From the NCBI GenBank assembly GCA_902798975.1, contig CADBYT010000001.1, positions 62,001-126,000 on the forward strand: 64,000 bases of DNA. The letters run 5' to 3'. The notes below the pieces were generated by a model. That model saw nothing but the letters and a program-made list of their open reading frames with translations, was not told the origin of the DNA and searched no databases. Origin of the DNA: an uncultured Bacteroidia bacterium (GTDB lineage: Bacteria > Bacteroidota > Bacteroidia > Bacteroidales > UBA932). This document shows positions 1 to 64,000 of the stretch, in pieces (the first letter of the stretch is position 1; every line of letters starts with the position of its first letter). A program made the translations under genes and the position numbers.

Positions 1-1688
1 CCTTCCCCCTGGGCGCACAATCGGAAACCGTCGTGATGTCGTCCGCCGAGACGTCCGCCGAAACCACGGAAGAAGGTGAAGTGCAAGCGCCGCCGAAGAA
101 AACTTTCCGCGAGCGCATGAACGAGTTGTTCGGAGGCAACAAGAAACAGATCCAGGAAGAGAACGAGGTGCTGCGCGGCGAACTGGATTCGCTGCAGCTC
201 CTGCTGGACCATTATCGCGGGCAGGCCGCCCTCGACGAGCAGGAAATCGCCGCCCTCGAGAAGGAAATGGAGGAGAACGGCTTCGAGTACACGACCGAGT
301 CCACCGACAGCCTGCTGCATCTCTGGTACAAGAATACGCTGATCAGCGACTTCGACGCCGTCAACGAGTACAACATGGACTCCGTCCGTTTCTCGTCGAA
401 CGTCTCCGATACCGAGATGATGCGCCGCCTGTCGGCCATGAATTCATTCATCACGCTGCCGTACAACGACATTGTCAAGAACTACATCATACTCTATTCC
501 GAGCGCATGCCCTCCAGAATGGGTCGTGTGCTGGGCCTGAGTACCTATTATTTCCCGATTTTCGAGGACATCCTGCTCCGCTACGGCCTGCCGCAGGAAC
601 TCAAGTACATGGCCATCATCGAATCGATGCTGAACCCGGTGGCGACGTCCGTCGCCGGCGCGCGCGGCATCTGGCAGTTCATGTATCAGACCGGCACCGG
701 CTATGGCCTGGAGATCAATTCCTTCGTGGATGAGCGTCTGGATGTGGAGAAGGCCGTGGATGCCGCCGCGCGCTATCTGCGCGACGCCTACCGCACCTTC
801 GGCGACTGGGCGCTGGCCATCAGTTCCTACAACTGCGGCGCCGGCAATGTATCCAAGGCCATCCGCCGTGCGGACGGCAAGCGCGATTTCTGGAGCATCT
901 ATCCCTACCTGCCCAAGGAGACGCGCGGCTACGTGCCCGCCTTCGTGGGCGCCATGTACGCCATGACTTATTACCGCGAATACGGCATCGTGCCGCAGAA
1001 GATGGGCATGCCGGCCCAGACGGATACCTTCATGATCCGCCGCAACCTGCATTTCGACCAGATCGAGGCCGTGGTGGGCGTGCCGAAGGAGGATCTGCAG
1101 AACCTGAACCCGCAGTATATCAACAATATCATCCCGGGCAACAGCCATCCCTATGTCCTGAAGCTCCCGTACACCTGGACGGCCAGCTTCCTGGAGGCCA
1201 ACCGCGATTCGCTCTATGCCTACAAGGCGGACTCCCTGCTCACCGGCAAGGTCCTGAAGGAACAGGGTTCCGGCAGCAAGTCCGGCGGCAAGTCGACCGG
1301 CAAATCCGGCAGCAGCAGCACGCAGCAGCGCATCGCCTACAAAGTCAAGAGCGGGGATTACCTGGGCAAGATCGCCTCGAAGTACGGCGTCACCATCAAC
1401 CAGATCAAGAGCTGGAACAACCTGAAATCCAACAGCATCCAGATTGGTCAGACGCTCTACATCTACAAGAACGGCGGTCCGACGATCTCGCAGGGGAGTA
1501 CGGGCGGCAGCTCCTCTTCGAACAGCAGCAAACCGAAGACGGTCATTTATACCGTCAAGTCCGGCGATTCGCTTTCCAAGATCGCCAGCAAGTACAAAGG
1601 CGTCAGCGTCGACGACATCAAGAAGGCCAACGGCCTGAAGTCCGACGCCATCCGCGCCGGCCAGAAGCTCACGATTCCGCAGAAATAG
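1..1688 (+). CDS. mltD: Membrane-bound lytic murein transglycosylase with two LysM domains (5' end outside window)
   Basis: This is a secreted or envelope enzyme that cleaves the MurNAc-GlcNAc bond of peptidoglycan. The frame is open to base 3 and reads FPLGAQSETVV before the first internal GTG (33) and ATG (36). That looks like the end of a signal peptide, so the true start lies upstream of the window. The GH23 transglycosylase domain spans about nt 580-960, with the catalytic Glu at 621-623 in IIESMLNP, the GARGIWQFM block and the SYNCGAGNV block. Two LysM peptidoglycan-binding repeats follow, at about nt 1335-1475 and 1545-1685, separated by Ser/Gly/Lys-rich linkers. The order SLT then LysM matches MltD. 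It ends in TAG before a long gene-free spacer. Confidence 0.93.
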   Translation, partial: FPLGAQSETVVMSSAETSAETTEEGEVQAPPKKTFRERMNELFGGNKKQIQEENEVLRGELDSLQLLLDHYRGQAALDEQEIAALEKEMEENGFEYTTESTDSLLHLWYKNTLISDFDAVNEYNMDSVRFSSNVSDTEMMRRLSAMNSFITLPYNDIVKNYIILYSERMPSRMGRVLGLSTYYFPIFEDILLRYGLPQELKYMAIIESMLNPVATSVAGARGIWQFMYQTGTGYGLEINSFVDERLDVEKAVDAAARYLRDAYRTFGDWALAISSYNCGAGNVSKAIRRADGKRDFWSIYPYLPKETRGYVPAFVGAMYAMTYYREYGIVPQKMGMPAQTDTFMIRRNLHFDQIEAVVGVPKEDLQNLNPQYINNIIPGNSHPYVLKLPYTWTASFLEANRDSLYAYKADSLLTGKVLKEQGSGSKSGGKSTGKSGSSSTQQRIAYKVKSGDYLGKIASKYGVTINQIKSWNNLKSNSIQIGQTLYIYKNGGPTISQGSTGGSSSSNSSKPKTVIYTVKSGDSLSKIASKYKGVSVDDIKKANGLKSDAIRAGQKLTIPQK

Positions 1689-1709
1689 TCTTCCCCGGCC
1701 CTTCCCTTT

Positions 1710-1773
1710 GTCATCCCCGGCTCCGACCGGGGATCTGCTTTCACCGTCATGGCCGACCTGATCGGCCATCTCC
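1710..1773. repeat. Two adjacent REP-like palindromes
   Basis: Palindromes at 1710-1736 and 1746-1773 share the frame GTCATnCC(G)...GG(n)ATCTCC, but their arm bases differ (CCCCGG/CCGGGG versus GGCCGA/TCGGCC). The arms change together, as expected if the fold rather than the sequence is kept. Related copies occur at 2387-2500, 10028-10057, 13488-13517 and 34504-34533. Confidence 0.75.
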
Positions 1774-2190
1774 TTCTCCGCCAGCCTTCCCTCGCGGACG
1801 GACGGAAATTATTTTTCGGGCAAGTTTGCCGAAAAACCAATTTCCGCTCCGCCCTCCACAACGCCCCCGCACGGCCGGCAAATCTCTGCCACCCGCCAGG
1901 ATTTCCCGGCAAAACCTGCCCAGTCCCCTCAAATAATAGGGGACCGGCCAGAAAATACGGCCTATTTCTGCCCGAAAAAGGCATATTTGCTCCTGGTGAA
2001 GCGGTTGCCGGGAGCGGAGAAGGGCCTCTGCGCTCCCGGAGAACGAGAATTAAGCTTTCCAGGAGCACCAGACCCCCATTTTGCTCCCGGATCATTTCAG
2101 TTTGGTTTTGTTTCGCCAGGGCCAAAGGGCCTCGACAGAGAGCATGGTCCTGGCGACAAAGTGGCCCTTGACAGCCAGGTCTTTGAAGGG
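1774..2190. other. Gene-free spacer with scattered small hairpins
   Basis: No supported gene lies here; open frames mostly run through palindromes and have no recognisable family. Visible inverted repeats include GTCCCCT/AGGGGAC (1923-1929 with 1938-1944) and CCGGGAGCG/CGCTCCCGG (2008-2016 with 2031-2039). GCTCCTGG at about 1989 can also pair with CCGGGAGC just downstream, so alternative folds compete. Confidence 0.5.
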
Positions 2191-2320
2191 CGTGTCCACC
2201 CCCGGACACGGGTAGGGGGAGGGGCCCGTCGGATACAAGTTCTTTTCAAAGGAGGAAGACGCAAGCTCGCTTGCAGACTTCCGACTGAGAAAAGGACGTA
2301 GTAGACGATGGGAGGGGCCG
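2191..2320. repeat. Nested long hairpin with a GGGGAGGGGCCC collar
   Basis: A small hairpin CGTGTCC/GGACACG (2191-2197 with 2204-2210) is followed by GGGGGAGGGGCCC. A nested stem comes next: GTTCTTTTC (2239-2247) with GAAAAGGAC (2289-2297), GGAAG (2254-2258) with CTTCC (2278-2282), and GCAAG (2261-2265) with CTTGC (2270-2274) around a CTCG loop. It is closed by GGGAGGGGCC (2310-2319). The collar resembles the core of the hairpin elements at 23356 and 33989, but the relationship is weaker. Function unknown. Confidence 0.5.
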
Positions 2321-2386
2321 GAATGCAGGACGACGAAGGCGGCCGAATGAAGTCCCTCCAGAGACAGTCCCTGCCGCGCCTGGCGA

Positions 2387-2500
2387 GAGATGCCCGGTCG
2401 CGGCCGGGCATGACAGGTGGAAGGAGATCCCCGATCAGGTCGGGGATGACAGGAGATGGCCGATCAGGTCGGCCATGACCGGGGACGGGTCGGGGATGGC
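2387..2500. repeat. Cluster of three REP-like palindromes plus a partial fourth
   Basis: Palindromes at 2387-2415, 2423-2451 and 2452-2480, with a partial copy at about 2480-2500, are arranged head to tail next to the 3' end of rarA. Each has the form GAGAT-nCC(G/C)-GTC-...-GG-nATGACA. The copies differ in arm bases, with matching changes on the other side. Confidence 0.75.
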
Positions 2501-2510
2501 CAGGGAAAGG

Positions 2511-3815
2511 TTATTTCTTGTAGTACTTCGGCCAGCAGGATTCCAGGTAGGATTTGAGGCGGTCCTCCTGGGGGTTGGGCTGGGGTTCGTAGAAGACCGT
2601 GCCGGAGAGCTTGTCGGGCAGGAATTCCAGATCTGTGAAGTGGCCGGGGAAGTCGTGGGCGTACTTGTAGCCGTCGGCATAGCCCAGATCCTCCATCAAT
2701 TTCGTGGGCGCATTGCGCAGGTAAAGCGGAACGGCCGCGGTCTGGTCTGATTTCGCTGATGCAAGCGCTTTATCTATAGCAAGATAAGCGGAGTTACTTT
2801 TAGGAGAACTTGCGATGTAGACAGCGCATTCGCTCAGCGGAATCCGCGCCTCCGGCATGCCAATGGAGTGCACGATGCGGAAAGTGGCGTCCGCGAGCAG
2901 CAGCGCGTTGGGATTCGCCAGGCCGATATCCTCGGCAGCCAGGACACAGAGCCGCCTGGCAATGAAAAGAGGATCCTCGCCGCCGTCCAGCATACGCGCC
3001 ATCCAATACACGGCTGCATTGGGATCAGACCCGCGCACGCTCTTGATAAAAGCGGAAATGATATCGTAGTGCATCTCGCCGCCCTTGTCGTAGATGGCCA
3101 CGTTCTCCTGCAGGCAGGTCGTAACCGTCCGGTTGTCAATCAGGATGGGATCCACCTTTCCGACCTGTGAATCCACCACAATCTCCAGGATATTCAGCAA
3201 CTTACGCGCATCACCGCCGCTATGGCGGAACAGCGCCTCGGTCTCCCGGACCTCGATATTCCGCTCCTTGAGCACCTCGTCCTCACGTAGCGCCCGGTCC
3301 AGCAGCTGCTGCAGATCGTCAACTTCCAGCGACTTGAGCACGAAAACCTGACAGCGCGAGAGCAGGGGAGTAATCACCTCGAAGGAGGGATTCTCGGTCG
3401 TGGCGCCGATCAGGACGATGGTGCCGGCTTCGACGGCGCCGAGCAGCGCATCCTGCTGCGCCTTGTTGAAACGGTGGATCTCGTCGATGAACAAAATCGG
3501 CGCGGCGGCGGAAGAAAAGAGCGACTTCGATTTGGCCGCATCGATCACTTCCCGCACCTCCTTGACGCCGGAGCTGACAGCCGAAAGCGTATAGAATTCC
3601 CGGTCCAAAGTGCCGGCGATAATCCGGGCGAGGGTAGTCTTTCCGACCCCCGGAGGACCCCATAAAATGAAGGAAGAAAGCGCGCCCGAATCCATCATGT
3701 TCCGCAGGATGCAACCGGGGCCCACCAAGTGCCTCTGACCGACGTATTCGGACAGATTTTTGGGCCTCATTCGCTCCGGAAGGGGCGGTAACATTTTTGT
3801 TATAGATTCGAACAT
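2511..3815 (-). CDS. rarA: Replication-associated recombination protein A (AAA+ ATPase)
   Basis: A RarA/MgsA-family ATPase of 434 aa, related to clamp-loader and RuvB helicase-loader ATPases, which acts at stalled replication forks. Walker A GPPGVGKT is at residues 53-60 and Walker [10 protein letters not shown] at about 108-116, followed by sensor motifs ([10 protein letters not shown]) and the C-terminal MgsA tetramerisation region ([16 protein letters not shown]). Two start codons sit in the same context, AACAAAAATG, at 3815 and 3794; the upstream one is used here, but starting at [11 protein letters not shown] is equally possible. The GNAT gene upstream ends 14 nt away, so the two are probably co-transcribed. 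Confidence 0.95.
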
Positions 3816-3829
3816 TTTTGTTCTATGCT

Positions 3830-4966
3830 CTAATATTCAAGCTTTTTGATATAAGAGCGCCGACGCTTGTTCTGAACATGCTCAAAATCGCGGAATTGGG
3901 CCGACATCTTGGTATTTGTCTCCAAAATCGCGTTGGATTCGGTCCATTTTATGCCCGCTTCGTTGTATTTTCGGAACATATCCATGAACATCAGCGCGGT
4001 CACACCGCTGTTCTGATACTCGGGCAAAACGCCGATCAGCAGGAGCTCGGCACCACCCTCCCGTTTGATGAACATCGACTTGGCAAGATGCCACCAGCCG
4101 AAGGGGAAGAGCTTGCCGCGGGACTTCTGGAGCGCCTTGGTAAGCGAGGGCATCGTGATGCCGAAAGCGATCAGCTCGTCGTTCTCATTTTCCACCATCG
4201 TAACAAAGCGGAGATCCAGCACGCTGAGGTAGAAATCCAGGTATTTCTTGGCCATGTGGTCCGGCAGGACGGTGAAATTGTAGAGATCCTTGTAGCAGGT
4301 ATTGATGCAGCGGAATATCGTTTCGCCGTAATGGTGCTCCTTGACGTATTTACGCGTCAGCGCGCGCATGTGAACGTTCGCGCGCTTCTTAATGATTTCC
4401 TCCAGGCGAGGCCACCTTTCTGGCATAACCTCAGGCACTTGCACTACGTACTCCAGCCAGTCTGCATCCTTCTCGAAGCCCATTTCCGCGAGGTAATCGT
4501 TGTAGTAGGGATGGTTGTAGATCAGCGGCATGGTGCCAACCTGGTCGAAACCCTCGACGAGCATGCCTTCCGGATCGAAATCCGTGAATCCGAGCGGGCC
4601 CACGACGGATTCCATGCCGTATTTGCGGCCGAACTCATATACTTTCTCCATCAGGGCCTTCGCCACTTCCGGATCCTCGACGAAGTCGTACCAGCCGAAA
4701 CGGACCTGCTTGTGGTTCCATTGGGCATTGGCCTTCTTGTTGACGATGGCAGCCACGCGGCCGACCAGTTCGCCGTCCTTGTAGGCCAGATACAGCTCCG
4801 AATCGCAGAATTCCTGCGCCGCACCCTTTTTCTGGTCCAGCGTGTCCATCTGGTCGAATACGAGGGGCGGTACGTAATACGGATTATGGCGATAGAGTTT
4901 CTCCGGGAAATTGACGAACTTTCTGAGCTCGGAACGTGTCAGAACGGGCTTAATTTCTACTGACAT
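3830..4966 (-). CDS. GNAT-fold N-acetyltransferase-like protein (YghO-like)
   Basis: A 378-aa cytoplasmic protein of a family common in Bacteroidota and resembling E. coli YghO. The N-terminal PxLxxxxLRKFVNFPEKLYR segment and the C-terminal half with LLLIGVLPEYQNSGVTALMF look like a GNAT acetyl-CoA-binding core (the Q/RxxGxxA-type loop is degenerate as QNSGVTAL). The substrate is unknown. It lies directly upstream of rarA. A -7-like element TATCTTCG, one mismatch from TAnnTTTG, lies at about 5000-5007 on the minus strand, about 33 nt before the ATG. Confidence 0.75.
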   Translation of the reverse strand: MSVEIKPVLTRSELRKFVNFPEKLYRHNPYYVPPLVFDQMDTLDQKKGAAQEFCDSELYLAYKDGELVGRVAAIVNKKANAQWNHKQVRFGWYDFVEDPEVAKALMEKVYEFGRKYGMESVVGPLGFTDFDPEGMLVEGFDQVGTMPLIYNHPYYNDYLAEMGFEKDADWLEYVVQVPEVMPERWPRLEEIIKKRANVHMRALTRKYVKEHHYGETIFRCINTCYKDLYNFTVLPDHMAKKYLDFYLSVLDLRFVTMVENENDELIAFGITMPSLTKALQKSRGKLFPFGWWHLAKSMFIKREGGAELLLIGVLPEYQNSGVTALMFMDMFRKYNEAGIKWTESNAILETNTKMSAQFRDFEHVQNKRRRSYIKKLEY

Positions 4967-5049
4967 GAGGATAGGTATTTAGTGTGTTTATTACTGCGAA
5001 GATAGCATTTTCGTAGGAAAAAATCAAAGATTTACCTATATTCGTATCC

Positions 5050-5625
5050 GTGCGCAGGCTGCTCCATATCACGCTACTAACCACGCTGCTGCTGACCCTG
5101 AATACGGCAGTGCGCGCCCAGCAGTGGCGTGCCGGCCTGCTTCAGTCGCCCAAAGGGGCGGGAGTCACCCTCTCGTTGGACAGCCGGTATCGTCCCGAGA
5201 CCAACATATTTACTGTACGGACAGACTTTTACGGCTTTCTGTCCGGCCGTACCAACCGGATCGGAGCCGTCTTCACCTATACCCACGACTACCTGTTTTT
5301 CCTGGCGGACGGGCCGGACTATTCCATCGACCTGCACCTTGGTGCCGGTGGATCGGTCGGCTACGCCTACGATTACGAGAAAGGCTTTTTCAGCTCCTTT
5401 GAGCGGGAGCTCGACCATACGGCCGGGGGGGTGGTCGCCCTGGCCGGCAACGTCGGCGTGCGCATCGACTTCCGCCGGCGCCTCAGCCTGGACCTCAGTT
5501 TCTGCCTGGAACCCGGCATCCACATGCGCACGGACCCGGGAACGGGCGCCCTGCTGCTTACTTTCTACAAAAACGGAATCTACCGGGGCTATTACCCGCA
5601 CCTGAACCTGCTATACCGCTTCTGA
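5050..5625 (+). CDS. Small outer-membrane beta-barrel protein, unknown function
   Basis: A 191-aa protein starting at GTG, with a signal peptide (MRRLLHITLLTTLLLTLNTA, cleavage near RAQ). The mature part is rich in alternating aromatic strands and ends in NLLYRF, a terminal Phe typical of outer-membrane barrels. No family recognised. Its stop overlaps the next gene by one base (TGATG), so the pair is translationally coupled. TATATTCG, one mismatch from the -7 consensus, lies at about 5037-5044, only 5 nt from the start. Confidence 0.7.
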   Translation: MRRLLHITLLTTLLLTLNTAVRAQQWRAGLLQSPKGAGVTLSLDSRYRPETNIFTVRTDFYGFLSGRTNRIGAVFTYTHDYLFFLADGPDYSIDLHLGAGGSVGYAYDYEKGFFSSFERELDHTAGGVVALAGNVGVRIDFRRRLSLDLSFCLEPGIHMRTDPGTGALLLTFYKNGIYRGYYPHLNLLYRF

Positions 5626-6260
5626 TGAAAACCCGGAGATTGTTGACATATCTGGGATTATTCCTGCTTGTATCCCAGGCCGCTGCCGGACGGACGCCTC
5701 CGTACGGCAACTTCCTCGAGCATTTCACCATGGGCGTGGAATGGGGCTATACGCAAGGCTTCTACCAAAGCCGCAACTACAACTATATCAGCGAGGAAGG
5801 CTACCGCATCTTCGAGGAGAACCGCCGGTTCCAGGCGATTGCCAACGCCCAGGTGCTGGCCCATTTCGGCTACCGGATCAACGACAAGATGAATCTAGCC
5901 GTCTACGGCGGCTACATGGGAATGGGGAAGGACAACCGGCTCCTGCCAGTCATGCTGCGTGTGAGCTTCTTCCCGTTTACTGACGTCGAAGACGGCATGT
6001 TTGTCTACGCGCAGGGCGGCGTGGCCTGGCACATCCACTCCACGGCCGGCAACATGGCCGCTTTGGCCGCCCTCGGCGGGGGATACCGTTTCCGGCTCAG
6101 TCTCTACACGAATCTGGACCTGCTCCTCGGGGTCAAATACCTCCGCGACCATCCCTCCATTCCGAATCCGGAGGGCCCCGGAAACGTGCCAGAGCACAAC
6201 ATCCGCATGAATAATGCAGGATATTGTGCCCTGGATGTATCGATTGCGATCAGCTTCTAG
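5625..6260 (+). CDS. Small outer-membrane beta-barrel protein, unknown function
   Basis: A 211-aa protein with an N-terminal signal peptide (LLTYLGLFLLVSQAAAG) and repeated amphipathic strands, ending in ALDVSIAISF with a C-terminal Phe as in barrel proteins. It is coupled to the preceding barrel gene by TGATG. Its TAG stop overlaps the stop of the convergent cysteate synthase gene by four bases (CTAG serves both strands). It is probably a partner of the upstream barrel; function not recognised. Confidence 0.7.
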   Translation: MKTRRLLTYLGLFLLVSQAAAGRTPPYGNFLEHFTMGVEWGYTQGFYQSRNYNYISEEGYRIFEENRRFQAIANAQVLAHFGYRINDKMNLAVYGGYMGMGKDNRLLPVMLRVSFFPFTDVEDGMFVYAQGGVAWHIHSTAGNMAALAALGGGYRFRLSLYTNLDLLLGVKYLRDHPSIPNPEGPGNVPEHNIRMNNAGYCALDVSIAISF

Positions 6261-7540
6261 AACAGCTTGTCGACAGCCGCAATGATTTCTTCTTCCGGCA
6301 GAGAAGGGTCCAGCACGAGGTCCGGGTTCTTCAAGATATAGCCCTTGGCCATCGAGCCGAGGACGCCGCCGCCCGTGCAGTTGAGCATAATGCACTCGTC
6401 CTTCTTGACGATGCCGTCCTGGACGGCCTTCGCCAGGGCAGCCACCGCCGCGCAGGGAGCGGGCAGCAGGTCGTAGCCTTCCAGGTTGCGGAACTGGAGC
6501 AGCCAGTACATGATGTCGTCGTTGGAGCAGGCGAAGGTGTCTCCGCCGCTCGCGCGAAGCACGTCAAACACGCCGCCGGCAAGGCTGTAGGGCGGTTTCC
6601 GGTTGGCCAGCACCTTCGCGAGGATAACTTCCGCGCTGCGGCGGCCTTCCTCGGGATCAAGGGCGACCAGCTCGCGCGACTGCGCCTTCCAGGAGTCGTG
6701 AATCAGCGTGAAGGGGCGGTTCTGCGCCATATACACGCGCATCTTGTTCTCTCCGTAATGGCCGTCGGCCGCCAGGCGCTCCGCATTCTCCCAGGCCGCA
6801 ATGGCGCCGGTGCCGGAACCGACCGCCTGGAAATAGGCGTCCGGGATGCGTCCGACCTTCTCCACGAAGCTCAGCAAGGTCGTGCCCATGCCGTCGCGGC
6901 GTGCCACGTTCTTGGCGCCGCCTTCGAGGAAATAGCGGGGGTTCTTCGCCAGTTTCTCGCCCAGCGCGATGGCATCATAGTAATCGCAGCCGTGGGGGAC
7001 AGCCACCAGCTTGACGCAGCGGTTCAGTTTCTTATGGAACCAGAGGTCATGCAGGTTGTCGGCAGGGACGCAGATAACCACAGGAATTTCGTTGTCCGAG
7101 CACACCTGCGCGAAGGCGCGGGCGGTGTTGCCGGCCGACTGGACCACCAACACGCGCTCCTCTTTCTTGTCCATGCGCGCGCATACGCTGAAGGCTTCCG
7201 TCTCCTTGAAGGAGCAGGTCTCCATCTTGGCACCAATCTTGGGGTTCCAACCGGAGAAGGTGATATACAAATTACTCAGTCCCAGGTGTTTGGCCAAGCC
7301 TTTGGACTTGTAGGTCACCGGCGCGCAGGAGTGTTTGAGGGTACGCTTGATGGGCATCCAGTCCGCGTAGCGGTACAGGCCCTTGAGGTCGGTGCGGGGC
7401 ATGAACACGCGCTTCTCATAGACGGCACGCACCAGCGAAGGCGCGTCGCCCTGCGGATCGGAGAGATCCCAACCACGATCGTCGAAGACACGGCCCGTGG
7501 CCACGTTCATCAATTGATACTGGGTAGCTTGGAATTTCAT
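6257..7540 (-). CDS. Cysteate synthase (PLP-dependent, threonine-synthase fold)
   Basis: A 427-aa fold-type II PLP enzyme predicted to make L-cysteate from O-phosphoserine and sulfite. The core closely follows the archaeal (Methanosarcina) cysteate synthase pattern: PVTYKSKGLAKHLGLSNLY, then the PLP lysine K112 in METCSFKETEA, SAGNTARAFA at about 135-144, EGGAKNVARRDGMGT at about 206-220, and the phosphate loop GSGTGA at 241-246. These differ from ordinary threonine synthase (SFKDR). In Bacteroidota, cysteate feeds sulfonolipid (capnine) synthesis rather than coenzyme M; that role is inferred. It is the last gene of the rlmD-antiporter operon, 12 nt after the antiporter. Confidence 0.85.
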   Translation of the reverse strand: MKFQATQYQLMNVATGRVFDDRGWDLSDPQGDAPSLVRAVYEKRVFMPRTDLKGLYRYADWMPIKRTLKHSCAPVTYKSKGLAKHLGLSNLYITFSGWNPKIGAKMETCSFKETEAFSVCARMDKKEERVLVVQSAGNTARAFAQVCSDNEIPVVICVPADNLHDLWFHKKLNRCVKLVAVPHGCDYYDAIALGEKLAKNPRYFLEGGAKNVARRDGMGTTLLSFVEKVGRIPDAYFQAVGSGTGAIAAWENAERLAADGHYGENKMRVYMAQNRPFTLIHDSWKAQSRELVALDPEEGRRSAEVILAKVLANRKPPYSLAGGVFDVLRASGGDTFACSNDDIMYWLLQFRNLEGYDLLPAPCAAVAALAKAVQDGIVKKDECIMLNCTGGGVLGSMAKGYILKNPDLVLDPSLPEEEIIAAVDKLF

Positions 7541-7552
7541 ATTCAGTGTTAT

Positions 7553-8488
7553 TCATTGTTTCACGAAGAGCCAGCCGTAGTAGCCGAAGAACAGCAGAAG
7601 CATCAGGATGGCTTCCCAGCGGTCGATGCGGTCCCGCCGGCCGGTATAGGTCCAGAGCCAGATCAGCACGGCGCTCAACACCATGACGCCCAGGTCGACC
7701 CAGCTCAGGGCGAGGGTCGAGAGGGGTGTCACCACGGCGGAGGTACCGAGGATCAGCAGAATATTGAACACATTGGAACCCAGGACATTTCCCAGGGCCA
7801 GCTGGTCTTTCTTCTTGGCCGCGGCCACGATGCAGGTGGCGAGTTCCGGGAAGGAGGTGCCGCCTGCCAGCAGCGTGATCGCGATGAATTTGTCGGACAC
7901 GCCCACGGCGCGGGCAATGGTGGTCGCACTATTCACGAAGAAGCGGCCGCCGAAGATCAGGCCGGCCAGGCCGGCCAGCACCAACAGGATGGCCAGCCAG
8001 AGCGACTTGACCTTTTCTTCCGCGCCCGTCTCTTCCGCGCCCTTGTCGGACTTGAAGCAGTAGACCATATAGGCCACGAAGATGAGCAGGTAAGCGATTC
8101 CTTCGACACGGGTGATGCTATGTCCCGTCAGGGAGAATGAAGCGAAGAGGAAGGTGACCAGGAGCGCGATGGGGATGTCGCGGCGGCTATTGGACCGGGT
8201 CACGGCCACCGGAGCGATGGCGGCGGTCAGGCCCAGGATAAGCAGGGTGTTGAAGATGTTGGAACCCACCACGTTGCCTACGGAAATGTCGGCATTGCCC
8301 TGCAGAGCGCCGGTCAGGCTCACGACCAGTTCCGGGCAGCTGGTGCCGAAACCCACGATCGTGAGGCCAATCACAAATTCGCTGATGCCTGCCTTGCGGG
8401 CGATGGCGGACGCGCCGTCCACCAGCCAGTCCGCGCCGAAGACGATCAGCGCGAGCCCCACCAACAGCAATACAATATTCAGTATCAT
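7553..8488 (-). CDS. yrbG: Calcium/sodium antiporter, CaCA family
   Basis: A 311-aa inner-membrane exchanger with about ten membrane segments and the two inverted alpha repeats that form the ion-binding site: FGTSCPELVVSL with GNVVGSNIFNTLLILG in the first half, and GGTSFPELATCI with GNVLGSNVFNILLILG in the second. This is the YrbG arrangement, and no large regulatory loop is present. Its start overlaps the end of rlmD by four bases (ATGA), so the two are coupled. Confidence 0.93.
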   Translation of the reverse strand: MILNIVLLLVGLALIVFGADWLVDGASAIARKAGISEFVIGLTIVGFGTSCPELVVSLTGALQGNADISVGNVVGSNIFNTLLILGLTAAIAPVAVTRSNSRRDIPIALLVTFLFASFSLTGHSITRVEGIAYLLIFVAYMVYCFKSDKGAEETGAEEKVKSLWLAILLVLAGLAGLIFGGRFFVNSATTIARAVGVSDKFIAITLLAGGTSFPELATCIVAAAKKKDQLALGNVLGSNVFNILLILGTSAVVTPLSTLALSWVDLGVMVLSAVLIWLWTYTGRRDRIDRWEAILMLLLFFGYYGWLFVKQ

Positions 8489-9909
8489 GCTTCGCTATCC
8501 TCTTTTTCTTTCCGCTCCAGGCGGCACACATTCTCCACGTGGAAGGTGTGGGGGAACATGTCCACCGGCTGGACGGCCGTAATCTTATAGTCTTCGCTCA
8601 TCATTTCCATGTCACGCGCCTGCGTGGCCGGGTTGCAGCTCACATAGACAATGCGCTCCGGAGCGGCCTGCAGGATGGTTTTCACCACGTCCGGATGCAT
8701 ACCGGCGCGCGGAGGGTCCACGATGATCACATCCGGCCGGCCGTGCTGCGCGACGAAGTCCGGCGTAAGGATGTCCTTCATGTCGCCGGCGTAGAATTCG
8801 CAGTTGTCGATGCCGTTGCCTGCCGCGTTGATTTTCGCATCCTCGATGGCCTCGGGCACGTATTCGATGCCGATCACGCGCTGGGCACCGCGGGCCACGA
8901 ACTGGGCGATGGTACCCGTGCCCGTATAGAGGTCGTACACCATCTCATTGCCCGTCAGGGCCGCGAACTCGCGTGCGACCTGGTAGAGCTTGTAGGCCTG
9001 GCCCGTGTTGGTCTGGTAGAAGGATTTGGGGCCGATCTTGAAACGCAGGCCCTCCATCTCCTCGTAGATGGCCGGCTCGCCGCTGTGCAGGATGCAGGTC
9101 TGGTCGCCGATGGTGTCGTTCTTCTTGTCGTTGATGACGTAGTAGAGCGAGCTGATCTGCGGGAACTGCTTCGCCACGGCGTCCAGCAGGGGAGCGCGCA
9201 GGGGGAAGTCCTCGCCGAAGCAGACGATGACCATCACCGCGCCGGCGTCCGTCGTGCGGACGAACATGTTGCGCAGCTGGCCGTGGTTCTCGCGGATATC
9301 ATAGAAGGAAATGCCGTTCTCGAGGCAGAACTTCTTGATAAATAGGCGGATCTCGTTGGTCGGCTCGGGCTGCAGGTGGCAGCGCTCGATGTCCAGGACC
9401 TTGTCGAAATATTTCCCGACGTGGAAGCCCAGGCCGGGTCCGGCCGGCACGCCGGAAGCGATCTCCTCACTCGTCATCCAGCGTTTGTTGGAAGCGGAGA
9501 ATTCGAGCTTGTTGCGGTAGTAGCGGGTCTTGTCGGAGCCCAGGATGGGGCGGAATTCCGGCACCTGGAGGTGGCCGATCCGCGTCAGCTGGTCATAGAC
9601 CTGGCGCTGCTTCGCGGCCAGCTGGATCTCGTAGGGGAGCGGCTGCCAGCGGCACCCGCCGCACACCGTGAAATGCTCGCAGAACGGCTCCAGGCGCTGC
9701 GCGGAGGGCTTCACGATCTTGATAATCTGGCCCTCCAGCCAGGCTTTCTTCTTGCGGACCAGCCGCACGTTCACCACGTCGCCGGGCACGGCGAATCCCA
9801 CGAAAACCACCTGCCCCTCGGGCGTGTGCGCAATCGCCTTGCCCTCCGCCGCGACGGACTCGATCGTGAGGTTCTCCAAAATGATATCCAGCTTGCTGTG
9901 TCGTGACAT
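8485..9909 (-). CDS. rlmD: 23S rRNA (uracil-5-)-methyltransferase, RumA/RlmD family
   Basis: A 474-aa SAM-dependent RNA methyltransferase. An N-terminal TRAM domain spans about residues 10-65. Iron-sulfur ligands are visible at C77, C83, C86 (CEHFTVCGGC) and C177. A Rossmann domain carries YDLYTGTGTIAQF, IVDPPRAGMH and the catalytic nucleophile C425 in VSCNPAT. Whether the target is U1939 or U747 cannot be told from sequence alone, since many Bacteroidota carry several paralogues. It is the first gene of the operon rlmD - antiporter - cysteate synthase. Confidence 0.92.
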   Translation of the reverse strand: MSRHSKLDIILENLTIESVAAEGKAIAHTPEGQVVFVGFAVPGDVVNVRLVRKKKAWLEGQIIKIVKPSAQRLEPFCEHFTVCGGCRWQPLPYEIQLAAKQRQVYDQLTRIGHLQVPEFRPILGSDKTRYYRNKLEFSASNKRWMTSEEIASGVPAGPGLGFHVGKYFDKVLDIERCHLQPEPTNEIRLFIKKFCLENGISFYDIRENHGQLRNMFVRTTDAGAVMVIVCFGEDFPLRAPLLDAVAKQFPQISSLYYVINDKKNDTIGDQTCILHSGEPAIYEEMEGLRFKIGPKSFYQTNTGQAYKLYQVAREFAALTGNEMVYDLYTGTGTIAQFVARGAQRVIGIEYVPEAIEDAKINAAGNGIDNCEFYAGDMKDILTPDFVAQHGRPDVIIVDPPRAGMHPDVVKTILQAAPERIVYVSCNPATQARDMEMMSEDYKITAVQPVDMFPHTFHVENVCRLERKEKEDSEA

Positions 9910-10027
9910 ACCGCAGGTCGTTCAATTACAATCTTACAAATATAGCAATTTTCCGACACACCCGTGTTACTCCTAGCCCTGTCATCCTGAGCGACGCTAA
10001 AAATCTACTCGTTCCCGCCCCCTTTTC
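9910..10027. other. Start of a 700-nt gene-free spacer
   Basis: The rlmD leader is AT-rich. At 9981-9997 there is half of a REP-like unit (GTCATCCTGAGCGACGC) without an obvious second arm. No gene is supported anywhere between 9910 and 10609; the repeats in the rest of the spacer are listed separately. Confidence 0.5.
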
Positions 10028-10057
10028 GTCATTCGCCGGCCCCGACCGGCGAATCTC
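10028..10057. repeat. REP-like palindrome
   Basis: GTCATTCGCCGG pairs with CCGGCGAATCTC around a short centre. It is the same version as the unit at 13488-13517 in opposite orientation, so the two lie on either side of the 10.6-12.9 kb gene pair. Confidence 0.75.
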
Positions 10058-10155
10058 TCCTGCCTTCTCCGCCGGAAGCGGTCGGGCTGGTGCCGTCCAG
10101 GCAACAAAATGACTGTCCGTCACCACCCGACCGCTTTTCCCGGCTCCAAAGGCCC

Positions 10156-10231
10156 GCGGCAGCCGTTCCGACGCACCCCCCGCACGGCCCCCGACAGCAC
10201 AGGCCAAAGTGCGCAAGCCCCCGCACAACCA
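10156..10231 (-). repeat. Diverged intergenic repeat, copy 1 (inverted relative to 13537-13615)
   Basis: The reverse complement of this stretch aligns with 13537-13615 at roughly 70 percent identity by eye. It includes an identical 16-nt core GCTGTCGGGGGCCGTG (here 10183-10198 on the minus strand). There is no coding frame in common, so the conservation is not protein-level. Confidence 0.65.
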
Positions 10232-10256
10232 CCCCGCCGACTGCCGCTACCCTTTT

Positions 10257-10367
10257 TGGGAAGGTCTCATTTCAGGTGGCGGACCTTCCCCAGCAAATCG
10301 GCCCCAGACAGTGTTAAATGGCACTTTCCGTGGGGAAGGTGTCAACCATAAAAGTAGACCTTCCCCA
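10257..10367. repeat. Two successive GGGGAAGGT / ACCTTCCCC inverted repeats
   Basis: GGGAAGGTC (10258-10266) faces GACCTTCCCC (10282-10291), and GGGGAAGGT (10332-10340) faces ACCTTCCCC (10358-10366). The arms are alike but the 15-20 nt loops are unrelated. No gene is present. Confidence 0.65.
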
Positions 10368-10379
10368 TTCCTGACATTT

Positions 10380-10545
10380 CTGCACCAACCTGTTGCAGTT
10401 TTCATATTCACCAATTAATACTTCAACAACTTGTTGAAGTATTATAAAAATGATTATCTAAGGATTTTATTTCTTCACCAATTTGGTAAAGTATTACAAT
10501 TAATTGGTTATTAAATAATTGTATTTCTCCCACAGGTTGTGGGAG
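10380..10545. repeat. Array of four 19-nt palindromes in AT-rich DNA
   Basis: Units at 10380-10398, 10421-10439, 10473-10491 and 10527-10545 are each 19 nt: a 5-nt arm, a 9-nt core and a 5-nt return arm. Cores are CCAACCTGT, ACAACTTGT, CCAATTTGG and ACAGGTTGT. Arms differ (CTGCA, CTTCA, CTTCA, CTCCC) but the return arm matches each time, with one mismatch in unit 3. Starts are 41, 52 and 54 nt apart. The array ends about 38 nt upstream of the -7 box of the next gene. Confidence 0.65.
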
Positions 10546-10583
10546 TTTATATCATACACTATGCTTTTTTCACCAGATTCCAT

Positions 10584-10591
10584 TATCTTTG
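10584..10591 (+). promoter_or_regulatory. -7 box TATCTTTG of the phosphatase-fusion gene
   Basis: An exact match to the Bacteroidota TAnnTTTG element, 18 nt before the ATG at 10610. A T-rich stretch (10565-10570) lies near the -33 position; no clean TTG is seen. Confidence 0.7.
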
Positions 10592-10609
10592 TAAGAAAAG
10601 CGAAGCACT

Positions 10610-12211
10610 ATGACACGTAGCCGATTCATTGCTGTTTTCTCGTTGTTGATCCTTTTCGCGCCGGCGGCTTATAGCCAGCGGGAGCGGACCCTTGTTCCCA
10701 AGGCGCCGGATTATTCGGACGCCACGATGTGGTATACCGAGGACGGAGACCCCGACGGGACGGGGGCGGACGTCTTCTACGTCGTGTCCACCTGGGAGGA
10801 GGACTGGACGGACAAGCGGGGACGCGTCAGCCATTATGCCGACGTTTGGAATCCCGAACACCGCGAGCACATGGCCTTTGAAATGAGCAGCGTGGCGAGC
10901 TACATGGCGCCCGGCAACCGCTTCTGGGCGCCGTTCTACCGCCATACGACCATGGAAGCCTTCCTGACCCGGGACGAGAATGTCATCCATGAACGGGCGC
11001 GCCTGGCGATGGACGATGTCTGCGCGGCGTTCGATGCGTTCCTGCAGCAGCGCGACAGCAGCCGGCCCCTCTTCATCGCCGGCTTCAGCCAGGGCGGCAT
11101 GGCCGTCGTGGAGTTGCTCAAGCACATGGACGACGAGACCTACAAGAAGCTCGCGGCCGCTTACGTCATGGGCTACAAGGTCACGGCCGGGGACATGGCA
11201 GCCAGCCCGCACATCCGGGCGGCGACGGGAGAGGGCGACACGGGCGTCACCATCTGCTACAACACGGTCAAGGACGTGAAATACGTCCATTCCGTCATTG
11301 CGGACACGCAATTTGCCATTAATCCGGTGAACTGGCGCACCGACGCAACGCCCGCCATCCTGCACGACACCATCACCGTCACCCTGTCGCCGGCATACCA
11401 TGTCCTCGTGGTCTCGGGCTATGAAGGAGCGGAATACAAGCCCTACAAGGATTTCATCAACGTGGGCGACCTCCACAGCGCCGAGCCCTGGCTCTACCGG
11501 GAATGCATCCAGGAAAACATGGCCCTGCGCACCCGAAACTGGCATGTCTCGTACGACCCGCCCAAGACGTATCTCACCACGGAAGAGCTGCCGGACCTAA
11601 TCCAGTGCCTGCCCCCGCCGCCCGACACCGTGAGTACCTATTTCACCTATGACATCATGCGCTACATGTGGGGCAAGCAGCAGCGGCGCGACCCGGAACG
11701 TGCGGCCATGACCAAGCGCGATGCCGTGTGGGGCTACCAGCCCCTCCTCACCGAATTCACCGAGGCCTTCGGCCTGGCCATCAGCCCGGAAACCACCCCG
11801 GAGATCTGGCGCACCCTGGTCAACGGCATGGCCACCACCGACCAGATGCGCGTGCAGCCCAAGGCCTTCTACCACCGCAAGCGCCCCTTCGAGCGCTTCG
11901 GCGAGCCCACCCTCACCGGCGAGGATGACGAACTGCGGGGCGAGGGGAGCTACCCTTCCGGCCACACGATGCGCGGCTGGACGGCAGCCATGCTCCTGGC
12001 GGAAATCAATCCTGCAGCCGCCAACGCCATCTATGTGCGCGGCTGGCTGTACTGCGAGAACCGCGTCATCGCCGGCGCCCACTGGCAGAGTGACGTGGAT
12101 GCCAGCCGCGTGGCTGCGAGCATCGGCGTGGCCGCCCTGCACACCAGCCCCGAATTCCTTGCCCAGATGGCCCGCGCCCAGGAAGAGTGCCGCCGCCTGC
12201 TGGCTAAATAG
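10610..12211 (+). CDS. Secreted fusion of DUF3089 alpha/beta-hydrolase and class A acid phosphatase (PAP2)
   Basis: A 533-aa protein with a signal peptide (residues 1-22, ending AAYSQ). Residues about 30-325 match the DUF3089 alpha/beta-hydrolase type, with nucleophile elbow GFSQGG (S160). Residues about 340-530 form a PAP2/class A non-specific acid phosphatase domain with all three signature blocks: KAFYHRKRP (418-426, the KX6RP motif), PSGH (449-452) and R485-X5-H491-X3-D495. The Ser of the usual SRX5HX3D motif is Asn here. Both halves look catalytically intact. The fusion suggests one periplasmic protein that hydrolyses an ester or amide and a phosphomonoester; the substrate is unknown. 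AT-rich palindromes lie upstream. Confidence 0.85.
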   Translation: MTRSRFIAVFSLLILFAPAAYSQRERTLVPKAPDYSDATMWYTEDGDPDGTGADVFYVVSTWEEDWTDKRGRVSHYADVWNPEHREHMAFEMSSVASYMAPGNRFWAPFYRHTTMEAFLTRDENVIHERARLAMDDVCAAFDAFLQQRDSSRPLFIAGFSQGGMAVVELLKHMDDETYKKLAAAYVMGYKVTAGDMAASPHIRAATGEGDTGVTICYNTVKDVKYVHSVIADTQFAINPVNWRTDATPAILHDTITVTLSPAYHVLVVSGYEGAEYKPYKDFINVGDLHSAEPWLYRECIQENMALRTRNWHVSYDPPKTYLTTEELPDLIQCLPPPPDTVSTYFTYDIMRYMWGKQQRRDPERAAMTKRDAVWGYQPLLTEFTEAFGLAISPETTPEIWRTLVNGMATTDQMRVQPKAFYHRKRPFERFGEPTLTGEDDELRGEGSYPSGHTMRGWTAAMLLAEINPAAANAIYVRGWLYCENRVIAGAHWQSDVDASRVAASIGVAALHTSPEFLAQMARAQEECRRLLAK

Positions 12212-12221
12212 CTTTCCGCGC

Positions 12222-12902
12222 ATGTCCATCTTCCTGAAACAGACCGATCCGGACGCGCCGCGCCGGGTGGACAGCCCCGAAGCCCTGATTGCTACGATCA
12301 AGGCCTGCGGCATCATCCCGTTCTTCGAAAACCCCATTGCAGGCTACTCCATTGAGGAAATGACGCCCAGGGAATACTGGTTCAACGGGGAAGAGGGGAC
12401 GCTCGGGCCCTGGGACTGGAAGATCGATGCCGTGCAGACGGGGGAGGTCGCCTACGGCAAATTCCTCTGTGGCGGAAAGGCCGCCTTCGCCACGCAGGAG
12501 TGCTACCGCGACCTGCTGAACTGGCGCCGCGCGCAGCCCCGGTATACCCTCAAAGAAGGGGACCGGAAGGCCTACGAGGCCATCTGCAACGCCGGCAGTC
12601 TCACCACGCGGGAACTACGACGCATCTGCGGGCTAAAAAAGGGCGCAATGGACGCCATCGTGACCCGGCTGGAGCAGCAGACACGCCTGGTCATCGGCGA
12701 CTTCGAGCGCGTCTACAAGGGGCAGTTCCTGGAATACAGCGGCTGGCAGCTGGCCTCGCTCTGCCGCCCGGAAGACCTCTTCGAATACGATCTGGACGCC
12801 CCCTTCCACAGTCCGGAAGACTCTTACGCCCGCCTGGCCGCACGCATCCGCCAGACCGCCCCGGACGCCACCGACGCCCAGCTCAAAAAGCTTCTCGGAT
12901 AG
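12222..12902 (+). CDS. AlkZ-related (YcaQ-like) protein, putative DNA glycosylase relative
   Basis: A 226-aa cytoplasmic protein beginning at ATG 12222, 10 nt after the phosphatase fusion, so probably in the same transcript. It has the pattern of small AlkZ-related proteins: an N-terminal GIIPFFENPIAGYSIEE segment, a WFNGEEGTLGPWDWK block, YGKFLCGGKAAFATQECY, and a central winged-helix-like part (LTTRELRRICGLKKGAMDAIVTRLE). AlkZ/YcaQ enzymes unhook DNA crosslinks, but this shorter relative lacks a recognisable catalytic QxQ motif, so activity is unproven. Confidence 0.6.
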   Translation: MSIFLKQTDPDAPRRVDSPEALIATIKACGIIPFFENPIAGYSIEEMTPREYWFNGEEGTLGPWDWKIDAVQTGEVAYGKFLCGGKAAFATQECYRDLLNWRRAQPRYTLKEGDRKAYEAICNAGSLTTRELRRICGLKKGAMDAIVTRLEQQTRLVIGDFERVYKGQFLEYSGWQLASLCRPEDLFEYDLDAPFHSPEDSYARLAARIRQTAPDATDAQLKKLLG

Positions 12903-13487
12903 GAGATTGGGCTGACTGTTGCCCGGAAGCGACGGGTGCGCAGGGGTGCGGGCGATTAGGAGGGAAAGGATCAGCGGGGCCCGGCGAGGGCAGCGGTGGA
13001 ACTGAGGAGGAGGGCCGAAGGATGCGCAAGCATCATTCAGGCACGACGACGAAGGACCAGGACGGCGTGTGTCTGACGACTGTTAGACGGCTCCTGGCTA
13101 GAGCGAAGCGAAGTCGGCACCAGCCGACCGACGCGGTCCCGTGACTTTGCATGCAAAGTCGGAAAGGGACTTGAGCGGCGCAAGGGGTTATAGGGGGTGG
13201 TTTAGCCCCCTTATAGATAGCAGCCCGCATCCCCTGCGGCTCCCGTCGCAAACGGGATAGGGCGCCCGCGCCTCGCGATACGCGGCTCGGCGCTTGCCGC
13301 GGGACGCTGCGCGAGCTCTTCAGGGGGCTCGCTCGCGCCCGCAGCTGCCCGGTTGGAGCCGAAATCGGCCAAAATCGATGCGACCCCCAAAGATTTCTCT
13401 GGGGGTGGCACCGAAAAAAGCAAAAAACGGTACCGACCCAACTTATAAAGTTTGAGTCGGCGCCAAATATGGGCAATTTTACTTCCA
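12903..13487. other. Gene-free hairpin-rich island
   Basis: No credible gene. Successive hairpins include GTCGG/CCGAC (13113-13128), the perfect 18-nt palindrome GACTTTGCATGCAAAGTC (13143-13160), AGGGGG/CCCCCT (13192-13211), CCCGT/ACGGG (13242-13256), ACCCCC/GGGGGT (13383-13406) and CCGAC..AACTT/AAGTT..GTCGG (13433-13460). The 3' side continues into a REP and the diverged repeat copy 2. A structured transcript or a graveyard of palindromic repeats are both possible. Confidence 0.5.
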
Positions 13488-13517
13488 AGATTCGCCGGTC
13501 AAGCCGGCGAATGACGA
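13488..13517. repeat. REP-like palindrome
   Basis: AGATTCGCCGG pairs with CCGGCGAATGACGA. This is the same subtype as 10028-10057 in the other orientation. Confidence 0.75.
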
Positions 13518-13536
13518 ATGATGCAGCAACCGGTGC

Positions 13537-13615
13537 GTTGGCCGTGCGCGGGCCTGTGCGCGTTTGCCCGCGCTGTCGGGGGCCGTGGGCCGGGTGCGAT
13601 GGGAGCGGTTGCTGC
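13537..13615 (+). repeat. Diverged intergenic repeat, copy 2
   Basis: It matches the reverse complement of 10156-10231 with an identical 16-nt core at 13572-13587. Together with the REPs at 10028 and 13488, the two copies form imperfect inverted flanks around the 10610-12902 gene pair. The remaining bases to 13692 hold nothing recognisable. Confidence 0.65.
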
Positions 13616-13692
13616 CCAAGCAAGAAAGCCAAAGACGGGCGGGGATGCCCGGTAAGCGATAAGCGTCCGGGCGCCCTGCCCGGCTGGCGAAA

Positions 13693-14514
13693 TTATTTTG
13701 GAGGATTCGTGATGGGGAGGCGCTGGGCCTGGCCGGGCTCAATGGTCATGTAGGCCGCCCGGATGTCCTGCGGCGTGATGACGACATCCCGGTTGACCAG
13801 CCGGTCCGTATCCTTCAGGCTGTGCGAAAACAGCCACTCATACGGCTGCTTCAGCAAAAATACCCGCGCCAGAATCGAATGGTCGCACCCGGTCAGCCAG
13901 GTGAACTGCAGCCGCCCGGACACCCCGGCCTTGGCCATCTTCTCCACGATGGTCGAAGAATAGGAGAGGGAAGTCACCGTGTCGCTGGTGCCGTGCAGAA
14001 TCCATAGCGGAAGGCCGCCCAGCGGCTCCACGTCGCCCGTATAACCCCCGCACATCGCGATGGCGGCCGCCACGCGGTCCGGATAGGCGGCAGCGAACTT
14101 GAACGTACCCCAGCCACCCATGCTGATGCCGAAACAATACAGCCGGTCAGGATCGTGCCGGTAGCGGCTCATCACCCATTTGACCACCCGCATCAGGCGC
14201 TCGGCATTCCAGCCGCCCGTCGTATTGCACTGCGGGCAGATCACCAGCGCATCGATCTTCTGGCCGCGGCGCAGCGCGTCCACGCAGCCGTACTTCGTGA
14301 TGGTGGTCAGCGAACTGCCCGCCAGACTCTTGCCATGCAGGCAGAGCAGGACGGGGAGGGGTTCCTCGGAGGTCTCATAAGAGTCCGGGACGTAAAGCAG
14401 GAAATTATAGCCATTTTTGACCGAATCCCGGTAAGCATAGAGATTATCCGCCTGCAGGCGGGAAGCCGCAAGAATCGACAGGAAAAAGGCCAATATGAGG
14501 GAAAAACTCTTCAC
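13693..14514 (-). CDS. Secreted alpha/beta-hydrolase (feruloyl-esterase / depolymerase-like)
   Basis: A 273-aa protein starting at GTG 14514, with a signal peptide (FSLILAFFLSILAASRLQA). It has an alpha/beta-hydrolase fold with oxyanion motif CLHGKS at about 58-63, nucleophile S131 in GISMGGWG, the acid residue in LHGTSDTV and the catalytic His in GCDHSIL. The pattern matches the peptidase-like or PHB-depolymerase-like esterases of Bacteroidota. It sits 2 nt after the NlpC/LysM gene, so it shares that operon. Natural substrate unknown. Confidence 0.78.
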   Translation of the reverse strand: MKSFSLILAFFLSILAASRLQADNLYAYRDSVKNGYNFLLYVPDSYETSEEPLPVLLCLHGKSLAGSSLTTITKYGCVDALRRGQKIDALVICPQCNTTGGWNAERLMRVVKWVMSRYRHDPDRLYCFGISMGGWGTFKFAAAYPDRVAAAIAMCGGYTGDVEPLGGLPLWILHGTSDTVTSLSYSSTIVEKMAKAGVSGRLQFTWLTGCDHSILARVFLLKQPYEWLFSHSLKDTDRLVNRDVVITPQDIRAAYMTIEPGQAQRLPITNPPK

Positions 14515-14516
14515 TT

Positions 14517-15530
14517 TCAGCGGACGCGGAGCTTTTTACCGGGACGGAGAGTGGTTTTCTCCGTAATACCGTTCAGGTAACAGATGTTCTTGACCGTCGT
14601 CCCGTATTTGCGGGCAAGGTCATAAAGCGTGTCGCCGGAGACGATGGTATGATACACGGCGGAACCGTCCGCGGGCGGGGGAGGAGCCGTTGCCGTGCTG
14701 CCGGAAGAAGTGGAAGACTTCGTCTTGGGCGGCTCGGCCGTACTCTCCTTAAGGATGGGGATCCGCACCGTAGAAGGCGTTACCGTATGCCAGGAACCGC
14801 CTTCCGCCAACACCAGACGCTCGTTCGCCGCCGACACGGACAGGCCGCCGAGCGAATCGACCACCGCCCAGGTGCCGTCCGCGAACAGGATCACGCGACG
14901 GTCGGCAGGGGAGAGGGAAAGCGTATCCGGAACGGTCACGGTATGCGTCAGCAGGTCCACGAGCGAAGCCACCGCGGCGGAATCCACTTGCGCGTCCGGC
15001 ACGAAATCGGGCAGGATGCGGCGTGCACCCAGGAATCGGTCCCGATAATAGGTTTCCTTGAGATTGGAAACCTGGATTCCGCCATGGACCGCGGCATGGA
15101 TGAAACTGAAATTGGTGCCGGTACTGTCCATACCGATGAAAATGCCCGTATGGCCCATCCGGCGCTTGTTGGGACGGGACGCGAAGATCAGGATATCGCC
15201 TTTCTGGAGATCGGACAGGTTGCCGATCAGTTCGCGGCCATTGCCCGCCTGCGCGGGGACCGTGCGTCCCAGCTCATAGCCGAATTTCTTGAAAATGAAT
15301 TTCGTAAACCCAGTACAGTCGAACACCTTGGGTCCGTTGCCGCCATGCCGGTAGGGGGTACCCAGCCACTTGCGGGCCTCATCGATGATGCGGTCCGCCA
15401 GCACGGAGGCCTCTACGCTGACACTGTCAGCGGGCGAGGACCCACTCGTGGAGGGGCTTTGCGCCCGAGCCGAAAATCCCAGGCATAGGAGGCAGCCAAT
15501 CCAGATGATTGCGAATCTGTGCTTCAGCAT
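14517..15530 (-). CDS. NlpC/P60 peptidoglycan endopeptidase with C-terminal LysM
   Basis: A 337-aa secreted cell-wall hydrolase. A signal peptide (IIWIGCLLCLGFSARA) fixes the start at 15530. The NlpC/P60 domain spans about residues 42-165, with catalytic C72 in VFDCTGFTKF, His in MGHTGIFIG, and a further His in FIHAAVHGG. A spacer region of about 110 residues follows, then one LysM repeat (about 290-337, YHTIVSGDTLYDLARKYG). Its first 104 nt overlap the 3' end of the beta-propeller gene in another frame. Confidence 0.9.
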   Translation of the reverse strand: MLKHRFAIIWIGCLLCLGFSARAQSPSTSGSSPADSVSVEASVLADRIIDEARKWLGTPYRHGGNGPKVFDCTGFTKFIFKKFGYELGRTVPAQAGNGRELIGNLSDLQKGDILIFASRPNKRRMGHTGIFIGMDSTGTNFSFIHAAVHGGIQVSNLKETYYRDRFLGARRILPDFVPDAQVDSAAVASLVDLLTHTVTVPDTLSLSPADRRVILFADGTWAVVDSLGGLSVSAANERLVLAEGGSWHTVTPSTVRIPILKESTAEPPKTKSSTSSGSTATAPPPPADGSAVYHTIVSGDTLYDLARKYGTTVKNICYLNGITEKTTLRPGKKLRVR

Positions 15531-16821
15531 ATTCTACGTTGAAAATATCCACGCAATTGCCCGCGATGTCACGGGCCTGCGAAGTCGTGAAAATGTATTT
15601 CCCGTCGCGGGAAATATCCAGTCCGACGGGGAAGGAGTCTGCAGGAATCGTGCCGAGAAGCTTCATCTCCCGGGCGTCCACAATGGCCAGGCAGCTGCTG
15701 AAATTGCAGGCCGCGAAAATATAATGACCGTTGGGGGAGGCCTCGATGGTACGTGCCCCGGCGGGAATCTTGCACGTCACCCAGTTCTTGACGGTCACGG
15801 ATTTCTTCTTATCGCCGTCCAGCACGCTGACCTGGTCAATAAAGTCCTGCAATTCAATACGTTGTATATTTCCCGTCTTATTGATGCTACCGTAAAGGTA
15901 TCCGTTCTTGATGATGAGGTGGCGCAGGTTGGGCATCACGCCCATGGCGCGCCCGAGATAGCGGTTGGTGGTCAGGTCGATCACCGCAATGCCGCCACCG
16001 CCGCCCATGCAGCCCACGAAAAGGTAGTGGTTGTCCGGCGTAAACACCGTTCCGCGAAGGCAGTAACCGCTGTTGACGTCGCGGTCCACAGGCACCGTGA
16101 GGCTGTAGTTGAGTTTCAGCTGATAATCCACGACCAGGCAGGCAAGATAATGCCAGTCAGCGGGTTCGTCGCTGGAAATGTCCAGCAGGCCGACGGTATT
16201 GTTGCCCCAATGCGTCACCACGAGACGGGTGCCGTCGGGGGAAGTGGCCACCATCTTGGGCAGGGGACCGGTCTCGAACATGCGGATGATTTCATCCGTC
16301 TCCGTGTCAATCACAGCCATCGCAGAGGGCTCCTGGGCGTTGATATCGTAACTGCGGCGGTAATACGGCACCCAGAGGTAGCGCCCGCCGTGCGAGAAGG
16401 TGCTTTCGACGGGTTTTCCCGTGAAGGTATCGGGATGATTGTAGGAATGTCCGAACGAAAAAAGGCCACTGGAAGGCGCCCAGATGGCTTTATCGGCTTC
16501 CGTGAAGCTATGTTTGATGACCTTGGTCTTCTCGTTCGTCGTGAAATCGTAGACGACGGTTTTCGCGCCCTCGAGCGAATTCACGTAGTATTTTTTGCCA
16601 GACGGATGGATATTGACGGATTTGGGCGAGTGGATGTCCCGGTCGAGCGTTTCCGTCTCCGCCAGCGAGAACTGCTGTTTGCGCGTCATGAATGTCACCT
16701 TGATCCCTTCGCCGGTCCAGCTGGTGCCGAATTTCGGATGCACCACGGGCGGCTGCGCAAACGCGGCCGAACAAACCAGCAACAAAAGGGGAACAAGGTA
16801 ATACTTCACACTACTTAACAT
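15427..16821 (-). CDS. Secreted YncE-like beta-propeller protein
   Basis: The start is placed at ATG 16821, giving a signal peptide (KYYLVPLLLLVCSAAFAQ); a GTG 36 nt upstream overlaps the acyltransferase stop but adds a non-signal-like extension. About 464 aa of repeating beta-propeller blades with PDGTRLVVTHWGNNTVGLLD, FTPDNHYLFVGC and SPNGHYIFAACNF signatures, as in YncE or surface-layer propellers. The last 30 or so residues (EYAEAQIRNHLDWLPPMPG onward) are encoded by DNA that also encodes the signal peptide of the next gene, and do not look like propeller sequence. Confidence 0.78.
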   Translation of the reverse strand: MLSSVKYYLVPLLLLVCSAAFAQPPVVHPKFGTSWTGEGIKVTFMTRKQQFSLAETETLDRDIHSPKSVNIHPSGKKYYVNSLEGAKTVVYDFTTNEKTKVIKHSFTEADKAIWAPSSGLFSFGHSYNHPDTFTGKPVESTFSHGGRYLWVPYYRRSYDINAQEPSAMAVIDTETDEIIRMFETGPLPKMVATSPDGTRLVVTHWGNNTVGLLDISSDEPADWHYLACLVVDYQLKLNYSLTVPVDRDVNSGYCLRGTVFTPDNHYLFVGCMGGGGGIAVIDLTTNRYLGRAMGVMPNLRHLIIKNGYLYGSINKTGNIQRIELQDFIDQVSVLDGDKKKSVTVKNWVTCKIPAGARTIEASPNGHYIFAACNFSSCLAIVDAREMKLLGTIPADSFPVGLDISRDGKYIFTTSQARDIAGNCVDIFNVEYAEAQIRNHLDWLPPMPGIFGSGAKPLHEWVLAR

Positions 16822-16853
16822 AATATAAATTGTGTAACAAAAGCGCAAACGGG

Positions 16854-18005
16854 TCACAATGACCGTTTTGCGTCCACAGGACCGGCATAGATGCCCAGGA
16901 ATATCTTGCGGAGTTCCGCCTGATCGAGCCGCCGCTCCAGTTTTCCGAGTTTATGCGCCATATACTTCATGAAATCCGCCAGTTCGCGGGCGTCGTACTT
17001 ACCGGCGTCCAGGAATTCAGCTTTTCCGTTTAGCAGGTCGTGCGCCATGTAATTCGTCTTCCACAGCCGGTATCCCTCGATAATGCGACGGTCCACGGCG
17101 TGGCGGATCGCCTGGTAACGGTCGTTCTTCTCGCAGAGCGAGGCTTCGTGGATCTCCTCCGGCGTCAGCGGTTTGCCGATTTCCAGATGGACATGTCCTT
17201 TCCATTGGCGGATACCCGTCATGATGCTGTGCAGGTCCTCCTTGGGCTTCTTCACGTACGGTCCCTCGCGGCGCAGCAGCACCTCGCGCGCCTTGCGCGA
17301 GTCGCATGACTCGTACTCATAGGAAATGCTCATCGGAACGATGTTCAGCTCGGCGAAATTCTCCTCGAAAGTCCCCTTTCCGCTCATGTCGAACATCTTC
17401 AAAAGACCCTGTTCAGTGCTGTCCAGGCCATTCTTCGTGCGTCCTTCGCGCTGTGCGATCCAGATGGAGGCGCGCCCGGAGGTGATGGTTTCGCGTATAT
17501 ACTGCGACAGCAGCTGGGAGCTCAGGTACAGCTCCCGGGCGCCGATGCCGCGAATGACCTTGATCATGCGGTTCGAGCGCATCAGGTCCACAATCAGCTG
17601 GCTGGTCAGCAGGTTCGAGCCGACGCATATTTCCGTGAAAGGAAAGCCGTTATGGCGCATCACGTGCTGGATGAAGGCAGGATCCATCACGATGTCGCGG
17701 TGGTTGGAAACGGCCAGGAAACGGCCGTTGATGCCCCGCAGGTTCTCCACGCCGCTGCAGGTCAGACCTTCGGAGGTCTTGGCCAGGATCGCATCGATCA
17801 CGGCGAGCATCACCTCGTCCTGGAACTGGTCAATGCTGCCGATGCCACGCAGCATGTGGCTGAGCGTGGATGCAGGCAGGTCGGAAAAGAGATACTTGGA
17901 GATTACAGGCATCATCGGATGCCGTGAAACGCGACCCAAGGCCTCTACCGCTTCTTCATCGGTATAGGGGCGAATGTCGCCAAATTCTTCGGTATTAGTA
18001 CTCAT
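16854..18005 (-). CDS. 1-acyl-glycerol-3-phosphate acyltransferase-like protein
   Basis: About 383 aa starting at ATG 18005 (MSTNTEEFGD). The PlsC-like core has the HX4D motif in SNHRDIVMDPAF, and a later IAQREGRTKNG block that corresponds to the substrate-binding EGTR motif. Extra N- and C-terminal regions make it longer than ordinary PlsC (about 250 aa). It is predicted to acylate a glycerophospholipid or related lipid at the membrane. A -7 box lies 8 nt before the ATG. Confidence 0.8.
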   Translation of the reverse strand: MSTNTEEFGDIRPYTDEEAVEALGRVSRHPMMPVISKYLFSDLPASTLSHMLRGIGSIDQFQDEVMLAVIDAILAKTSEGLTCSGVENLRGINGRFLAVSNHRDIVMDPAFIQHVMRHNGFPFTEICVGSNLLTSQLIVDLMRSNRMIKVIRGIGARELYLSSQLLSQYIRETITSGRASIWIAQREGRTKNGLDSTEQGLLKMFDMSGKGTFEENFAELNIVPMSISYEYESCDSRKAREVLLRREGPYVKKPKEDLHSIMTGIRQWKGHVHLEIGKPLTPEEIHEASLCEKNDRYQAIRHAVDRRIIEGYRLWKTNYMAHDLLNGKAEFLDAGKYDARELADFMKYMAHKLGKLERRLDQAELRKIFLGIYAGPVDAKRSL

Positions 18006-18013
18006 TACGGGTC

Positions 18014-18021
18014 CAAAGATA
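18014..18021 (-). promoter_or_regulatory. -7 box TATCTTTG of the acyltransferase gene
   Basis: An exact TAnnTTTG match between queA and the acyltransferase, 8 nt from the ATG. A transcript from here would have a leader of only a few bases. Confidence 0.6.
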
Positions 18022-18026
18022 CACAA

Positions 18027-19232
18027 TCAACGGCGGAAAAGCAAAGAAGAATCGCCGTAACTGAGGAAACGGAAGCCGTTGGCTAGCGCATAATCGTAAA
18101 TCGTGTGCCAGTCTCCCCCCACAAAGGCGGAAATCAGCAGCAGCAACGTGCTCTGCGGCTGGTGGAAATTGGTCACCATCGCATCCACCACGCGGAAGCG
18201 GAATCCCGGCACGATGATGATGCGCGTCCCCACTTTCAGTTCCTTCAATCCATTGTTATCCAAATACTTGACAATCGCGTCCAGCGCCTCCTGCAGCGAG
18301 GATTCGTACGTACGCGTGTAGGGCGCCCACTGGTCCACGTCGACCGGGCTCCCCTGCTCCAGGCAGCTGATTCCCACGTAGTAAAGGGACTCCAGCGTGC
18401 GGACGGAAGTGGTTCCGACGGCCACCACCGGACGCTTCGCGTCGCGCAGGCGGCAGAGCAGTTCGCGGCTGACCACGAACGGCTCCCGGTGCATCGGATG
18501 CTCCGATACGAGCGAACTCTTCACGGGCAAAAACGTACCTGCGCCCACGTGCAGGCAGACATTTTCGATATCGATCCCCTTTGCGGCGATCTCGTCCAGC
18601 ACGCGTTGCGTGAAATGGAGACCCGCCGTCGGAGCTGCTACGGAGCCGCGTATGTGCGCATAGAGGGTCTGGTAGCGCTCGAGATCGATCGCCTCCGTGT
18701 CGCGGTTCAGGTAGGGAGGAATGGGCACGCGTCCGCAGCGCTCCAGCACCACGGAGAACGGCGCACCGCCCTGCCAGCGGAACTCCACCACGCCCGTCTG
18801 GCCGTCCCGGCCGATCAGGCGGGCCGTCGGCGAAAGGTCGTCCCATTCGTCGGAATCCACGTCCAGGGTCAGGATTTCATCGGTTTTCAGGCGTTTGGAG
18901 TTGCCGATCACGCATTTCCAGCGACAGCACTCCGTCGCGGCGAAAATCGTATTGTATTCCGCCGGCGTATCGGGTTCCAGGCAGAAAATTTCAATGTGGG
19001 CACCGGTCGGACGGCGGAAAAACAGACGCGCAGGGACCACTTTCGTGTCGTTGAACACCATCAGGGCGCCGTCAGGCAGTTCCTCCGCGAGATGGCGGAA
19101 TATGCGCTCGCTGACATAGCCGTCGCGGTAAATCAGCAATTTCGACGCATCGCGCTCGGGAAGGGGATATTTGGCAATCCGCTCGTCCGGGAGCGGATAT
19201 GAATAATCCTCAATATGAAGCTCGGGAATCAT
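18027..19232 (-). CDS. queA: S-adenosylmethionine:tRNA ribosyltransferase-isomerase
   Basis: A 401-aa enzyme that transfers the ribosyl part of SAM to preQ1-modified tRNA to form epoxyqueuosine. QueA hallmarks are present: DYSYPLPDERIAKYPLPERDASKLL at the N-terminus, MVFNDTKVVPARL, GRVPIPPYL, SVAAPTAGLHFT and the C-terminal TNFHQPQSTLLLLISAF. It is about 50 residues longer than the E. coli enzyme, mainly in the central part; this longer form occurs in Bacteroidota. The ATG lies 4 nt after a -7 box, suggesting a leaderless mRNA. Confidence 0.95.
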   Translation of the reverse strand: MIPELHIEDYSYPLPDERIAKYPLPERDASKLLIYRDGYVSERIFRHLAEELPDGALMVFNDTKVVPARLFFRRPTGAHIEIFCLEPDTPAEYNTIFAATECCRWKCVIGNSKRLKTDEILTLDVDSDEWDDLSPTARLIGRDGQTGVVEFRWQGGAPFSVVLERCGRVPIPPYLNRDTEAIDLERYQTLYAHIRGSVAAPTAGLHFTQRVLDEIAAKGIDIENVCLHVGAGTFLPVKSSLVSEHPMHREPFVVSRELLCRLRDAKRPVVAVGTTSVRTLESLYYVGISCLEQGSPVDVDQWAPYTRTYESSLQEALDAIVKYLDNNGLKELKVGTRIIIVPGFRFRVVDAMVTNFHQPQSTLLLLISAFVGGDWHTIYDYALANGFRFLSYGDSSLLFRR

Positions 19233-19236
19233 GGTG

Positions 19237-19267
19237 CAAAGTTACGACATTTTACCATCGAAGACAA
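19237..19267 (-). promoter_or_regulatory. queA promoter
   Basis: On the minus strand, TTG (19267-19265) and TAACTTTG (19244-19237) are 20 nt apart, matching the Bacteroidota -33/-7 pattern. The -7 box ends 4 nt before the queA ATG. Confidence 0.75.
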
Positions 19268-19280
19268 GCCGGAATTTGTC

Positions 19281-19326
19281 AACATTTGTAAATTATCGGT
19301 TTACTTTCGGATAGTTTACAAATGTT
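19281..19326. promoter_or_regulatory. Large inverted repeat, candidate operator
   Basis: AACATTTGTAAATTATC (19281-19297) and GATAGTTTACAAATGTT (19310-19326) are complementary at 16 of 17 positions around a 12-nt spacer. It lies just upstream of the queA -33 element. A dimeric regulator is the simplest reader, and the XRE protein across the gap is a candidate. Confidence 0.55.
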
Positions 19327-19621
19327 TTATCAACAGGCCGCGAGCACTGTTTACAACTGTTATAAGAAAAAATGATAACACGGAATTTGATTAGCTAAAT
19401 AATTAGAAACCAATAAATAAACTCCTATATGATAAAGTAAACATCCATGTTGATTTCCGCCACTCTCCCCCACTTCCGGGCAAATAAAGTTCAGACACAT
19501 TGTGAATTAATAAACTAACTATCGGTATATCAAATAATAGCATGGCATTTTATAAAATATTACTTTAGGCGCGTTTTCCACATTCTATTAACATCTCGTC
19601 AACAATTGCCAATTGTAACAC
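19327..19621. other. AT-rich intergenic region with two DnaA-box-like sites
   Basis: About 300 nt much richer in A+T than its surroundings, and without a gene. TTATCAACA (19327-19335) and TTTTCCACA (19574-19582) are each one base from the DnaA box TTATCCACA. Two sites are too few to call an origin. Confidence 0.35.
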
Positions 19622-19652
19622 TTGACAATGTCTTTCAAAAGCTTTACTTTTG
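19622..19652 (+). promoter_or_regulatory. Promoter of the XRE regulator gene
   Basis: TTG (19622-19624) and TACTTTTG (19645-19652) are separated by 20 nt, a full match to the phylum consensus. The ATG at 19673 is 20 nt downstream. Confidence 0.8.
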
Positions 19653-19672
19653 TAAACAAATCGTATAGAAAA

Positions 19673-20119
19673 ATGAACACGCGTCTGCAGCAGTTTCTGG
19701 CCGCCGAAAATATCAGCCAGGCCCAGTTCGCCGAGACCATCGGCGTCGCAAGAGCCAGTGTCTCCCACATTCTGGCCGGACGGAACAAACCGGGCTTCGA
19801 TTTTCTCGAAAGTATGATACGCCACTACCCCAGCCTGAATCTGGAATGGCTTCTCACGGGTCAGGGAAGAATGTACAGCAACGCAAAAATGCCATTTAAC
19901 GCCGCTCCAGAGGCGATTTCTCCCCTTTCGTCCGACGCGGAACAGGATCTCTTCCCGGAGCCCGGATACCGTCAGGAAAACGCCCCCCACTCCCCTTCCA
20001 CCCCGCAAAATACCTTTATCAATAGATTAGATAATAGTACTCAAGTTACTAATAAAGAAAGGCATATAACTAGAATCACTATTTTCTACTCCGACGGTAC
20101 GTTCCAAGAAATAGAATAA
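19673..20119 (+). CDS. XRE-family helix-turn-helix transcriptional regulator
   Basis: A 148-aa protein starting at ATG 19673; an upstream in-frame start would overlap the promoter. The N-terminal HTH_3 domain (residues 3-60) contains ENISQAQFAETIGVARASVS, with the recognition helix in GVARASVSHILAG, then a dimer-type segment NLEWLLTGQGRMY. The C-terminal 80 residues are low-complexity and polar, ending in RITIFYSDGTFQEIE. This is the form of small repressor-like regulators common in Bacteroidota. Targets unknown. Confidence 0.85.
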   Translation: MNTRLQQFLAAENISQAQFAETIGVARASVSHILAGRNKPGFDFLESMIRHYPSLNLEWLLTGQGRMYSNAKMPFNAAPEAISPLSSDAEQDLFPEPGYRQENAPHSPSTPQNTFINRLDNSTQVTNKERHITRITIFYSDGTFQEIE

Positions 20120-20123
20120 TTGC

Positions 20124-20131
20124 TATCTTTG
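20124..20131 (+). promoter_or_regulatory. -7 box TATCTTTG before the DHODH-like gene
   Basis: An exact TAnnTTTG, 4 nt before ATG 20136 and overlapping the spacer after the XRE gene. It would give a leaderless mRNA. No clear -33 partner is visible. Confidence 0.5.
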
Positions 20132-20135
20132 TTGT

Positions 20136-20975
20136 ATGGGATTATACAGCATACTCGTCCGGCCTTTCGTCCATAATGCGGACATCGAGAAAGCCTCCAA
20201 GTTCGCCCTCCGGTACTTCGAACTCAACGAAAAGATTCCGGGAGGCCGGCTGATCAGCCGTTGGATCCACAACAACCGCCCTACCGGCCTGCAGCGGGAG
20301 GTATTCGGGCTGGATTTCTACAATCCCATCGGCCTAAGCGCCGGTCTCGACCTGCACGGAGAGCTCTACAACGACCTTAACAACCTGGGATTCAGCTTTG
20401 TAGAGATAGGTCCCATGAATGCTGACGGCATCCGCCGGGCCATCCGGCGCATCCAGCAGGACCCGCAGAACGACATCCTGGCCGCCTGCATACGCGAAGA
20501 CTTCCTGACCGCCTTCACGCTCGCCTACGATTTCTGCGATTTCTTCGTCATCGACCTGAGCGCCAACCCTTCCACCGACATCCTGGATCCCCTCCTGGAC
20601 GCCCGTCTGGCGGAAGATGTCTACAAACCCATCGTGGTCAAACTCCCCAAGGAGCTGCCGCCGTCAGAAACCGAAGATATCCTGGATTACTGCCAGATGA
20701 ACCGCATAGACGGCATCGAGGTCCAAACCCTCGAACAGATCCGTCATATCGTCTCCTATACCTCCGGACGCCTGCCCATCATCGCGGATATCGTCATCGA
20801 AACCCCGGAACAGGCCGCTGAGGCGCTGGAGGCGGGAGCATCCCTGGTCGAAGTCCGTGACGGACTGGTCCGGCAAGGCCCCCGCTTCATCAGCAAGATC
20901 CAGAAATACCTCCTTAACCAGGTCAAAAATGAAAGAAGCAATCCAAGAGAAGATAGCCCGGCTCCTGAAGCCTAG
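20136..20975 (+). CDS. Dihydroorotate-dehydrogenase-like protein, probably catalytically inactive
   Basis: A 279-aa protein, against about 340 for class 2 PyrD. The class 2 scaffold is recognisable: N-terminal helices, FYNPIGLSAGLDLHGELYNDL (compare KNPLGLAAGLDKDGE), LGFSFVEIGPM, and AGASLVEVRDGLVRQGPRFI near the end. The functional blocks are altered. The active-site loop that reads NISSPNTPG in PyrD is here DLSANPSTD. The FMN-phosphate GxGG segment is replaced by IADIVI. The ATNTT motif and a roughly 30-residue active-site region are missing. It may be a pseudoenzyme with a binding or structural role. Its last 47 nt overlap pncC. Confidence 0.7.
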   Translation: MGLYSILVRPFVHNADIEKASKFALRYFELNEKIPGGRLISRWIHNNRPTGLQREVFGLDFYNPIGLSAGLDLHGELYNDLNNLGFSFVEIGPMNADGIRRAIRRIQQDPQNDILAACIREDFLTAFTLAYDFCDFFVIDLSANPSTDILDPLLDARLAEDVYKPIVVKLPKELPPSETEDILDYCQMNRIDGIEVQTLEQIRHIVSYTSGRLPIIADIVIETPEQAAEALEAGASLVEVRDGLVRQGPRFISKIQKYLLNQVKNERSNPREDSPAPEA

Positions 20976-21411
20976 CGGCAAGACGCTCAGCGCCGCCGAA
21001 TCCTGCACCGGCGGGCAGATTTCCCACCTGATTACGACCGTTTCCGGCTCCTCTTCCTATTATCTGGGCTCCGTTACTTCCTACGCCGTTTCCGTCAAGG
21101 AAAACGTGCTCGGAGTGCCGCACAAGGCCGTTGTCGAGAAGGGGCTGGTCAGCAGCGAGGTCGTCGCCGCCATGGCGGAGGGCGTCCGGCGCCTGACCGG
21201 CAGCACCTACGCCGTCGCCACGACCGGCCTGGCGGAAGGCGGGGATGAATTCGGGAATCCGGAAGGAACCGTCTGGATCGGCGCCACCGGCCCGGCCGGA
21301 ACCGTCACCCGGAAATACCACTGTGACCTGGGCAGGAAGGGCAATATACGCCGTTTCGCCAACGTCGCCCTCCATTTCCTCGCTGCTTATATCGAAAAGG
21401 ATAACCAGTAG
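20929..21411 (+). CDS. pncC: Nicotinamide-nucleotide amidohydrolase, CinA C-terminal family
   Basis: A 160-aa stand-alone CinA C-terminal domain starting at ATG 20929 (MKEAIQEKIARLLK). The deamidase signature SAAESCTGGQISHLIT is near the N-terminus, followed by GSVTSYAVSVKENVLGVP, TYAVATTGLAEGG and GNPEGTVWIG. It is predicted to convert nicotinamide mononucleotide to nicotinic acid mononucleotide for NAD recycling. It overlaps the DHODH-like gene by 47 nt in another frame and ends 2 nt from the convergent ABC-F gene. Confidence 0.9.
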   Translation: MKEAIQEKIARLLKPSGKTLSAAESCTGGQISHLITTVSGSSSYYLGSVTSYAVSVKENVLGVPHKAVVEKGLVSSEVVAAMAEGVRRLTGSTYAVATTGLAEGGDEFGNPEGTVWIGATGPAGTVTRKYHCDLGRKGNIRRFANVALHFLAAYIEKDNQ

Positions 21412-21413
21412 GC

Positions 21414-23324
21414 TCAGCAGGCCAGCGTCCCCCACTCCTCCGTCTTGGCATCCAGGTCCCGCTTGCACTCCAGGTACTCGCGGGTCAGTTCCATGATGTC
21501 GTCTTTCTCCGACGGCACCGCCAGGATGGTCTCGATTTCCTTCATCCGGGTCTCCAGCTTGCCGATTTCGCATTCCAGCCAGGAGATGCGGTTCTTCTTC
21601 TTGCGGTCCATCCGGGACTCCTGCTTCCGCTCTTCGTAAGCGGCCTTTTTCTGGACATCTTCCTGCTTCGGAGCGGCCTGTGCCACGGTTTTGCGCTCCA
21701 GCTCCTGCAGGGTCTCCAGCTTGCGTTTCGCGAGGAAATCGGACACCGTGCCGAGATGCTCCCGGACCTGCCCGTCGCGGAACTCGTACATCTTGTCCAC
21801 CAGCCCGTCCAGGAAGTCTCGGTCGTGGGAAACCACGATCAAGGTGCCGTCGTAGGCCTTGAGCGCCTGTTTCAGGATATCTTTCGACTTGATATCCATG
21901 TGGTTGGTCGGTTCGTCCAGGGCCAGCAGGTTGTAGCTCTGGAGCATCAGCTTCGCCATGCCCAACCGGGCGCGTTCGCCGCCGGACAGCACCGACACGC
22001 GCTTGTCGATGTCCTCGCCCCGGAAGAGGAACTGGGCCAGCAGGTCGCGCAGTTTGCTCCGGATATCCCCCACCGCTATGCGGTCGAGCGTGGAAAAGAC
22101 CGTCTCGTTCTTATCTAGTATATCTTCCTGATTCTGAGCATAATAGCCAAGCTGCACATTGTGTCCCAGCCGGGCTTCGCCGCTGATCGGCTGCAACTCG
22201 CCGGCAATCACGCGCATCAGCGTTGTCTTGCCTTCTCCGTTGCGCCCGATCAGGGCAACCTTCTCTCCCCGCTTGATTTCCACTTCTGCGTGGCGGAAAA
22301 CGACTTTCTGGGGGTATCCGACCGTCAGGTCCGTTCCCTTGAATACGACGTCTCCGGAACGCGGCGCCGGCGGGAATTTCACCGTCAGGCGGGCGTTGTC
22401 CGTCTCGTCTATCTCGATGCGGTCCAGCTTCTCCAGCGCCTTGATGCGGGACTGGACCTGGTTGGATTTCGTGGGCTTGTAGCGGAAGGTATTGATGAAT
22501 TCTTCCGTTTTCTGGATCATCCGCTGCTGGTTCTCGTAGGCGGCCACCTGTTGCTGGAGGCGCTCCGCGCGAAGCTCCAAATATTTGGTATACGGGACCT
22601 TATAGTCATGGATATGGCCCAGCATCACCTCCACGGTCCGGTTCGTGACCGTGTCGAGGAAGCGCCGGTCGTGGCTGACGAGCAGCAGGGCGCAGCGGCG
22701 GGCCTTGAGGTAGTCTTCGAGCCATTCGATGGATTCGATGTCCAGGTGGTTGGTCGGCTCGTCGAGAAGCAGCACGTCCGGCTGCTGGAGCAGGATCTTC
22801 GCCAGCTCGATGCGCATGTTCCAGCCCTGCGAGAAGGTCTCCGTCAGGCGGCCCAGCTCGTCGTCCAGGAAGCCGAGGCCCAGCAGGGTCCGGCGCGCCT
22901 GCACTTCCGGCGGCTCGCTATGGCTCATCTCGAGGCGGTCGTTCAGGCTGGTCAGCCGTTCGATCAGCTCCACGTAAGCGTCTGACTCATAGTCCGTCCG
23001 GGTCTCCAGTTCGCGCGTCACGGAGGCGATCTCCCGCTCGATTTCGGCCGTTCCGGCGAAAGCGGTCATCGTCTCCTCCAGGACAGTGCGGCCCCGGTGG
23101 TGCTCCATGATCTGGGGCAGGTAGCCGACGGTCAGGTCGCGCGGCTTGTCGATGCGGCCGGAGGTCGGATTCTGCTGGCCGCAGATCAGTTTCAGGATGG
23201 TCGACTTCCCCGCTCCGTTCTTGCCCACGAGACCGATCTTGTCGGTCTCGCTCACGTGGAAGTTGATCTTGTCCAGCAGGACAAAACCCCCATACGCAAC
23301 TGTCACATCCTCAATTGATATCAT
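21414..23324 (-). CDS. ABC-F family ATPase (Uup/YdiF-like, ribosome-associated)
   Basis: A 636-aa soluble protein starting at ATG 23324 (MISIEDVTVAYGG). Two ABC domains: Walker A GKNGAGKST with LLDEPTNHLD, and Walker A GRNGEGKTT with signature LSGGERARLGMAKL and ALDEPTNHMD. They are separated by a charged helical linker (P-site tRNA interaction motif region, about 245-330). The C-terminus is a charged coiled coil (about 560-636). There are no membrane segments, so this is a translation factor or target-protection type rather than a transporter. Which subfamily it belongs to is uncertain. Confidence 0.92.
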   Translation of the reverse strand: MISIEDVTVAYGGFVLLDKINFHVSETDKIGLVGKNGAGKSTILKLICGQQNPTSGRIDKPRDLTVGYLPQIMEHHRGRTVLEETMTAFAGTAEIEREIASVTRELETRTDYESDAYVELIERLTSLNDRLEMSHSEPPEVQARRTLLGLGFLDDELGRLTETFSQGWNMRIELAKILLQQPDVLLLDEPTNHLDIESIEWLEDYLKARRCALLLVSHDRRFLDTVTNRTVEVMLGHIHDYKVPYTKYLELRAERLQQQVAAYENQQRMIQKTEEFINTFRYKPTKSNQVQSRIKALEKLDRIEIDETDNARLTVKFPPAPRSGDVVFKGTDLTVGYPQKVVFRHAEVEIKRGEKVALIGRNGEGKTTLMRVIAGELQPISGEARLGHNVQLGYYAQNQEDILDKNETVFSTLDRIAVGDIRSKLRDLLAQFLFRGEDIDKRVSVLSGGERARLGMAKLMLQSYNLLALDEPTNHMDIKSKDILKQALKAYDGTLIVVSHDRDFLDGLVDKMYEFRDGQVREHLGTVSDFLAKRKLETLQELERKTVAQAAPKQEDVQKKAAYEERKQESRMDRKKKNRISWLECEIGKLETRMKEIETILAVPSEKDDIMELTREYLECKRDLDAKTEEWGTLAC

Positions 23325-23355
23325 ATTCTGAAACAATCATCAGCTGATTCTTTCC

Positions 23356-23489
23356 GCGTGCAGGGCAGACAGTGCCACAAGCAAACCCGTAGCCACCCTC
23401 GGCTTCGTAAGAGGGAGGGGCCCGCGCCGTAAGGCGTGGGAAGGATGAGCGAAGCGAAGGTTTGCTGTGGCAGCTGTCTGCCCACACGC
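23356..23489. repeat. Long hairpin element, copy A
   Basis: Outer arms 23356-23387 and 23459-23489 are complementary over about 31 nt, with small bulges. The interior contains CCCGTAGCCA, then a 24-nt block at 23400-23423 that begins CGGCTTCGTAAG, a short stem-loop (CGCC/GGCG), GGGA, and GCGAAGCGA (23449-23457). All these blocks recur in copy B (33989-34162, reverse orientation), but the outer arms there are unrelated. It fills most of the gap between the ABC-F and CBM9-like genes. Confidence 0.75.
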
Positions 23490-23497
23490 ATTGTGAA

Positions 23498-24082
23498 TCA
23501 TATAAAGATTAGTTTGTCAAAGTATTCAGGTCGGTGGAAGTCAGGCTTCGGGGTATCGATCGGGGCCCAGCTCAGATAGTGCGGGACCGGCAGGAGGTCG
23601 CCGCATTTATAGAAATTGCCGCGGGCCTGCAGCCCGCAGAACGTGTCAAGTCCGAAGGTGGATGCCGGAATGTCCAGCGCCAGCTCCCAGGCCGTCGGCT
23701 CCTCCCGCAGGCCAAAGGGCGCGGTCCCGAGCGACGGACGGCGCAGAACGGCCGAATACGCTGTTTCCGGCAGCGATTCGCGGCCGTGACGCCCCTCGCC
23801 GCGGCAGAGATACAACTTGCCCGTACAGGTGCATTCCAGGTTGTAATACAGCCCGTCCTCGCGGGGCGCGAAGAAAAACTCCACGCACGAATCCTCCCAC
23901 ACCCGCTCCCGGTCCGCCGCGCAGACCGCCCGCACGGCATCCTCGCGGACCCGGTAAAGCAGATGCAGCGCATCTCCGGTATGGGAAATGTCGAACGATA
24001 CCTCCGGACGGCCCGGGAAGGCATCCGGCCAGTTCAGGCAGGCTATTCTTTCTCTTCCGGGGTCTCGGCTGACTTGGAGCAT
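23498..24082 (-). CDS. CBM9-like (DOMON-type) carbohydrate-binding protein
   Basis: A 194-aa protein with the family 9 carbohydrate-binding-like pattern: PEVSFDISHTGDALHLLYRVRED, then VWEDSCVEFFFAP, YYNLECTCTGKLYL and, near the end, GNFYKCGDLLPVPHYLSWAP. No signal peptide is visible from this start. The first 40 nt overlap the 3' end of tatC in another frame, so translation is probably coupled; the start is uncertain. Function is inferred from the fold only. Confidence 0.7.
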   Translation of the reverse strand: MLQVSRDPGRERIACLNWPDAFPGRPEVSFDISHTGDALHLLYRVREDAVRAVCAADRERVWEDSCVEFFFAPREDGLYYNLECTCTGKLYLCRGEGRHGRESLPETAYSAVLRRPSLGTAPFGLREEPTAWELALDIPASTFGLDTFCGLQARGNFYKCGDLLPVPHYLSWAPIDTPKPDFHRPEYFDKLIFI

Positions 24083-24816
24083 AGCAGAATGGACAATTCG
24101 TAAAGGAAATACAGCGGGAAGGCCAGCACGAACATCGAGAACGGATCGGCCGGCGTGATGAGCGCCGACAGCACCAGCACCACGACGACGGCGTAGCGGC
24201 GGCCCTTGCGCAAGAGCTCGCGGCTGAGCACGCCCAGGCGGTTCAGGACCAACACCACGGACGGGAACTCGAAGGCGATGCCGATCAGCAGCACCATCGA
24301 GAAAAACATCGACATATAGGAGCCGATCGTGATGGTGTTGGCCACCGCGTCGCTGACCGTATAATTCATGAAAAACTGCAGGCAGACCGGCAGGACGATG
24401 AAATAGCCGACCACCACGCCCAGGTAAAACAGTCCCGTGGACAGCAGGAAAGCCAGCCGCACGGGCCGCTTCTCCCCCGCGTAGAGCGCCGGTTCAAGGA
24501 AGCGCCACAGCTCCCAGATGATGTACGGGAACGCCAGCACCACACCCACGGCGAACGCCGCCTTGAGGTGCACGAAAAACTGGGCGCTCACTTCCACGTT
24601 GATCAGCTGCATCGAGAAACTCCAGCCCAGCAGTCGATAGATGCAGAAATCGGGGCGCGACGGCGCGAGCACGATACCGTCGAAGAGGAAGTCCTTAAAG
24701 ACAAATCCCAGGATGGAACAGAGGCAGACGGCAGCCAGCGAGCGGAACAGCGTCCCCCGCAGCACGTCGAGATGATCCCAGAAGGACATCTCCTTGTCGG
24801 CGCCCGTCCCAGCCAC
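24043..24816 (-). CDS. tatC: Twin-arginine translocase subunit TatC
   Basis: A 257-aa polytopic inner-membrane protein and the core receptor of the Tat pathway, which exports folded proteins. MSFWDHLDVLRGTLFRS precedes TM1, and FPYIIWELWRFLEPALYAGEKR is the conserved cytoplasmic loop. Six hydrophobic segments are visible, ending with ALITPADPFSMFVLAFPLYFLYELSI. The start used is GTG 24816, directly abutting the tatA stop; ATG 24789 is an alternative. No separate tatB-like gene is in the window. Confidence 0.95.
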   Translation of the reverse strand: MAGTGADKEMSFWDHLDVLRGTLFRSLAAVCLCSILGFVFKDFLFDGIVLAPSRPDFCIYRLLGWSFSMQLINVEVSAQFFVHLKAAFAVGVVLAFPYIIWELWRFLEPALYAGEKRPVRLAFLLSTGLFYLGVVVGYFIVLPVCLQFFMNYTVSDAVANTITIGSYMSMFFSMVLLIGIAFEFPSVVLVLNRLGVLSRELLRKGRRYAVVVVLVLSALITPADPFSMFVLAFPLYFLYELSILLCSKSAETPEEKE

Positions 24817-25038
24817 CTACTCGGCCTTGGGCGTTTCGTCAGACTTGGGGGCGGCTTTGGAGGCGTCGGCCTGGTTGACCTGGTCGTCAATCTCGTTCAT
24901 GCCTTCCTTGAAACTCTTCACGCCCTTGCCCACGCCCTTCATCAACTCGGGAATCTTCTTGCCGCCGAAGATCAGGACAATGACCAGGATGATGAGAACG
25001 AGCTCCCAGGTTCCGATAAACAAAGGATATACTAACAT
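24817..25038 (-). CDS. tatA: Twin-arginine translocase subunit TatA
   Basis: A 73-aa protein with one N-terminal membrane helix (IGTWELVLIILVIVLIFGG), then the KKIPELMKGVGKGVKSFKEG amphipathic helix typical of TatA/E, and an acidic/Ala-rich tail. It lies 11 nt after valS and directly before tatC. Confidence 0.93.
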   Translation of the reverse strand: MLVYPLFIGTWELVLIILVIVLIFGGKKIPELMKGVGKGVKSFKEGMNEIDDQVNQADASKAAPKSDETPKAE

Positions 25039-25049
25039 AAGCCAAACGG

Positions 25050-27689
25050 TTAATTCATGGTTTGGAGCGAAGCCTCCAGCGCCTCGATGCGCGCCAGGGC
25101 GTCCGCCTCTTTCTTGCGCTCACCGGCGATCACGGCCTCGGGAGCGTGCGCGACGAACTTCTCGTTGGACAGCTTCGAACGGACTCCGGCGAGGAACTTG
25201 CGCTGGTGGTCGAGTTCAGCCAGGAGCCTGGCTTTCTCTTCGTCGGTATTGACGAAGCCCGCCAGCGGGATGCTCATCTTGATGGTGCCCACGAGGAAGG
25301 ACACGGCGGCGGCTTCCGCAGCGCCCGACTGGATCATTCCTACGTTGGCCGCCTTCTTGACGACGGGCAGCAGCTCATCGGAGAAGATTCCGTTGATGAA
25401 CAGGTCGAGCGGCTCCTTCGGAGGAATCTGCTTCTGCGCGCGGACGGCACGGATGGAAATGATGGCTTCCCGGGCCTGCTCGAAACGGGCCAGGAAGGCA
25501 CTGTCGTAAGGACCGGCCACCGGCGTACGCTCGAACATGATGGTCTCCCCTTCCCGGCGCGGTTCCATGGCCTGCCAGAGCTCTTCGGTGATGAAAGGCA
25601 TCACCGGATGGATCAACTTGATAAGCTTCTCGAAGAAGAGCACGGCAGCCTCGTAGGTGCGGGTGTCCACGCCCTTGCCGTATTCCGGCTTCACCAGCTC
25701 CAGGAACCAGCTGCAGTAGTCGTCCCAGAAGAGCTTGTAGATAGCCATCAGGGCATCGTTGATGCGGAATTTCGAATAGTGGTCCTCGACCGTCTCGATG
25801 GTCTTGGAAAGCAGGTTGTCGAACCATTTCACGGCCACGCGGGCGGCTTCCGGCTGCTCGGCGTTCTTGTCCACGTTCCAGCTGCTCACCAGGCGCCAGG
25901 CGTTCCAGATCTTGGCGCAGAAATTCCGCCCCTGCTCCACCTGCGACTCGTCGTAGAGGATGTCGTTGCCGGCGGAGGAGCAGAGCAGCATGCCGAGCCG
26001 GACGGCGTCGGCGCCGTATTTCGAGATGAGGTCCAGCGGATTCGGGCTGTTGCCCAGGGTCTTGGACATCTTGCGGCCGATCTTGTCACGCACGATACCC
26101 GTGAAATACACGTTGCGGAACGGCACGTCGTGCATGAACTCGTCTCCGGCCATGATCATGCGGGCCACCCAGAAGAAGATGATGTCCGGGCCGGTCACCA
26201 GGTCGTTGGTCGGATAGTAATAGGAAAGGTCGCGGTTCGCCTTGTGGTCCGGATGGCCGGGCAGTTCGGGATCGAAGACGGAAATCGGCCAGAGCCAGCT
26301 GGAGAACCAGGTGTCCAGCACGTCTTCGTCCTGGCGCAGGTCGGCGGCCGTCAGGGACGGATCGATCTTCTGTGCCGCTGCAAGGGCCTTTTCGGCCGTC
26401 TCTTCGACCACGATCTGGCCGTCAGGCAGATACCAGGCCGGGATGCGCTGGCCCCACCAGAGCTGGCGGGAAATGCACCAGTCGCGCACGTTTTCCATCC
26501 AGTAACGGTAGGTGTTGCGGTACTTGTCCGGGATGAACTTGATGCGGCCCGACTCCACGTGGTCGAGGGCGCGCGCCGCCAGGTCCTCCATCTTGAGGAA
26601 CCACTGGGCGGAGAGCTTCGGCTCGATCACGGCATCGGTACGCTCGCTGTATCCGACCGGCGAGGTGTAGTCCTCGACCTTGACGAGGTTGCCGGACTCT
26701 TCCAGCATCTTTGCGATCTTCCTGCGGGCTTCGAAACGGTCTTCGCCCACCAGGATCTGCGCCTGCTCGTTCAGACGGCCGTGGTCGTCGATGATGTCCA
26801 TGATCGGGAGATTGTGGCGCAGGCCGATTTCGTAGTCGTGCGCGTCGTGCGCAGGTGTGACCTTGAGGCAGCCCGTACCGAAATCCATCTCCACGTAGTC
26901 GTCCTCGATCACCGGGATCTCCCGGTTGATCAGCGGGATGAGCACCTTCTTGCCGCGCAGCCAGTGATGGCGCTCGTCAGCCGGGTTCACGCAGATGGCG
27001 GCATCCGCCATGATGGTCTCGGGACGCGTGGTGGCAATCACGAGATACTCGTCGGTAGGATTGCCGTTCCCGTCGGAGACATAGTATTTCAGATGATAGA
27101 AATGGCTCTGGGTGTCCTTGTGGATCACTTCGTCGTCGCTGATCGCGGTCAGGGCTACCGGGTCCCAGTTGACCATGCGAACGCCGCGGTAGATCCAGCC
27201 CTTCTTGTAGAAATGGCAGAAGGTCGCGATCACGGCGTCGGACAGGGCCGGCTCCATCGTGAAACGGGTGCGGTCCCAGTCGCAGGAAGCGCCGAGCTTG
27301 CGGAGCTGCTGCAGGATGATGCCGCCGTGCTCCTCCTTCCATTCCCACGCGTACTTCAGGAACTCTTCGCGCGTGAGATCTTCCTTGCTGATTCCCATAC
27401 CCTTGAGCTTTGCCACCACCTTGTTCTCGGTGGCGATGGAGGCATGGTCCGTGCCGGGGACCCAGCACGCGTTCTTGCCGTCCATGCGGGCCTTGCGGAT
27501 CAGCACGTCGTTGAGCGTATTGTTGAGCACGTGGCCCATATGCAGAATGCCCGTCACGTTGGGCGGCGGAATGACGATGGTATAAGGTTCGCGATTGTCC
27601 GGTTCGGAGTGGAAACACCTGTATTTCAGCCAGTAGGCGTACCACTTATCCTCCACTTCGGAGGGATTGTATTTTGCACTAAGTTCCAT
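25050..27689 (-). CDS. valS: Valine--tRNA ligase
   Basis: An 879-aa class I aminoacyl-tRNA synthetase. The HIGH motif is HMGH at residues 50-53 (PPPNVTGILHMGHVL), and the KMSKS motif reads KIGRKMSKTLGNSPNP at about residue 530. The CP1 editing domain (TTRPETIMADAA), anticodon-binding domain and C-terminal coiled-coil arm (EEKARLLAELDHQRKFL) are all present, so it is full length. A minus-strand -7 box TATTTTTG lies at 27696-27703, 6 nt from the ATG, giving a very short leader. It heads the run valS-tatA-tatC-CBM9-like. Confidence 0.97.
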   Translation of the reverse strand: MELSAKYNPSEVEDKWYAYWLKYRCFHSEPDNREPYTIVIPPPNVTGILHMGHVLNNTLNDVLIRKARMDGKNACWVPGTDHASIATENKVVAKLKGMGISKEDLTREEFLKYAWEWKEEHGGIILQQLRKLGASCDWDRTRFTMEPALSDAVIATFCHFYKKGWIYRGVRMVNWDPVALTAISDDEVIHKDTQSHFYHLKYYVSDGNGNPTDEYLVIATTRPETIMADAAICVNPADERHHWLRGKKVLIPLINREIPVIEDDYVEMDFGTGCLKVTPAHDAHDYEIGLRHNLPIMDIIDDHGRLNEQAQILVGEDRFEARRKIAKMLEESGNLVKVEDYTSPVGYSERTDAVIEPKLSAQWFLKMEDLAARALDHVESGRIKFIPDKYRNTYRYWMENVRDWCISRQLWWGQRIPAWYLPDGQIVVEETAEKALAAAQKIDPSLTAADLRQDEDVLDTWFSSWLWPISVFDPELPGHPDHKANRDLSYYYPTNDLVTGPDIIFFWVARMIMAGDEFMHDVPFRNVYFTGIVRDKIGRKMSKTLGNSPNPLDLISKYGADAVRLGMLLCSSAGNDILYDESQVEQGRNFCAKIWNAWRLVSSWNVDKNAEQPEAARVAVKWFDNLLSKTIETVEDHYSKFRINDALMAIYKLFWDDYCSWFLELVKPEYGKGVDTRTYEAAVLFFEKLIKLIHPVMPFITEELWQAMEPRREGETIMFERTPVAGPYDSAFLARFEQAREAIISIRAVRAQKQIPPKEPLDLFINGIFSDELLPVVKKAANVGMIQSGAAEAAAVSFLVGTIKMSIPLAGFVNTDEEKARLLAELDHQRKFLAGVRSKLSNEKFVAHAPEAVIAGERKKEADALARIEALEASLQTMN

Positions 27690-27736
27690 ATCCTACAAAA
27701 ATACGCAAAAAAAATATTAAAAGCGGTGTTTCGCCC

Positions 27737-27768
27737 TTTGATAATTTCAAAAAAGCTTCTTAACTTGG
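27737..27768 (+). promoter_or_regulatory. Promoter of the rubrerythrin gene
   Basis: TTTG (27737-27740) and TAACTTGG (27761-27768, one base off TAnnTTTG) are 20 nt apart. The ATG is at 27812. Confidence 0.65.
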
Positions 27769-27811
27769 CAGTCCAAACCAAACACCTAACCCGTAAATCC
27801 ATCTTCTTATT

Positions 27812-28585
27812 ATGGCAAGATTCAAATGTACCGTATGTGGCTATGTCCACGAAGGCGATGACGCCCCCGCCGTGTGCCCGCGCTGCAAGCAGCCCCGTGA
27901 GAAATTCGTAGAAATGCTTGGTGGCGGCAACTACCGTCCCGTCGAGCCCGCCGCTCCGACTTACGGCACCGCTCCGGCCTACGGCACCGCCCAGCCCCAG
28001 GGAACCGTCATCAATACCGGATTCAGCGCCACCCAGCCGGTAGGCCGCACCCTGGCGGGGACCCGGACGGAGAAGAACCTCCAGGACGCCTTCGCCGGCG
28101 AGTCCATGGCCCGCAACAAATACAGCTACTTCGCCTCCAAGGCCCGCAAGGACGGCTACAACCAGATCGCCGACCTCTTTGAAGAGACCGCGAACAACGA
28201 GAAGGAGCACGCCAAGATGTGGTTCAAATACCTCAACGGCGGCCAGATCCCGACCACGCCGGAGAACCTCTCCGCCGCCGCGGCCGGCGAGAACTTCGAA
28301 TGGACCGATATGTACGCCCGCATGGCGCGTGAAGCGCGCGCGGAAGGCTTCAACGAGATTGCCCAGAAGTTCGAAATGGTGGCCGCCATCGAACGCCACC
28401 ACGAAGAGCGCTACCGCAAGCTCCTGAAGAACGTCAACGAGCGCAAGGTCTTCTCCAAGGACGGCGACGTCATCTGGCAGTGCGCCAACTGCGGCCACAT
28501 CGTCGTGGGCCGCTACGCCCCCGAGGTCTGCCCGGTCTGCGACCATCCGCAGAGCTACTTCCAGGTAGAGGCAACGAATTATTAA
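27812..28585 (+). CDS. Rubrerythrin with N- and C-terminal rubredoxin-like domains
   Basis: A 257-aa cytoplasmic non-haem iron protein likely to reduce hydrogen peroxide. Residues 1-30 carry a rubredoxin-like knuckle pair (C6, C9, C22, C25). A linker with repeated [12 protein letters not shown] follows. The ferritin-like di-iron domain spans about 80-215, with [29 protein letters not shown] and [11 protein letters not shown] second rubredoxin-like domain closes the protein (C224, C227, C240, C243). Ordinary rubrerythrin has only the C-terminal one; this layout resembles desulforubrerythrin-type proteins. Confidence 0.9.
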
Positions 28586-28620
28586 TCCCGGATCAATCCG
28601 GGACGACGCGTAAATGCGTC
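28586..28620. repeat. Two small palindromes after the rubrerythrin stop
   Basis: TCCCGGAT/ATCCGGGA (28586-28603) is a REP-like unit with perfect 8-nt arms, followed by GACGC/GCGTC (28605-28620). Confidence 0.55.
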
Positions 28621-28628
28621 CAAAGGGA

Positions 28629-28650
28629 GGGCAGCCCGTTCGGGCTGCCC
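28629..28650 (+). terminator. Strong hairpin, probable rubrerythrin terminator
   Basis: GGGCAGCCCG and CGGGCTGCCC are perfect 10-nt arms around TT. They are followed by TTCGTGTTATATTTTTA, a weak T-rich tail. Confidence 0.75.
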
Positions 28651-28669
28651 TTCGTGTTATATTTTTATG

Positions 28670-28677
28670 TATATTTG
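28670..28677 (+). promoter_or_regulatory. -7 box TATATTTG before the DUF3467 gene
   Basis: An exact TAnnTTTG, 20 nt upstream of ATG 28698. No clear -33 element is visible. Confidence 0.6.
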
Positions 28678-28697
28678 CATATCTACAGCATTGAGAT

Positions 28698-29021
28698 ATG
28701 GAAAACAACGATAACAAGAAGCAGCTCAATTTCGAGCTCAAGCCCGAAGTCGCCCAGGGCACCTACTCCAACCTGGCGATCATCAGCCATTCCCGCAGCG
28801 AGTTCATCCTGGATTTCGCAGCCATGCTTCCCGGCCTTCCCAAGCCGGAAGTGCGCAGCCGCATCCTGATGACGCCCGAGCATTGCATGCGCCTGCTGAA
28901 CGCCCTCAAGGACAACATTTCCCGCTACGAGGCCCAGTTCGGGCCCATTTCGCTCGGCGCCGCCGAGCAGAAAGGCACGTTCAACCTCGCCGACTTTGCG
29001 CCCAATGGTACCAAATCTTAA
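28698..29021 (+). CDS. DUF3467 domain-containing protein
   Basis: A 107-aa soluble protein of the DUF3467 family: FELKPEVAQGTYSNLAIISHSRSEFILDFA, then LPKPEVRSRILMTPEHCMRLL and an ALKDNISRYEAQFG helix. The family is nearly universal in Bacteroidota and of unknown function. Its last 17 nt overlap the KdsC-like gene, so the two are coupled. Confidence 0.9.
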   Translation: MENNDNKKQLNFELKPEVAQGTYSNLAIISHSRSEFILDFAAMLPGLPKPEVRSRILMTPEHCMRLLNALKDNISRYEAQFGPISLGAAEQKGTFNLADFAPNGTKS

Positions 29022-29538
29022 GAACATCAAGGCCATCGCATACGACCTGGACGGCGTGGCGACGGACGGAAGCATCATCCCCTTCGGGCCCACCCCCGAA
29101 GACCTGGTCCGCATCGTGAACGCCAAGGATTCCTTCGCCTCGCGCGTCGCCGCCGGCAAGGGATTCATCATGGCCGTCATCTCGGGCGGCGACACCCCGG
29201 CCCTCCGCAGCCGCTGCATCCACATGGGCATCCGGGAGGAGAATCTCTACCTCGGCGTGCGCGGCAAACTCAAGGTTTTCCGGGAGTTCTGCGAGCGGAA
29301 CGGGCTGCAGCCCGACGAGGTGGCCTATTTCGGCGACGACATCCCCGACACCCAGGTGCTGCGTGCCTGCGGCCTCGGCATCGCCCCGGCGGACGCCGCA
29401 GAGGAAGCCAAAGCGGCAGCGGACCACGTGACGAAGCTGCCGGGCGGCCGCGGGTGCATCCGGGAAGGAATTGAAATGATTCTCAAGGCCCAGGGGAAAT
29501 GGACCTTTGACGAAGACCGCTACGACCAGATTTATTGA
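29005..29538 (+). CDS. HAD phosphatase, KdsC-like (KDO-8-phosphate phosphatase family)
   Basis: 177 aa starting at ATG 29005 (MVPNLKNIK). The HAD IIIA motifs are AYDLDGVATDG (motif I, usually DxDGxxTDG), a Ser/Thr-containing VISGG (motif II), the Lys in RGKLKVF, and YFGDDIPDTQVL (motif IV). This is the short, cap-less KdsC type that releases phosphate from KDO-8-phosphate for lipopolysaccharide. The exact substrate is inferred from the family. Next in the row is maf, 3 nt away. Confidence 0.85.
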   Translation: MVPNLKNIKAIAYDLDGVATDGSIIPFGPTPEDLVRIVNAKDSFASRVAAGKGFIMAVISGGDTPALRSRCIHMGIREENLYLGVRGKLKVFREFCERNGLQPDEVAYFGDDIPDTQVLRACGLGIAPADAAEEAKAAADHVTKLPGGRGCIREGIEMILKAQGKWTFDEDRYDQIY

Positions 29539-29541
29539 CAC

Positions 29542-30108
29542 ATGAAACGCATTATTCTCGGCAGCAACTCCCCGCGCCGCAAGGAACTCCTCGCGGGCCT
29601 GGAAATAGATTTCACAGTCGATACCGGCAACAACTTCAAGGAGCGGGTGGAGCCGGGGCAGGAGGCGCATGAAGTCCCCCGCCGGCTGAGCGCCGGCAAG
29701 TCCCACGGATTCCACCGCCCGCTGGAGTCGGACGAGGTCCTGATTACCTCCGACACGGTCGTAATCGTGGAAAACGAGGTGCTGGGCAAGCCGCGCAACC
29801 GCAGGGATGCCGTCAACATGCTGCACAAGCTGTCCGGCCGCGTGCACGAGGTGGTCACGGCCGTGACCCTGCGCGACGTCTCGAAAGAATTCACCTTCAG
29901 CGTGTCCACGCGCGTGCACTTCGAGGAGCTTTCAGAAGAGGAAATCGCCCACTACGTCGACAAATACCAGCCTTTCGACAAGGCGGGCGCCTACGGCATC
30001 CAGGAATGGATCGGCTACGTAGGCATCTCTTCCATCGAAGGATCCTTCTACAACGTCATGGGCTTCCCGGTCCACCGTGTGTGGCACGAGCTACAGCGTT
30101 TTCTCTAG
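29542..30108 (+). CDS. maf: Maf-family nucleotide pyrophosphatase
   Basis: A 188-aa enzyme of the dTTP/UTP pyrophosphatase (YhdE) class. Maf signatures are the N-terminal LGSNSPRRKELLAGLEIDF, the catalytic ITSDTVVIVENEVLGKP, and DKAGAYGIQEW with the QEW triad region. It is predicted to hydrolyse modified or non-canonical nucleotides. It closes the DUF3467-KdsC-maf operon. Confidence 0.92.
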   Translation: MKRIILGSNSPRRKELLAGLEIDFTVDTGNNFKERVEPGQEAHEVPRRLSAGKSHGFHRPLESDEVLITSDTVVIVENEVLGKPRNRRDAVNMLHKLSGRVHEVVTAVTLRDVSKEFTFSVSTRVHFEELSEEEIAHYVDKYQPFDKAGAYGIQEWIGYVGISSIEGSFYNVMGFPVHRVWHELQRFL

Positions 30109-30117
30109 ATACAGGGG

Positions 30118-30235
30118 GATATAAAAGAAATGAGTTGGTACCATCGCGGCAACAACTCATACTAACCACATAATTAATAACACTAAAACTAATAACCAAT
30201 AGGTTGATGGGCCAGAACGGTCACTTGCTCAACCC
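30118..30235 (-). ncRNA. Candidate small RNA, about 110-120 nt
   Basis: A complete minus-strand promoter reads into a gap without a reading frame of any quality. Near the predicted 5' end, GGTTGA and TCAACC can pair around about 21 nt. At the 3' side GAGTTG and CAACTC (within 30131-30157) form a hairpin followed on this strand by ATTTCTTTTATAT, resembling an intrinsic terminator. Ends are estimates. It could instead be an antisense transcript into maf. Confidence 0.45.
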
Positions 30236-30240
30236 GAATG

Positions 30241-30271
30241 CAAAGGTACAACAAAAAATTGAATCTGCAAA
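30241..30271 (-). promoter_or_regulatory. Minus-strand promoter without a protein-coding gene
   Basis: On the minus strand TTTG (30271-30268) and TACCTTTG (30248-30241) are 19 nt apart, a perfect consensus. Only the candidate small RNA and the 3' end of maf lie downstream. Confidence 0.7.
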
Positions 30272-30349
30272 TTTTTTTTGAAAAATTTTTAAAAATTTCT
30301 TTCTCGGCTGATTTTCAGCGATTTATCGTATAAGAAAATTATTTAACGC

Positions 30350-30379
30350 TTGTGCATTGGCGCTTTTTGCCTAACTTTG
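30350..30379 (+). promoter_or_regulatory. Promoter of the BASS transporter gene
   Basis: TTG (30350-30352) and TAACTTTG (30372-30379) are 19 nt apart. The ATG at 30398 follows after 18 nt. Confidence 0.8.
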
Positions 30380-30397
30380 CCCCGAAATACGTGTACC

Positions 30398-31351
30398 ATG
30401 AGCCCTGAAATTACTTCCATCATAGACGGCATCAACGTTACGATGAATGCCGGCGGCATGAATACCATCAACATCGTCCTGGCTTTCGTCATGTACGGCG
30501 TGGCGCTCGGCATCAAGCCCAAGATGTTCGCCGAGGTCTTCAGCAAGCCCAAATCCCTGATCATCGGCGTCTGCTGCCAGCTCATCCTGTTGCCGCTGCT
30601 GACCTTCCTGCTGGCCATTGCTTTCGGGCATTGGATCAGCTGGACCATGGCGCTCGGCATGATCCTGGTGGCCTCCTGCCCCGGGGGGAACATTTCCAAT
30701 TTCATGAGTTCCCTCTCCAAGGCCAATATCGAGCTGTCCGTCAGCCTGACAGCCATCAGCACGGCGCTGGCCATCCTGATGACGCCGTTCAACTTCTGGC
30801 TCTACGGCAACCTCTACCTGCATTTCGCCGAGATCTCCGGAGACGTCCCGCAGCTGGCGATTCCGCTCTGGGATGTGTTCAAGACCATCTTCATCCTGCT
30901 GGGTGTTCCCCTGACGCTCGGCGTGCTGACCGCCCGTTTCCTGCCCAAGGCGGCCGAGAAGATGAAGAAACCCATGCAGTGGTTCAGCATCCTCTTCTTC
31001 ATCGCCATGGTGGTGCTTTCCTTCATGGGCAACATCGAGGCCTTCCTCAAGTGCGTCAAATACATCTTCCTGGTCGTGTTGATCCATAACCTGCTGGCTC
31101 TCAGCATCGGTTTCGGCATGGGTACCGTGTTCAATGTCCCCAAGAAGGACCGCCGCACCCTGACCATCGAGACCGGCATCCAGAACAGCGGCCTGGGCCT
31201 CGTCCTGCTGCTGGGTACCAACCTCTTCGCCGGTTTCCCGCCCCATGGCGGCACCCTTGTCATCACGGCCTGGTGGGGCATCTGGCACATCATCAGCGGC
31301 CTGACCGTCAGTACGCTCTTCAACCGCTACGAATTCCGTCACAAAGCCTGA
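30398..31351 (+). CDS. Bile acid:sodium symporter (BASS) family transporter
   Basis: A 317-aa inner-membrane protein starting at ATG 30398 (MSPEITSIID). About nine to ten hydrophobic segments are present. BASS signatures are GMILVASCPGGNISNFMSSLSKANIELSV (the crossover region, with the cation-binding Asn) and TIETGIQNSGLGLVLL in the second half. Likely a sodium-coupled importer of an organic anion; bile acids, pantothenate and keto acids are all known substrates in the family, so the substrate is open. It is followed 3 nt later by plsC. Confidence 0.9.
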   Translation: MSPEITSIIDGINVTMNAGGMNTINIVLAFVMYGVALGIKPKMFAEVFSKPKSLIIGVCCQLILLPLLTFLLAIAFGHWISWTMALGMILVASCPGGNISNFMSSLSKANIELSVSLTAISTALAILMTPFNFWLYGNLYLHFAEISGDVPQLAIPLWDVFKTIFILLGVPLTLGVLTARFLPKAAEKMKKPMQWFSILFFIAMVVLSFMGNIEAFLKCVKYIFLVVLIHNLLALSIGFGMGTVFNVPKKDRRTLTIETGIQNSGLGLVLLLGTNLFAGFPPHGGTLVITAWWGIWHIISGLTVSTLFNRYEFRHKA

Positions 31352-31354
31352 TCC

Positions 31355-32269
31355 ATGGCAAAAATCTGGGAGCCATACCGCGGCTACACACGCTGCCGCC
31401 ATTACACGGACCTCATCACGCGAAGTTGTTTCCGTTCCATCCGCATCGAAGGACGGGAGCGGATTCCCGCGGAAGGGGCCGTAATCCTGGCTCCCAACCA
31501 TTGCGCCACCCTGCTGGATCCGATGCTGCAGCTCCTGCTGCGGCCGGACAAGGCACCCATAGCCTTCGGCGCCCGTTCCGACATCTTCGCCAACCCGCGC
31601 ACGGCCAAAATCCTGCGCTGGCTGCGCATCGTCCCCATCGCCCGGGAGCGCAACGGCCTGAACGAGGTGGCCAAGAATTTCGAAGTCTTCGACGAGATCG
31701 TCGACTGCCTGGACCACGACGTCCCGTTCTGCATGTACGCCGAAGGCACGCACCGTGCCGAGCGCGGCATGCTTCCCGTCAAGAAAGGCCTTTTCCGCGT
31801 CGCAAAAATGGCTTCCGACCATCTCGGGAAGCCGGTATACATCTTCCCGATCGGAACCTGCTACGAGGATTTCTTCCGCGGCCAGACCCGCGTGCGCATG
31901 CGCGTCGGCGAGCCGATGGAGATCGGGGCGGAATTTGCCAGGCGCGCCGATTTGCCCGAGGCGGAGGTCTACCGGGAATTATGTGAAGAACTGCGCGAAC
32001 GCGTCATCGCCCTGATCGGCGAACCGATAGAACGGCGCCGCCGGTCGTGGTTCCACATACCGGCGGCGCTGCTGTCTCTGCCGCTTTTCGCTGTCTGTGC
32101 CGTGGGATCACTTCCCATCTGGCTCCCCTACCTGCTCATCATGCACAGGATGAAGGACAAGGCCTGGTCGCACACCGTCCGCTACGGCCTACACTTCGTC
32201 CTGCCGATCTTCATCCCCTTCCACATCGGGTTCGAGCGGCTGCTGAATTTCTATAGGGATCTGTTCTGA
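31355..32269 (+). CDS. PlsC-type lysophospholipid acyltransferase
   Basis: A 304-aa membrane-associated acyltransferase. HX4D motif NHCATLLD at about residues 48-55, RIVPIARERNG as the second block, and YAEGTHRAERGMLPVKKG with the EGTR-like motif (EGTH here). C-terminal hydrophobic segments at about 225-265. Likely 1-acylglycerol-3-phosphate O-acyltransferase or a relative. The last 81 nt overlap, on the opposite strand, the 3' end of the small gene at 32189-32533. Confidence 0.88.
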   Translation: MAKIWEPYRGYTRCRHYTDLITRSCFRSIRIEGRERIPAEGAVILAPNHCATLLDPMLQLLLRPDKAPIAFGARSDIFANPRTAKILRWLRIVPIARERNGLNEVAKNFEVFDEIVDCLDHDVPFCMYAEGTHRAERGMLPVKKGLFRVAKMASDHLGKPVYIFPIGTCYEDFFRGQTRVRMRVGEPMEIGAEFARRADLPEAEVYRELCEELRERVIALIGEPIERRRRSWFHIPAALLSLPLFAVCAVGSLPIWLPYLLIMHRMKDKAWSHTVRYGLHFVLPIFIPFHIGFERLLNFYRDLF

Positions 32270-32533
32270 TTCCACCGCCTTCTTCTTCGATTTCTTCCTG
32301 GAATCCGGCGCGCCGAGGATTCTCTTGAGACCATGAACCAGCCCGAGGCCGGCATCCGTCAGGATATCGGTCGGAACCAGGGTGCTGATCAGGTTGACGG
32401 GTTTCAGGGAATCCAACAGTCGGCTGGCCTCGTTGCTGATGTTTCTTCCGGTCGCCTTCTGTTCTGCCTTGATATACAGGATGGCCTTCTCCAGCTCATC
32501 GGCTGTCTTGATCTTTCCGTATTTGCTACTCAT
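32189..32533 (-). CDS. Small conserved-looking protein, second gene of a membrane-protein pair
   Basis: 114 aa starting at ATG 32533 (MSSKYGKIKTADELEKAI), 8 nt inside the end of the upstream gene. Residues 1-75 look ordered and helical (AILYIKAEQKATGRNISNEASRLLDSLKP). A Lys-rich patch and an acidic C-terminus follow. No family recognised with confidence. The 3' end overlaps plsC by 81 nt in antisense. The coupling suggests it works with the DUF1469-like membrane protein. Confidence 0.6.
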   Translation of the reverse strand: MSSKYGKIKTADELEKAILYIKAEQKATGRNISNEASRLLDSLKPVNLISTLVPTDILTDAGLGLVHGLKRILGAPDSRKKSKKKAVESEQIPIEIQQPLEPDVEGDEDRQDEV

Positions 32534-32879
32534 CGTCGTTGTCGTAAAATACATCAATAAACAGTTGGACAAACAGGTCGCGGAACATTTTCTGCCGGTT
32601 GGCCCACAGGACGACCAGGGCCAGCACGAAGACGGCGGCGACAATGAGCGTGCCCCACGGAGCGCCCAACAGGCCGTTGATCCATTGGAGCAAAGCCAGG
32701 GAAAGCAACCCGACCACCAGGGACAGGGTGAAGATGATGACCAGGTAGGCAAGGACCTGCGAAAGGGCGGTCGAAAGACCGCGGGTAATCTTGAGTTTGG
32801 CTTCGTCGACCGCCAGGTTCAGGTACTCCTGGCTGTCTTTCCCAATGATACCCAAAGAATTATTCTTATCCATGATCAT
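32526..32879 (-). CDS. Phage-holin-like (DUF1469/Actinobacterial holin type) membrane protein
   Basis: About 117 aa starting at ATG 32879 (or 32873). An amphipathic N-terminal region (YLNLAVDEAKLKITRGLSTA) precedes two membrane helices (VLAYLVIIFTLSLVVGLLSL and WGTLIVAAVFVLALVVLW), then a charged tail. This matches the putative phage-holin III/DUF1469 family, which in Bacteroidota is usually a chromosomal envelope gene, not phage. It is driven by a perfect promoter at 32914-32944. Confidence 0.75.
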   Translation of the reverse strand: MIMDKNNSLGIIGKDSQEYLNLAVDEAKLKITRGLSTALSQVLAYLVIIFTLSLVVGLLSLALLQWINGLLGAPWGTLIVAAVFVLALVVLWANRQKMFRDLFVQLFIDVFYDNDDE

Positions 32880-32913
32880 GTTGGCCAAAATGCTTAGTGT
32901 TATAAATCGAATT

Positions 32914-32944
32914 CAAATATAGTTAAATCTTCAAGCATATCAAA
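32914..32944 (-). promoter_or_regulatory. Promoter of the holin-like operon
   Basis: On the minus strand TTTG (32944-32941) and TATATTTG (32921-32914) are 19 nt apart, an exact consensus. The -33 element coincides with the T-rich tail of the terminator listed next. Confidence 0.82.
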
Positions 32945-32948
32945 GAAA

Positions 32949-32975
32949 AAGCGGATCCTGTCACAGGGTCCGCTT
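32949..32975 (-). terminator. Intrinsic terminator after the D-2-hydroxyacid dehydrogenase gene
   Basis: Arms AAGCGGATCCTG (32949-32960) and CAGGGTCCGCTT (32964-32975) pair with one mismatch (a G-U pair in minus-strand RNA) around TCA. On the minus strand the stem is followed by TTTCTTTGA. Confidence 0.85.
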
Positions 32976-33034
32976 TTCTTCAGGTTGTAGTACAGTTTAT
33001 TGTTTAATATCCATTTCTTCAGGATATCTATTTA

Positions 33035-33967
33035 CTATCCCAAAACCGTGCCACGGATGTTTTCGGCCACCTGGTGCACCAGGCGCAGCAGCGCCTCGCG
33101 GCTCGCCCAGGCCGTGTGCGGCGTGAAGCGGAAGCGCTCAGGGTGCTGCACGTGCAGCAGCGGGCTGTCCGCCGAAAGCGGTTCCTTTACGTATACATCC
33201 AGTGCCGCGCCGGCGATGAAGCCGGCATCCACCGCCTCAGCCAGCGCCGCCTCATCCACGATGCCGCCGCGGCCGAGATTGAGCAGGAAGGCCGTCGGCT
33301 TCATTTTGCGCAGCTCCTGCGCCCCGACCAGCCCCTTCGTCCGCTCGTTCAGCGGCGCATGCACGCTGACCACGTCCGCCCGGACGAGCAGCTCGTCCAG
33401 CGGGACGCTCGGATAGTCCGTGTTGTGCGAGGTGCCGGAGGTGGAATAATAGATTACCTGCATCCCGAATGCACATGCCACAGCGGCCACGCGGGTGCCG
33501 ATCGTGCCCAGGCCGATGATGCCCAGGGTCTTGCCGGCCAGTTCGGGATACGGGTGCGAGATGTCGCAGAACAGCGTCCCGGCCGAATAGTGGCCGCTCT
33601 TGACGCAGTCGTCGAAATAGGGCGAGAAGCCCGCCAGCGAGAGCAGGTGGGCGAAGGTGGACTGGACCACCGCCTCCGTGGAGTAGCCGGCCGCGTTGCG
33701 CACGGGGATTCCGCGCGCGGCAGCGGCGTCCAGGTCGATGTTGTTCACGCCCGTCGCGGCCTCGCAGATCAGCCGCAGGCGCGGGGCGCGCGACAGCAGT
33801 TCCTCATCCACACGCACCTTGTTGATAATCAGCACCTCGCAGTCCCCCACCCGTTCCAGCGACTCTTCGCGGCTGGAAAACGGATAGCAGACCAATTCGC
33901 CCAATTCGGCGATCTCATCCAGCGGGGTCTCCCCCAGCGTCGCCGCATCCAAAAATACAATCTTCAT
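33035..33967 (-). CDS. D-2-hydroxyacid dehydrogenase (NAD-dependent)
   Basis: 310 aa starting at ATG 33967 (MKIVFLDAATLGETPLDEIA). A formate/glycerate dehydrogenase fold with GIIGLGTIGTRVA for NAD binding at about 145-157. Substrate Arg in NLGRGGIVDEAAL, the Glu of the catalytic relay at about 255-260 (VYVKEPLSAD) and catalytic His in FTPHTAWAS are all present. Probably a glycerate, lactate or phosphoglycerate dehydrogenase relative; the substrate is not resolvable here. Hairpin element B lies directly upstream. Confidence 0.9.
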   Translation of the reverse strand: MKIVFLDAATLGETPLDEIAELGELVCYPFSSREESLERVGDCEVLIINKVRVDEELLSRAPRLRLICEAATGVNNIDLDAAAARGIPVRNAAGYSTEAVVQSTFAHLLSLAGFSPYFDDCVKSGHYSAGTLFCDISHPYPELAGKTLGIIGLGTIGTRVAAVACAFGMQVIYYSTSGTSHNTDYPSVPLDELLVRADVVSVHAPLNERTKGLVGAQELRKMKPTAFLLNLGRGGIVDEAALAEAVDAGFIAGAALDVYVKEPLSADSPLLHVQHPERFRFTPHTAWASREALLRLVHQVAENIRGTVLG

Positions 33968-33988
33968 CTCATTTATCCTCTTCTCCGT

Positions 33989-34162
33989 CCGGTATACCAA
34001 TCCCTCCGGTTGCCGTCGCTTCGCGACCCCTCCCAACCTGCGGTTGGGCCCCTCCCTCTTACGAAGCCGACTCGAAGAGAAAGTGTCTCCTTTAGGGGAC
34101 CTCAGGGGTTAGGGAACAAGCCAGCTTGCTGGCTACGGGCCCCGGAGGGACAGGTATACCGG
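33989..34162. repeat. Long hairpin element, copy B
   Basis: Terminal arms CCGGTATACC..TCCCTCCGG (33989-34009) and CCGGAGGGA..GGTATACCGG (34142-34162) match at 19 of 21 positions. Read on the minus strand, the interior repeats copy A: CCCGTAGCCA, the 24-nt block (34046-34069), a variable stem-loop (AACC/GGTT) between CCC and GGG, and GCGAAGCGA (34016-34024). It carries about 60 extra nt with its own hairpins, such as AGCCAGC/GCTGGCT. It lies between the dehydrogenase and GH3 genes. Confidence 0.78.
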
Positions 34163-34169
34163 ACTTCAG

Positions 34170-36527
<2,358 letters not shown>

Positions 36528-36531
36528 ACGC

Positions 36532-39354
36532 TTATAATGTTTGATTGATTGTTTCTCCAAGATAATCCAGTACGAGGCCTTCCGCATCGGGATCGTATGC
36601 GTGCGGATGGGCTGAATCCACGACCACGACGACGAAGCGGCGCTGCTGCAGCATCCCCGGGAAGGAGCCCTCACGCGCGCCGACGGTCAGCGTACGGGTG
36701 GCGTCGTCCCAGCGGATCGGGATGCGGGCGAAGGCGCCTTCCTCGTAGGCGAAGGTCAGGCCATCGTCCTCATAGAGCGTGAATTCCGCGTCCGCGCCGG
36801 CATAGACGTAGAGGCGGATGACATCAGCCGGCTTCTCATCGGACCACTGCATCTCGGGGCCGAAGGGAATGATGGACCCCGCCCGCACATAGAGCGGCAT
36901 GCGCTCGTAGGGTGCATCCACCGTCAGGGAACGGCTGCCGGACATCCAGGCACCGGAATAGAAGTCATACCAGCCCCCTTCCGGGAAATAGACCTCACGG
37001 CTGCGTGCGCCGTATTCGCTGACCGGACAGGGCATCAGCGCCGGACCGAACATCCACTGGTCGTCCAGGTCGCGCACCTGCGGATCGGCCGGCCAGTCCA
37101 TCGGCAGGGCCCGCATGATCGTGTAGTCGTCGTAATGCACTGCCGCCGCCAGGGAATACAGATACGGCATCAGCCGGTAGCGCAGGCGCATGTACCACAG
37201 GATGCTCTCATAGGCCGGCGAGCCCTCCCGAGCAATGTTCCAAAGCTCCCGCTGCGGCCACTGGCCATGCGTGCGGAAGAGCGGCACGAAGGCGCCGAAC
37301 TGGTGCCAGCGCGTCTGGAGCTCCTGCCATTCCGCGGCATTTGCCGGATCGTGGAACTTGGACATCACCGAGAAGCCGCCGATATCCATTCCCCAGAAGG
37401 GAATGCCGCTCATGCAGAAATTCAGGCCGGCGGACATCTGCGTGCGCATGTCCGTCCAGGAAGTGCCGATGTCCCCGCTCCACGTGCCCGTGGAATAGCG
37501 CTGCAGGCCCGGGAAGCCGCTGCGCGTCAGCAGGAAAACCCGTTTGTCGGGATCCACGCTGCGCTGCCCGTTGTAGATGGCGTCCGCGTTGACGAGGGCA
37601 TAGGCATTAAGGTATTCGGTCGAGGGGCCGAGCGCCGTCGGGCTGATCAGCCACTTGAAATAATCCATCGGCAGGCAGTCGCGCAGGTTCGGTTCGCTGG
37701 CGTCCATCCACCAGGCGTCGATCTTGCGTCCGTACCGGCTGTAGAGCGTTTCGTCCATCTGCCGCCAGAACATCCTGCGCCCGCCTTCCGCATAGGCGTC
37801 ATAGAAACTCTGCTTGTGGCCAAGCCAGTCCTCAAGACCGTCCTCCTCGGCATGCGTATAGGCATAGCCCGCGGCCTTCAGCTCCTTGTAATGCTCTGTG
37901 TTGGTGTAGAATTTCGGCCACACGCTGATCATGAAGCGTCCGTGCATGGCGTGAACATCATCCAGCATTTTCTCGGGATCCGGATAACGGGCCGCGTCGA
38001 ACTCATGGCTTCCCCACTGGTCTTCCAGCCAGTACTGCCAGTCCTGGACGATGTTGTCCACCGGAATGCCGCGCTCCCGGAACTGCCGGAGCGTCCCGAC
38101 GAGCTCGTCCTGCGTGGAATAACGCTCGCGGCTCTGCCAGAAACCCAACACCCATTTGGGCATCACGGGCGCCTTGCCGCTGAGCTGCCGGTAGCCGCGG
38201 ATCACGGCATCGTGGCTCCCGCCGCCGATAAACCAGAAGTCCAGCTGCGGCTCAAACTCAGAGGCGAACGCCAGCCGGCCGGCCTCACCCTCGGGCTGGA
38301 GCGGAGCCACGCGCAATCCCAGGTAAGACACGCTTCCGTCCGGCTCCCACTCCACACGGACCGGCACTTTCTGCCCGGCCTCCAGGTGCGCGGAGAACTT
38401 GTAGCTGTTGGGATTCCAGGCCGGACGCCAGCGGCGTGCCATCACTTCCTGCCCATCCACGAGGGTGCGCTGGAAACCTGCATAATATTGAATAAATTGA
38501 TAATCAGCCGTCTGCGGAGCTTCAAGATAGCCCTCATAAACCACCTTCGCGCCCTGGAGCGGCAGCTCCGGCAGGTTCCGGATGGCCCATTCGTTCTCAA
38601 AGAAGAGACTGTCTTCCTGGCGGACGACCGCTTTGCCGCGGGCAGGCGTGTAGGTGCCGGTCAGGCCGGGCGTCCTGCCGTCTTTGCCGTACAGTTTGAA
38701 CTGCTCGCCCAACTGCCGGTAGGGTTCGGGATTGCCCCAGCGGCTATAGGAATAGGCATCGAAGAGCAGGCCGTAGCCGCGGGTGGAGACCACCATCGGC
38801 AAGCTCACTTTGGTGTTGTACTGGAAAAGCTCTTCGCTGCGGCCCTTGTGGTTCAGCTCGCCGCTCTGGTGTTGCCCCAGGCCGTAGAACGCCTCCCCGT
38901 CGGGTGAGTCGAAGCTCACCCGGGTGGAATAGGCCTGCCTGCCTTCCACCTCGACGGGCTCGAAGCCCATCCGGGAGCCGCCCAGCAGCTGCGTCCCGTC
39001 CGCAGACAGGAAACGAACGGCGCCATGTTCCAGATCGACCGCTGCAGTCAGGGCCGCCGTACGCACCAGCACTTCCCCGTTCTCTTCCGACACGCGGAAA
39101 TCGCGGAAACGTCCCTGCGGTACGATGACCAGGCTGACGCGGTCATGCAGCACGCCGTCCGGACTCGCCGAGACGCGGACCAGTTCCGGACCTGCCAGCT
39201 GCAGACGGATGAGGGAGGCGCCGCCGGGAACCGGATCCGCGACCCGGACCAGGAACTGATCACCTCTCACGGAAAAAAATTTGCCCGCGCACGCGGTCAG
39301 GCACAACGCAGATACGAACAGCAAGAAGGCAATCTTGATTCTCAGTTTCTTCAT
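36532..39354 (-). CDS. GH31 alpha-xylosidase-like lipoprotein with PA14-like insert
   Basis: A 940-aa exported lipoprotein ([14 protein letters not shown], lipobox LTAC). N-terminal beta-sandwich, then a PA14-like insert (about 215-345, [29 protein letters not shown]). The GH31 (beta/alpha)8 barrel has the nucleophile region [13 protein letters not shown] and acid/base region [12 protein letters not shown], and C-terminal beta-domains follow. The insert and layout match the xyloglucan alpha-xylosidase type of Bacteroides. With the GH3 enzyme it could trim xyloglucan or isoprimeverose-type oligosaccharides. No SusC/SusD pair or endo-glucanase is in the window. Confidence 0.88.
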
Positions 39355-39390
39355 TCGGCTATAATGTCTTTAAAATTACGCTTTTTTTTC

Positions 39391-39398
39391 TAATTTTG
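39391..39398 (+). promoter_or_regulatory. -7 box TAATTTTG of the antiporter gene, in a divergent promoter region
   Basis: An exact TAnnTTTG, 8 nt from ATG 39407. On the other strand TTG and TAATTTTA, about 21 nt apart in the same 52-nt gap, could drive the GH31-GH3 operon, so the two promoters overlap. Confidence 0.6.
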
Positions 39399-39406
39399 CC
39401 AAGACT

Positions 39407-41656
39407 ATGTCCGAAGAATTAGACCTTGTGCGCGATTTGGCGGTCATCCTCGTTTCCGCAGGCGCATTCACCATCATATCCAAAGCGCTCAAACAGCCGC
39501 TCATCCTGGGCTACATCCTGGCCGGTTTCCTCGTCGGCCCGCACATCTCCTGGTTCCCCGGGATCAGTTCCGAAGAGACGGTCAACCAATGGTCCGAGAT
39601 CGGCATCATCTTCCTGATGTTCGGTCTGGGCCTGGAGTTCAGTTTCAAGAAGCTGCTCAAGGTGGGCAGCAGCGCCCTCGTGACCGCTGGAAGCAAATTC
39701 CTCGGCGTCTTCGTGATCGGCTTCGTGGCCGGGCAGGCCCTGGGCTGGACGGCCATGGAAAGCATCTTCCTCGGCGGACTGCTGTCCATGTCCTCCACGA
39801 TGGTCGTGCTCAAATCCTATGACGACATGGGCCTGAAGGGCAGGCCCTGGGCCGGCATGGTCTTCGGAACCCTCGTGGTTGAGGACCTGATCGCCATCCT
39901 GCTCATGGTCCTCCTGTCCACAATGGCAGTCTCCAACCAGTTCGCTGGCGGCGAAATGCTCTTCAACCTCGGAAAACTGGCCTTCTTCCTCATCCTGTGG
40001 TTCCTGGTGGGCATTTACGTGATCCCGTCCGTCCTCAAGCGGGCGCGGCGTTTCCTCAACGACGAGATCCTGCTCATCGTCAGCATCGGCCTATGCTTCG
40101 GCATGGTCGCACTGGCCGAGGCCGTCGGTTTCTCCTCCGCCCTCGGCGCCTTCGTAATGGGTTCCATCCTGGCCGAGACCATCGAAAGCGAGCACATCGA
40201 GCACCTCGTCGCGCCGATCAAGGACCTGTTCGGCGCCGTCTTCTTCGTATCCGTCGGTATGATGGTCGCCCCTGCCGTGATTGCGGAGCACTGGTTCACC
40301 ATCCTCATCATCACCCTGATCGTGATGCTCAGCCACATCCTCTTCGCCGGCGCGGGCATCCTGATGACCGGCGGCGGTCTGCGGAATGCCGTCCACACCG
40401 GATTCAGCCTCGCACAGCTCGGCGAATTCGGTTTCATCATCGCCGGCGTGGGCGTGAGCCTCGGGGTGATGCGGGAATTCATCTATCCGGTCATCATCGC
40501 CGTGTCGGTGATCACGACCTTCACGACCCCCTACATGATCAAGCTGGCGGGGCCGTCCTACCATCTGCTGCTCAAGCGGCTCCCGGAGCGCTGGGTCGCC
40601 CGGCTGGACGCGCCCGAGCAGAAGACCCACACGACGGCGGTCGAGCAGAGCGAGTGGCGCATCCTGCTGCGCGCCTATTTCCTGCGCATCCTGCTCTACG
40701 GCGTGATCCTCGTCGCCATCATGATCGGCTCCAAGGAATTCCTGGAGCCGGCCGCCATGAACCTTTTCCCGTCCTGGCCGCCGTTCTGGCTGAACCTGGC
40801 CGTCGTGGTCGTCACTCTGGTCGTCATGGCGCCCTTCCTTTTCGGGATGGCCATCAGTTCGAGTTCCATCAACAAGTCCGCCTCCAAACTGCTGGCGGAA
40901 AAGAACGCCAATAAATGGCCGCTCGCCGGCCTCGTGCTCACCCGCACCTTCCTGGCCGTGTCGATGGTCCTCAGCGTCATCGCCAGCCATTTCAAGCTGG
41001 CCGGCTGGACCACCATCCTGATCCTTTTCGGCGGCATTGTCTTCGTCCTGGCCGCCCGGCGCACCATGCACCACTACTCCGCGCTGGAACAGCGCTTCCT
41101 GAGCAACCTCAACGAGAAGGAAGAGGCGGAGCGGCGCAGCCATCCGGTCTCGACCTCCCTCCGCGACAAGATGGTCGGCTACGACGTGCACCTGGAGCCG
41201 CTGGAGCTCTCCCCCGACAGCGTCTTTGCCGGCATGCAGCTCAAGGACATTCCTTTCCGCGCCGAGACGGGCGCGAACATCATCAAGATACGGCGCGGCA
41301 CGCAGAGCATCACCATTCCCGCCGGCGACGTACGCATTTTCCCGAACGACAAGCTGCTCGCCGTGGGCTCCTCCGCCCAGATCGATGCCCTCCGGGCCAT
41401 GCTTTCACAATCCAGCGCCTCCCCGGTTTCCTCCCACGAGCAGGAGTTCGAGGTGGTCCCGGTCACGCTGGACGCGGATTCCTTCCTGACCGGCAATACC
41501 CTGCGCAAGGCCAACATGCGCCAGTACCGATGCATGGTGATCAGCGTCCTGCACGACGGGGAATTCATCACAAACCCCGAACCGGATTTCCAGTTCGGGG
41601 TTGGCGATATCGTATGGATTGCCGGTGAGACCAGCGCGCTGCCCTACAAGTCGTAG
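39407..41656 (+). CDS. CPA2-family monovalent cation:proton antiporter with two RCK C-terminal domains
   Basis: A 749-aa Kef-like membrane protein. About twelve membrane segments in residues 1-400 contain the CPA2 core (LGYILAGFLVGP, FGLGLEFSFKKLLKVG, LSMSSTMVVLKSYDD, GTLVVEDLIAILLM, AVGFSSALGAFVMG). Further hydrophobic segments span about 425-550. Two TrkA-C (RCK-C) domains lie in the C-terminal 180 residues, at about 585-665 and 680-749. There is no nucleotide-binding RCK-N domain with GxGxxG, unlike KefB/C. Likely exports K+ or Na+ against protons. Its last 13 nt overlap the convergent DUF5723 gene. Confidence 0.9.
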   Translation: MSEELDLVRDLAVILVSAGAFTIISKALKQPLILGYILAGFLVGPHISWFPGISSEETVNQWSEIGIIFLMFGLGLEFSFKKLLKVGSSALVTAGSKFLGVFVIGFVAGQALGWTAMESIFLGGLLSMSSTMVVLKSYDDMGLKGRPWAGMVFGTLVVEDLIAILLMVLLSTMAVSNQFAGGEMLFNLGKLAFFLILWFLVGIYVIPSVLKRARRFLNDEILLIVSIGLCFGMVALAEAVGFSSALGAFVMGSILAETIESEHIEHLVAPIKDLFGAVFFVSVGMMVAPAVIAEHWFTILIITLIVMLSHILFAGAGILMTGGGLRNAVHTGFSLAQLGEFGFIIAGVGVSLGVMREFIYPVIIAVSVITTFTTPYMIKLAGPSYHLLLKRLPERWVARLDAPEQKTHTTAVEQSEWRILLRAYFLRILLYGVILVAIMIGSKEFLEPAAMNLFPSWPPFWLNLAVVVVTLVVMAPFLFGMAISSSSINKSASKLLAEKNANKWPLAGLVLTRTFLAVSMVLSVIASHFKLAGWTTILILFGGIVFVLAARRTMHHYSALEQRFLSNLNEKEEAERRSHPVSTSLRDKMVGYDVHLEPLELSPDSVFAGMQLKDIPFRAETGANIIKIRRGTQSITIPAGDVRIFPNDKLLAVGSSAQIDALRAMLSQSSASPVSSHEQEFEVVPVTLDADSFLTGNTLRKANMRQYRCMVISVLHDGEFITNPEPDFQFGVGDIVWIAGETSALPYKS

Positions 41657-42996
41657 GTCAGGCCGATGGACACCACCTTGTTGTTGGGCTGCACGGGCGT
41701 GAAAGAGTGTCCGACGTAGCCGCCGAATCCCATTTCATAACCGACGTTGACGCGGAATTTCAGCACGCGCACGGACGCGCCGACACCCCAGACGGTACCG
41801 TGGGCGCCGTAACCGAAACTACCCGCGAAATCCAGCCAGTCGAGCGGGTTGCAGGACATCACGTAACGCGCTTCCCAATAAGGCATGTTCTGGTAGCCGA
41901 TGTAGCTGGCGACGAGGCCGACATGCACCTGCTCGAACTTCGGAAGCTTGTACTTGATGCCCAGGTTGGCACGCAGCGGGATCATGTTGAAGCGGACCTG
42001 GGTGCCCGTGGCCTTCAGCTTCAGGGTCTCCACGAAGTCCTCGCCGACAGCCAGGACTTTCTTGATCAGGGCATCCTTGTTCAACTCATTGTAGGCGACA
42101 TCCAGGCCCGTGAACGTGGCCGTGCCGGTGGAGCGTCCGGAGTTGCCGAGCGACCAGCAGATTCCGCCCAGGTCCAGCACGGATGCCGACAGGGTCAGGT
42201 ACTCGTTCGGCGTCACCACGACGCCCAGATCCAGGGCAAGGCCGGCACCGGTGGGGATATACCACCGTCCGGAAGACGTCATATTCAGGACGGAGAGATA
42301 GCCGTCTTCGGTCGGGACGAAAGTCTTGTTCCTGCCCGACATCTCCAGGTCGGCGTCCACGTCCATCCGGTATTCCTGATCCGTCAGCCGGAGCCTGAGG
42401 TTCGACATCCGGTAGTCGATGGAATTCAGGCCCAGGAGGAGCTTCGCCCGGCCGCCTATGGTCACGATGTCGCTGAGCTTGCGGGAATAGCCATAAGCCA
42501 GTTCAGCAAACAACTGCCCCTGGGCGCGGGCCCCGCTCAGGTTGTACACCTCGTCCGTCGTGCCCTCTTTCAAGATGTAGAAGAGGTCTCTCGGAACGGA
42601 GGCGCCGTACAGGACCCGGGCGTTGAGCTCGATGGTATGGAAGGCCTCGCCGCGGGCGAAACCGTAGGCGAAGAGGTTGTAGTTGTAGGTATTGAACTCG
42701 TAGTTCATGTCCTGGAGTTTGCTCATGAACTCCGCCGTGGACACGTAAGGGCTGAGGAAGGTCAGCACCTCATTTCCCATCGGATACAGGAAGGCACCCG
42801 CACCGATGTTGTTGCGGTTTTGCTTGGAGAATTCACCGATGCTGATGAAATCCTTGCCACCGGCCAGCGCCGGGTTGAAATGGTATCCGAGCCGATAATC
42901 ATTCAGGAAGAAGCCCTCCTGGGGGGTCTGGGCCTTCAGGGGCGCGGCAACGCAGATGAGCGCCGCCAGCGCAAGGGTCAGTTTATTATAAGACAT
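41644..42996 (-). CDS. DUF5723-family outer-membrane protein
   Basis: A 450-aa exported protein with a signal peptide (LTLALAALICVAAPLKAQ). The mature part matches the DUF5723 pattern of Bacteroidota: GFFLNDYRLGYHFNPALAG near the N-terminus, FAELAYGYSRKLSD, GLALDLGVVVTPNEYLTLSASV, and a barrel-like end GLTYDL. Probably an outer-membrane barrel of unknown role. It overlaps the upstream lipoprotein gene by 11 nt and the convergent antiporter gene by 13 nt. Confidence 0.8.
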   Translation of the reverse strand: MSYNKLTLALAALICVAAPLKAQTPQEGFFLNDYRLGYHFNPALAGGKDFISIGEFSKQNRNNIGAGAFLYPMGNEVLTFLSPYVSTAEFMSKLQDMNYEFNTYNYNLFAYGFARGEAFHTIELNARVLYGASVPRDLFYILKEGTTDEVYNLSGARAQGQLFAELAYGYSRKLSDIVTIGGRAKLLLGLNSIDYRMSNLRLRLTDQEYRMDVDADLEMSGRNKTFVPTEDGYLSVLNMTSSGRWYIPTGAGLALDLGVVVTPNEYLTLSASVLDLGGICWSLGNSGRSTGTATFTGLDVAYNELNKDALIKKVLAVGEDFVETLKLKATGTQVRFNMIPLRANLGIKYKLPKFEQVHVGLVASYIGYQNMPYWEARYVMSCNPLDWLDFAGSFGYGAHGTVWGVGASVRVLKFRVNVGYEMGFGGYVGHSFTPVQPNNKVVSIGLTYDL

Positions 42997-44125
42997 GGCT
43001 GGGAATGGTTATGCCGCCGCTGACAATGACGGAAGCGGATTTCACAGAGAGGCACATCTTGGTCGAGAGAGGCAGGTTGACGGAGTCGGCATGCGTACTG
43101 AACGACACGGTGGCCTCGATACCATGAATGTCGGGGAGGGTGCCGTCCAGGGATTTCACCGAGAGCGTCACCGGCGTCGTGGTCGGGGATTCGAGCGAAC
43201 CTCCGTAGATTGTGAAGCCGGAAGAGACCTCGACGCCGGGGTCCACGGAGCCGGATTCGTCCAGGACGCGGATATCCTCGACTTTGACGTCGATCGGAAG
43301 CGAATTTACCAGGTCGAAGGAAAGCTGGCATTCATGCAGATTGAACTGGCCGAGCTCCACGTTCAGGTTCTCCACCGGGAAAGTCATCGGCATCTTGAAA
43401 CTCTCCGTCAGGGCAACGAGTGCTTTGTACTTATAGGAGAATCTGAAGAAAGAGTTGGAGCCGCTGCGGACCAGATCCGGCAGATTTGCCGGCAGGTCCA
43501 GCGTCACGCCCTTCAGTTCCACCTTGGAAACATGGTCCAGGACATTCTCGGGCAGATCGAACTGGGTAAGGGTTCTCGGGGTATAGGAACTGGAGATGGA
43601 GAAATCGGCCAGGCGCTTTTCCTCGGCATATGTCTCCTCGTAGTTCTTATTGACGCAGGTTATCCGGGCCGTGGTGTTCAGGAGTATATTCGCATACAAC
43701 GGGTTTCCCGCCTGCACCATCAGCATCTGGTGCGGGAAGCCGAAACCGAACATGGACAGCGCGGAGGCCACGGAGCCCACGGAGCCATACTGATCCCCGA
43801 CCTCCCAGTGGTAGGGCTGGGTGTTGTCAGGGGACTTGAGCGCTACCTCAAAGGCGCTTTGGCTGAAGAATTCTTCTTCCGCCTCGACATACAGCTGGCC
43901 ATCCGGGTCTTCTTTCATGAACTGGTCCATCAAATCCCGGACGCTTCCATTGCTCAGGAGATCGTGTACGGTGACCGGCCCGACATTGCCGATGGGCAAC
44001 GCGATCCCGTCATGGAAGAGGGTGATTTCCTTGTTCAACTTTCCAAAAGGGTCATACTCCATGTTGCTGCATCCGTATAGCGGTAGCAGAACAAGGAGCG
44101 ACAAGATCAGATACTTGGTTCTCAT
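42986..44125 (-). CDS. Exported lipoprotein of unknown function
   Basis: A 379-aa lipoprotein (LLVLLPLYGCSNMEY, Cys at about 19). Beta-rich, with an early ITLFHDGIALPIGNVGPVTVHDLL block and a long C-terminal beta-sandwich-like region (DIRVLDESGSVDPGVEVSSG, TPVTLSVKSLDG). No family recognised. The 11-nt overlap with the DUF5723 barrel gene implies that the two are made together, possibly as an outer-membrane lipoprotein-barrel pair. Confidence 0.7.
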   Translation of the reverse strand: MRTKYLILSLLVLLPLYGCSNMEYDPFGKLNKEITLFHDGIALPIGNVGPVTVHDLLSNGSVRDLMDQFMKEDPDGQLYVEAEEEFFSQSAFEVALKSPDNTQPYHWEVGDQYGSVGSVASALSMFGFGFPHQMLMVQAGNPLYANILLNTTARITCVNKNYEETYAEEKRLADFSISSSYTPRTLTQFDLPENVLDHVSKVELKGVTLDLPANLPDLVRSGSNSFFRFSYKYKALVALTESFKMPMTFPVENLNVELGQFNLHECQLSFDLVNSLPIDVKVEDIRVLDESGSVDPGVEVSSGFTIYGGSLESPTTTPVTLSVKSLDGTLPDIHGIEATVSFSTHADSVNLPLSTKMCLSVKSASVIVSGGITIPSHVL

Positions 44126-44143
44126 TGGTATGTGGTTTGATTT

Positions 44144-45334
44144 CTATTCTGCGAGGACGGCGTCCGCAAGGGACTCCAGGGCCGGCAGGTCGGCGGGTTG
44201 CAGACGGCTGCGGATCGTGACCTTCTCCCCGACCAGTTCGACCTCCTTCATCGCGGAGAGCATCTCCGTCATCACGCGGCCGGCGGACGGAGCCCAGCTG
44301 CCGTTCTCGATGACGGCGGCGCGGCGCTTCTGCCAGCCCTTGATCTGGAGATGCCAGAGGAAGTCGTGCATCGGCGGGAAGAGCCCGGCGTCATAGGAGG
44401 ACGCCGCGACGACCAGCGTTCCGTAGCGGAAAGCGTCCTCTATGGCCTCGGCGAGGTCGTCGCGGGTCAGGTCGGAGGTCGCCACCTTCGGGCAGCCCTT
44501 GGCGCGGAGCAACTCCGCGAATTCCTCGGCCGCTTCGGCCGTGCCCCCGTGAATGGAGGCGTAGGCCACGAACACGCCCGGGGTCTCCACACCGTAGCTG
44601 CTCCAGATGCCGTAGAGGCGCAGCGCCTCCGCGAGCGTGTCGCGCAGCATCGGTCCGTGCAGCGGGCAGACGGTCTGCACGCCCAGCGGGCCCGCTTTGG
44701 CGAGCACGCGCTGCACCTGCGGGCCGTATTTACCGCAGATATTGAAATAGTAGCGGCGCGCCTCGCAGGCCCAGTCGTAGTCCGGGGTGCACCAGAAGCC
44801 GCCGGTCTGCTCCAGGGCGCCGAATTTGCCGAACGCGTCGGCGCTGAAGAGCACTTTCTCCGTCTCCTCGAAGCTCATCATCACCTCCGGCCAGTGGACC
44901 ATCGCGGCCGCAACGAAACGCAACGTGTGTGCACCCAGCGGGAGCGTGTCGCCCTCGTTCACGGCACGGGTGCGGCCTTCCAGCTGCGCGCCCGGGAAGA
45001 ACTGCGGGAGCATCTTGAGCGCGATGGCGCTCGCAACCAGGGTCAAGCCCGGATACTTCTCCAACAGCGCCGCAGCACAGGCGGAGTGGTCCGGCTCCAT
45101 GTGGTGGACAATCAGGTAGTCCGGGGTGCGGCCCTGCAGGGCTTCCTCCAGGTTCTTCATCCACGGGTCGGCCGTGCGGGCGTCGGAAGTGTCCAGGACG
45201 GCTACTTTCTCATCCAGGATGACGTAGGAATTATAGGACATTCCCTCGGGAACGAGGTACTGGCTTTCAAAAAGATCGAGGTCGTTGTCATCCACGCCGA
45301 TATAGCGGATGGCGGGGCTGATGGCTTGTGTCAT
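44144..45334 (-). CDS. fprA: Flavodiiron protein (A-type flavoprotein, FprA-like)
   Basis: 396 aa starting at ATG 45334 (MTQAISPAIRYIGVDDND). The metallo-beta-lactamase-like domain carries the di-iron ligands HHMEPDHS (about 80-87), a His in AMVHWPEVM, Asp in SADAFGKFG and His in CPLHGPMLR. The flavodoxin domain (about 250-396) contains VAYASIHGGTAEAAEEF. There is no extra rubredoxin or reductase domain. It probably reduces O2 or NO to protect anaerobic metabolism. The gene is divergent from the Na/Pi cotransporter gene. Confidence 0.93.
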   Translation of the reverse strand: MTQAISPAIRYIGVDDNDLDLFESQYLVPEGMSYNSYVILDEKVAVLDTSDARTADPWMKNLEEALQGRTPDYLIVHHMEPDHSACAAALLEKYPGLTLVASAIALKMLPQFFPGAQLEGRTRAVNEGDTLPLGAHTLRFVAAAMVHWPEVMMSFEETEKVLFSADAFGKFGALEQTGGFWCTPDYDWACEARRYYFNICGKYGPQVQRVLAKAGPLGVQTVCPLHGPMLRDTLAEALRLYGIWSSYGVETPGVFVAYASIHGGTAEAAEEFAELLRAKGCPKVATSDLTRDDLAEAIEDAFRYGTLVVAASSYDAGLFPPMHDFLWHLQIKGWQKRRAAVIENGSWAPSAGRVMTEMLSAMKEVELVGEKVTIRSRLQPADLPALESLADAVLAE

Positions 45335-45360
45335 TGGCTTCAAATTATGGGTTATACCGA

Positions 45361-45368
45361 CAAAAGTA
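45361..45368 (-). promoter_or_regulatory. -7 box TACTTTTG of the flavodiiron gene
   Basis: An exact TAnnTTTG on the minus strand, 26 nt upstream of ATG 45334, within the 69-nt divergent gap. A -33 TTG is not obvious. Confidence 0.6.
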
Positions 45369-45403
45369 ATGATTTTATTCCGAAAATCACTATTTTTACA
45401 TTT

Positions 45404-47131
45404 ATGATACTTCTCGTGCTGAAACTCCTGGGGTCGCTGGCGATGTTCCTCTACGGAATGTCCCTGATGAGCGGCGGATTGCAGAAAATGGCCGGAAACC
45501 GCATGCGCGTTTTCATGGCCAAGATGACATCCAACAATTTCAAATGCATCCTGACCGGCATCGTGGTCACCGCCATGGTGCAAAGTTCGACCGCAACGAC
45601 CCTCATGATCGTGAGTTTCGTCAATGCGGGCCTGTTCGCCCTGGGCAGCGCCATCGCCGTCATCATGGGTGCCAACATCGGCACCACCGTCACGGCCTGG
45701 ATCTTTGCCCTGAGCTTCGGAGAAGGCAGCTGGAGTATCGCCACCATCGCCATTCCGCTGATGTTCTTCGCCTTCGTGGCCAGAAGCATCAAGAAATACA
45801 CCAACCTTGGCGAGTTCCTGATGGGTTTCGCCTTCCTCTTCCTGGGTCTTTCCATCCTCAAGGAGACCTCCACGGTCCTGCTGGACAACGAAGGCGTGCG
45901 CGTCTTCCTGGCCACCCTGTCGGGCCACGGCATCTGGAGTATCTTCCTGTTCATGCTGGCCGGCGCCGTCATCACCCTGATGCTCCAGAGCTCCGCCACC
46001 GCCACCGCCATCACGATGCTGCTCGTGGCGCAGGGCTATATCCCCTTCACGATGGCCACGGCCATGGTGCTCGGCAGCAACCTCGGTACCACGGTCACCT
46101 CCAACATCGCCGCTTCCGTGGCCAACGTAAGCGCCAAGCGTACCGCACGCGCCCACTTCCTCTTCAACCTGTTCGGCGTCATCCTCGCGCTGGTGTTCTT
46201 CAACCCGTTCATCAACCTGGTCGGCCTCTCCGTGGAGGCGCTGGGCTTCCCGAATCCCATCAAGATTGACTTCGCGAGTGCGGACGAGTCCACCCGGGAG
46301 CACCTGGTCGCTTCGCTCCCCTATAGCGTGGCGGTACTCCACACGGTCTTCAACGTCATCACGACCCTCATCCTGGTCTCGTTCATCCCCCAGCTCGTGA
46401 AAATGGTGACGTGGATGGTTCCGTCCAAGAGCGAGGAGAAAGAGACCTACCGGCTCAAATACATCGGCGCCGGTAAGATCGCCACCGGCGACCTCGCCCT
46501 CAGCACGGCCAAGCTGGAAGTCGTCGAATTCGGCCGCCTGTGCCACCGGGACCTGAACTACATCCGCAAAGCCGTCAATGCCGACACCCTGGCGGAATTC
46601 GAGGAGGCGGACAAGAAGCTGGTGCACTACGAAGAGGTGACTGACAACATCGAACGGGAGATCGCGACCTACCTGCGCGATGTCAGCGGCAACGATCTCA
46701 GCACCAATGGCTTGGCACGCATCCGAGAGCTTTACCGCATCATCGGCGAGATGGAATCGCTGGGCGACAGCGGGGAGACCATAGGCAAAATCATCGCCCG
46801 GCTGTGGGGGCATGACTGTCATTTCACTGAGGACATGCTCCACCGCCTGAACAAGATGCTGGACCTGCTGGACGAGGCTTATGTGGCCATGGACACCAAC
46901 CTGTCCACCCCGGTGGTCGAACTCTATGACATCAGCAACGCGGAAACCGCCGAGAAGGCAGTCAACGAATATCGCGACCGTCTCCGCGACGAGCACCTGT
47001 CCAACATCGAGAAATCCACCTACCCCTACGAGACCGGTTCCTTCTACATGGACCTGGTGAACTGCCTCGAGAAGATGGGAGACTTCATCATCAACATTTC
47101 CCAGAGCGTCATCGGCGCGAAAACCGTCTAG
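45404..47131 (+). CDS. Na/Pi cotransporter family protein with PhoU-like tail
   Basis: 575 aa starting at ATG 45404. The membrane half (about 1-350) contains the paired NptA/YjbB repeats with QSSTATTLMIVSFVNAG and QSSATATAITMLLVAQG, each with GANIGTTVT or GSNLGTTVT. The C-terminal half (about 385-575) is a soluble helical PhoU-like region (LHRLNKMLDLLDEAY, DLVNCLEKMGDFIINISQ). A likely sodium-coupled phosphate transporter, possibly exporting. Many plausible upstream frames continue into the flavodiiron gene but are not used. Confidence 0.92.
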   Translation: MILLVLKLLGSLAMFLYGMSLMSGGLQKMAGNRMRVFMAKMTSNNFKCILTGIVVTAMVQSSTATTLMIVSFVNAGLFALGSAIAVIMGANIGTTVTAWIFALSFGEGSWSIATIAIPLMFFAFVARSIKKYTNLGEFLMGFAFLFLGLSILKETSTVLLDNEGVRVFLATLSGHGIWSIFLFMLAGAVITLMLQSSATATAITMLLVAQGYIPFTMATAMVLGSNLGTTVTSNIAASVANVSAKRTARAHFLFNLFGVILALVFFNPFINLVGLSVEALGFPNPIKIDFASADESTREHLVASLPYSVAVLHTVFNVITTLILVSFIPQLVKMVTWMVPSKSEEKETYRLKYIGAGKIATGDLALSTAKLEVVEFGRLCHRDLNYIRKAVNADTLAEFEEADKKLVHYEEVTDNIEREIATYLRDVSGNDLSTNGLARIRELYRIIGEMESLGDSGETIGKIIARLWGHDCHFTEDMLHRLNKMLDLLDEAYVAMDTNLSTPVVELYDISNAETAEKAVNEYRDRLRDEHLSNIEKSTYPYETGSFYMDLVNCLEKMGDFIINISQSVIGAKTV

Positions 47132-47208
47132 GATTCCACATTCTTTTCTACTTTCCCGCAGGAGATGTCCCCAGAATCCACAGATTACCCGCAAATATGG
47201 CCTTTTTT

Positions 47209-47243
47209 GCGGGAGAAGGTCCATTGTTGGGACCACCTCCCGC
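47209..47243. repeat. Two-step hairpin between convergent genes
   Basis: GCGGGAG (47209-47215) pairs with CTCCCGC (47237-47243), and GGTCC (47218-47222) with GGACC (47230-47234). It may act as a bidirectional terminator, though neither side has a strong T tract. Confidence 0.55.
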
Positions 47244-47252
47244 AGTACATGT

Positions 47253-48056
47253 TCAAACGGATTCCAGCAGGCGCGCCGCTTCAGTGTACGTGAGTCCGCA
47301 GACACGTGCAATCTGATTGGCATCAGCACTAAAGCGAAAGCGGATCTGCCGGACGAATTCTACTTGCTCATCGGGCATTAGCTGGCTGAACGATTCCTTC
47401 TCAAAGAGGCTGCGGCACAAATCAGGCATCGACTGCAAGATGCTTTGGTCCCGGAAGGCAGGAAATCGGTCATCGGCAGTTTCAATCCGTTTTCTGGCCT
47501 TGGACGATCTGTTCAAGAAAAAATTAAAGCGTTTTGGCGTTCGGAAAAGCCTTTCTACTGATCTGACATCAACATATTCGTTGGGATAAATGTAACCGTC
47601 AACGGAAAACAACCAGTCTTTTGGGAGTTTATCACACTCGCTATGCATCAAGCGTTCCAGAGCCCGGGAAGAGAAATCCTTCAGGCACTTTCCATTGCTT
47701 CTGGAAGGACTGAAAAAAGTATTTCCCGTCCCCCACGGATATTGGCTTGGATGCATACAGATATTGGCTGCGACACAGTTCATCTGTACGTAAGCAATCG
47801 CCCTTTCGATCGCTTCGTCATCTCCCGGAATCAATTGTATATCCACTTCATTGCGACGAAGCAGTTCTTTAATACCATATTTCCTGCGATAATAAATGGA
47901 ATATCTTCGCTTGAATTGTGTGATAAAACCAATCACATAATTCATGGCAACTTTGAAGTCTTCTTCCTGCCGGAACCACAACCCATCCTCAAGGTGTTCC
48001 GTCGTGAGCAGATAGATTCTTTTTGCTGTAATTCTTTTATATTGTTCCATATTCAT
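47253..48056 (-). pseudogene. REP-associated-transposase-like (RAYT) protein lacking the HUH core
   Basis: About 265-267 aa starting at ATG 48056 or 48050 (MEQYKRITAKRIYLLT). The N-terminal beta strand and the GLWFRQEEDFKVAMNYVIGF helix are followed at once by ITQFKRRYSIYYRRKYGIKELLRRN, which resembles the tyrosine-bearing helix of Y1-type transposases. Then comes AIAYVQMNCVAANICMHPSQYPWG, equivalent to the YIHxNPVxAG...YPWSS block of RAYTs. The HxH (HUH) metal-binding segment that should lie between them is missing. The long C-terminal part looks intact. Probably a catalytically dead relic or a domesticated relative; the frame is still open. Confidence 0.6.
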
Positions 48057-48058
48057 TG

Positions 48059-48066
48059 TATTTTTG
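48059..48066 (+). promoter_or_regulatory. -7 box TATTTTTG before the glycosylase-like gene
   Basis: An exact TAnnTTTG, 12 nt before ATG 48079, inside the 22-28 nt gap separating two divergent starts. Any -33 element must lie inside the RAYT-like gene. Confidence 0.5.
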
Positions 48067-48078
48067 TTTGAAAGAATC

Positions 48079-48642
48079 ATGGCTATGCTCCTGGAGAAGC
48101 ATCCTTTTGAACCGTTCCTGCCGGAGAATGCGCACATCCTCTTTCTGGGCAGTTTTCCGCCCCAGCCGCACCGCTGGTGCATGCCGTTCTATTATCCGAA
48201 CTGGATCAACGATTTCTGGCGAATCATGGGATTGATTCATTTCAACGACAAGGATCATTTCTGCATTCCGGGAGAAAAACGATTTGACGAAACCGCCATC
48301 CGCTCCTTCTGCAGCGCCGCCGGACTGGCCTTCTATGATACCGCCTGCGAGGTGCGGAGGCTGAAAGACAACGCCTCCGACGCATTCCTGGAGATTGTCA
48401 CCCCCACCGACATCCCTTCACTTCTGCAACGGATTCCCGTCTGCCAGACACTGGTCACAACCGGACAGAAGGCCACCGAGGTCATCGTCCAATCCTTCCA
48501 TTGTGCCATTCCGCCTGTCGGAGGGGACATCAATCTGGCGGTCAACGGTCGGATCATCCGCTTCTACCGCATGCCCTCCACCTCCCGCGCCTATCCGCTT
48601 CCGCTGCAGCAAAAAGCGGAAGTGTACCGGAAACTCTTTTGA
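48079..48642 (+). CDS. Uracil-DNA-glycosylase-superfamily protein
   Basis: 187 aa starting at ATG 48079. The pattern is that of small family-UDG proteins in Bacteroidota: ILFLGSFPPQPHRWCMPFYYPN (motif 1, GSFPP in place of GEaPG) and, at the C-terminal side, RMPSTSRAYPLPLQQK (motif 2 region). TLVTTGQKATEVI lies in the middle. Likely removes a damaged or mismatched base from DNA; the specificity is not determinable. The start is only 22-28 nt from the divergent RAYT-like gene. Confidence 0.72.
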   Translation: MAMLLEKHPFEPFLPENAHILFLGSFPPQPHRWCMPFYYPNWINDFWRIMGLIHFNDKDHFCIPGEKRFDETAIRSFCSAAGLAFYDTACEVRRLKDNASDAFLEIVTPTDIPSLLQRIPVCQTLVTTGQKATEVIVQSFHCAIPPVGGDINLAVNGRIIRFYRMPSTSRAYPLPLQQKAEVYRKLF

Positions 48643-48654
48643 ACAGGAGACGAT

Positions 48655-49911
48655 CTATAGCGTCAGGCTGTGATCGATGCAGGCGGGATACTCCTCCGGA
48701 TAGTGCGTGACCATCAGCAGGGTCTTGCCGGGGGCGCCGCAGAAGCGGTCCAGCCGGGCCTTGACCAGCAGACGCTGCGCCTCGTCGAGGCCGTGCAGCG
48801 GCTCGTCCAGCACGTAGAGCGGCGGATCCTTGACGAAGGCGCGTGCCAGCAGGCACAGGCGCTGCTCGCCGCTGGAAAGCTGAAGGAAGGGCCTCCCGGC
48901 CCATGACTCGATGCCGAATTCGGCCATCCACCGCCGCGCGCAGGCATATTGCTCTGGCGAGGGATGCCGGTAAAGCCCTTCGGTGTCGAAGAGCCCGCTG
49001 GTCACGATGTCCAGCGCAGGCGCGTCCACCTGGAAGGCCCGGTGGAGCTCCGGACTCACGAAGCCGATATTGCGCTTGATGTCCCAGATGGTCTCCCCGC
49101 TTCCCCGCGGCCGGCCGAAGAGCTCGATGTCGCATGCATAGGCCATGGGGTTGTCCGCGCAGATCAGGCTCAAAAGCGTCGTCTTGCCACTGCCGTTCGC
49201 GCCGGTCAGCGCCCAGTGCTCCCCCTGCCGCACCGTCCAGTCCAGCCGGTCCAGGATGACGCGCTCGCCATAACGGATCGTCACGCCACGCATGCGGATG
49301 ACGGCCGGAGGCAAGACGGCGTCCAGATATTCGCCCAGCGGCACCTTCCTCCCCGCCTGTCCGTCCGCGACGGGAATCACGTGGGTGATAAAAGGCGGAA
49401 TCTCTGCCGCGCGGGAAAGCACCAGCACCAGCGTCGTCGTGGCCGCCAGGGCGGCCAGCAAGCGCGTCAGGAGGGCGCGCGTACGCGGGTCGAGGCCGAT
49501 GTAGGGGTTGTCTATCACCAGGATCTCCGGACCGCCCAGCAGGGCGCGTGTAAGCTGGAACTTGCGCAGCTCGCCCGAAGAGAGCGTCACCAGCGGCTTG
49601 TCCAGCACCGGTTCCAGCCCAAAGAGGGCAATCAGTTCCTGCAGGCGCCGCGCAGCCGCCGGATCGGTGCTGGCAGCGGCTTCCTTGCGCAGCTGCTCCC
49701 CCGCCGAGGGCGGGTCTTCCTCCAGGGTGAAGAGATTCCAGCGCTGCTGCATGAAGAAACTGCGGTCGCCGTAGCTCCCGTAGGAATCGCGGAAAGTAAT
49801 ATACTTCGCACCGCTCCGGCCGGCGAAAGCGGCTGCCAGCCGGCTCTTCCCGGAACCGTTCGGGCCCACGAGGGCGACCTGCTCCCCTTTCCGGATATCC
49901 AGTGTCTCCAT
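48655..49911 (-). CDS. Double ABC-domain ATP-binding protein, ModF-like
   Basis: 418 aa with two ABC ATPase domains and no membrane segment: Walker A GPNGSGKS (about 16-23) with signature LSSGELRKFQLTRAL, and Walker A GANGSGKTT (about 243-251) with signature LSSGEQRLCLLARAF and LYVLDEPLHGLD. The Walker B aspartate region of the first half reads LVIDNPYIGLD. This is the ModF/PhrA layout associated with molybdate uptake or regulation, but no molybdate genes are nearby. The start is coupled to the tcdA stop (TGATG). Confidence 0.82.
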   Translation of the reverse strand: METLDIRKGEQVALVGPNGSGKSRLAAAFAGRSGAKYITFRDSYGSYGDRSFFMQQRWNLFTLEEDPPSAGEQLRKEAAASTDPAAARRLQELIALFGLEPVLDKPLVTLSSGELRKFQLTRALLGGPEILVIDNPYIGLDPRTRALLTRLLAALAATTTLVLVLSRAAEIPPFITHVIPVADGQAGRKVPLGEYLDAVLPPAVIRMRGVTIRYGERVILDRLDWTVRQGEHWALTGANGSGKTTLLSLICADNPMAYACDIELFGRPRGSGETIWDIKRNIGFVSPELHRAFQVDAPALDIVTSGLFDTEGLYRHPSPEQYACARRWMAEFGIESWAGRPFLQLSSGEQRLCLLARAFVKDPPLYVLDEPLHGLDEAQRLLVKARLDRFCGAPGKTLLMVTHYPEEYPACIDHSLTL

Positions 49912-50657
49912 CAGCCGGCGATTTTATGATAGACGTCGTCGATGACCAGACCGGCCAGCGTCATGCCGAAGATGGCGGTGATGTGCGCCAGCGAACCGTT
50001 GATCTGCGCCTTGTTGAACAGATCCGTCTCCGCCTGCCCCACGCCGCCACGGTTGGGCAGCACCTCCTCGTCATAGACGCAGCGGAACTTGTGGCCCGGC
50101 CAGGTGTGGTTCTGCTTGAACTTCTTGCGCAGGGCGGCGCCCAGCGGGCAGCCCCGGACATTCCAGAACTCGCCCACGCGCACCTGGGTGGGATCGACCT
50201 TCAGGGCGGCGCCCATGGCGCAGAAGAATACGGCAGGCGTGCGTGTGGCACGCAGGATCAGCTCGGCCTTGTCCTTGAGCGAATCGATGGCGTCGATGAT
50301 GTAGTCATATTCCTCCATCGCGAATTCCCCAGCCGTCTCGGCCGTGAAAACCTTCTGCAAAGCCGTGATGTCGGCATCCGGCGCGATCTCCAGCATGCGG
50401 TCGCGCAGCGCCGCTACCTTCACCTGCCCCACCGTGCGCGGCAGGGCCATCAGCTGGCGCCCGACGTTGCTCTCGCTGATCACGTCGGCGTCCACGAGCG
50501 TCAGGTGCCGCACGCCCGAGCGGACCAGCCCCTCGGCGCACCAGCTACCCACGCCGCCTACGCCGAAGAGCAGCACGCGCACCTGCCCCAGACGGGCAAG
50601 CACGTCCTCGCCCACCAGCAGCGACACACGGTCCAGGTATGCAGGTTTCTGATCCAT
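49911..50657 (-). CDS. tcdA: tRNA threonylcarbamoyladenosine dehydratase (ThiF/E1-like)
   Basis: 248 aa starting at ATG 50657 (MDQKPAYLDRVSLLVGED). It has an E1-like Rossmann fold with VLLFGVGGVGSWCAEGLVRSG, TLVDADVISESNVGRQL, the catalytic-region FFCAMGAALKVDP and RGCPLGAALRKKF. TcdA cyclises t6A37 in tRNA to ct6A. A longer upstream frame exists but enters the fimbrial operon and lacks family similarity. A -7 box lies 9 nt from the ATG. Confidence 0.92.
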   Translation of the reverse strand: MDQKPAYLDRVSLLVGEDVLARLGQVRVLLFGVGGVGSWCAEGLVRSGVRHLTLVDADVISESNVGRQLMALPRTVGQVKVAALRDRMLEIAPDADITALQKVFTAETAGEFAMEEYDYIIDAIDSLKDKAELILRATRTPAVFFCAMGAALKVDPTQVRVGEFWNVRGCPLGAALRKKFKQNHTWPGHKFRCVYDEEVLPNRGGVGQAETDLFNKAQINGSLAHITAIFGMTLAGLVIDDVYHKIAG

Positions 50658-50666
50658 ACCGATGGA

Positions 50667-50674
50667 CAAAGATA
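50667..50674 (-). promoter_or_regulatory. -7 box TATCTTTG of tcdA
   Basis: An exact TAnnTTTG on the minus strand in the 44-nt gap after the fimbrial operon. The ATG is 9 nt away, so the leader is very short. The -33 position has no clear TTG. Confidence 0.6.
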
Positions 50675-50701
50675 GGTTTTTTTGCCCAATCGGCGAATAC
50701 C

Positions 50702-53700
50702 TCAGAACGATCCGCTGCCGGGAACGAATACGCCCCGCTTGGTCAGGATCATAGCACTCAAGCTCGTTTCCTTCGCATACTCCAGGCCCGGGAACGAGAT
50801 ATCCACCGTCCCACCATAGAGTTGCAGCGAGGAACTGAGGTACGCCTGCAGGGCGGCATCGCTCCACGCCGTGGCTTCACCGTAATTCGGCACGTAGCGG
50901 ACATCCAGGTTGGATGCCGGGATCGAAACGTTCGTATCGTTCACGTAATACTGCTGGATGCCCGACCTTTTCTGGTACATGCAGGAACCGTACGAGTCCG
51001 GCTTCGCCATGCCTGTTATCTCGCTCATTCCCAGCACCTTCCGCATCCAGGCACGCTGACTTGCGGTCACACGGGGCCCCATCTGCTCCAGGTATTTCGC
51101 CCCTTTGTTCGGGACAAAGTAAAGCGTGGCATACCGTTTCGCCGATGCGCCGATAAATGAGCAATACCCTACCAGATGCTTGAGCACGAAGGACAGCGAC
51201 GCCGAGAATTCCCGGCCATCCCACTTGTTCCGGTAGTTTCCGGTAATCACCTGCTCGCCGTACGGCACCACCAGTCCACCGGGAACGGGTTCGGAGCCAA
51301 CCGACATTGTCTGGTGATCCTCGTAGTACATCCAGTGGATCTCGCCGCCCGAGCCCGTGTCATACTTGCTCACTTCATACTCGATTACCGGCTGCACCAC
51401 CGTGGAAGACTGGGCACAGGCATAGTTGCTGGCCATTCCGCTCCGGTCCCAGTTGATGGATTCCATATCCCCGTTCGTGAACAGGTAATTCATCTTGACC
51501 CCGAAGCGGCGGAACATATCATTGCTGTCGTCCGGCTGGAAGAGGTAATCCACCGTGACGGAATTCACGCCGCCGTCCTGGCTGACGCTGTTGTTTCCGG
51601 TTTTGTAATACGCAAAGCTGACGATGGAAAGCCTGGAGACATACAGGTTGAACTGCCCCGAACCGGGATAGAGATCCGTCAGCGACGGGTTTTCCAAACT
51701 GAAACATCCGGATGAGGTCGTCCGTGCCGTGCTGGCCGCATAGTTCAGGTCTTCCATCTTCCTTTCGCCGGACTGCGTCTTGCTGACATACGCCCGGCCG
51801 GCAAAATCCATCGTAAAACAATCCCCGAAACCAGTCGCAAGTTCCCCGGAAAGCGGTTTGAAGGAGAGTTTCAGCAGGGATGCCAGCAGGGTGGGATCAA
51901 AGTCCGTCTCCGTCAGGCGGGTCGTGCCCGAATAATCGAAATAGCCGTAGTCGGTGGCCACCTCACTGCCGTCGATCGGCAGGTACAAGTTCATGGAGTT
52001 TGGCGCCGTCAGCCTCGGTTCGCTGATCCGTAGCGGCACCTCCACGGAATCGTTCAGCCAATCTTCCGAAAAGAAGATGATTTTCCCGTCTTTCGAGGCC
52101 CAGCCGCTACGGTTCTGACCGGCATTGTAGCCGGACTGGAATCGGTTCGGGTAGAAGGCGTAGATATCCAGCGGCCCGGTATAGGTCTGCGTGTCATACG
52201 CGTGATTGCCCACATCCAGGACGACCTGCCCGGAAGCATCTACGGCGCAGGAAGGGAAACTCCCACTCAAGCCGGGCTTCCACTGCACGTTCGCGTTCTT
52301 CTGAGCCGAAGGAGCCGGTCCGCATTTCTCCTGAACGGCGGCGTATTTGACCGCCGTTCCGGCAAATCCCGACACGCTTACCGTGCGCTTCTGCCCCAGG
52401 TAGAACCCGTCCGTCAGGGATTTCCCGTCCGCCACCGTCGCGCCCAGATTGTCGTACAGGCCGATTTTGAAGCGTGTCGTGATGCTGCCGCCAGGCAGCA
52501 GGGTCAGGGCGAACTCCCGGGGCGCGTCCCCCATGCGGGCATTGAACAGCCCTTCGTCCGTCACCGCCAGCTGCAGGCGACCGGCGGTCTTGTCCCAGGA
52601 CGCCGAGATGCCGTGCGCGGCCAGCCAGTCGGCATCCGCCGTCCCGGCTCGCATCAAATCGCCGTACCAGGCGCAGTCCGACAGGTCCGCCGGAATATAG
52701 TCCGGCGTCGCGCTGACCTCCTTGCCAAGCAGCAGGTTGGTCGAGCCCATGTTCCCCTGCGGGTTCATGTAGACGTAGATGGCGCCGGGGCGGTTTTTGC
52801 GCACCGCCACCAGCCGGTTGCCGTTCACGGATCCGATGTCCGTCGTGAACGACGCGTCCGCGGTCAGGCGAAACATGCGCCCGTCCGACCAATTGTCCCG
52901 TTCCACCTTCCAGTCCGGGTCGAAGATGCTTCCCACACGGAAAGTCAGGGAGACAGCGTATTCCCGGCCCCGTTCCAGGTCGAAATTCGAGCAATTGTCG
53001 TTCCCCACGTAGAAGCGGTAGGTCACGTCTCCCCCATAGCCGCCGGCTGCCGGATTCAGGCGTCCTGCAAACTCGACATAGGTCAAATACGGCACCACCG
53101 CAGAGAGGTTTTCGGCCAGCAGGCGGTCGCGGGTCTTCTGCCGGCTGTCCGTATTGCCGGGCAGCAGGGTTCCCTGCATATTCTCGGGCACGTAGAAACT
53201 GAAACTCGTGACGGAAGCGTTCGTGGAGCTCATGTCCGGATCATAGTCGCTCTGCGCCAGCACGTCGGCGGCCTCCAGCGCCTTCTGGGGCGTATCGGAA
53301 AAGGGCTGCAGACGTGCGTTCGCCTGGCGGAGGTAGAGCCGGGAATTGACGAAGAATTCCGGGTTGGCGCCGTTGCCGTCGAAGGCAGAATGGTCGATGC
53401 GGACCGACACCTTGCTGAAAAGGCGGCGGCAGCGGTCGGAATCCGGGACGCCCAGTCCGGCGCTGATGCGGCTGACCGTGTTCACATTCTTCCGGATCAA
53501 GGCATACGGAATCCCGCAGGCAGCCACGTCCGCGAAGCTCTCCCGACGGAATTCCCCGTTCAGGTCACCCCCGTCCAGGCGGTAGACCATCGCCTCCAGG
53601 TTGTTTTCCGTCACCGGGAATGATGCCCCCAGCGCCGTCATCAGGTTCACCGCCACCCCGTCCGACTTGCGGACGGCGTTCAGGTTGCCGAGAATATAGA

Positions 53701-54055
53701 AATCGCACACCGCAAGCGGTACGCGCAGGGAAAGCGGCACACTGCCCTGATTGGCCAGTTCATCCTGGCTGAAGAACTGGTAGGATTCCAACTGGCCGGT
53801 GGCGCTGCGGAACACCAGCACCAGCGCACCGGAGCCCCGCTCTTCCACATCCTTGAGCAGGGAGGCCCTGGTGCCGGGAACGGACTCCCCCATCGCGGCG
53901 GCAATGGTCAGGGACATGTCTGCCCAGGCCGTTTCCCCGCCTTCGGGGATGGAACCCGCGCCGAAAGTGGTCCGGAGGACATCCGGCTCACAGGCGAGCT
54001 GCAGCGCCAGGCTGACCAGGGCCATGACGATTCTGTAAAGTATTTTCTTCTTCAT
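50702..54055 (-). CDS. Very large fimbrial-operon lipoprotein, DUF4906-like, probable tip adhesin
   Basis: 1117 aa with a lipoprotein-type signal (MALVSLALQLACEPD). The first about 380 residues follow the fimbrillin-like or DUF4906 pattern: VPLAVCDFYILGNLNA, then YLTYVEFAGRLNPAAGGYGG, VTYRFYVGNDNCSNFDLERG and YAVSLTFRVGSIFDPDWKV. The remaining roughly 700 residues are beta-rich and unrecognised (SLTDGFYLGQKRTVSVSGFA and similar). Being the last and largest gene of a fimbrial operon suggests a tip or adhesin component, as for the large accessory subunits of Bacteroides fimbriae. Ligand unknown. Confidence 0.7.
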   Translation of the reverse strand: MKKKILYRIVMALVSLALQLACEPDVLRTTFGAGSIPEGGETAWADMSLTIAAAMGESVPGTRASLLKDVEERGSGALVLVFRSATGQLESYQFFSQDELANQGSVPLSLRVPLAVCDFYILGNLNAVRKSDGVAVNLMTALGASFPVTENNLEAMVYRLDGGDLNGEFRRESFADVAACGIPYALIRKNVNTVSRISAGLGVPDSDRCRRLFSKVSVRIDHSAFDGNGANPEFFVNSRLYLRQANARLQPFSDTPQKALEAADVLAQSDYDPDMSSTNASVTSFSFYVPENMQGTLLPGNTDSRQKTRDRLLAENLSAVVPYLTYVEFAGRLNPAAGGYGGDVTYRFYVGNDNCSNFDLERGREYAVSLTFRVGSIFDPDWKVERDNWSDGRMFRLTADASFTTDIGSVNGNRLVAVRKNRPGAIYVYMNPQGNMGSTNLLLGKEVSATPDYIPADLSDCAWYGDLMRAGTADADWLAAHGISASWDKTAGRLQLAVTDEGLFNARMGDAPREFALTLLPGGSITTRFKIGLYDNLGATVADGKSLTDGFYLGQKRTVSVSGFAGTAVKYAAVQEKCGPAPSAQKNANVQWKPGLSGSFPSCAVDASGQVVLDVGNHAYDTQTYTGPLDIYAFYPNRFQSGYNAGQNRSGWASKDGKIIFFSEDWLNDSVEVPLRISEPRLTAPNSMNLYLPIDGSEVATDYGYFDYSGTTRLTETDFDPTLLASLLKLSFKPLSGELATGFGDCFTMDFAGRAYVSKTQSGERKMEDLNYAASTARTTSSGCFSLENPSLTDLYPGSGQFNLYVSRLSIVSFAYYKTGNNSVSQDGGVNSVTVDYLFQPDDSNDMFRRFGVKMNYLFTNGDMESINWDRSGMASNYACAQSSTVVQPVIEYEVSKYDTGSGGEIHWMYYEDHQTMSVGSEPVPGGLVVPYGEQVITGNYRNKWDGREFSASLSFVLKHLVGYCSFIGASAKRYATLYFVPNKGAKYLEQMGPRVTASQRAWMRKVLGMSEITGMAKPDSYGSCMYQKRSGIQQYYVNDTNVSIPASNLDVRYVPNYGEATAWSDAALQAYLSSSLQLYGGTVDISFPGLEYAKETSLSAMILTKRGVFVPGSGSF

Positions 54056-54060
54056 GTTTC

Positions 54061-54885
54061 CTATATTTCTACGTTCTTGTAACTGTCATCCCCTTCCCAT
54101 TCCTGCACGCGGATGGAAATGTCCGCGGAGGTGAATCCCACGCTGACCGTCATGTCGCGCAGGTCCTCGGCCGTCCAGTCATAGCCCATCTCCTCGAATT
54201 TCCGGCCCAGGTCGATCACATAGTCCGTCCGTCCCGTCAGTTCGTCGTCCGAATCCGGAAGATAGACTTCCAGCAGCAGTTCGTTGGCCTTCTGGCGCGG
54301 GATGACGCCATACCAGAGCCCGACCGCATTTGGCCCCACGGAACAGGAATACTCCCCTTCCAGCGGCTCCAGCGTGTAGATGTTCAGGCCCGAACAGGCC
54401 GCCTTGATCCGGAAACGCCAGGCATAGTCGGCCGGCGCCGTCGGCGATTCGTCGAACAGGAACTGGACCAGGCAGTACTGCTTGTGCGGTTCCGCATCGA
54501 TGACATACGCGTCCGAATTGGCGGAGAAGGTCTCGCCATAAGCCCATAGCAGCCCGGCCTGCTGCCCCGGGAGCACCTGCATCGCGTCTTCAACGATGGT
54601 GTAGTTCTCCGCTCCGCTGAAAACCGCGGCGCGGGCGTACTCCCGCGGACAGGCTTGCGTGTATCCATTCCGCAGGAACGTAAGGAAGCTGATGTCTTCC
54701 CGGTCAATCAAATGGGCGGAGGAGAAGGAGACCTTCCCTTCGTTCATCCCCCGTATCACGAACTGGTCCGTCAGGACCGTCACATAAACCGGGCATTCGA
54801 GGCGGTCCTCCTTGACGCTGCAGGCCGGAGCAAGCGTGGCCATCCCCAGGATGGCACACGCTATCTTCTTTCTGATACCCGCCAT
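54061..54885 (-). CDS. FimB/Mfa2-family fimbrial anchor lipoprotein
   Basis: 274 aa starting at ATG 54885 (MAGIRKKIACAILGM), with lipobox APAC and the family hallmark CSVKEDRLECPVYVTV directly after the acylated Cys. Two beta-sandwich halves follow, with YTIVEDAMQVLPGQQAGLLWAYGET in the middle. FimB/Mfa2 proteins anchor the fimbria in the outer membrane and set its length. It lies 10 nt after fimbrillin 2 and 5 nt before the DUF4906-like gene. Confidence 0.82.
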   Translation of the reverse strand: MAGIRKKIACAILGMATLAPACSVKEDRLECPVYVTVLTDQFVIRGMNEGKVSFSSAHLIDREDISFLTFLRNGYTQACPREYARAAVFSGAENYTIVEDAMQVLPGQQAGLLWAYGETFSANSDAYVIDAEPHKQYCLVQFLFDESPTAPADYAWRFRIKAACSGLNIYTLEPLEGEYSCSVGPNAVGLWYGVIPRQKANELLLEVYLPDSDDELTGRTDYVIDLGRKFEEMGYDWTAEDLRDMTVSVGFTSADISIRVQEWEGDDSYKNVEI

Positions 54886-54895
54886 GGCACCCGCG

Positions 54896-56002
54896 TCAGA
54901 TTTCCCGATCGTAACGGTCGCCGCTTTCCCAGTCACTCACGGTGATGACGGGGGTGACGTCGTCGAAGGTCACGGGATGGTTGGGATCCAGCGAGCCGGG
55001 ACGGTGAATGGTCAGGTTCACGCGGTACTGCTTGTTGGACAGCAGCGGGCCGGCGCCCAGCTGGACGGGATAGTAGTATTTCGTCCACCCGGAAGGATAC
55101 TTGATGGAAGCTTCCAGCACCAGCAGCGTAGCCCGGGCGCACCAGGTGGCGTCTTCGCTGACCGCACAGTTGTTGGGATAGGTGTAGAACGTGTGCGGAA
55201 CGGTGTAGCTGGCGCCGTAATTCACGACCTGTCCGGCCAGGGTGTCATAGAGCAAGTCTCCCTTCGGAGAAGCTGTTTCCGCGGCGAGACGGGCATACCA
55301 CTGTTCCGACGGCAGGGCGGACGGTTCGGAGCTCTCCCCGAAATTGATACGACCCGGGACGTTGATCAGGTAGCAGTTCTCCAGGCGGAACATATCCGCT
55401 TTCTGATACGCCGGGGAGCTGAAATCGTTCTTCACGCTCTCCAGGATCACGGAAGCCGCCAGACGATGAACGATGATGCTGATCTCTTCCCGGCCCTCGT
55501 GCAGGGTGACGGTCGGATCCTGACCGGTTCCGGAATGGCCGACCATCAGGAGTTTGGTCGACGTGGAATTCTTCAATTCATGCGTGAGGGCCAGAAAATC
55601 GGACTTTGTGGCCACGGCATTTTGCCCGGCCGTCCGGTCCTCGGAGTCGTTCACCACCGCCCAGACTTCCCGCTGTCCGGTGGAGCACTTGACCGTCATA
55701 CCGCTATAAGTGCCTTCCGTGGCGCCCAGCGGCGCGTCAAAGCCGGACGATGCGGCAATTTCCAGGTTCCCGGCATCTCCGCCGCTTCCAGCCCGGAACA
55801 CGAATATCTGCACGTTCTGGATCGCTTTCTCGTTGGTGACGCTCTGGGCGCCCACCTTGGTAAACGGGGCGTCAAGGCGAACCGAAAGCAGGACTTCGCC
55901 CGCTGCATCCGTAGATGGGCCCGTTGCGTCCGTTTTACTGCATGATGCTGCCAGCAGCGCGCATACGGCCAGGCAGGCAAGGGGAAAAAAATTCTTTTTC
56001 AT
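54896..56002 (-). CDS. Fimbrillin-like subunit 2 (FimA/Mfa1 superfamily lipoprotein)
   Basis: 368 aa with a lipoprotein signal (LACLAVCALLAASCSKTD). The mature N-terminal region has strands VLLSVRLDAPF and NVQIFVFRAG, then VHRLAASVILESV, YTVPHTFYTYPNNC, WTKYYYPVQLG and a final YRVNLTIHRPGSLDPNHPV with VTVSDWESGD. These are the hallmarks of the P. gingivalis FimA/Mfa1-type subunits that polymerise by donor strand exchange after cleavage by a gingipain-like protease. Confidence 0.85.
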   Translation of the reverse strand: MKKNFFPLACLAVCALLAASCSKTDATGPSTDAAGEVLLSVRLDAPFTKVGAQSVTNEKAIQNVQIFVFRAGSGGDAGNLEIAASSGFDAPLGATEGTYSGMTVKCSTGQREVWAVVNDSEDRTAGQNAVATKSDFLALTHELKNSTSTKLLMVGHSGTGQDPTVTLHEGREEISIIVHRLAASVILESVKNDFSSPAYQKADMFRLENCYLINVPGRINFGESSEPSALPSEQWYARLAAETASPKGDLLYDTLAGQVVNYGASYTVPHTFYTYPNNCAVSEDATWCARATLLVLEASIKYPSGWTKYYYPVQLGAGPLLSNKQYRVNLTIHRPGSLDPNHPVTFDDVTPVITVSDWESGDRYDREI

Positions 56003-56014
56003 TTGTTTCTGTAT

Positions 56015-57052
56015 TTAAATGGTTTCGGTGTACGTGGTCCCGCTGGTCCAGTCGCTGACCTGGACGGAAGCCGCGAGATTGGCTTTTTCAATTTTGTTGA
56101 ACGGCTGGTCTTCCGTATTGCCCAGGCCGATGATCGTCAGGTCCACCTGGTAGTCCTTGTTGCGCTCCAGCTTGCCGGTCAGCGCGACGGGATAGTAATA
56201 CGGGACGCCCTTGACCTGCACGACCACCATCAGGACGGTCGCCGTGGGCGTGAAGGTGGCGCTGAAGCCGTTGTTCGGGTTGGTACGGGCGTTCGGGAAG
56301 GCGTAGAAAAACTTGTTGGAGAACGCGTGCGCCGTATTCAGGCTCACGTCTTCGTTCAGCTCCGCATAAGTCAGGGACGCCTCCTGCGCCGCATTCCCGG
56401 CCGTGCCGATGACATGGCCCGCCACGTTGTCGCTGGTGGCGTTCTGGTTATACCAGACGGAGGCAGTAGCCGTTCCAGCCACGTTCTGGTTGCCCACCAC
56501 GTTGCACAGGAAGGCGCGCAGAACGCGGATGGTCCCGTACGGCCCGGGGAGTTTGTTGGTCACGGAGCCCAGCGCGACGCGCGCGACCTGGCGGGTCAGT
56601 CCCAGCGTCGCACTACCGCCGGTTCCGGAGGCAACCGTAGCGGTGGCGGAAGCCGTCATCAGCAGCCCGTCCGTCCGGTTGTCGCCCAGAATGACCGGGA
56701 CCTGCTCCAGTTCTGCGACGGTCGCTTTCGCATTGGCCGCGTTCAGGGCATCTCCCCGGTAATTGGCGAGGGCATAAATGGTCTTTTTGCCCGTCTTGAC
56801 CGCCATGACGGCTTGTTTCGCCTGGATTTCAGCGGACGTGCAGCTATGCGCGATGTCCAGCATCCCGTTGGAATCAAACACATAGAGCATCAGGGAATTG
56901 ACCTTCTTCTCCCCGGAGGTTGCTCCGGTGATGGCCTTGGTCGGTACGATTCCGCCCAGGTCGACGGTCAGTTTTCCCCCGTCGCCAGGCATCGGATCGC
57001 GGGCGCAGGCAGTGGCCAGCGCCAGACAGAACAGAATAGATAATTTTCTCAT
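56015..57052 (-). CDS. Fimbrillin-like subunit 1 (FimA/Mfa1 superfamily lipoprotein)
   Basis: 345 aa starting at ATG 57052, with a lipoprotein signal (MRKLSILFCLALATACARD). FimA-type pattern: VNSLMLYVFDSNGMLD, KTGKKTIYALANY, TRQVARVALGSVTN, NKFFYAFPNARTNPN, KGVPYYYPVALTGKLERNKDYQVDLTIIGLG and the terminal VQVSDWTSGTTYTETI. It differs strongly from fimbrillin 2, 13 nt downstream, so the pair looks like a major stalk subunit and an accessory subunit rather than a recent duplication. Confidence 0.87.
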   Translation of the reverse strand: MRKLSILFCLALATACARDPMPGDGGKLTVDLGGIVPTKAITGATSGEKKVNSLMLYVFDSNGMLDIAHSCTSAEIQAKQAVMAVKTGKKTIYALANYRGDALNAANAKATVAELEQVPVILGDNRTDGLLMTASATATVASGTGGSATLGLTRQVARVALGSVTNKLPGPYGTIRVLRAFLCNVVGNQNVAGTATASVWYNQNATSDNVAGHVIGTAGNAAQEASLTYAELNEDVSLNTAHAFSNKFFYAFPNARTNPNNGFSATFTPTATVLMVVVQVKGVPYYYPVALTGKLERNKDYQVDLTIIGLGNTEDQPFNKIEKANLAASVQVSDWTSGTTYTETI

Positions 57053-57073
57053 TTTCAATTAATTATTTAACTT

Positions 57074-59083
57074 TTAAAGGATCAAGTCGCCCCAGTCTTC
57101 CTCGGGTTCCTTGTGAAGATCATAGCGTTTAATCAGCGTGGCGATCTCCGGATCCAGGTTGCCCCGGCTGATGAAACTCCGGTCCTGTCCGCAGGCATTG
57201 AGGTAATGCTGGACGGCCGCCTGGTCATCGCCCTGACGGGCGTACAGGATGGCCAGCATGTAGTTCACCTGCGGTGTGCGGGACATCGGTTCCAGGATTT
57301 CCAAGGCGGAAAGGTTGCGGTCCAGGGCCACGTAGGCCACGGCGGTGTTGTAGTCGTGGTACGGGGACAGGAAGGCCAGCGCCGCCTGGTAATCGTGATC
57401 GCGGATGGCCTGCACGCCCTTCATGTAAACCGTGTCGAGTTCCGTCGTATGGACCGTGTCCTTGACCATGCCTTTGCGGTGAAGCGCAAAAGTGAAGCGC
57501 ACCGTCCGCAGACGCGGATAATGGGTATCAAGGACATGCCGGTACCACGGCTCCCCTTTCATGCGCTTCTCCCGTTCGTCGGGATCAGCGATGGCGGAGA
57601 ATTCCGCGTAGCGTGCCTTTTCCCGTTCAGTCAGGACCGTGTCCGCCGCCACCAGTGCATCCAGCCCGGCCCAGTCCTCCCCGCCCGGACGCGCCAGGAA
57701 GGGGATCTCCCTGCGGGCACGACCGCTGCCGCGGAGCGTGCCTTCCGAAAGGTCGTCCCCGACCGTGACGAACAGGCCGTCCTCGCGCAGCACGGAGTCC
57801 CGGACGTAACGGATGTATTTCTCGAAATAATCCGATGCCGCCTTGGAGCGCCGCAGGGTCAGGGCATTGTTGGCCGCCAGCGAGCCTTCCGGCGAAGCGA
57901 AGGCCGCAATGGTCACGCTGTCCAGTTCGAAGGTCTCGTTCAGCAGCAGGTTGCGGAGGTTCTCCCGGATGAAGGCCATCTCGCGCGCATTGTCGCCCAG
58001 CCGCTCGTCAATGTCCGCACGTCCGGTGCGGAAATCGATGTTGCAGGACGTGTTGGCTTCCACGTTACGGGAAATGACGACGGTCTTGTAGCGTTCCGTG
58101 CCGTCCACAAAGGCCGATACAGACGAGATATAGAACGTCAGCGGATCGCAGCGCGGCACCGTATATACCTGCCGCTCCTGTTCGTAGATCTCCCCGGAGA
58201 GCACGACGTCTACCTTGCGCAGCCGGGGACGCGTATGGATGGTCTGGACATAGTTGTACAGGAAGGTTCCGTTGTCGAAACGGACCACGGTATCCAGGCG
58301 GATGCCGTCCGTGACAATGGGCGCCTTGACGTACTTGTTGTACATCTTCTGGCGGTTGGCCTTGCGCCATTCGTTGCGCCGGCGCAGGAACTTGTTGGTA
58401 TAGTGTTCGATGGCCTCTTCTTCCGTCACGCCGAAATAGCTCTCGAACACCTCGTCCGAGACGAAGGTCGTGTCCGTCTTGAGGGCATAGACCTGCGGGA
58501 TGTTTCGCTCGATGAAGATCTCCAGGTTGCGCATGTCCACGAACGCGAGCGTATCGGTGACGATGCGCGAGAGGAATTTCTCATACTGCTGATATCCACG
58601 CAGTTGCGCCCTGCGGTAATCCACGCCCGTAATCACGACGTCGTCCAGACGCAGGCTGTCTTCCAGCACGAACATGTCCGGATGCAGGCGCAGTTGCCAG
58701 TGGGAATCCTGCATCTCAGGCGGGACCAGGACCTGGAATTCCAGGTCGATCTTGCCGTGCCGCTCTGCGATGTTGCGGAAACGGGCCGTCACCATGGCCG
58801 CGTCCAGCATCTCCGCCGCCACCATCTCGCCGCTCGCCTCGTCGCGGACCGCCTTCATGATGATCATCTCCCGGCCGTCCAGGTCCGTCACCCGCAGCGT
58901 ATCGCGTCTGGGCGCCTTCACATCGACGAATTCCGGCAGGTAATCCGCCTGCTTGGGAAGCTGCAGCGAGGCCGCCAGCTGGCGGCGGTACACGTCGTTT
59001 GCCTTGCGGCGGGTGCCGCAGGCGGAAAGCAGCGCGGCCACCAGCAGCAGCGGCAGCAGGTATTGAATCGCTTTGCGTCCCAT
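57074..59083 (-). CDS. Fimbrial-cluster lipoprotein, DUF3868/OmpA-like with TPR-like end
   Basis: 669 aa starting at ATG 59083 with a lipoprotein signal (LLPLLLVAALLSACGTR). The N-terminal third is beta-rich and includes VVITGVDYRRAQLRGYQQYEKFL, reminiscent of DUF3868 proteins next to Bacteroides fimbriae. A middle region (about 380-500) has an OmpA-like series ELDSVTIAAFASPEGS, NALTLRRSKAASDYF. The last about 120 residues are TPR-like (QVNYMLAILYARQGDDQAAVQHYLNAC). Probably an outer-membrane or peptidoglycan-linked assembly factor. Its ATG shares a base with the DUF3575 stop. Confidence 0.6.
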   Translation of the reverse strand: MGRKAIQYLLPLLLVAALLSACGTRRKANDVYRRQLAASLQLPKQADYLPEFVDVKAPRRDTLRVTDLDGREMIIMKAVRDEASGEMVAAEMLDAAMVTARFRNIAERHGKIDLEFQVLVPPEMQDSHWQLRLHPDMFVLEDSLRLDDVVITGVDYRRAQLRGYQQYEKFLSRIVTDTLAFVDMRNLEIFIERNIPQVYALKTDTTFVSDEVFESYFGVTEEEAIEHYTNKFLRRRNEWRKANRQKMYNKYVKAPIVTDGIRLDTVVRFDNGTFLYNYVQTIHTRPRLRKVDVVLSGEIYEQERQVYTVPRCDPLTFYISSVSAFVDGTERYKTVVISRNVEANTSCNIDFRTGRADIDERLGDNAREMAFIRENLRNLLLNETFELDSVTIAAFASPEGSLAANNALTLRRSKAASDYFEKYIRYVRDSVLREDGLFVTVGDDLSEGTLRGSGRARREIPFLARPGGEDWAGLDALVAADTVLTEREKARYAEFSAIADPDEREKRMKGEPWYRHVLDTHYPRLRTVRFTFALHRKGMVKDTVHTTELDTVYMKGVQAIRDHDYQAALAFLSPYHDYNTAVAYVALDRNLSALEILEPMSRTPQVNYMLAILYARQGDDQAAVQHYLNACGQDRSFISRGNLDPEIATLIKRYDLHKEPEEDWGDLIL

Positions 59084-59733
59084 CAGAAGATGAATTGAAG
59101 TGCGATCCGGACTTCGTCCGGCAATACGAACGCCTTGGTACCCTCTCCCGTCCGTGCTCCGCAATACGGGCAGGCATAGGAGACGTAGCGGGTCATCCCA
59201 CCCCAGCCAAAGAGACCGAAATCGACGTTCAACCAATGGTTTACGTGCACGGCATAACCAGCTCCCAGCGAAACGCCCACGGCATCCCCTTCCTCCGTCT
59301 CAGGCCCGAGCAGGCCGCCCCGGTTGTATTCCTGATACTGGATTTTCCCGCCGATCCACCAGCCCGAGTACGTGTACCAGGGCCACCAGCGGCCGTCCAG
59401 GTAATAGGTCTGCTGGCGCGCCTCGAACTGGGTATCCTGCCTGTGCCTCCACGTCCAGTTGTTGTAGCGTGCGCCCAGGCCGATCGTCCAGTTCCGGTGG
59501 ACGGAATACTGGGCCTCGGCGTTGAGCGTGCCCAGGAAGATGTAGTCGGCCACGTTCTGCGACACGGCCAGGCGCGCCCGGTGCTCCAGTTCCGAATCCT
59601 GCGCCCGCAGGGTCGGAACGGCCAGGCAGCAGGCTGCCAGCACGAACAGAAGAGGAACGAAGTACCGTACAGATGGAATATGGCATGATCGTGCACGGTC
59701 CCGGACTCCCGCCAAAAGATTCTTACATCTCAT
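59083..59733 (-). CDS. DUF3575-family outer-membrane protein of the fimbrial cluster
   Basis: About 216 aa from ATG 59733, which overlaps the ssb stop by 11 nt; the signal sequence (VRYFVPLLFVLAACCLAVPTL) starts unusually late, so a non-ATG start closer to it is possible. The mature part has NVADYIFLGTLNAEAQYSVHRNWTIGLGARYNNW, GRWWPWYTYSGWWIGGKIQYQEYN and a terminal RIALQFIF. DUF3575 proteins head many Bacteroides fimbrial operons and are predicted small barrels. Coupled to the next gene by TGATG. Confidence 0.78.
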   Translation of the reverse strand: MRCKNLLAGVRDRARSCHIPSVRYFVPLLFVLAACCLAVPTLRAQDSELEHRARLAVSQNVADYIFLGTLNAEAQYSVHRNWTIGLGARYNNWTWRHRQDTQFEARQQTYYLDGRWWPWYTYSGWWIGGKIQYQEYNRGGLLGPETEEGDAVGVSLGAGYAVHVNHWLNVDFGLFGWGGMTRYVSYACPYCGARTGEGTKAFVLPDEVRIALQFIF

Positions 59734-60070
59734 AAGACATCTGGGTAGGGTCGTCGATGATCTGGATTGAGTTGGCCACGATGTCCGTTCCGGTCCGGTC
59801 AACGCCGTCCAGTCCGGTGTAGTTCTGGTAGCGGATCCGGCCGAGAACACGCAGTTTCGTCCCCTTCCCGATCTTTCCCAGGTCCTGGATGTTGCGGCCT
59901 TCCCAGGCGATGACATTGTGCCAGCTGGTGTCGATGACGGCGGTCCCGTCCCGATCCTTGTAGGCATAATTGGTGGCCAGGCCGATTCGGGCCATGCGGT
60001 TCTCGTCGAAAGTCTGGATCCGGACATTGCCGACGATCCCTCGGAGTTCTACTTTGTTCAGTTGTTCCAT
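59723..60070 (-). CDS. ssb: Single-stranded DNA-binding protein-like (OB fold), first gene of the fimbrial operon
   Basis: 115 aa with the SSB core: MEQLNKVELRGIVGNVRIQTFDENRMARIGLATN, then TSWHNVIAWEGRNIQDLGKIGKGTKLRVLGRIRYQNY. It lacks the long acidic C-terminal tail (DDDxPF) through which canonical SSB contacts repair proteins, ending in DDPTQMSYEM. It therefore looks like a small SSB paralogue of the type carried by mobile DNA or natural-transformation systems. Its stop is overlapped by the DUF3575 start, placing it in the fimbrial transcript. Why is unclear. Confidence 0.88.
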   Translation of the reverse strand: MEQLNKVELRGIVGNVRIQTFDENRMARIGLATNYAYKDRDGTAVIDTSWHNVIAWEGRNIQDLGKIGKGTKLRVLGRIRYQNYTGLDGVDRTGTDIVANSIQIIDDPTQMSYEM

Positions 60071-60337
60071 GACATTAATACATTAAAAAGGTTTCCGGGA
60101 GTCCGGCCGCGCGGTCCGGATCCCGACCGCAAAGGAAGAGGCTTTCCGAACAGGACGAGCCCCTCCCGGGGGCGGAAGGGGCAAATAAATACGAATCATT
60201 TCCGTTTGTTTTGTTCTTTACGGAGCGGAACGGAAAAATGTCAGCGCTTTCTTACGATGAAAGTTTTATTTTGCGGATGAAAGAAAAACGCGAACCTGAA
60301 AAAAACGTGAAAAACTTGTCATCTTTCTTTCAGGTCC
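60071..60337. other. Divergent spacer; long leader of the fimbrial operon with two hairpins
   Basis: No gene. Hairpins: CGGGA-g-TCCGG with CCGGA-TCCCG (60096-60125), and GCCCCT/AGGGGC (about 60152-60175). The first would lie about 25 nt before the ssb ATG in the mRNA. No perfect TAnnTTTG faces the fimbrial operon; TATTTATTTG near 60182-60192 has a too-long spacer. The half towards 60300 is AT-rich. Confidence 0.45.
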
Positions 60338-60368
60338 TTGGAGAATTCCCGCCGGGGGGCCATCTTTG
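60338..60368 (+). promoter_or_regulatory. Probable promoter of the zinc-ribbon gene
   Basis: TTG (60338-60340) and CATCTTTG (60361-60368, one base off TAnnTTTG) are 20 nt apart, with the ATG 15 nt downstream. Confidence 0.55.
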
Positions 60369-60383
60369 GAAAAAAGCAAAGCC

Positions 60384-60767
60384 ATGAGTTACAAACTGCA
60401 CCACGAAGAAGAAGGCACCTGCCTGGAGTGCGGCTCCGTCATCCGGGGCCGCAAGGATAAACAATTCTGCAGCCTGAGCTGCAAAAACCGCTACCACAAC
60501 CGGGTCCTGATGAACAAGCGGCTGATGCGGGCCAAAACGATGGCAGCGCTCACAGGGAACCATACGGTCCTGGAAGCGCTGCTTCATGAGGGAAAAACGG
60601 GAGCGGAGATGCATGAACTGCTGGATCTCGGCTTCGATCCCGGTTATGTGACGGAACACCGGCGCGGCCACTTCAGGCACGATGAATATGCCTGCTTCGA
60701 CATCTGGTACTGCCGCACCGAGTCGCGGATCTTTAACGTCCGAAGGAAAGTCTCCGACCCACGTTGA
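60384..60767 (+). CDS. Small zinc-ribbon protein of unknown function
   Basis: 127 aa starting at ATG 60384. An N-terminal four-Cys motif, CLECGSVIRGRKDKQFCSLSCKNR (C-x2-C-x12-C-x3-C, about residues 13-33), looks like a treble-clef or zinc ribbon resembling those in DNA- or RNA-binding proteins. The C-terminal part (ALLHEGKTGAEMHELLDLGFD, then ACFDIWYCRTESRIFNV) is unrecognised. It is divergent from the fimbrial operon and overlaps the convergent nucleotidase gene by 35 nt. Confidence 0.68.
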   Translation: MSYKLHHEEEGTCLECGSVIRGRKDKQFCSLSCKNRYHNRVLMNKRLMRAKTMAALTGNHTVLEALLHEGKTGAEMHELLDLGFDPGYVTEHRRGHFRHDEYACFDIWYCRTESRIFNVRRKVSDPR

Positions 60768-61569
60768 CCTGGCCCATTTCCAGGCCCCACCGGCCGTCAG
60801 TGATGATGGGGACCCGCTTGCCGCGGGCGTTCTCCACATAGAGGAAATCGTCCACGAAGGTGTGCGTGTGGCCACCGACCACCAGGTCCACCCAGCGGGT
60901 CTGCGGGACGATGAGCTGGTCCACGTCATAGCCGGCATGGGACAGGAGAATGATCATGTCGCATCGCTCCGTCTCATGCAGATAGTCCTCCCAGCGCCGG
61001 GTCACCTCGACGTTGTCGAGCTGCTGCATACGGGAGGCGACGGTCTTCGTCACGGCCGTGGAAATATCGGACTCCAGGCCGATGAGGCCGATCTTCAAGC
61101 CCGCGCGCTCGAAGACGGCGTACGGCTTGACGTACTCGCCCAGCTCGAAGGGAGACAGATCGAGGTTGGCGCAGATGACCTTCGTGACGGGATTGAGCAT
61201 CTTGACGCGTTCGGTCAGGGCTTCGATGTCGTTGTCGAACTCGTGGTTGCCCAGCGTCACGCAGTCATAGGCAAAATCGTTGATGGCCTTGATCTCCAGA
61301 ACGCCGCCAAGTTCGGTGAAATACGGGGAGCCCTGGCTGAAGTCGCCGGCGTGCAGGAGCAGCACCCGGTCGGCGCCGTGGGCATTGCGGACGGAGTCCA
61401 CGAACGCGGCACGCTCGATGACACCGCCCACGCCGTCGTCCGCGCCGCCGCGAAGCGGCTCGAAATGGCTGTGGGTGTCGTTGGTATGCAGGATGACCAG
61501 CTTCGGTTGCGGCTGGCAGGCGCAGAAGGCCGCCAGGGCCGCTGCCAGTATGATATGGAACTTCTTCAT
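60733..61569 (-). CDS. 5'-nucleotidase-type metallophosphatase domain protein
   Basis: 278 aa starting at ATG 61569 with a lipoprotein-like signal (LAAALAAFCACQPQ). All metallophosphatase motifs are visible: HTNDTHSHFEP, GDFSQGSPYF, LGNHEFD, SHAGYDVD and GGHTHTF. This corresponds only to the N-terminal catalytic half of UshA-like 5'-nucleotidases. The substrate-binding C-terminal half is a separate gene 2 nt upstream in the operon (61572-62414). Confidence 0.88.
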   Translation of the reverse strand: MKKFHIILAAALAAFCACQPQPKLVILHTNDTHSHFEPLRGGADDGVGGVIERAAFVDSVRNAHGADRVLLLHAGDFSQGSPYFTELGGVLEIKAINDFAYDCVTLGNHEFDNDIEALTERVKMLNPVTKVICANLDLSPFELGEYVKPYAVFERAGLKIGLIGLESDISTAVTKTVASRMQQLDNVEVTRRWEDYLHETERCDMIILLSHAGYDVDQLIVPQTRWVDLVVGGHTHTFVDDFLYVENARGKRVPIITDGRWGLEMGQVNVGRRLSFGR

Positions 61570-61571
61570 CG

Positions 61572-62414
61572 TTAGTCCTCCTCCCATTCGTCATACGTGA
61601 GACGTCCGTCGGTGTGATACTCGAACGGCTGCCCGGCAGCCTTCAGGGCGCGGACTTTTTCCATCACGGCGTCGATGACGCGGCAATCCGTCATGATCAG
61701 GTCCTTCGCGTTCTTGCCGACCGTCAGGCCGTCCCCGCCGTCCAGCAGGAAGTCCACCGTGGCCACGCCATAGATCCTGTCAGGATCGAGGGGCTGGCCG
61801 CCCACGAGCAGGGTGTCGATGTGGTGCCGGTGCACGGCCATCTTCACGCCGCCCAGCACGAAAGGCCGGGAAGCGGCGATGGTTTCGAAGACCGCCTGCA
61901 GGTCGGAACCCTTGAGCGCCACGTAGGTCAGGTTGTTCTTGAACGGGAACATCGACACGAAGTCGTCCAGCAGGAGGTCTCCCTGCGGCAGGCTCACGCG
62001 GATGCCGCCGAAATTGAGGATGCCCACGTCCACCTTTTTCCGGGTCAACCGGGCTACGTCTTCCATGGTCAGGTCCACCCACCAGTTGGAGAGCTCGCTC
62101 TCCGGAGCGGAGGCGGCCATCGGGCGGGGGGCATAGCCGACCACTTCCTTGAGGTCCTTCATCTGCGGCTGCACTTCGATCAGGTCGGCGGCCACGCCGT
62201 AGGTGGCGCTCCCCTTCCCGTACTGCGTCCCGTTGGGAGCCGTGTAGACATCACCGGCGATTGTGCCGAGTGCAGTGTCCACGTTGTTCGCCGAAGGCGC
62301 AACGACACCGGTGCGGTGGCCGTCCATGCGGTATTTCTGCCACGAATAGCGATACTCGCAGGAGCATAGTGCAAGGACGGCCGCAGCCAGTACAATTACT
62401 TTTGCTTTAACCAT
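61572..62414 (-). CDS. 5'-nucleotidase C-terminal (substrate-binding) domain lipoprotein
   Basis: 280 aa starting at ATG 62414 with lipobox LCSC (VLAAAVLALCSCEY). It matches the 5_nucleotid_C domain: NWWVDLTMEDVARLTRKKVDVG, LNFGGIRVSLPQG, VSMFPFKNNLTYVALKGSDL and VATVDFLLDGGDGLTVGKN. The catalytic metallophosphatase domain is encoded just downstream as a separate lipoprotein, so both would sit on the same membrane face. The start lies 19 nt inside the permease gene. Confidence 0.88.
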   Translation of the reverse strand: MVKAKVIVLAAAVLALCSCEYRYSWQKYRMDGHRTGVVAPSANNVDTALGTIAGDVYTAPNGTQYGKGSATYGVAADLIEVQPQMKDLKEVVGYAPRPMAASAPESELSNWWVDLTMEDVARLTRKKVDVGILNFGGIRVSLPQGDLLLDDFVSMFPFKNNLTYVALKGSDLQAVFETIAASRPFVLGGVKMAVHRHHIDTLLVGGQPLDPDRIYGVATVDFLLDGGDGLTVGKNAKDLIMTDCRVIDAVMEKVRALKAAGQPFEYHTDGRLTYDEWEED

Positions 62415-63751
62415 TTCCAGAGGTCTTTCCAAGTAGATTTCTTGCCGAACATCAGGATGCCCACGCGGTAGATCTTGGCCGACGCCCAGGCGCACAGCGC
62501 GAAGGTGGCGACCAGGAGCGCGACGGACAGGATGATTTCCCACGCCGGCACGCCGAACGGCAGGCGCGAGATCATCACGATCGGCGAAGTGAACGGGATG
62601 ATGGACCCCCAGAAGGCGATCGAGCTGTCGGGCGCACGGAACGCATAGAGCGCAATCATGTACGCCAGCATCAGCGGAATCGTCAGCGGCAGCTGAAGCT
62701 GCTGGGTGTCGCCTTCGTTCTCCACGGCGGAGCCAATGGCCGCGAAGAGCGACGCATACAGCAGGTAGCCGAAGATGAAGTACACGAAGAACAGGCCGAG
62801 AATCTGGCCGTACGGCAGATTCGCGAGGGAGCTGATCACCGTGCCCATCTCGCCCTGGTCGCTCAGCTGGGCCGTCATCTCTTCTACCTGGGCGGCGTCC
62901 ACGCCACCCATCGTGCTCACGAGCTCGGTGGGGTTGGAACCGGTCAGCTTATCGAGGCCGAAGACGGCGCTGCCGATGCTGATGATGGCCAGAGACAGCA
63001 CGATCCAGAGCAGGAACTGCGTCAGGGCCACCAGCGCGATGCCGATGATCTTGCCGAACATCAGCTCGGTGGACTTGACGGAGCTGACGAGCACCTCCAC
63101 CACGCGGCTGGCTTTCTCTTCGATCACGGAGCTCATCACCATGCTGCCGAACATCGTCACGAAGATGAACAGGAAGATGCCGAGGACCATCGACACGATG
63201 CTGTAGACCCCGGCTTCGGAGATTTTCTCCTCGCCGTCGTCACCGAGCGTATAGGAATACAGGTGCACGTTGGCCTTGACATCCTTGAGGATCTGGTCCA
63301 GGCCCTCGATGCCGTAGGATTCGATGCGGTAGTCCTCCACGGCGCGGTTGATGCGGGAGTTGATGCTCTCCGTCAGTTCCATGCCGAAGGGCTTCGGGGA
63401 ATAGAGGTCGGCGGCGACCGTCTTCTCTTCGACGTTCAGCGCGCTCACGGAGAGCACACCGTCGTAGCCGAGCGCGGCCAGGTTGGCCTTCACGCTGTCC
63501 AGCGGCATGTCGGAGAGTTCCGTGTAGTGGACGGTCTCCGTGTCCGTCATGTACGGCAGCACGATGCCGGAAGCATCGACCACGGCGATGTTCTTGGTCT
63601 TCTCCTTGGTATTCATCAGCGCCACCATCACGCCGATGGTCAGGCCGGCCACCAGGATGGGGACGAGGAGCGTCGTCCAGATGAAACTCTTTTTCTTGAC
63701 CTTATTGAGGTACTCGCGGCTGATGACAATGCCTATCGTTTTCCAATTCAT
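62396..63751 (-). CDS. ABC-2 type exporter permease (NatB-like)
   Basis: A 451-aa inner-membrane permease. TM1 at about residues 25-48 (SFIWTTLLVPILVAGLTIGVMVA) is followed by a large extracytoplasmic domain of about 140 residues. Five further membrane segments lie between about 185 and 430, including VVEVLVSSVKSTELMFGKIIGIALVALTQ, the conserved ABC-2 coupling segment. With the following ATPase it forms an exporter; NatAB-type sodium or drug export is typical of the family, but the substrate here is not known. Confidence 0.87.
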   Translation of the reverse strand: MNWKTIGIVISREYLNKVKKKSFIWTTLLVPILVAGLTIGVMVALMNTKEKTKNIAVVDASGIVLPYMTDTETVHYTELSDMPLDSVKANLAALGYDGVLSVSALNVEEKTVAADLYSPKPFGMELTESINSRINRAVEDYRIESYGIEGLDQILKDVKANVHLYSYTLGDDGEEKISEAGVYSIVSMVLGIFLFIFVTMFGSMVMSSVIEEKASRVVEVLVSSVKSTELMFGKIIGIALVALTQFLLWIVLSLAIISIGSAVFGLDKLTGSNPTELVSTMGGVDAAQVEEMTAQLSDQGEMGTVISSLANLPYGQILGLFFVYFIFGYLLYASLFAAIGSAVENEGDTQQLQLPLTIPLMLAYMIALYAFRAPDSSIAFWGSIIPFTSPIVMISRLPFGVPAWEIILSVALLVATFALCAWASAKIYRVGILMFGKKSTWKDLWKWLKQK

Positions 63752-63754
63752 AGC

Positions 63755-64000
63755 CTATTCCTCCCCTTCCGTTACAAGTTTGATGAAAATGTCGTTCATG
63801 CGCGGCATCAGCTCTTTGTAGGAGTTGATCTGCACGCCGTCCTTCTCCAGGAAGGAACGCAGCGTCGAGGTGCCGTCCGTTTCGCGTGGAAGCACCTCCG
63901 TGTGGCGGCCGTCGGCGTCAGTCCAGACCAGCTCGACGTTGTTGTTGCCGTACTTGCGGCGGATTTCCTCCACGCCGCCGGTGATCACCAGGCGGGCCTT
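63755..64000 (-). CDS. ABC transporter ATP-binding protein, C-terminal part (cut by window end)
   Basis: Only the last 81 codons lie in the window: LVITGGVEEIRRKYGNNNVELVW.. and a final NDIFIKLVTEGEE. The accessory C-terminal domain after the ABC core of NatA-like exporters has this length and character. The reading frame is open to base 64000, so the Walker motifs are outside. It is 3 nt from the permease gene and coupled with it. Confidence 0.75.
   Translation of the reverse strand, partial: KARLVITGGVEEIRRKYGNNNVELVWTDADGRHTEVLPRETDGTSTLRSFLEKDGVQINSYKELMPRMNDIFIKLVTEGEE

What the first reader, a model, noticed from the sequence alone, without database searches (positions are those of the whole stretch)
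23356..23489. Hairpin elements with a shared core but unrelated, self-complementary outer arms
Copy A (23356-23489) and copy B (33989-34162, opposite strand) share CCCGTAGCCA, an identical 24-nt block (23400-23423; 34046-34069 reversed), a CCC-stem-GGG unit whose stem bases differ but still pair (CGCC/GGCG versus AACC/GGTT), and GCGAAGCGA. Each copy is closed by long arms, about 31 and 21 nt. The arms of A bear no resemblance to those of B, yet each pairs with its own partner. Conserved core plus co-varying stems suggests a structured RNA, or a non-autonomous element whose ends are rewritten at each site. The element at 2191-2320 may be a distant third member.
Basis: seen in the sequence. Interest (0 to 1): 0.7.

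Follow-up and report, generated by a model that had tools for sequence, protein, structure and literature searches.

The report
Folding palindromic element inside Bacteroidales genes
A short, self-folding DNA element has spread through rumen Bacteroidales, often into the middle of genes without breaking their reading frame; its two long arms differ from copy to copy yet nearly always match each other, apparently because the folded single strand is what is kept.

Summary
The two hairpins, and the suspected third at 2179-2365, belong to one repeat family: 25 copies in the window's own genome (E<=0.01) and 559 copies in 50 of 62 genomes of the genus. It is rare elsewhere in the order (5 of 247 genomes, own included).
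The anatomy is constant: a long outer stem P1 (18 of 36 copies end at 26-28 bp in the best-studied clade), a short hairpin P2 whose loop pairs downstream (pseudoknot), then P3 and P4. All 12 inner P1 pairs show double changes.
The arms are probably not rewritten at insertion: they have a set length and weak consensus, and drift in step afterwards, partly through G-U pairs (46 G-U against 13 A-C), also where the element is antisense to its host ORF. This points to selection on the element's own single strand.
68 of 107 copies lie in long ORFs open through the element, among them TruB, DsbD, RibF and RNase R. It works like Rickettsia palindromic elements, with a different, pseudoknotted core.
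The mobilising enzyme is unproven; presence correlates with Y1 transposases (p=4e-5), not reverse transcriptases.

The parts
23356..23387 (+). copy A, 5' arm of P1
   Evidence: pairs with 23459-23489, with bulges
23388..23458 (+). copy A, conserved core (P2, pseudoknot, P3, P4)
   Evidence: covariance-model hit 23375-23470, 73.9 bits, E=3e-12
23391..23415 (+). copy A, P2 AGCC/GGCT (23391-23394/23401-23404) and pseudoknot CCCTC/GAGGG (23396-23400/23411-23415)
   Evidence: one P2 pair and one pseudoknot pair with double changes, the others invariant in A1
23421..23440 (+). copy A, P3 hairpin CCC-stem-GGG
   Evidence: 5 of 9 pairs with double changes
23459..23489 (+). copy A, 3' arm of P1
33989..34162 (-). 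copy B, whole element; 5' arm ends at 34138, 3' arm starts near 34015
   Evidence: covariance-model hit 34149-34002, 59.2 bits, E=2.1e-9; arms
34046..34069 (-). copy B, shared 24-nt block
2179..2365 (+). third, distant copy; inner arms 2179-2190 and 2354-2365, long P3 insert
   Evidence: covariance-model E=0.005; arm test 12 of 4000 random

Best explanation
A family of non-autonomous, palindromic, gene-tolerated mobile elements of Bacteroidales, working like Rickettsia palindromic elements. SHOWN: the unit is a specific single-strand fold (P1 stem, H-type pseudoknot P2/PK, P3, P4) with conserved unpaired nucleotides. P1 sequence varies widely while pairing is kept, and one-sided departures are more often G-U than A-C on the element's strand, also in copies antisense to a long ORF. 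Copies sit at many unrelated sites, often in frame inside conserved genes, and some sites lack the element in sister species. INFERRED: an enzyme acting in trans recognises the folded single strand (a displaced DNA strand, or an RNA) and inserts new copies, arms included. P1 is needed as a long duplex of set length, so its sequence drifts while its pairing does not. Typically 3-4 of the 6 frames are open through the element, so insertions into loops of proteins survive. The most likely helper is a Y1/HUH (RAYT-like) transposase, because such enzymes act on strand-specific hairpins (established for the family; recalled) and the cleanest empty sites show no clear target duplication; this last step is weakly supported.
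For: Copies: (559 in 50 of 62 genomes). Fold: (37 pairs, 91.8% of cells standard against 74.7% shuffled and at most 48.7% when slid; double changes in 23 of 37 pairs and all 12 P1 pairs). Strand: inner 12 P1 pairs in 107 copies hold 1156 Watson-Crick, 46 G-U, 13 A-C, 69 other (46 v 13 p=2e-5); P3 28 G-U v 4 A-C; inner 14 pairs in copies antisense to a long ORF 27 v 2, sense 11 v 5, other 14 v 8. One-sided changes between same-site copies: 24 G-U, 3 A-C, 22 other, over overlapping comparisons. Set length. Arms shared by copies at different sites: L267/L272. Bulge kept: one extra right-arm base after left-arm base 14 in 21 of 38 hairpin-P4 copies. In frame: 68 of 107; open through the insert in the 7 TruB loci recognised among 50 read (three share one insertion), 7 DsbD loci, 3 glycosyltransferase loci (recognised by eye). 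Absent in a sister genome: L237 for L167, L281 for L176/L198. Y1: both 44, element only 6, Y1 only 3, neither 9 (Fisher p=4e-5).
Against: P4 goes the other way, 1 G-U against 7 A-C, in an alignment where P4 is poorly aligned; the same alignment gives P1 30 against 17, and unanchored whole-arm alignments give only 150 against 102. The sense and 'other' classes are not significant alone. No element lies within about 1.5 kb of the 20 Y1 genes examined, unlike REP/RAYT pairs. The Y1 correlation is not corrected for kinship or incomplete assemblies, and 6 of 15 genomes without a detected Y1 gene still hold elements, one of them 14. Selection on a single strand could serve an unknown RNA function and not mobility. 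L281 could be a deletion and not a true empty site. The in-frame loci were found by asking for both halves in one frame (all 50 TruB loci passed; for DsbD 2 of 13 loci and for the glycosyltransferase several loci were not parsed). No transposition was seen directly.
Confidence: 0.6

Rival explanations
1. Arms are an inverted duplication of the target made at each insertion (ends rewritten), or the element inserts into the middle of existing palindromes.
For: Arms differ strongly between sites. At L281 the host sequence next to the site (GGTTCTGCGGAG, gene strand) is mirrored in the far arm of the occupied copies. L282 holds a palindrome without the core. Three of 12 shared sites hold copies with unlike arms.
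Against: Weak family consensus inside the arms; set length; copies at different sites that share arms; both arms change together after insertion; recurrent bulge position. L281 and L282 can be deletions: the uninserted relatives printed have a longer linker than L281/L289, except L292.
Confidence: 0.15
2. DNA-level copying between arms (palindrome correction or gene conversion) keeps them matched, with no selection on a folded strand.
For: Double Watson-Crick changes between same-site copies: 63 in all, 16 without the four comparisons of unlike arms. The core lies flipped relative to its flanks at 2 of 12 shared sites with matching arms (in one of them, L176/L198, P3 and P4 differ too), plus one TruB pair.
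Against: G-U over A-C excess, recurrent bulge, covariation in P2, pseudoknot and P3.
Confidence: 0.1
3. A structured regulatory RNA (terminator, attenuator or riboswitch) of the neighbouring genes.
For: Strong covariation and a pseudoknot.
Against: Scattered over unrelated genes in both orientations and inside coding sequence; no Rfam family matches the window at the gathering score, nor the element in the five copy-bearing loci scanned at E<=1.
Confidence: 0.05
4. A retro-element: its RNA is copied by a reverse transcriptase in trans (a bacterial SINE).
For: RNA-like G-U tolerance.
Against: No association with PF00078 reverse transcriptases (both 18, element only 32, RT only 3, neither 9; p=0.74); G005, G037 and G038, with 12 copies each, show none, although the assemblies are incomplete.
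Confidence: 0.1

Closest known systems
Rickettsia palindromic elements (RPE families) and Wolbachia WPE
   Same: About 100-150 bp, palindromic, dispersed, inserted in frame in conserved protein genes (passages of PMC2229807 and PMC3767692). R. conorii TruB also carries RPE-1 (passage of PMC3733652); here TruB is a repeated host.
   Different: Other phylum; a pseudoknotted P2/P3/P4 core with conserved unpaired bases; P1 whose sequence differs between copies with compensatory changes. RPE sequences and a CGTC tag were not compared.
REP/BIME repeats with RAYT (Y1 HUH) transposases
   Same: Strand-specific hairpins; occasional in-frame insertion; Y1 genes in 47 of 62 genomes; GT(A/G)G at the foot of P2 in many copies.
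   Different: REPs are 20-40 bp with a GTAG or CGTC tag not involved in pairing, and GTAG REPs often lie close to the RAYT gene (passages of PMC3733652); here the unit is about 130-190 bp, the last two bases of GT(A/G)G are paired, and no copy flanks the 20 Y1 genes tested.
MITEs (Correia/NEMIS, ERIC, RUP)
   Same: Short, non-autonomous, stem-loop forming, genome-wide (passages of PMC2229807).
   Different: MITE terminal repeats are constant within a family and resemble a transposon's ends (partly recalled); here they vary widely, and no clear target duplication was seen.
Nematomorph mitochondrial coding palindromes (abstract of PMC6649704)
   Same: Long inverted repeats kept inside translated genes.
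   Different: As described in the abstract, not a repeat family with a shared core.

Membership tests
Rickettsia palindromic elements | Dispersed palindromic repeat of roughly 100-150 bp | tested here: met
   (about 130-190 bp with arms, so somewhat longer)
Rickettsia palindromic elements | In-frame insertion in conserved genes | tested here: met
Rickettsia palindromic elements | Sequence homology to RPE/WPE families | not tested
   no RPE sequence was fetched; not filed as a member
REP / RAYT | 20-40 bp hairpin with an unpaired GTAG or CGTC tag | tested here: not met
   longer unit; GT(A/G)G present in many copies but its last two bases are paired in P2; CGTC not tested
REP / RAYT | Element adjacent to the RAYT gene | tested here: not met
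   0 hits in 20 Y1 loci, a part of all Y1 matches
REP / RAYT | Genome carries a Y1 transposase | tested here: inconclusive
   44 of 50 element-bearing genomes; kinship uncorrected
MITE | Constant terminal inverted repeats | tested here: not met
   (though some copies share arms)
MITE | Target-site duplication | tested here: inconclusive
   none clear at L237, at most 3 nt at L281; relatives too diverged
Known RNA family (Rfam 15) | Match at gathering score | tested here: not met
Reverse-transcriptase-dependent retroelement | Co-occurrence with RVT_1 | tested here: not met

The most novel reading that the evidence does not exclude
A selfish structured RNA: the mobile form is a pseudoknotted RNA (a bacterial SINE-like parasite) whose fold, more than its sequence, is inherited, so that much of its length drifts freely, and which inserts into host genes in forms that remain translatable.
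Probability: 0.2. Interest if true: 0.85.

Novelty: new variant of a known kind. Interest (0 to 1): 0.62.

Why it matters
In-frame 'coding palindromes' have been known since 2000, best from Rickettsia and Wolbachia, with REP insertions in genes of several other bacteria (passages of PMC2229807, PMC3733652); how the Rickettsia elements move is unknown as far as I recall. This family is far from those, has hundreds of copies, and leaves a readable record: covariation and G-U bias point to a particular folded strand under selection independent of the host gene. That turns the old question into a testable one, namely which enzyme binds this folded strand. It also explains how arms can look unrelated between copies and still pair.

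Tried and rejected
Rejected: chance or simple duplication; target-derived arms as the main explanation; pure DNA-level arm correction; host-mRNA function (antisense copies show the G-U bias too); a retroelement using RVT_1; phage origin (0 matches in two viral-contig scans and in the phage collection). Plasmid search: only a 40-nt similarity in Azospirillum, a G-rich hairpin repeat without the arms; model scores 18-25 bits; left as a lead. First impression dropped: that arms extend about 40 bp everywhere; in the G005/G037/G038 clade half the copies stop at 26-28 bp, while some hairpin-P4 copies seem to pair further out through an internal loop. In the other 71 copies the ungapped pairing profile dips at positions 15-18 because of bulges.

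Rows dropped: one search listed 79 copies; the looser parse gave 85 entries, two of which are one copy (L002). 82 gave arms, 79 gave cores, 51 were kept after removing near-identical or out-of-register cores, and 48 were aligned (long-P3 L019, L024, L044 left out). The set of 107 is 71 of those 79 plus 36 loci from G005, G037 and G038. In one search, 47 of the 63 double changes and 8 of the 24 G-U changes come from four comparisons of unlike arms that may be separate insertions, and 6 further doubles (L182/L192) partly from a one-base shift; a de-duplicated tally by me gives 12 G-U against 2 A-C (p=0.013). Flip counts were made by hand. Literature on absence: searches, open-access library only. 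Names given without a family search (AroB, HemW, TldD and the like) are my reading of the translations.

Full report
Observation. The shared core occurs 15 times in the own genome with up to 3 mismatches, and the reversed control pattern never does. A shorter pattern matches 35 of 101 genomes, nearly all in the same genus, and 41 stretches of named public assemblies, all titled Bacteroidales or Bacteroidia and many from rumen or omasum.

Anatomy. From 5' to 3': arm of P1; CGT; P2 (AGCC, ATGCC, CATGGCC and others); loop, usually (A/G)CCCNC; P2' (GGCT, GGCAT, GGCCGTG); a short joining stretch usually ending in TAA or TGA; a block that pairs with the loop (CCCTC/GAGGG, CCCGC/GCGGG, CCCAC/GTGGG; CCCCC/GGGGG in the 2179-2365 copy); AGGGG; P3 as CCC-stem-GGG, very variable inside; AGGG(G/A); P4; arm of P1. 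On 48 aligned copies the structure has 37 pairs. 91.8% of cells are standard pairs, against 74.7% after shuffling and at most 48.7% when slid by 1-3 columns. 23 pairs show changes on both sides: all 12 inner P1 pairs, one of 4 P2, one of 5 pseudoknot, 5 of 9 P3 and 4 of 7 P4 pairs. The shuffle control does not correct for kinship; the slide control keeps it. Copies B, L013 and L054 carry about 60 nt in the P2 loop; the third window copy, L004 and L075 carry some 50 nt or more in P3.

Numbers and spread. A covariance model built from these copies finds three copies in the window, 25 in the own genome, 13, 14 and 12 in G037, G038 and G005 at E<=0.01, and 559 in 50 of 62 genus genomes at E<=1e-4 (sum; many assemblies incomplete). 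In 247 genomes of the order it finds the own genome and four others: another genus of the same family (4 copies) and three other families (11, 3 and 1 copies). In the 7 loci read there the core agrees and arms differ between genomes. Within G239, however, L267 and L272 share nearly identical arms while their outer flanks differ, and L268/L273 have similar arms, so arms can travel with the element. Viral and phage collections: none.

Are the arms rewritten? In the G005/G037/G038 clade (36 copies), own-arm pairing stays mostly above 0.8 to position 26 (lowest 0.69), falls to 0.67 and 0.53 at 27-28, and is near background from 29; arms swapped between copies pair at about 0.25-0.6 over most of the stem; 18 of 36 copies end at 26-28, the rest between 10 and 35. 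A weak consensus runs through the arms, roughly GCGGAGGGTAT before the inner part. Same-site copies show double Watson-Crick changes: 63 in all, 16 when the four comparisons of unlike arms are set aside; one-sided changes are 24 G-U, 3 A-C and 22 other. Over 107 copies the inner 12 pairs hold 46 G-U, 13 A-C and 69 other non-standard. So P1 is most likely part of the element and drifts by compensation. In the hairpin-P4 subfamily one extra base sits after left-arm base 14 in 21 of 38 copies, which simple palindrome correction would tend to remove.

Which strand, and for whom? The G-U excess holds for copies antisense to a long ORF (27 against 2); sense (11 against 5) and other copies (14 against 8) lean the same way but are not significant alone. 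P3 shows 28 against 4, but P4 shows 1 against 7 in columns that align poorly. On balance the fold seems kept on the element's own strand and not in the host messenger. Long ORFs in GC-rich DNA can be spurious, so the labels are approximate. RNA and single-stranded DNA cannot be separated here.

Genes. 62 of 85 parsed entries had an ORF through them by a loose test and 68 of 107 by a stricter one, in both orientations (38 antisense, 30 sense) and all six relative frames, unevenly, which speaks against one selected peptide. Hosts confirmed by Pfam include TruB, FAD synthetase/riboflavin kinase, DsbD, an RNB (RNase R type) protein, a Methyltransf_4 protein with two insertions, and a radical-SAM protein. 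TruB was found in 59 of 62 genomes; of 50 loci read, I recognise the element in 7, in the same linker, and all stay open. Such genes also collect other repeats and relics. The window's A and B copies look intergenic: A between a CBM9-like gene and an ABC-F-like ATPase, B between a GH3 gene and a 2-hydroxyacid dehydrogenase gene, whose ORF as listed with a TTG start would overlap B by 48 nt.

Mobility. L167 of G038 is absent from G037 (L237). L176/L198 are absent from G037 (L281), where a deletion is also possible: the uninserted relatives printed have a longer linker, except L292. L240 and L280 are partial deletions, and L282 keeps only a core-less palindrome. The core lies the other way round relative to its flanks at 3 of 12 shared sites, in 2 with matching arms (L170 against L184/L194; L176 against L198, where P3 and P4 also differ), and in one TruB pair (L091 against L093).

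Helper. Y1_Tnp is found in 47 of 62 genomes. Elements and Y1 occur together in 44, elements alone in 6, Y1 alone in 3, neither in 9; p=4e-5. Reverse transcriptases show no association (p=0.74). No element lies in the 20 Y1 loci fetched. Y1 is the best guess, not a finding.

Known kinds. Functionally this is closest to RPE and WPE (passages read in PMC2229807, PMC3767692, PMC3733652). The last also reports palindromic repeats in TruB genes of other bacteria, a striking parallel. It fails the REP/RAYT tests of size, unpaired tag and adjacency, and the MITE test of constant ends. RPE sequences were not compared, so it is not filed as an RPE. No report of this family was seen in the searches.

Noticed in passing
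G037 and G038 genomes; flank of L178: Another abundant palindrome (AATCCTCGTTC...GAACGAGGATT) gave about a hundred partial matches when a flank query touched it.
   Followed up: no
L116, L188, L243, L283, L284, L290: REP-like repeats of the GTCATTTCGAGCGAAG / GAGAAATCTC or GTCATTCTGAACGAAG type sit in the same genes or sites as the element, so these look like shared hot spots.
   Followed up: partly
L067, L071, L080 host proteins: Further in-frame repeats in DsbD (RQAQEP, ARNDYNGARND) and in a HemW-like protein (repeated SLxTGxxPPEPPASLRSGGTMQPTA).
   Followed up: no
L276-L278 (Azospirillum plasmids): A GC-rich hairpin repeat shares a 40-nt core block at 90-93% identity but lacks the arms; kinship or convergence is unclear.
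   Followed up: partly
L033: Palindrome of over 60 bp around an element near a contig end, probably an assembly artefact.
   Followed up: no
L272 and G239: In another family of the order, several elements occur as close inverted pairs.
   Followed up: no
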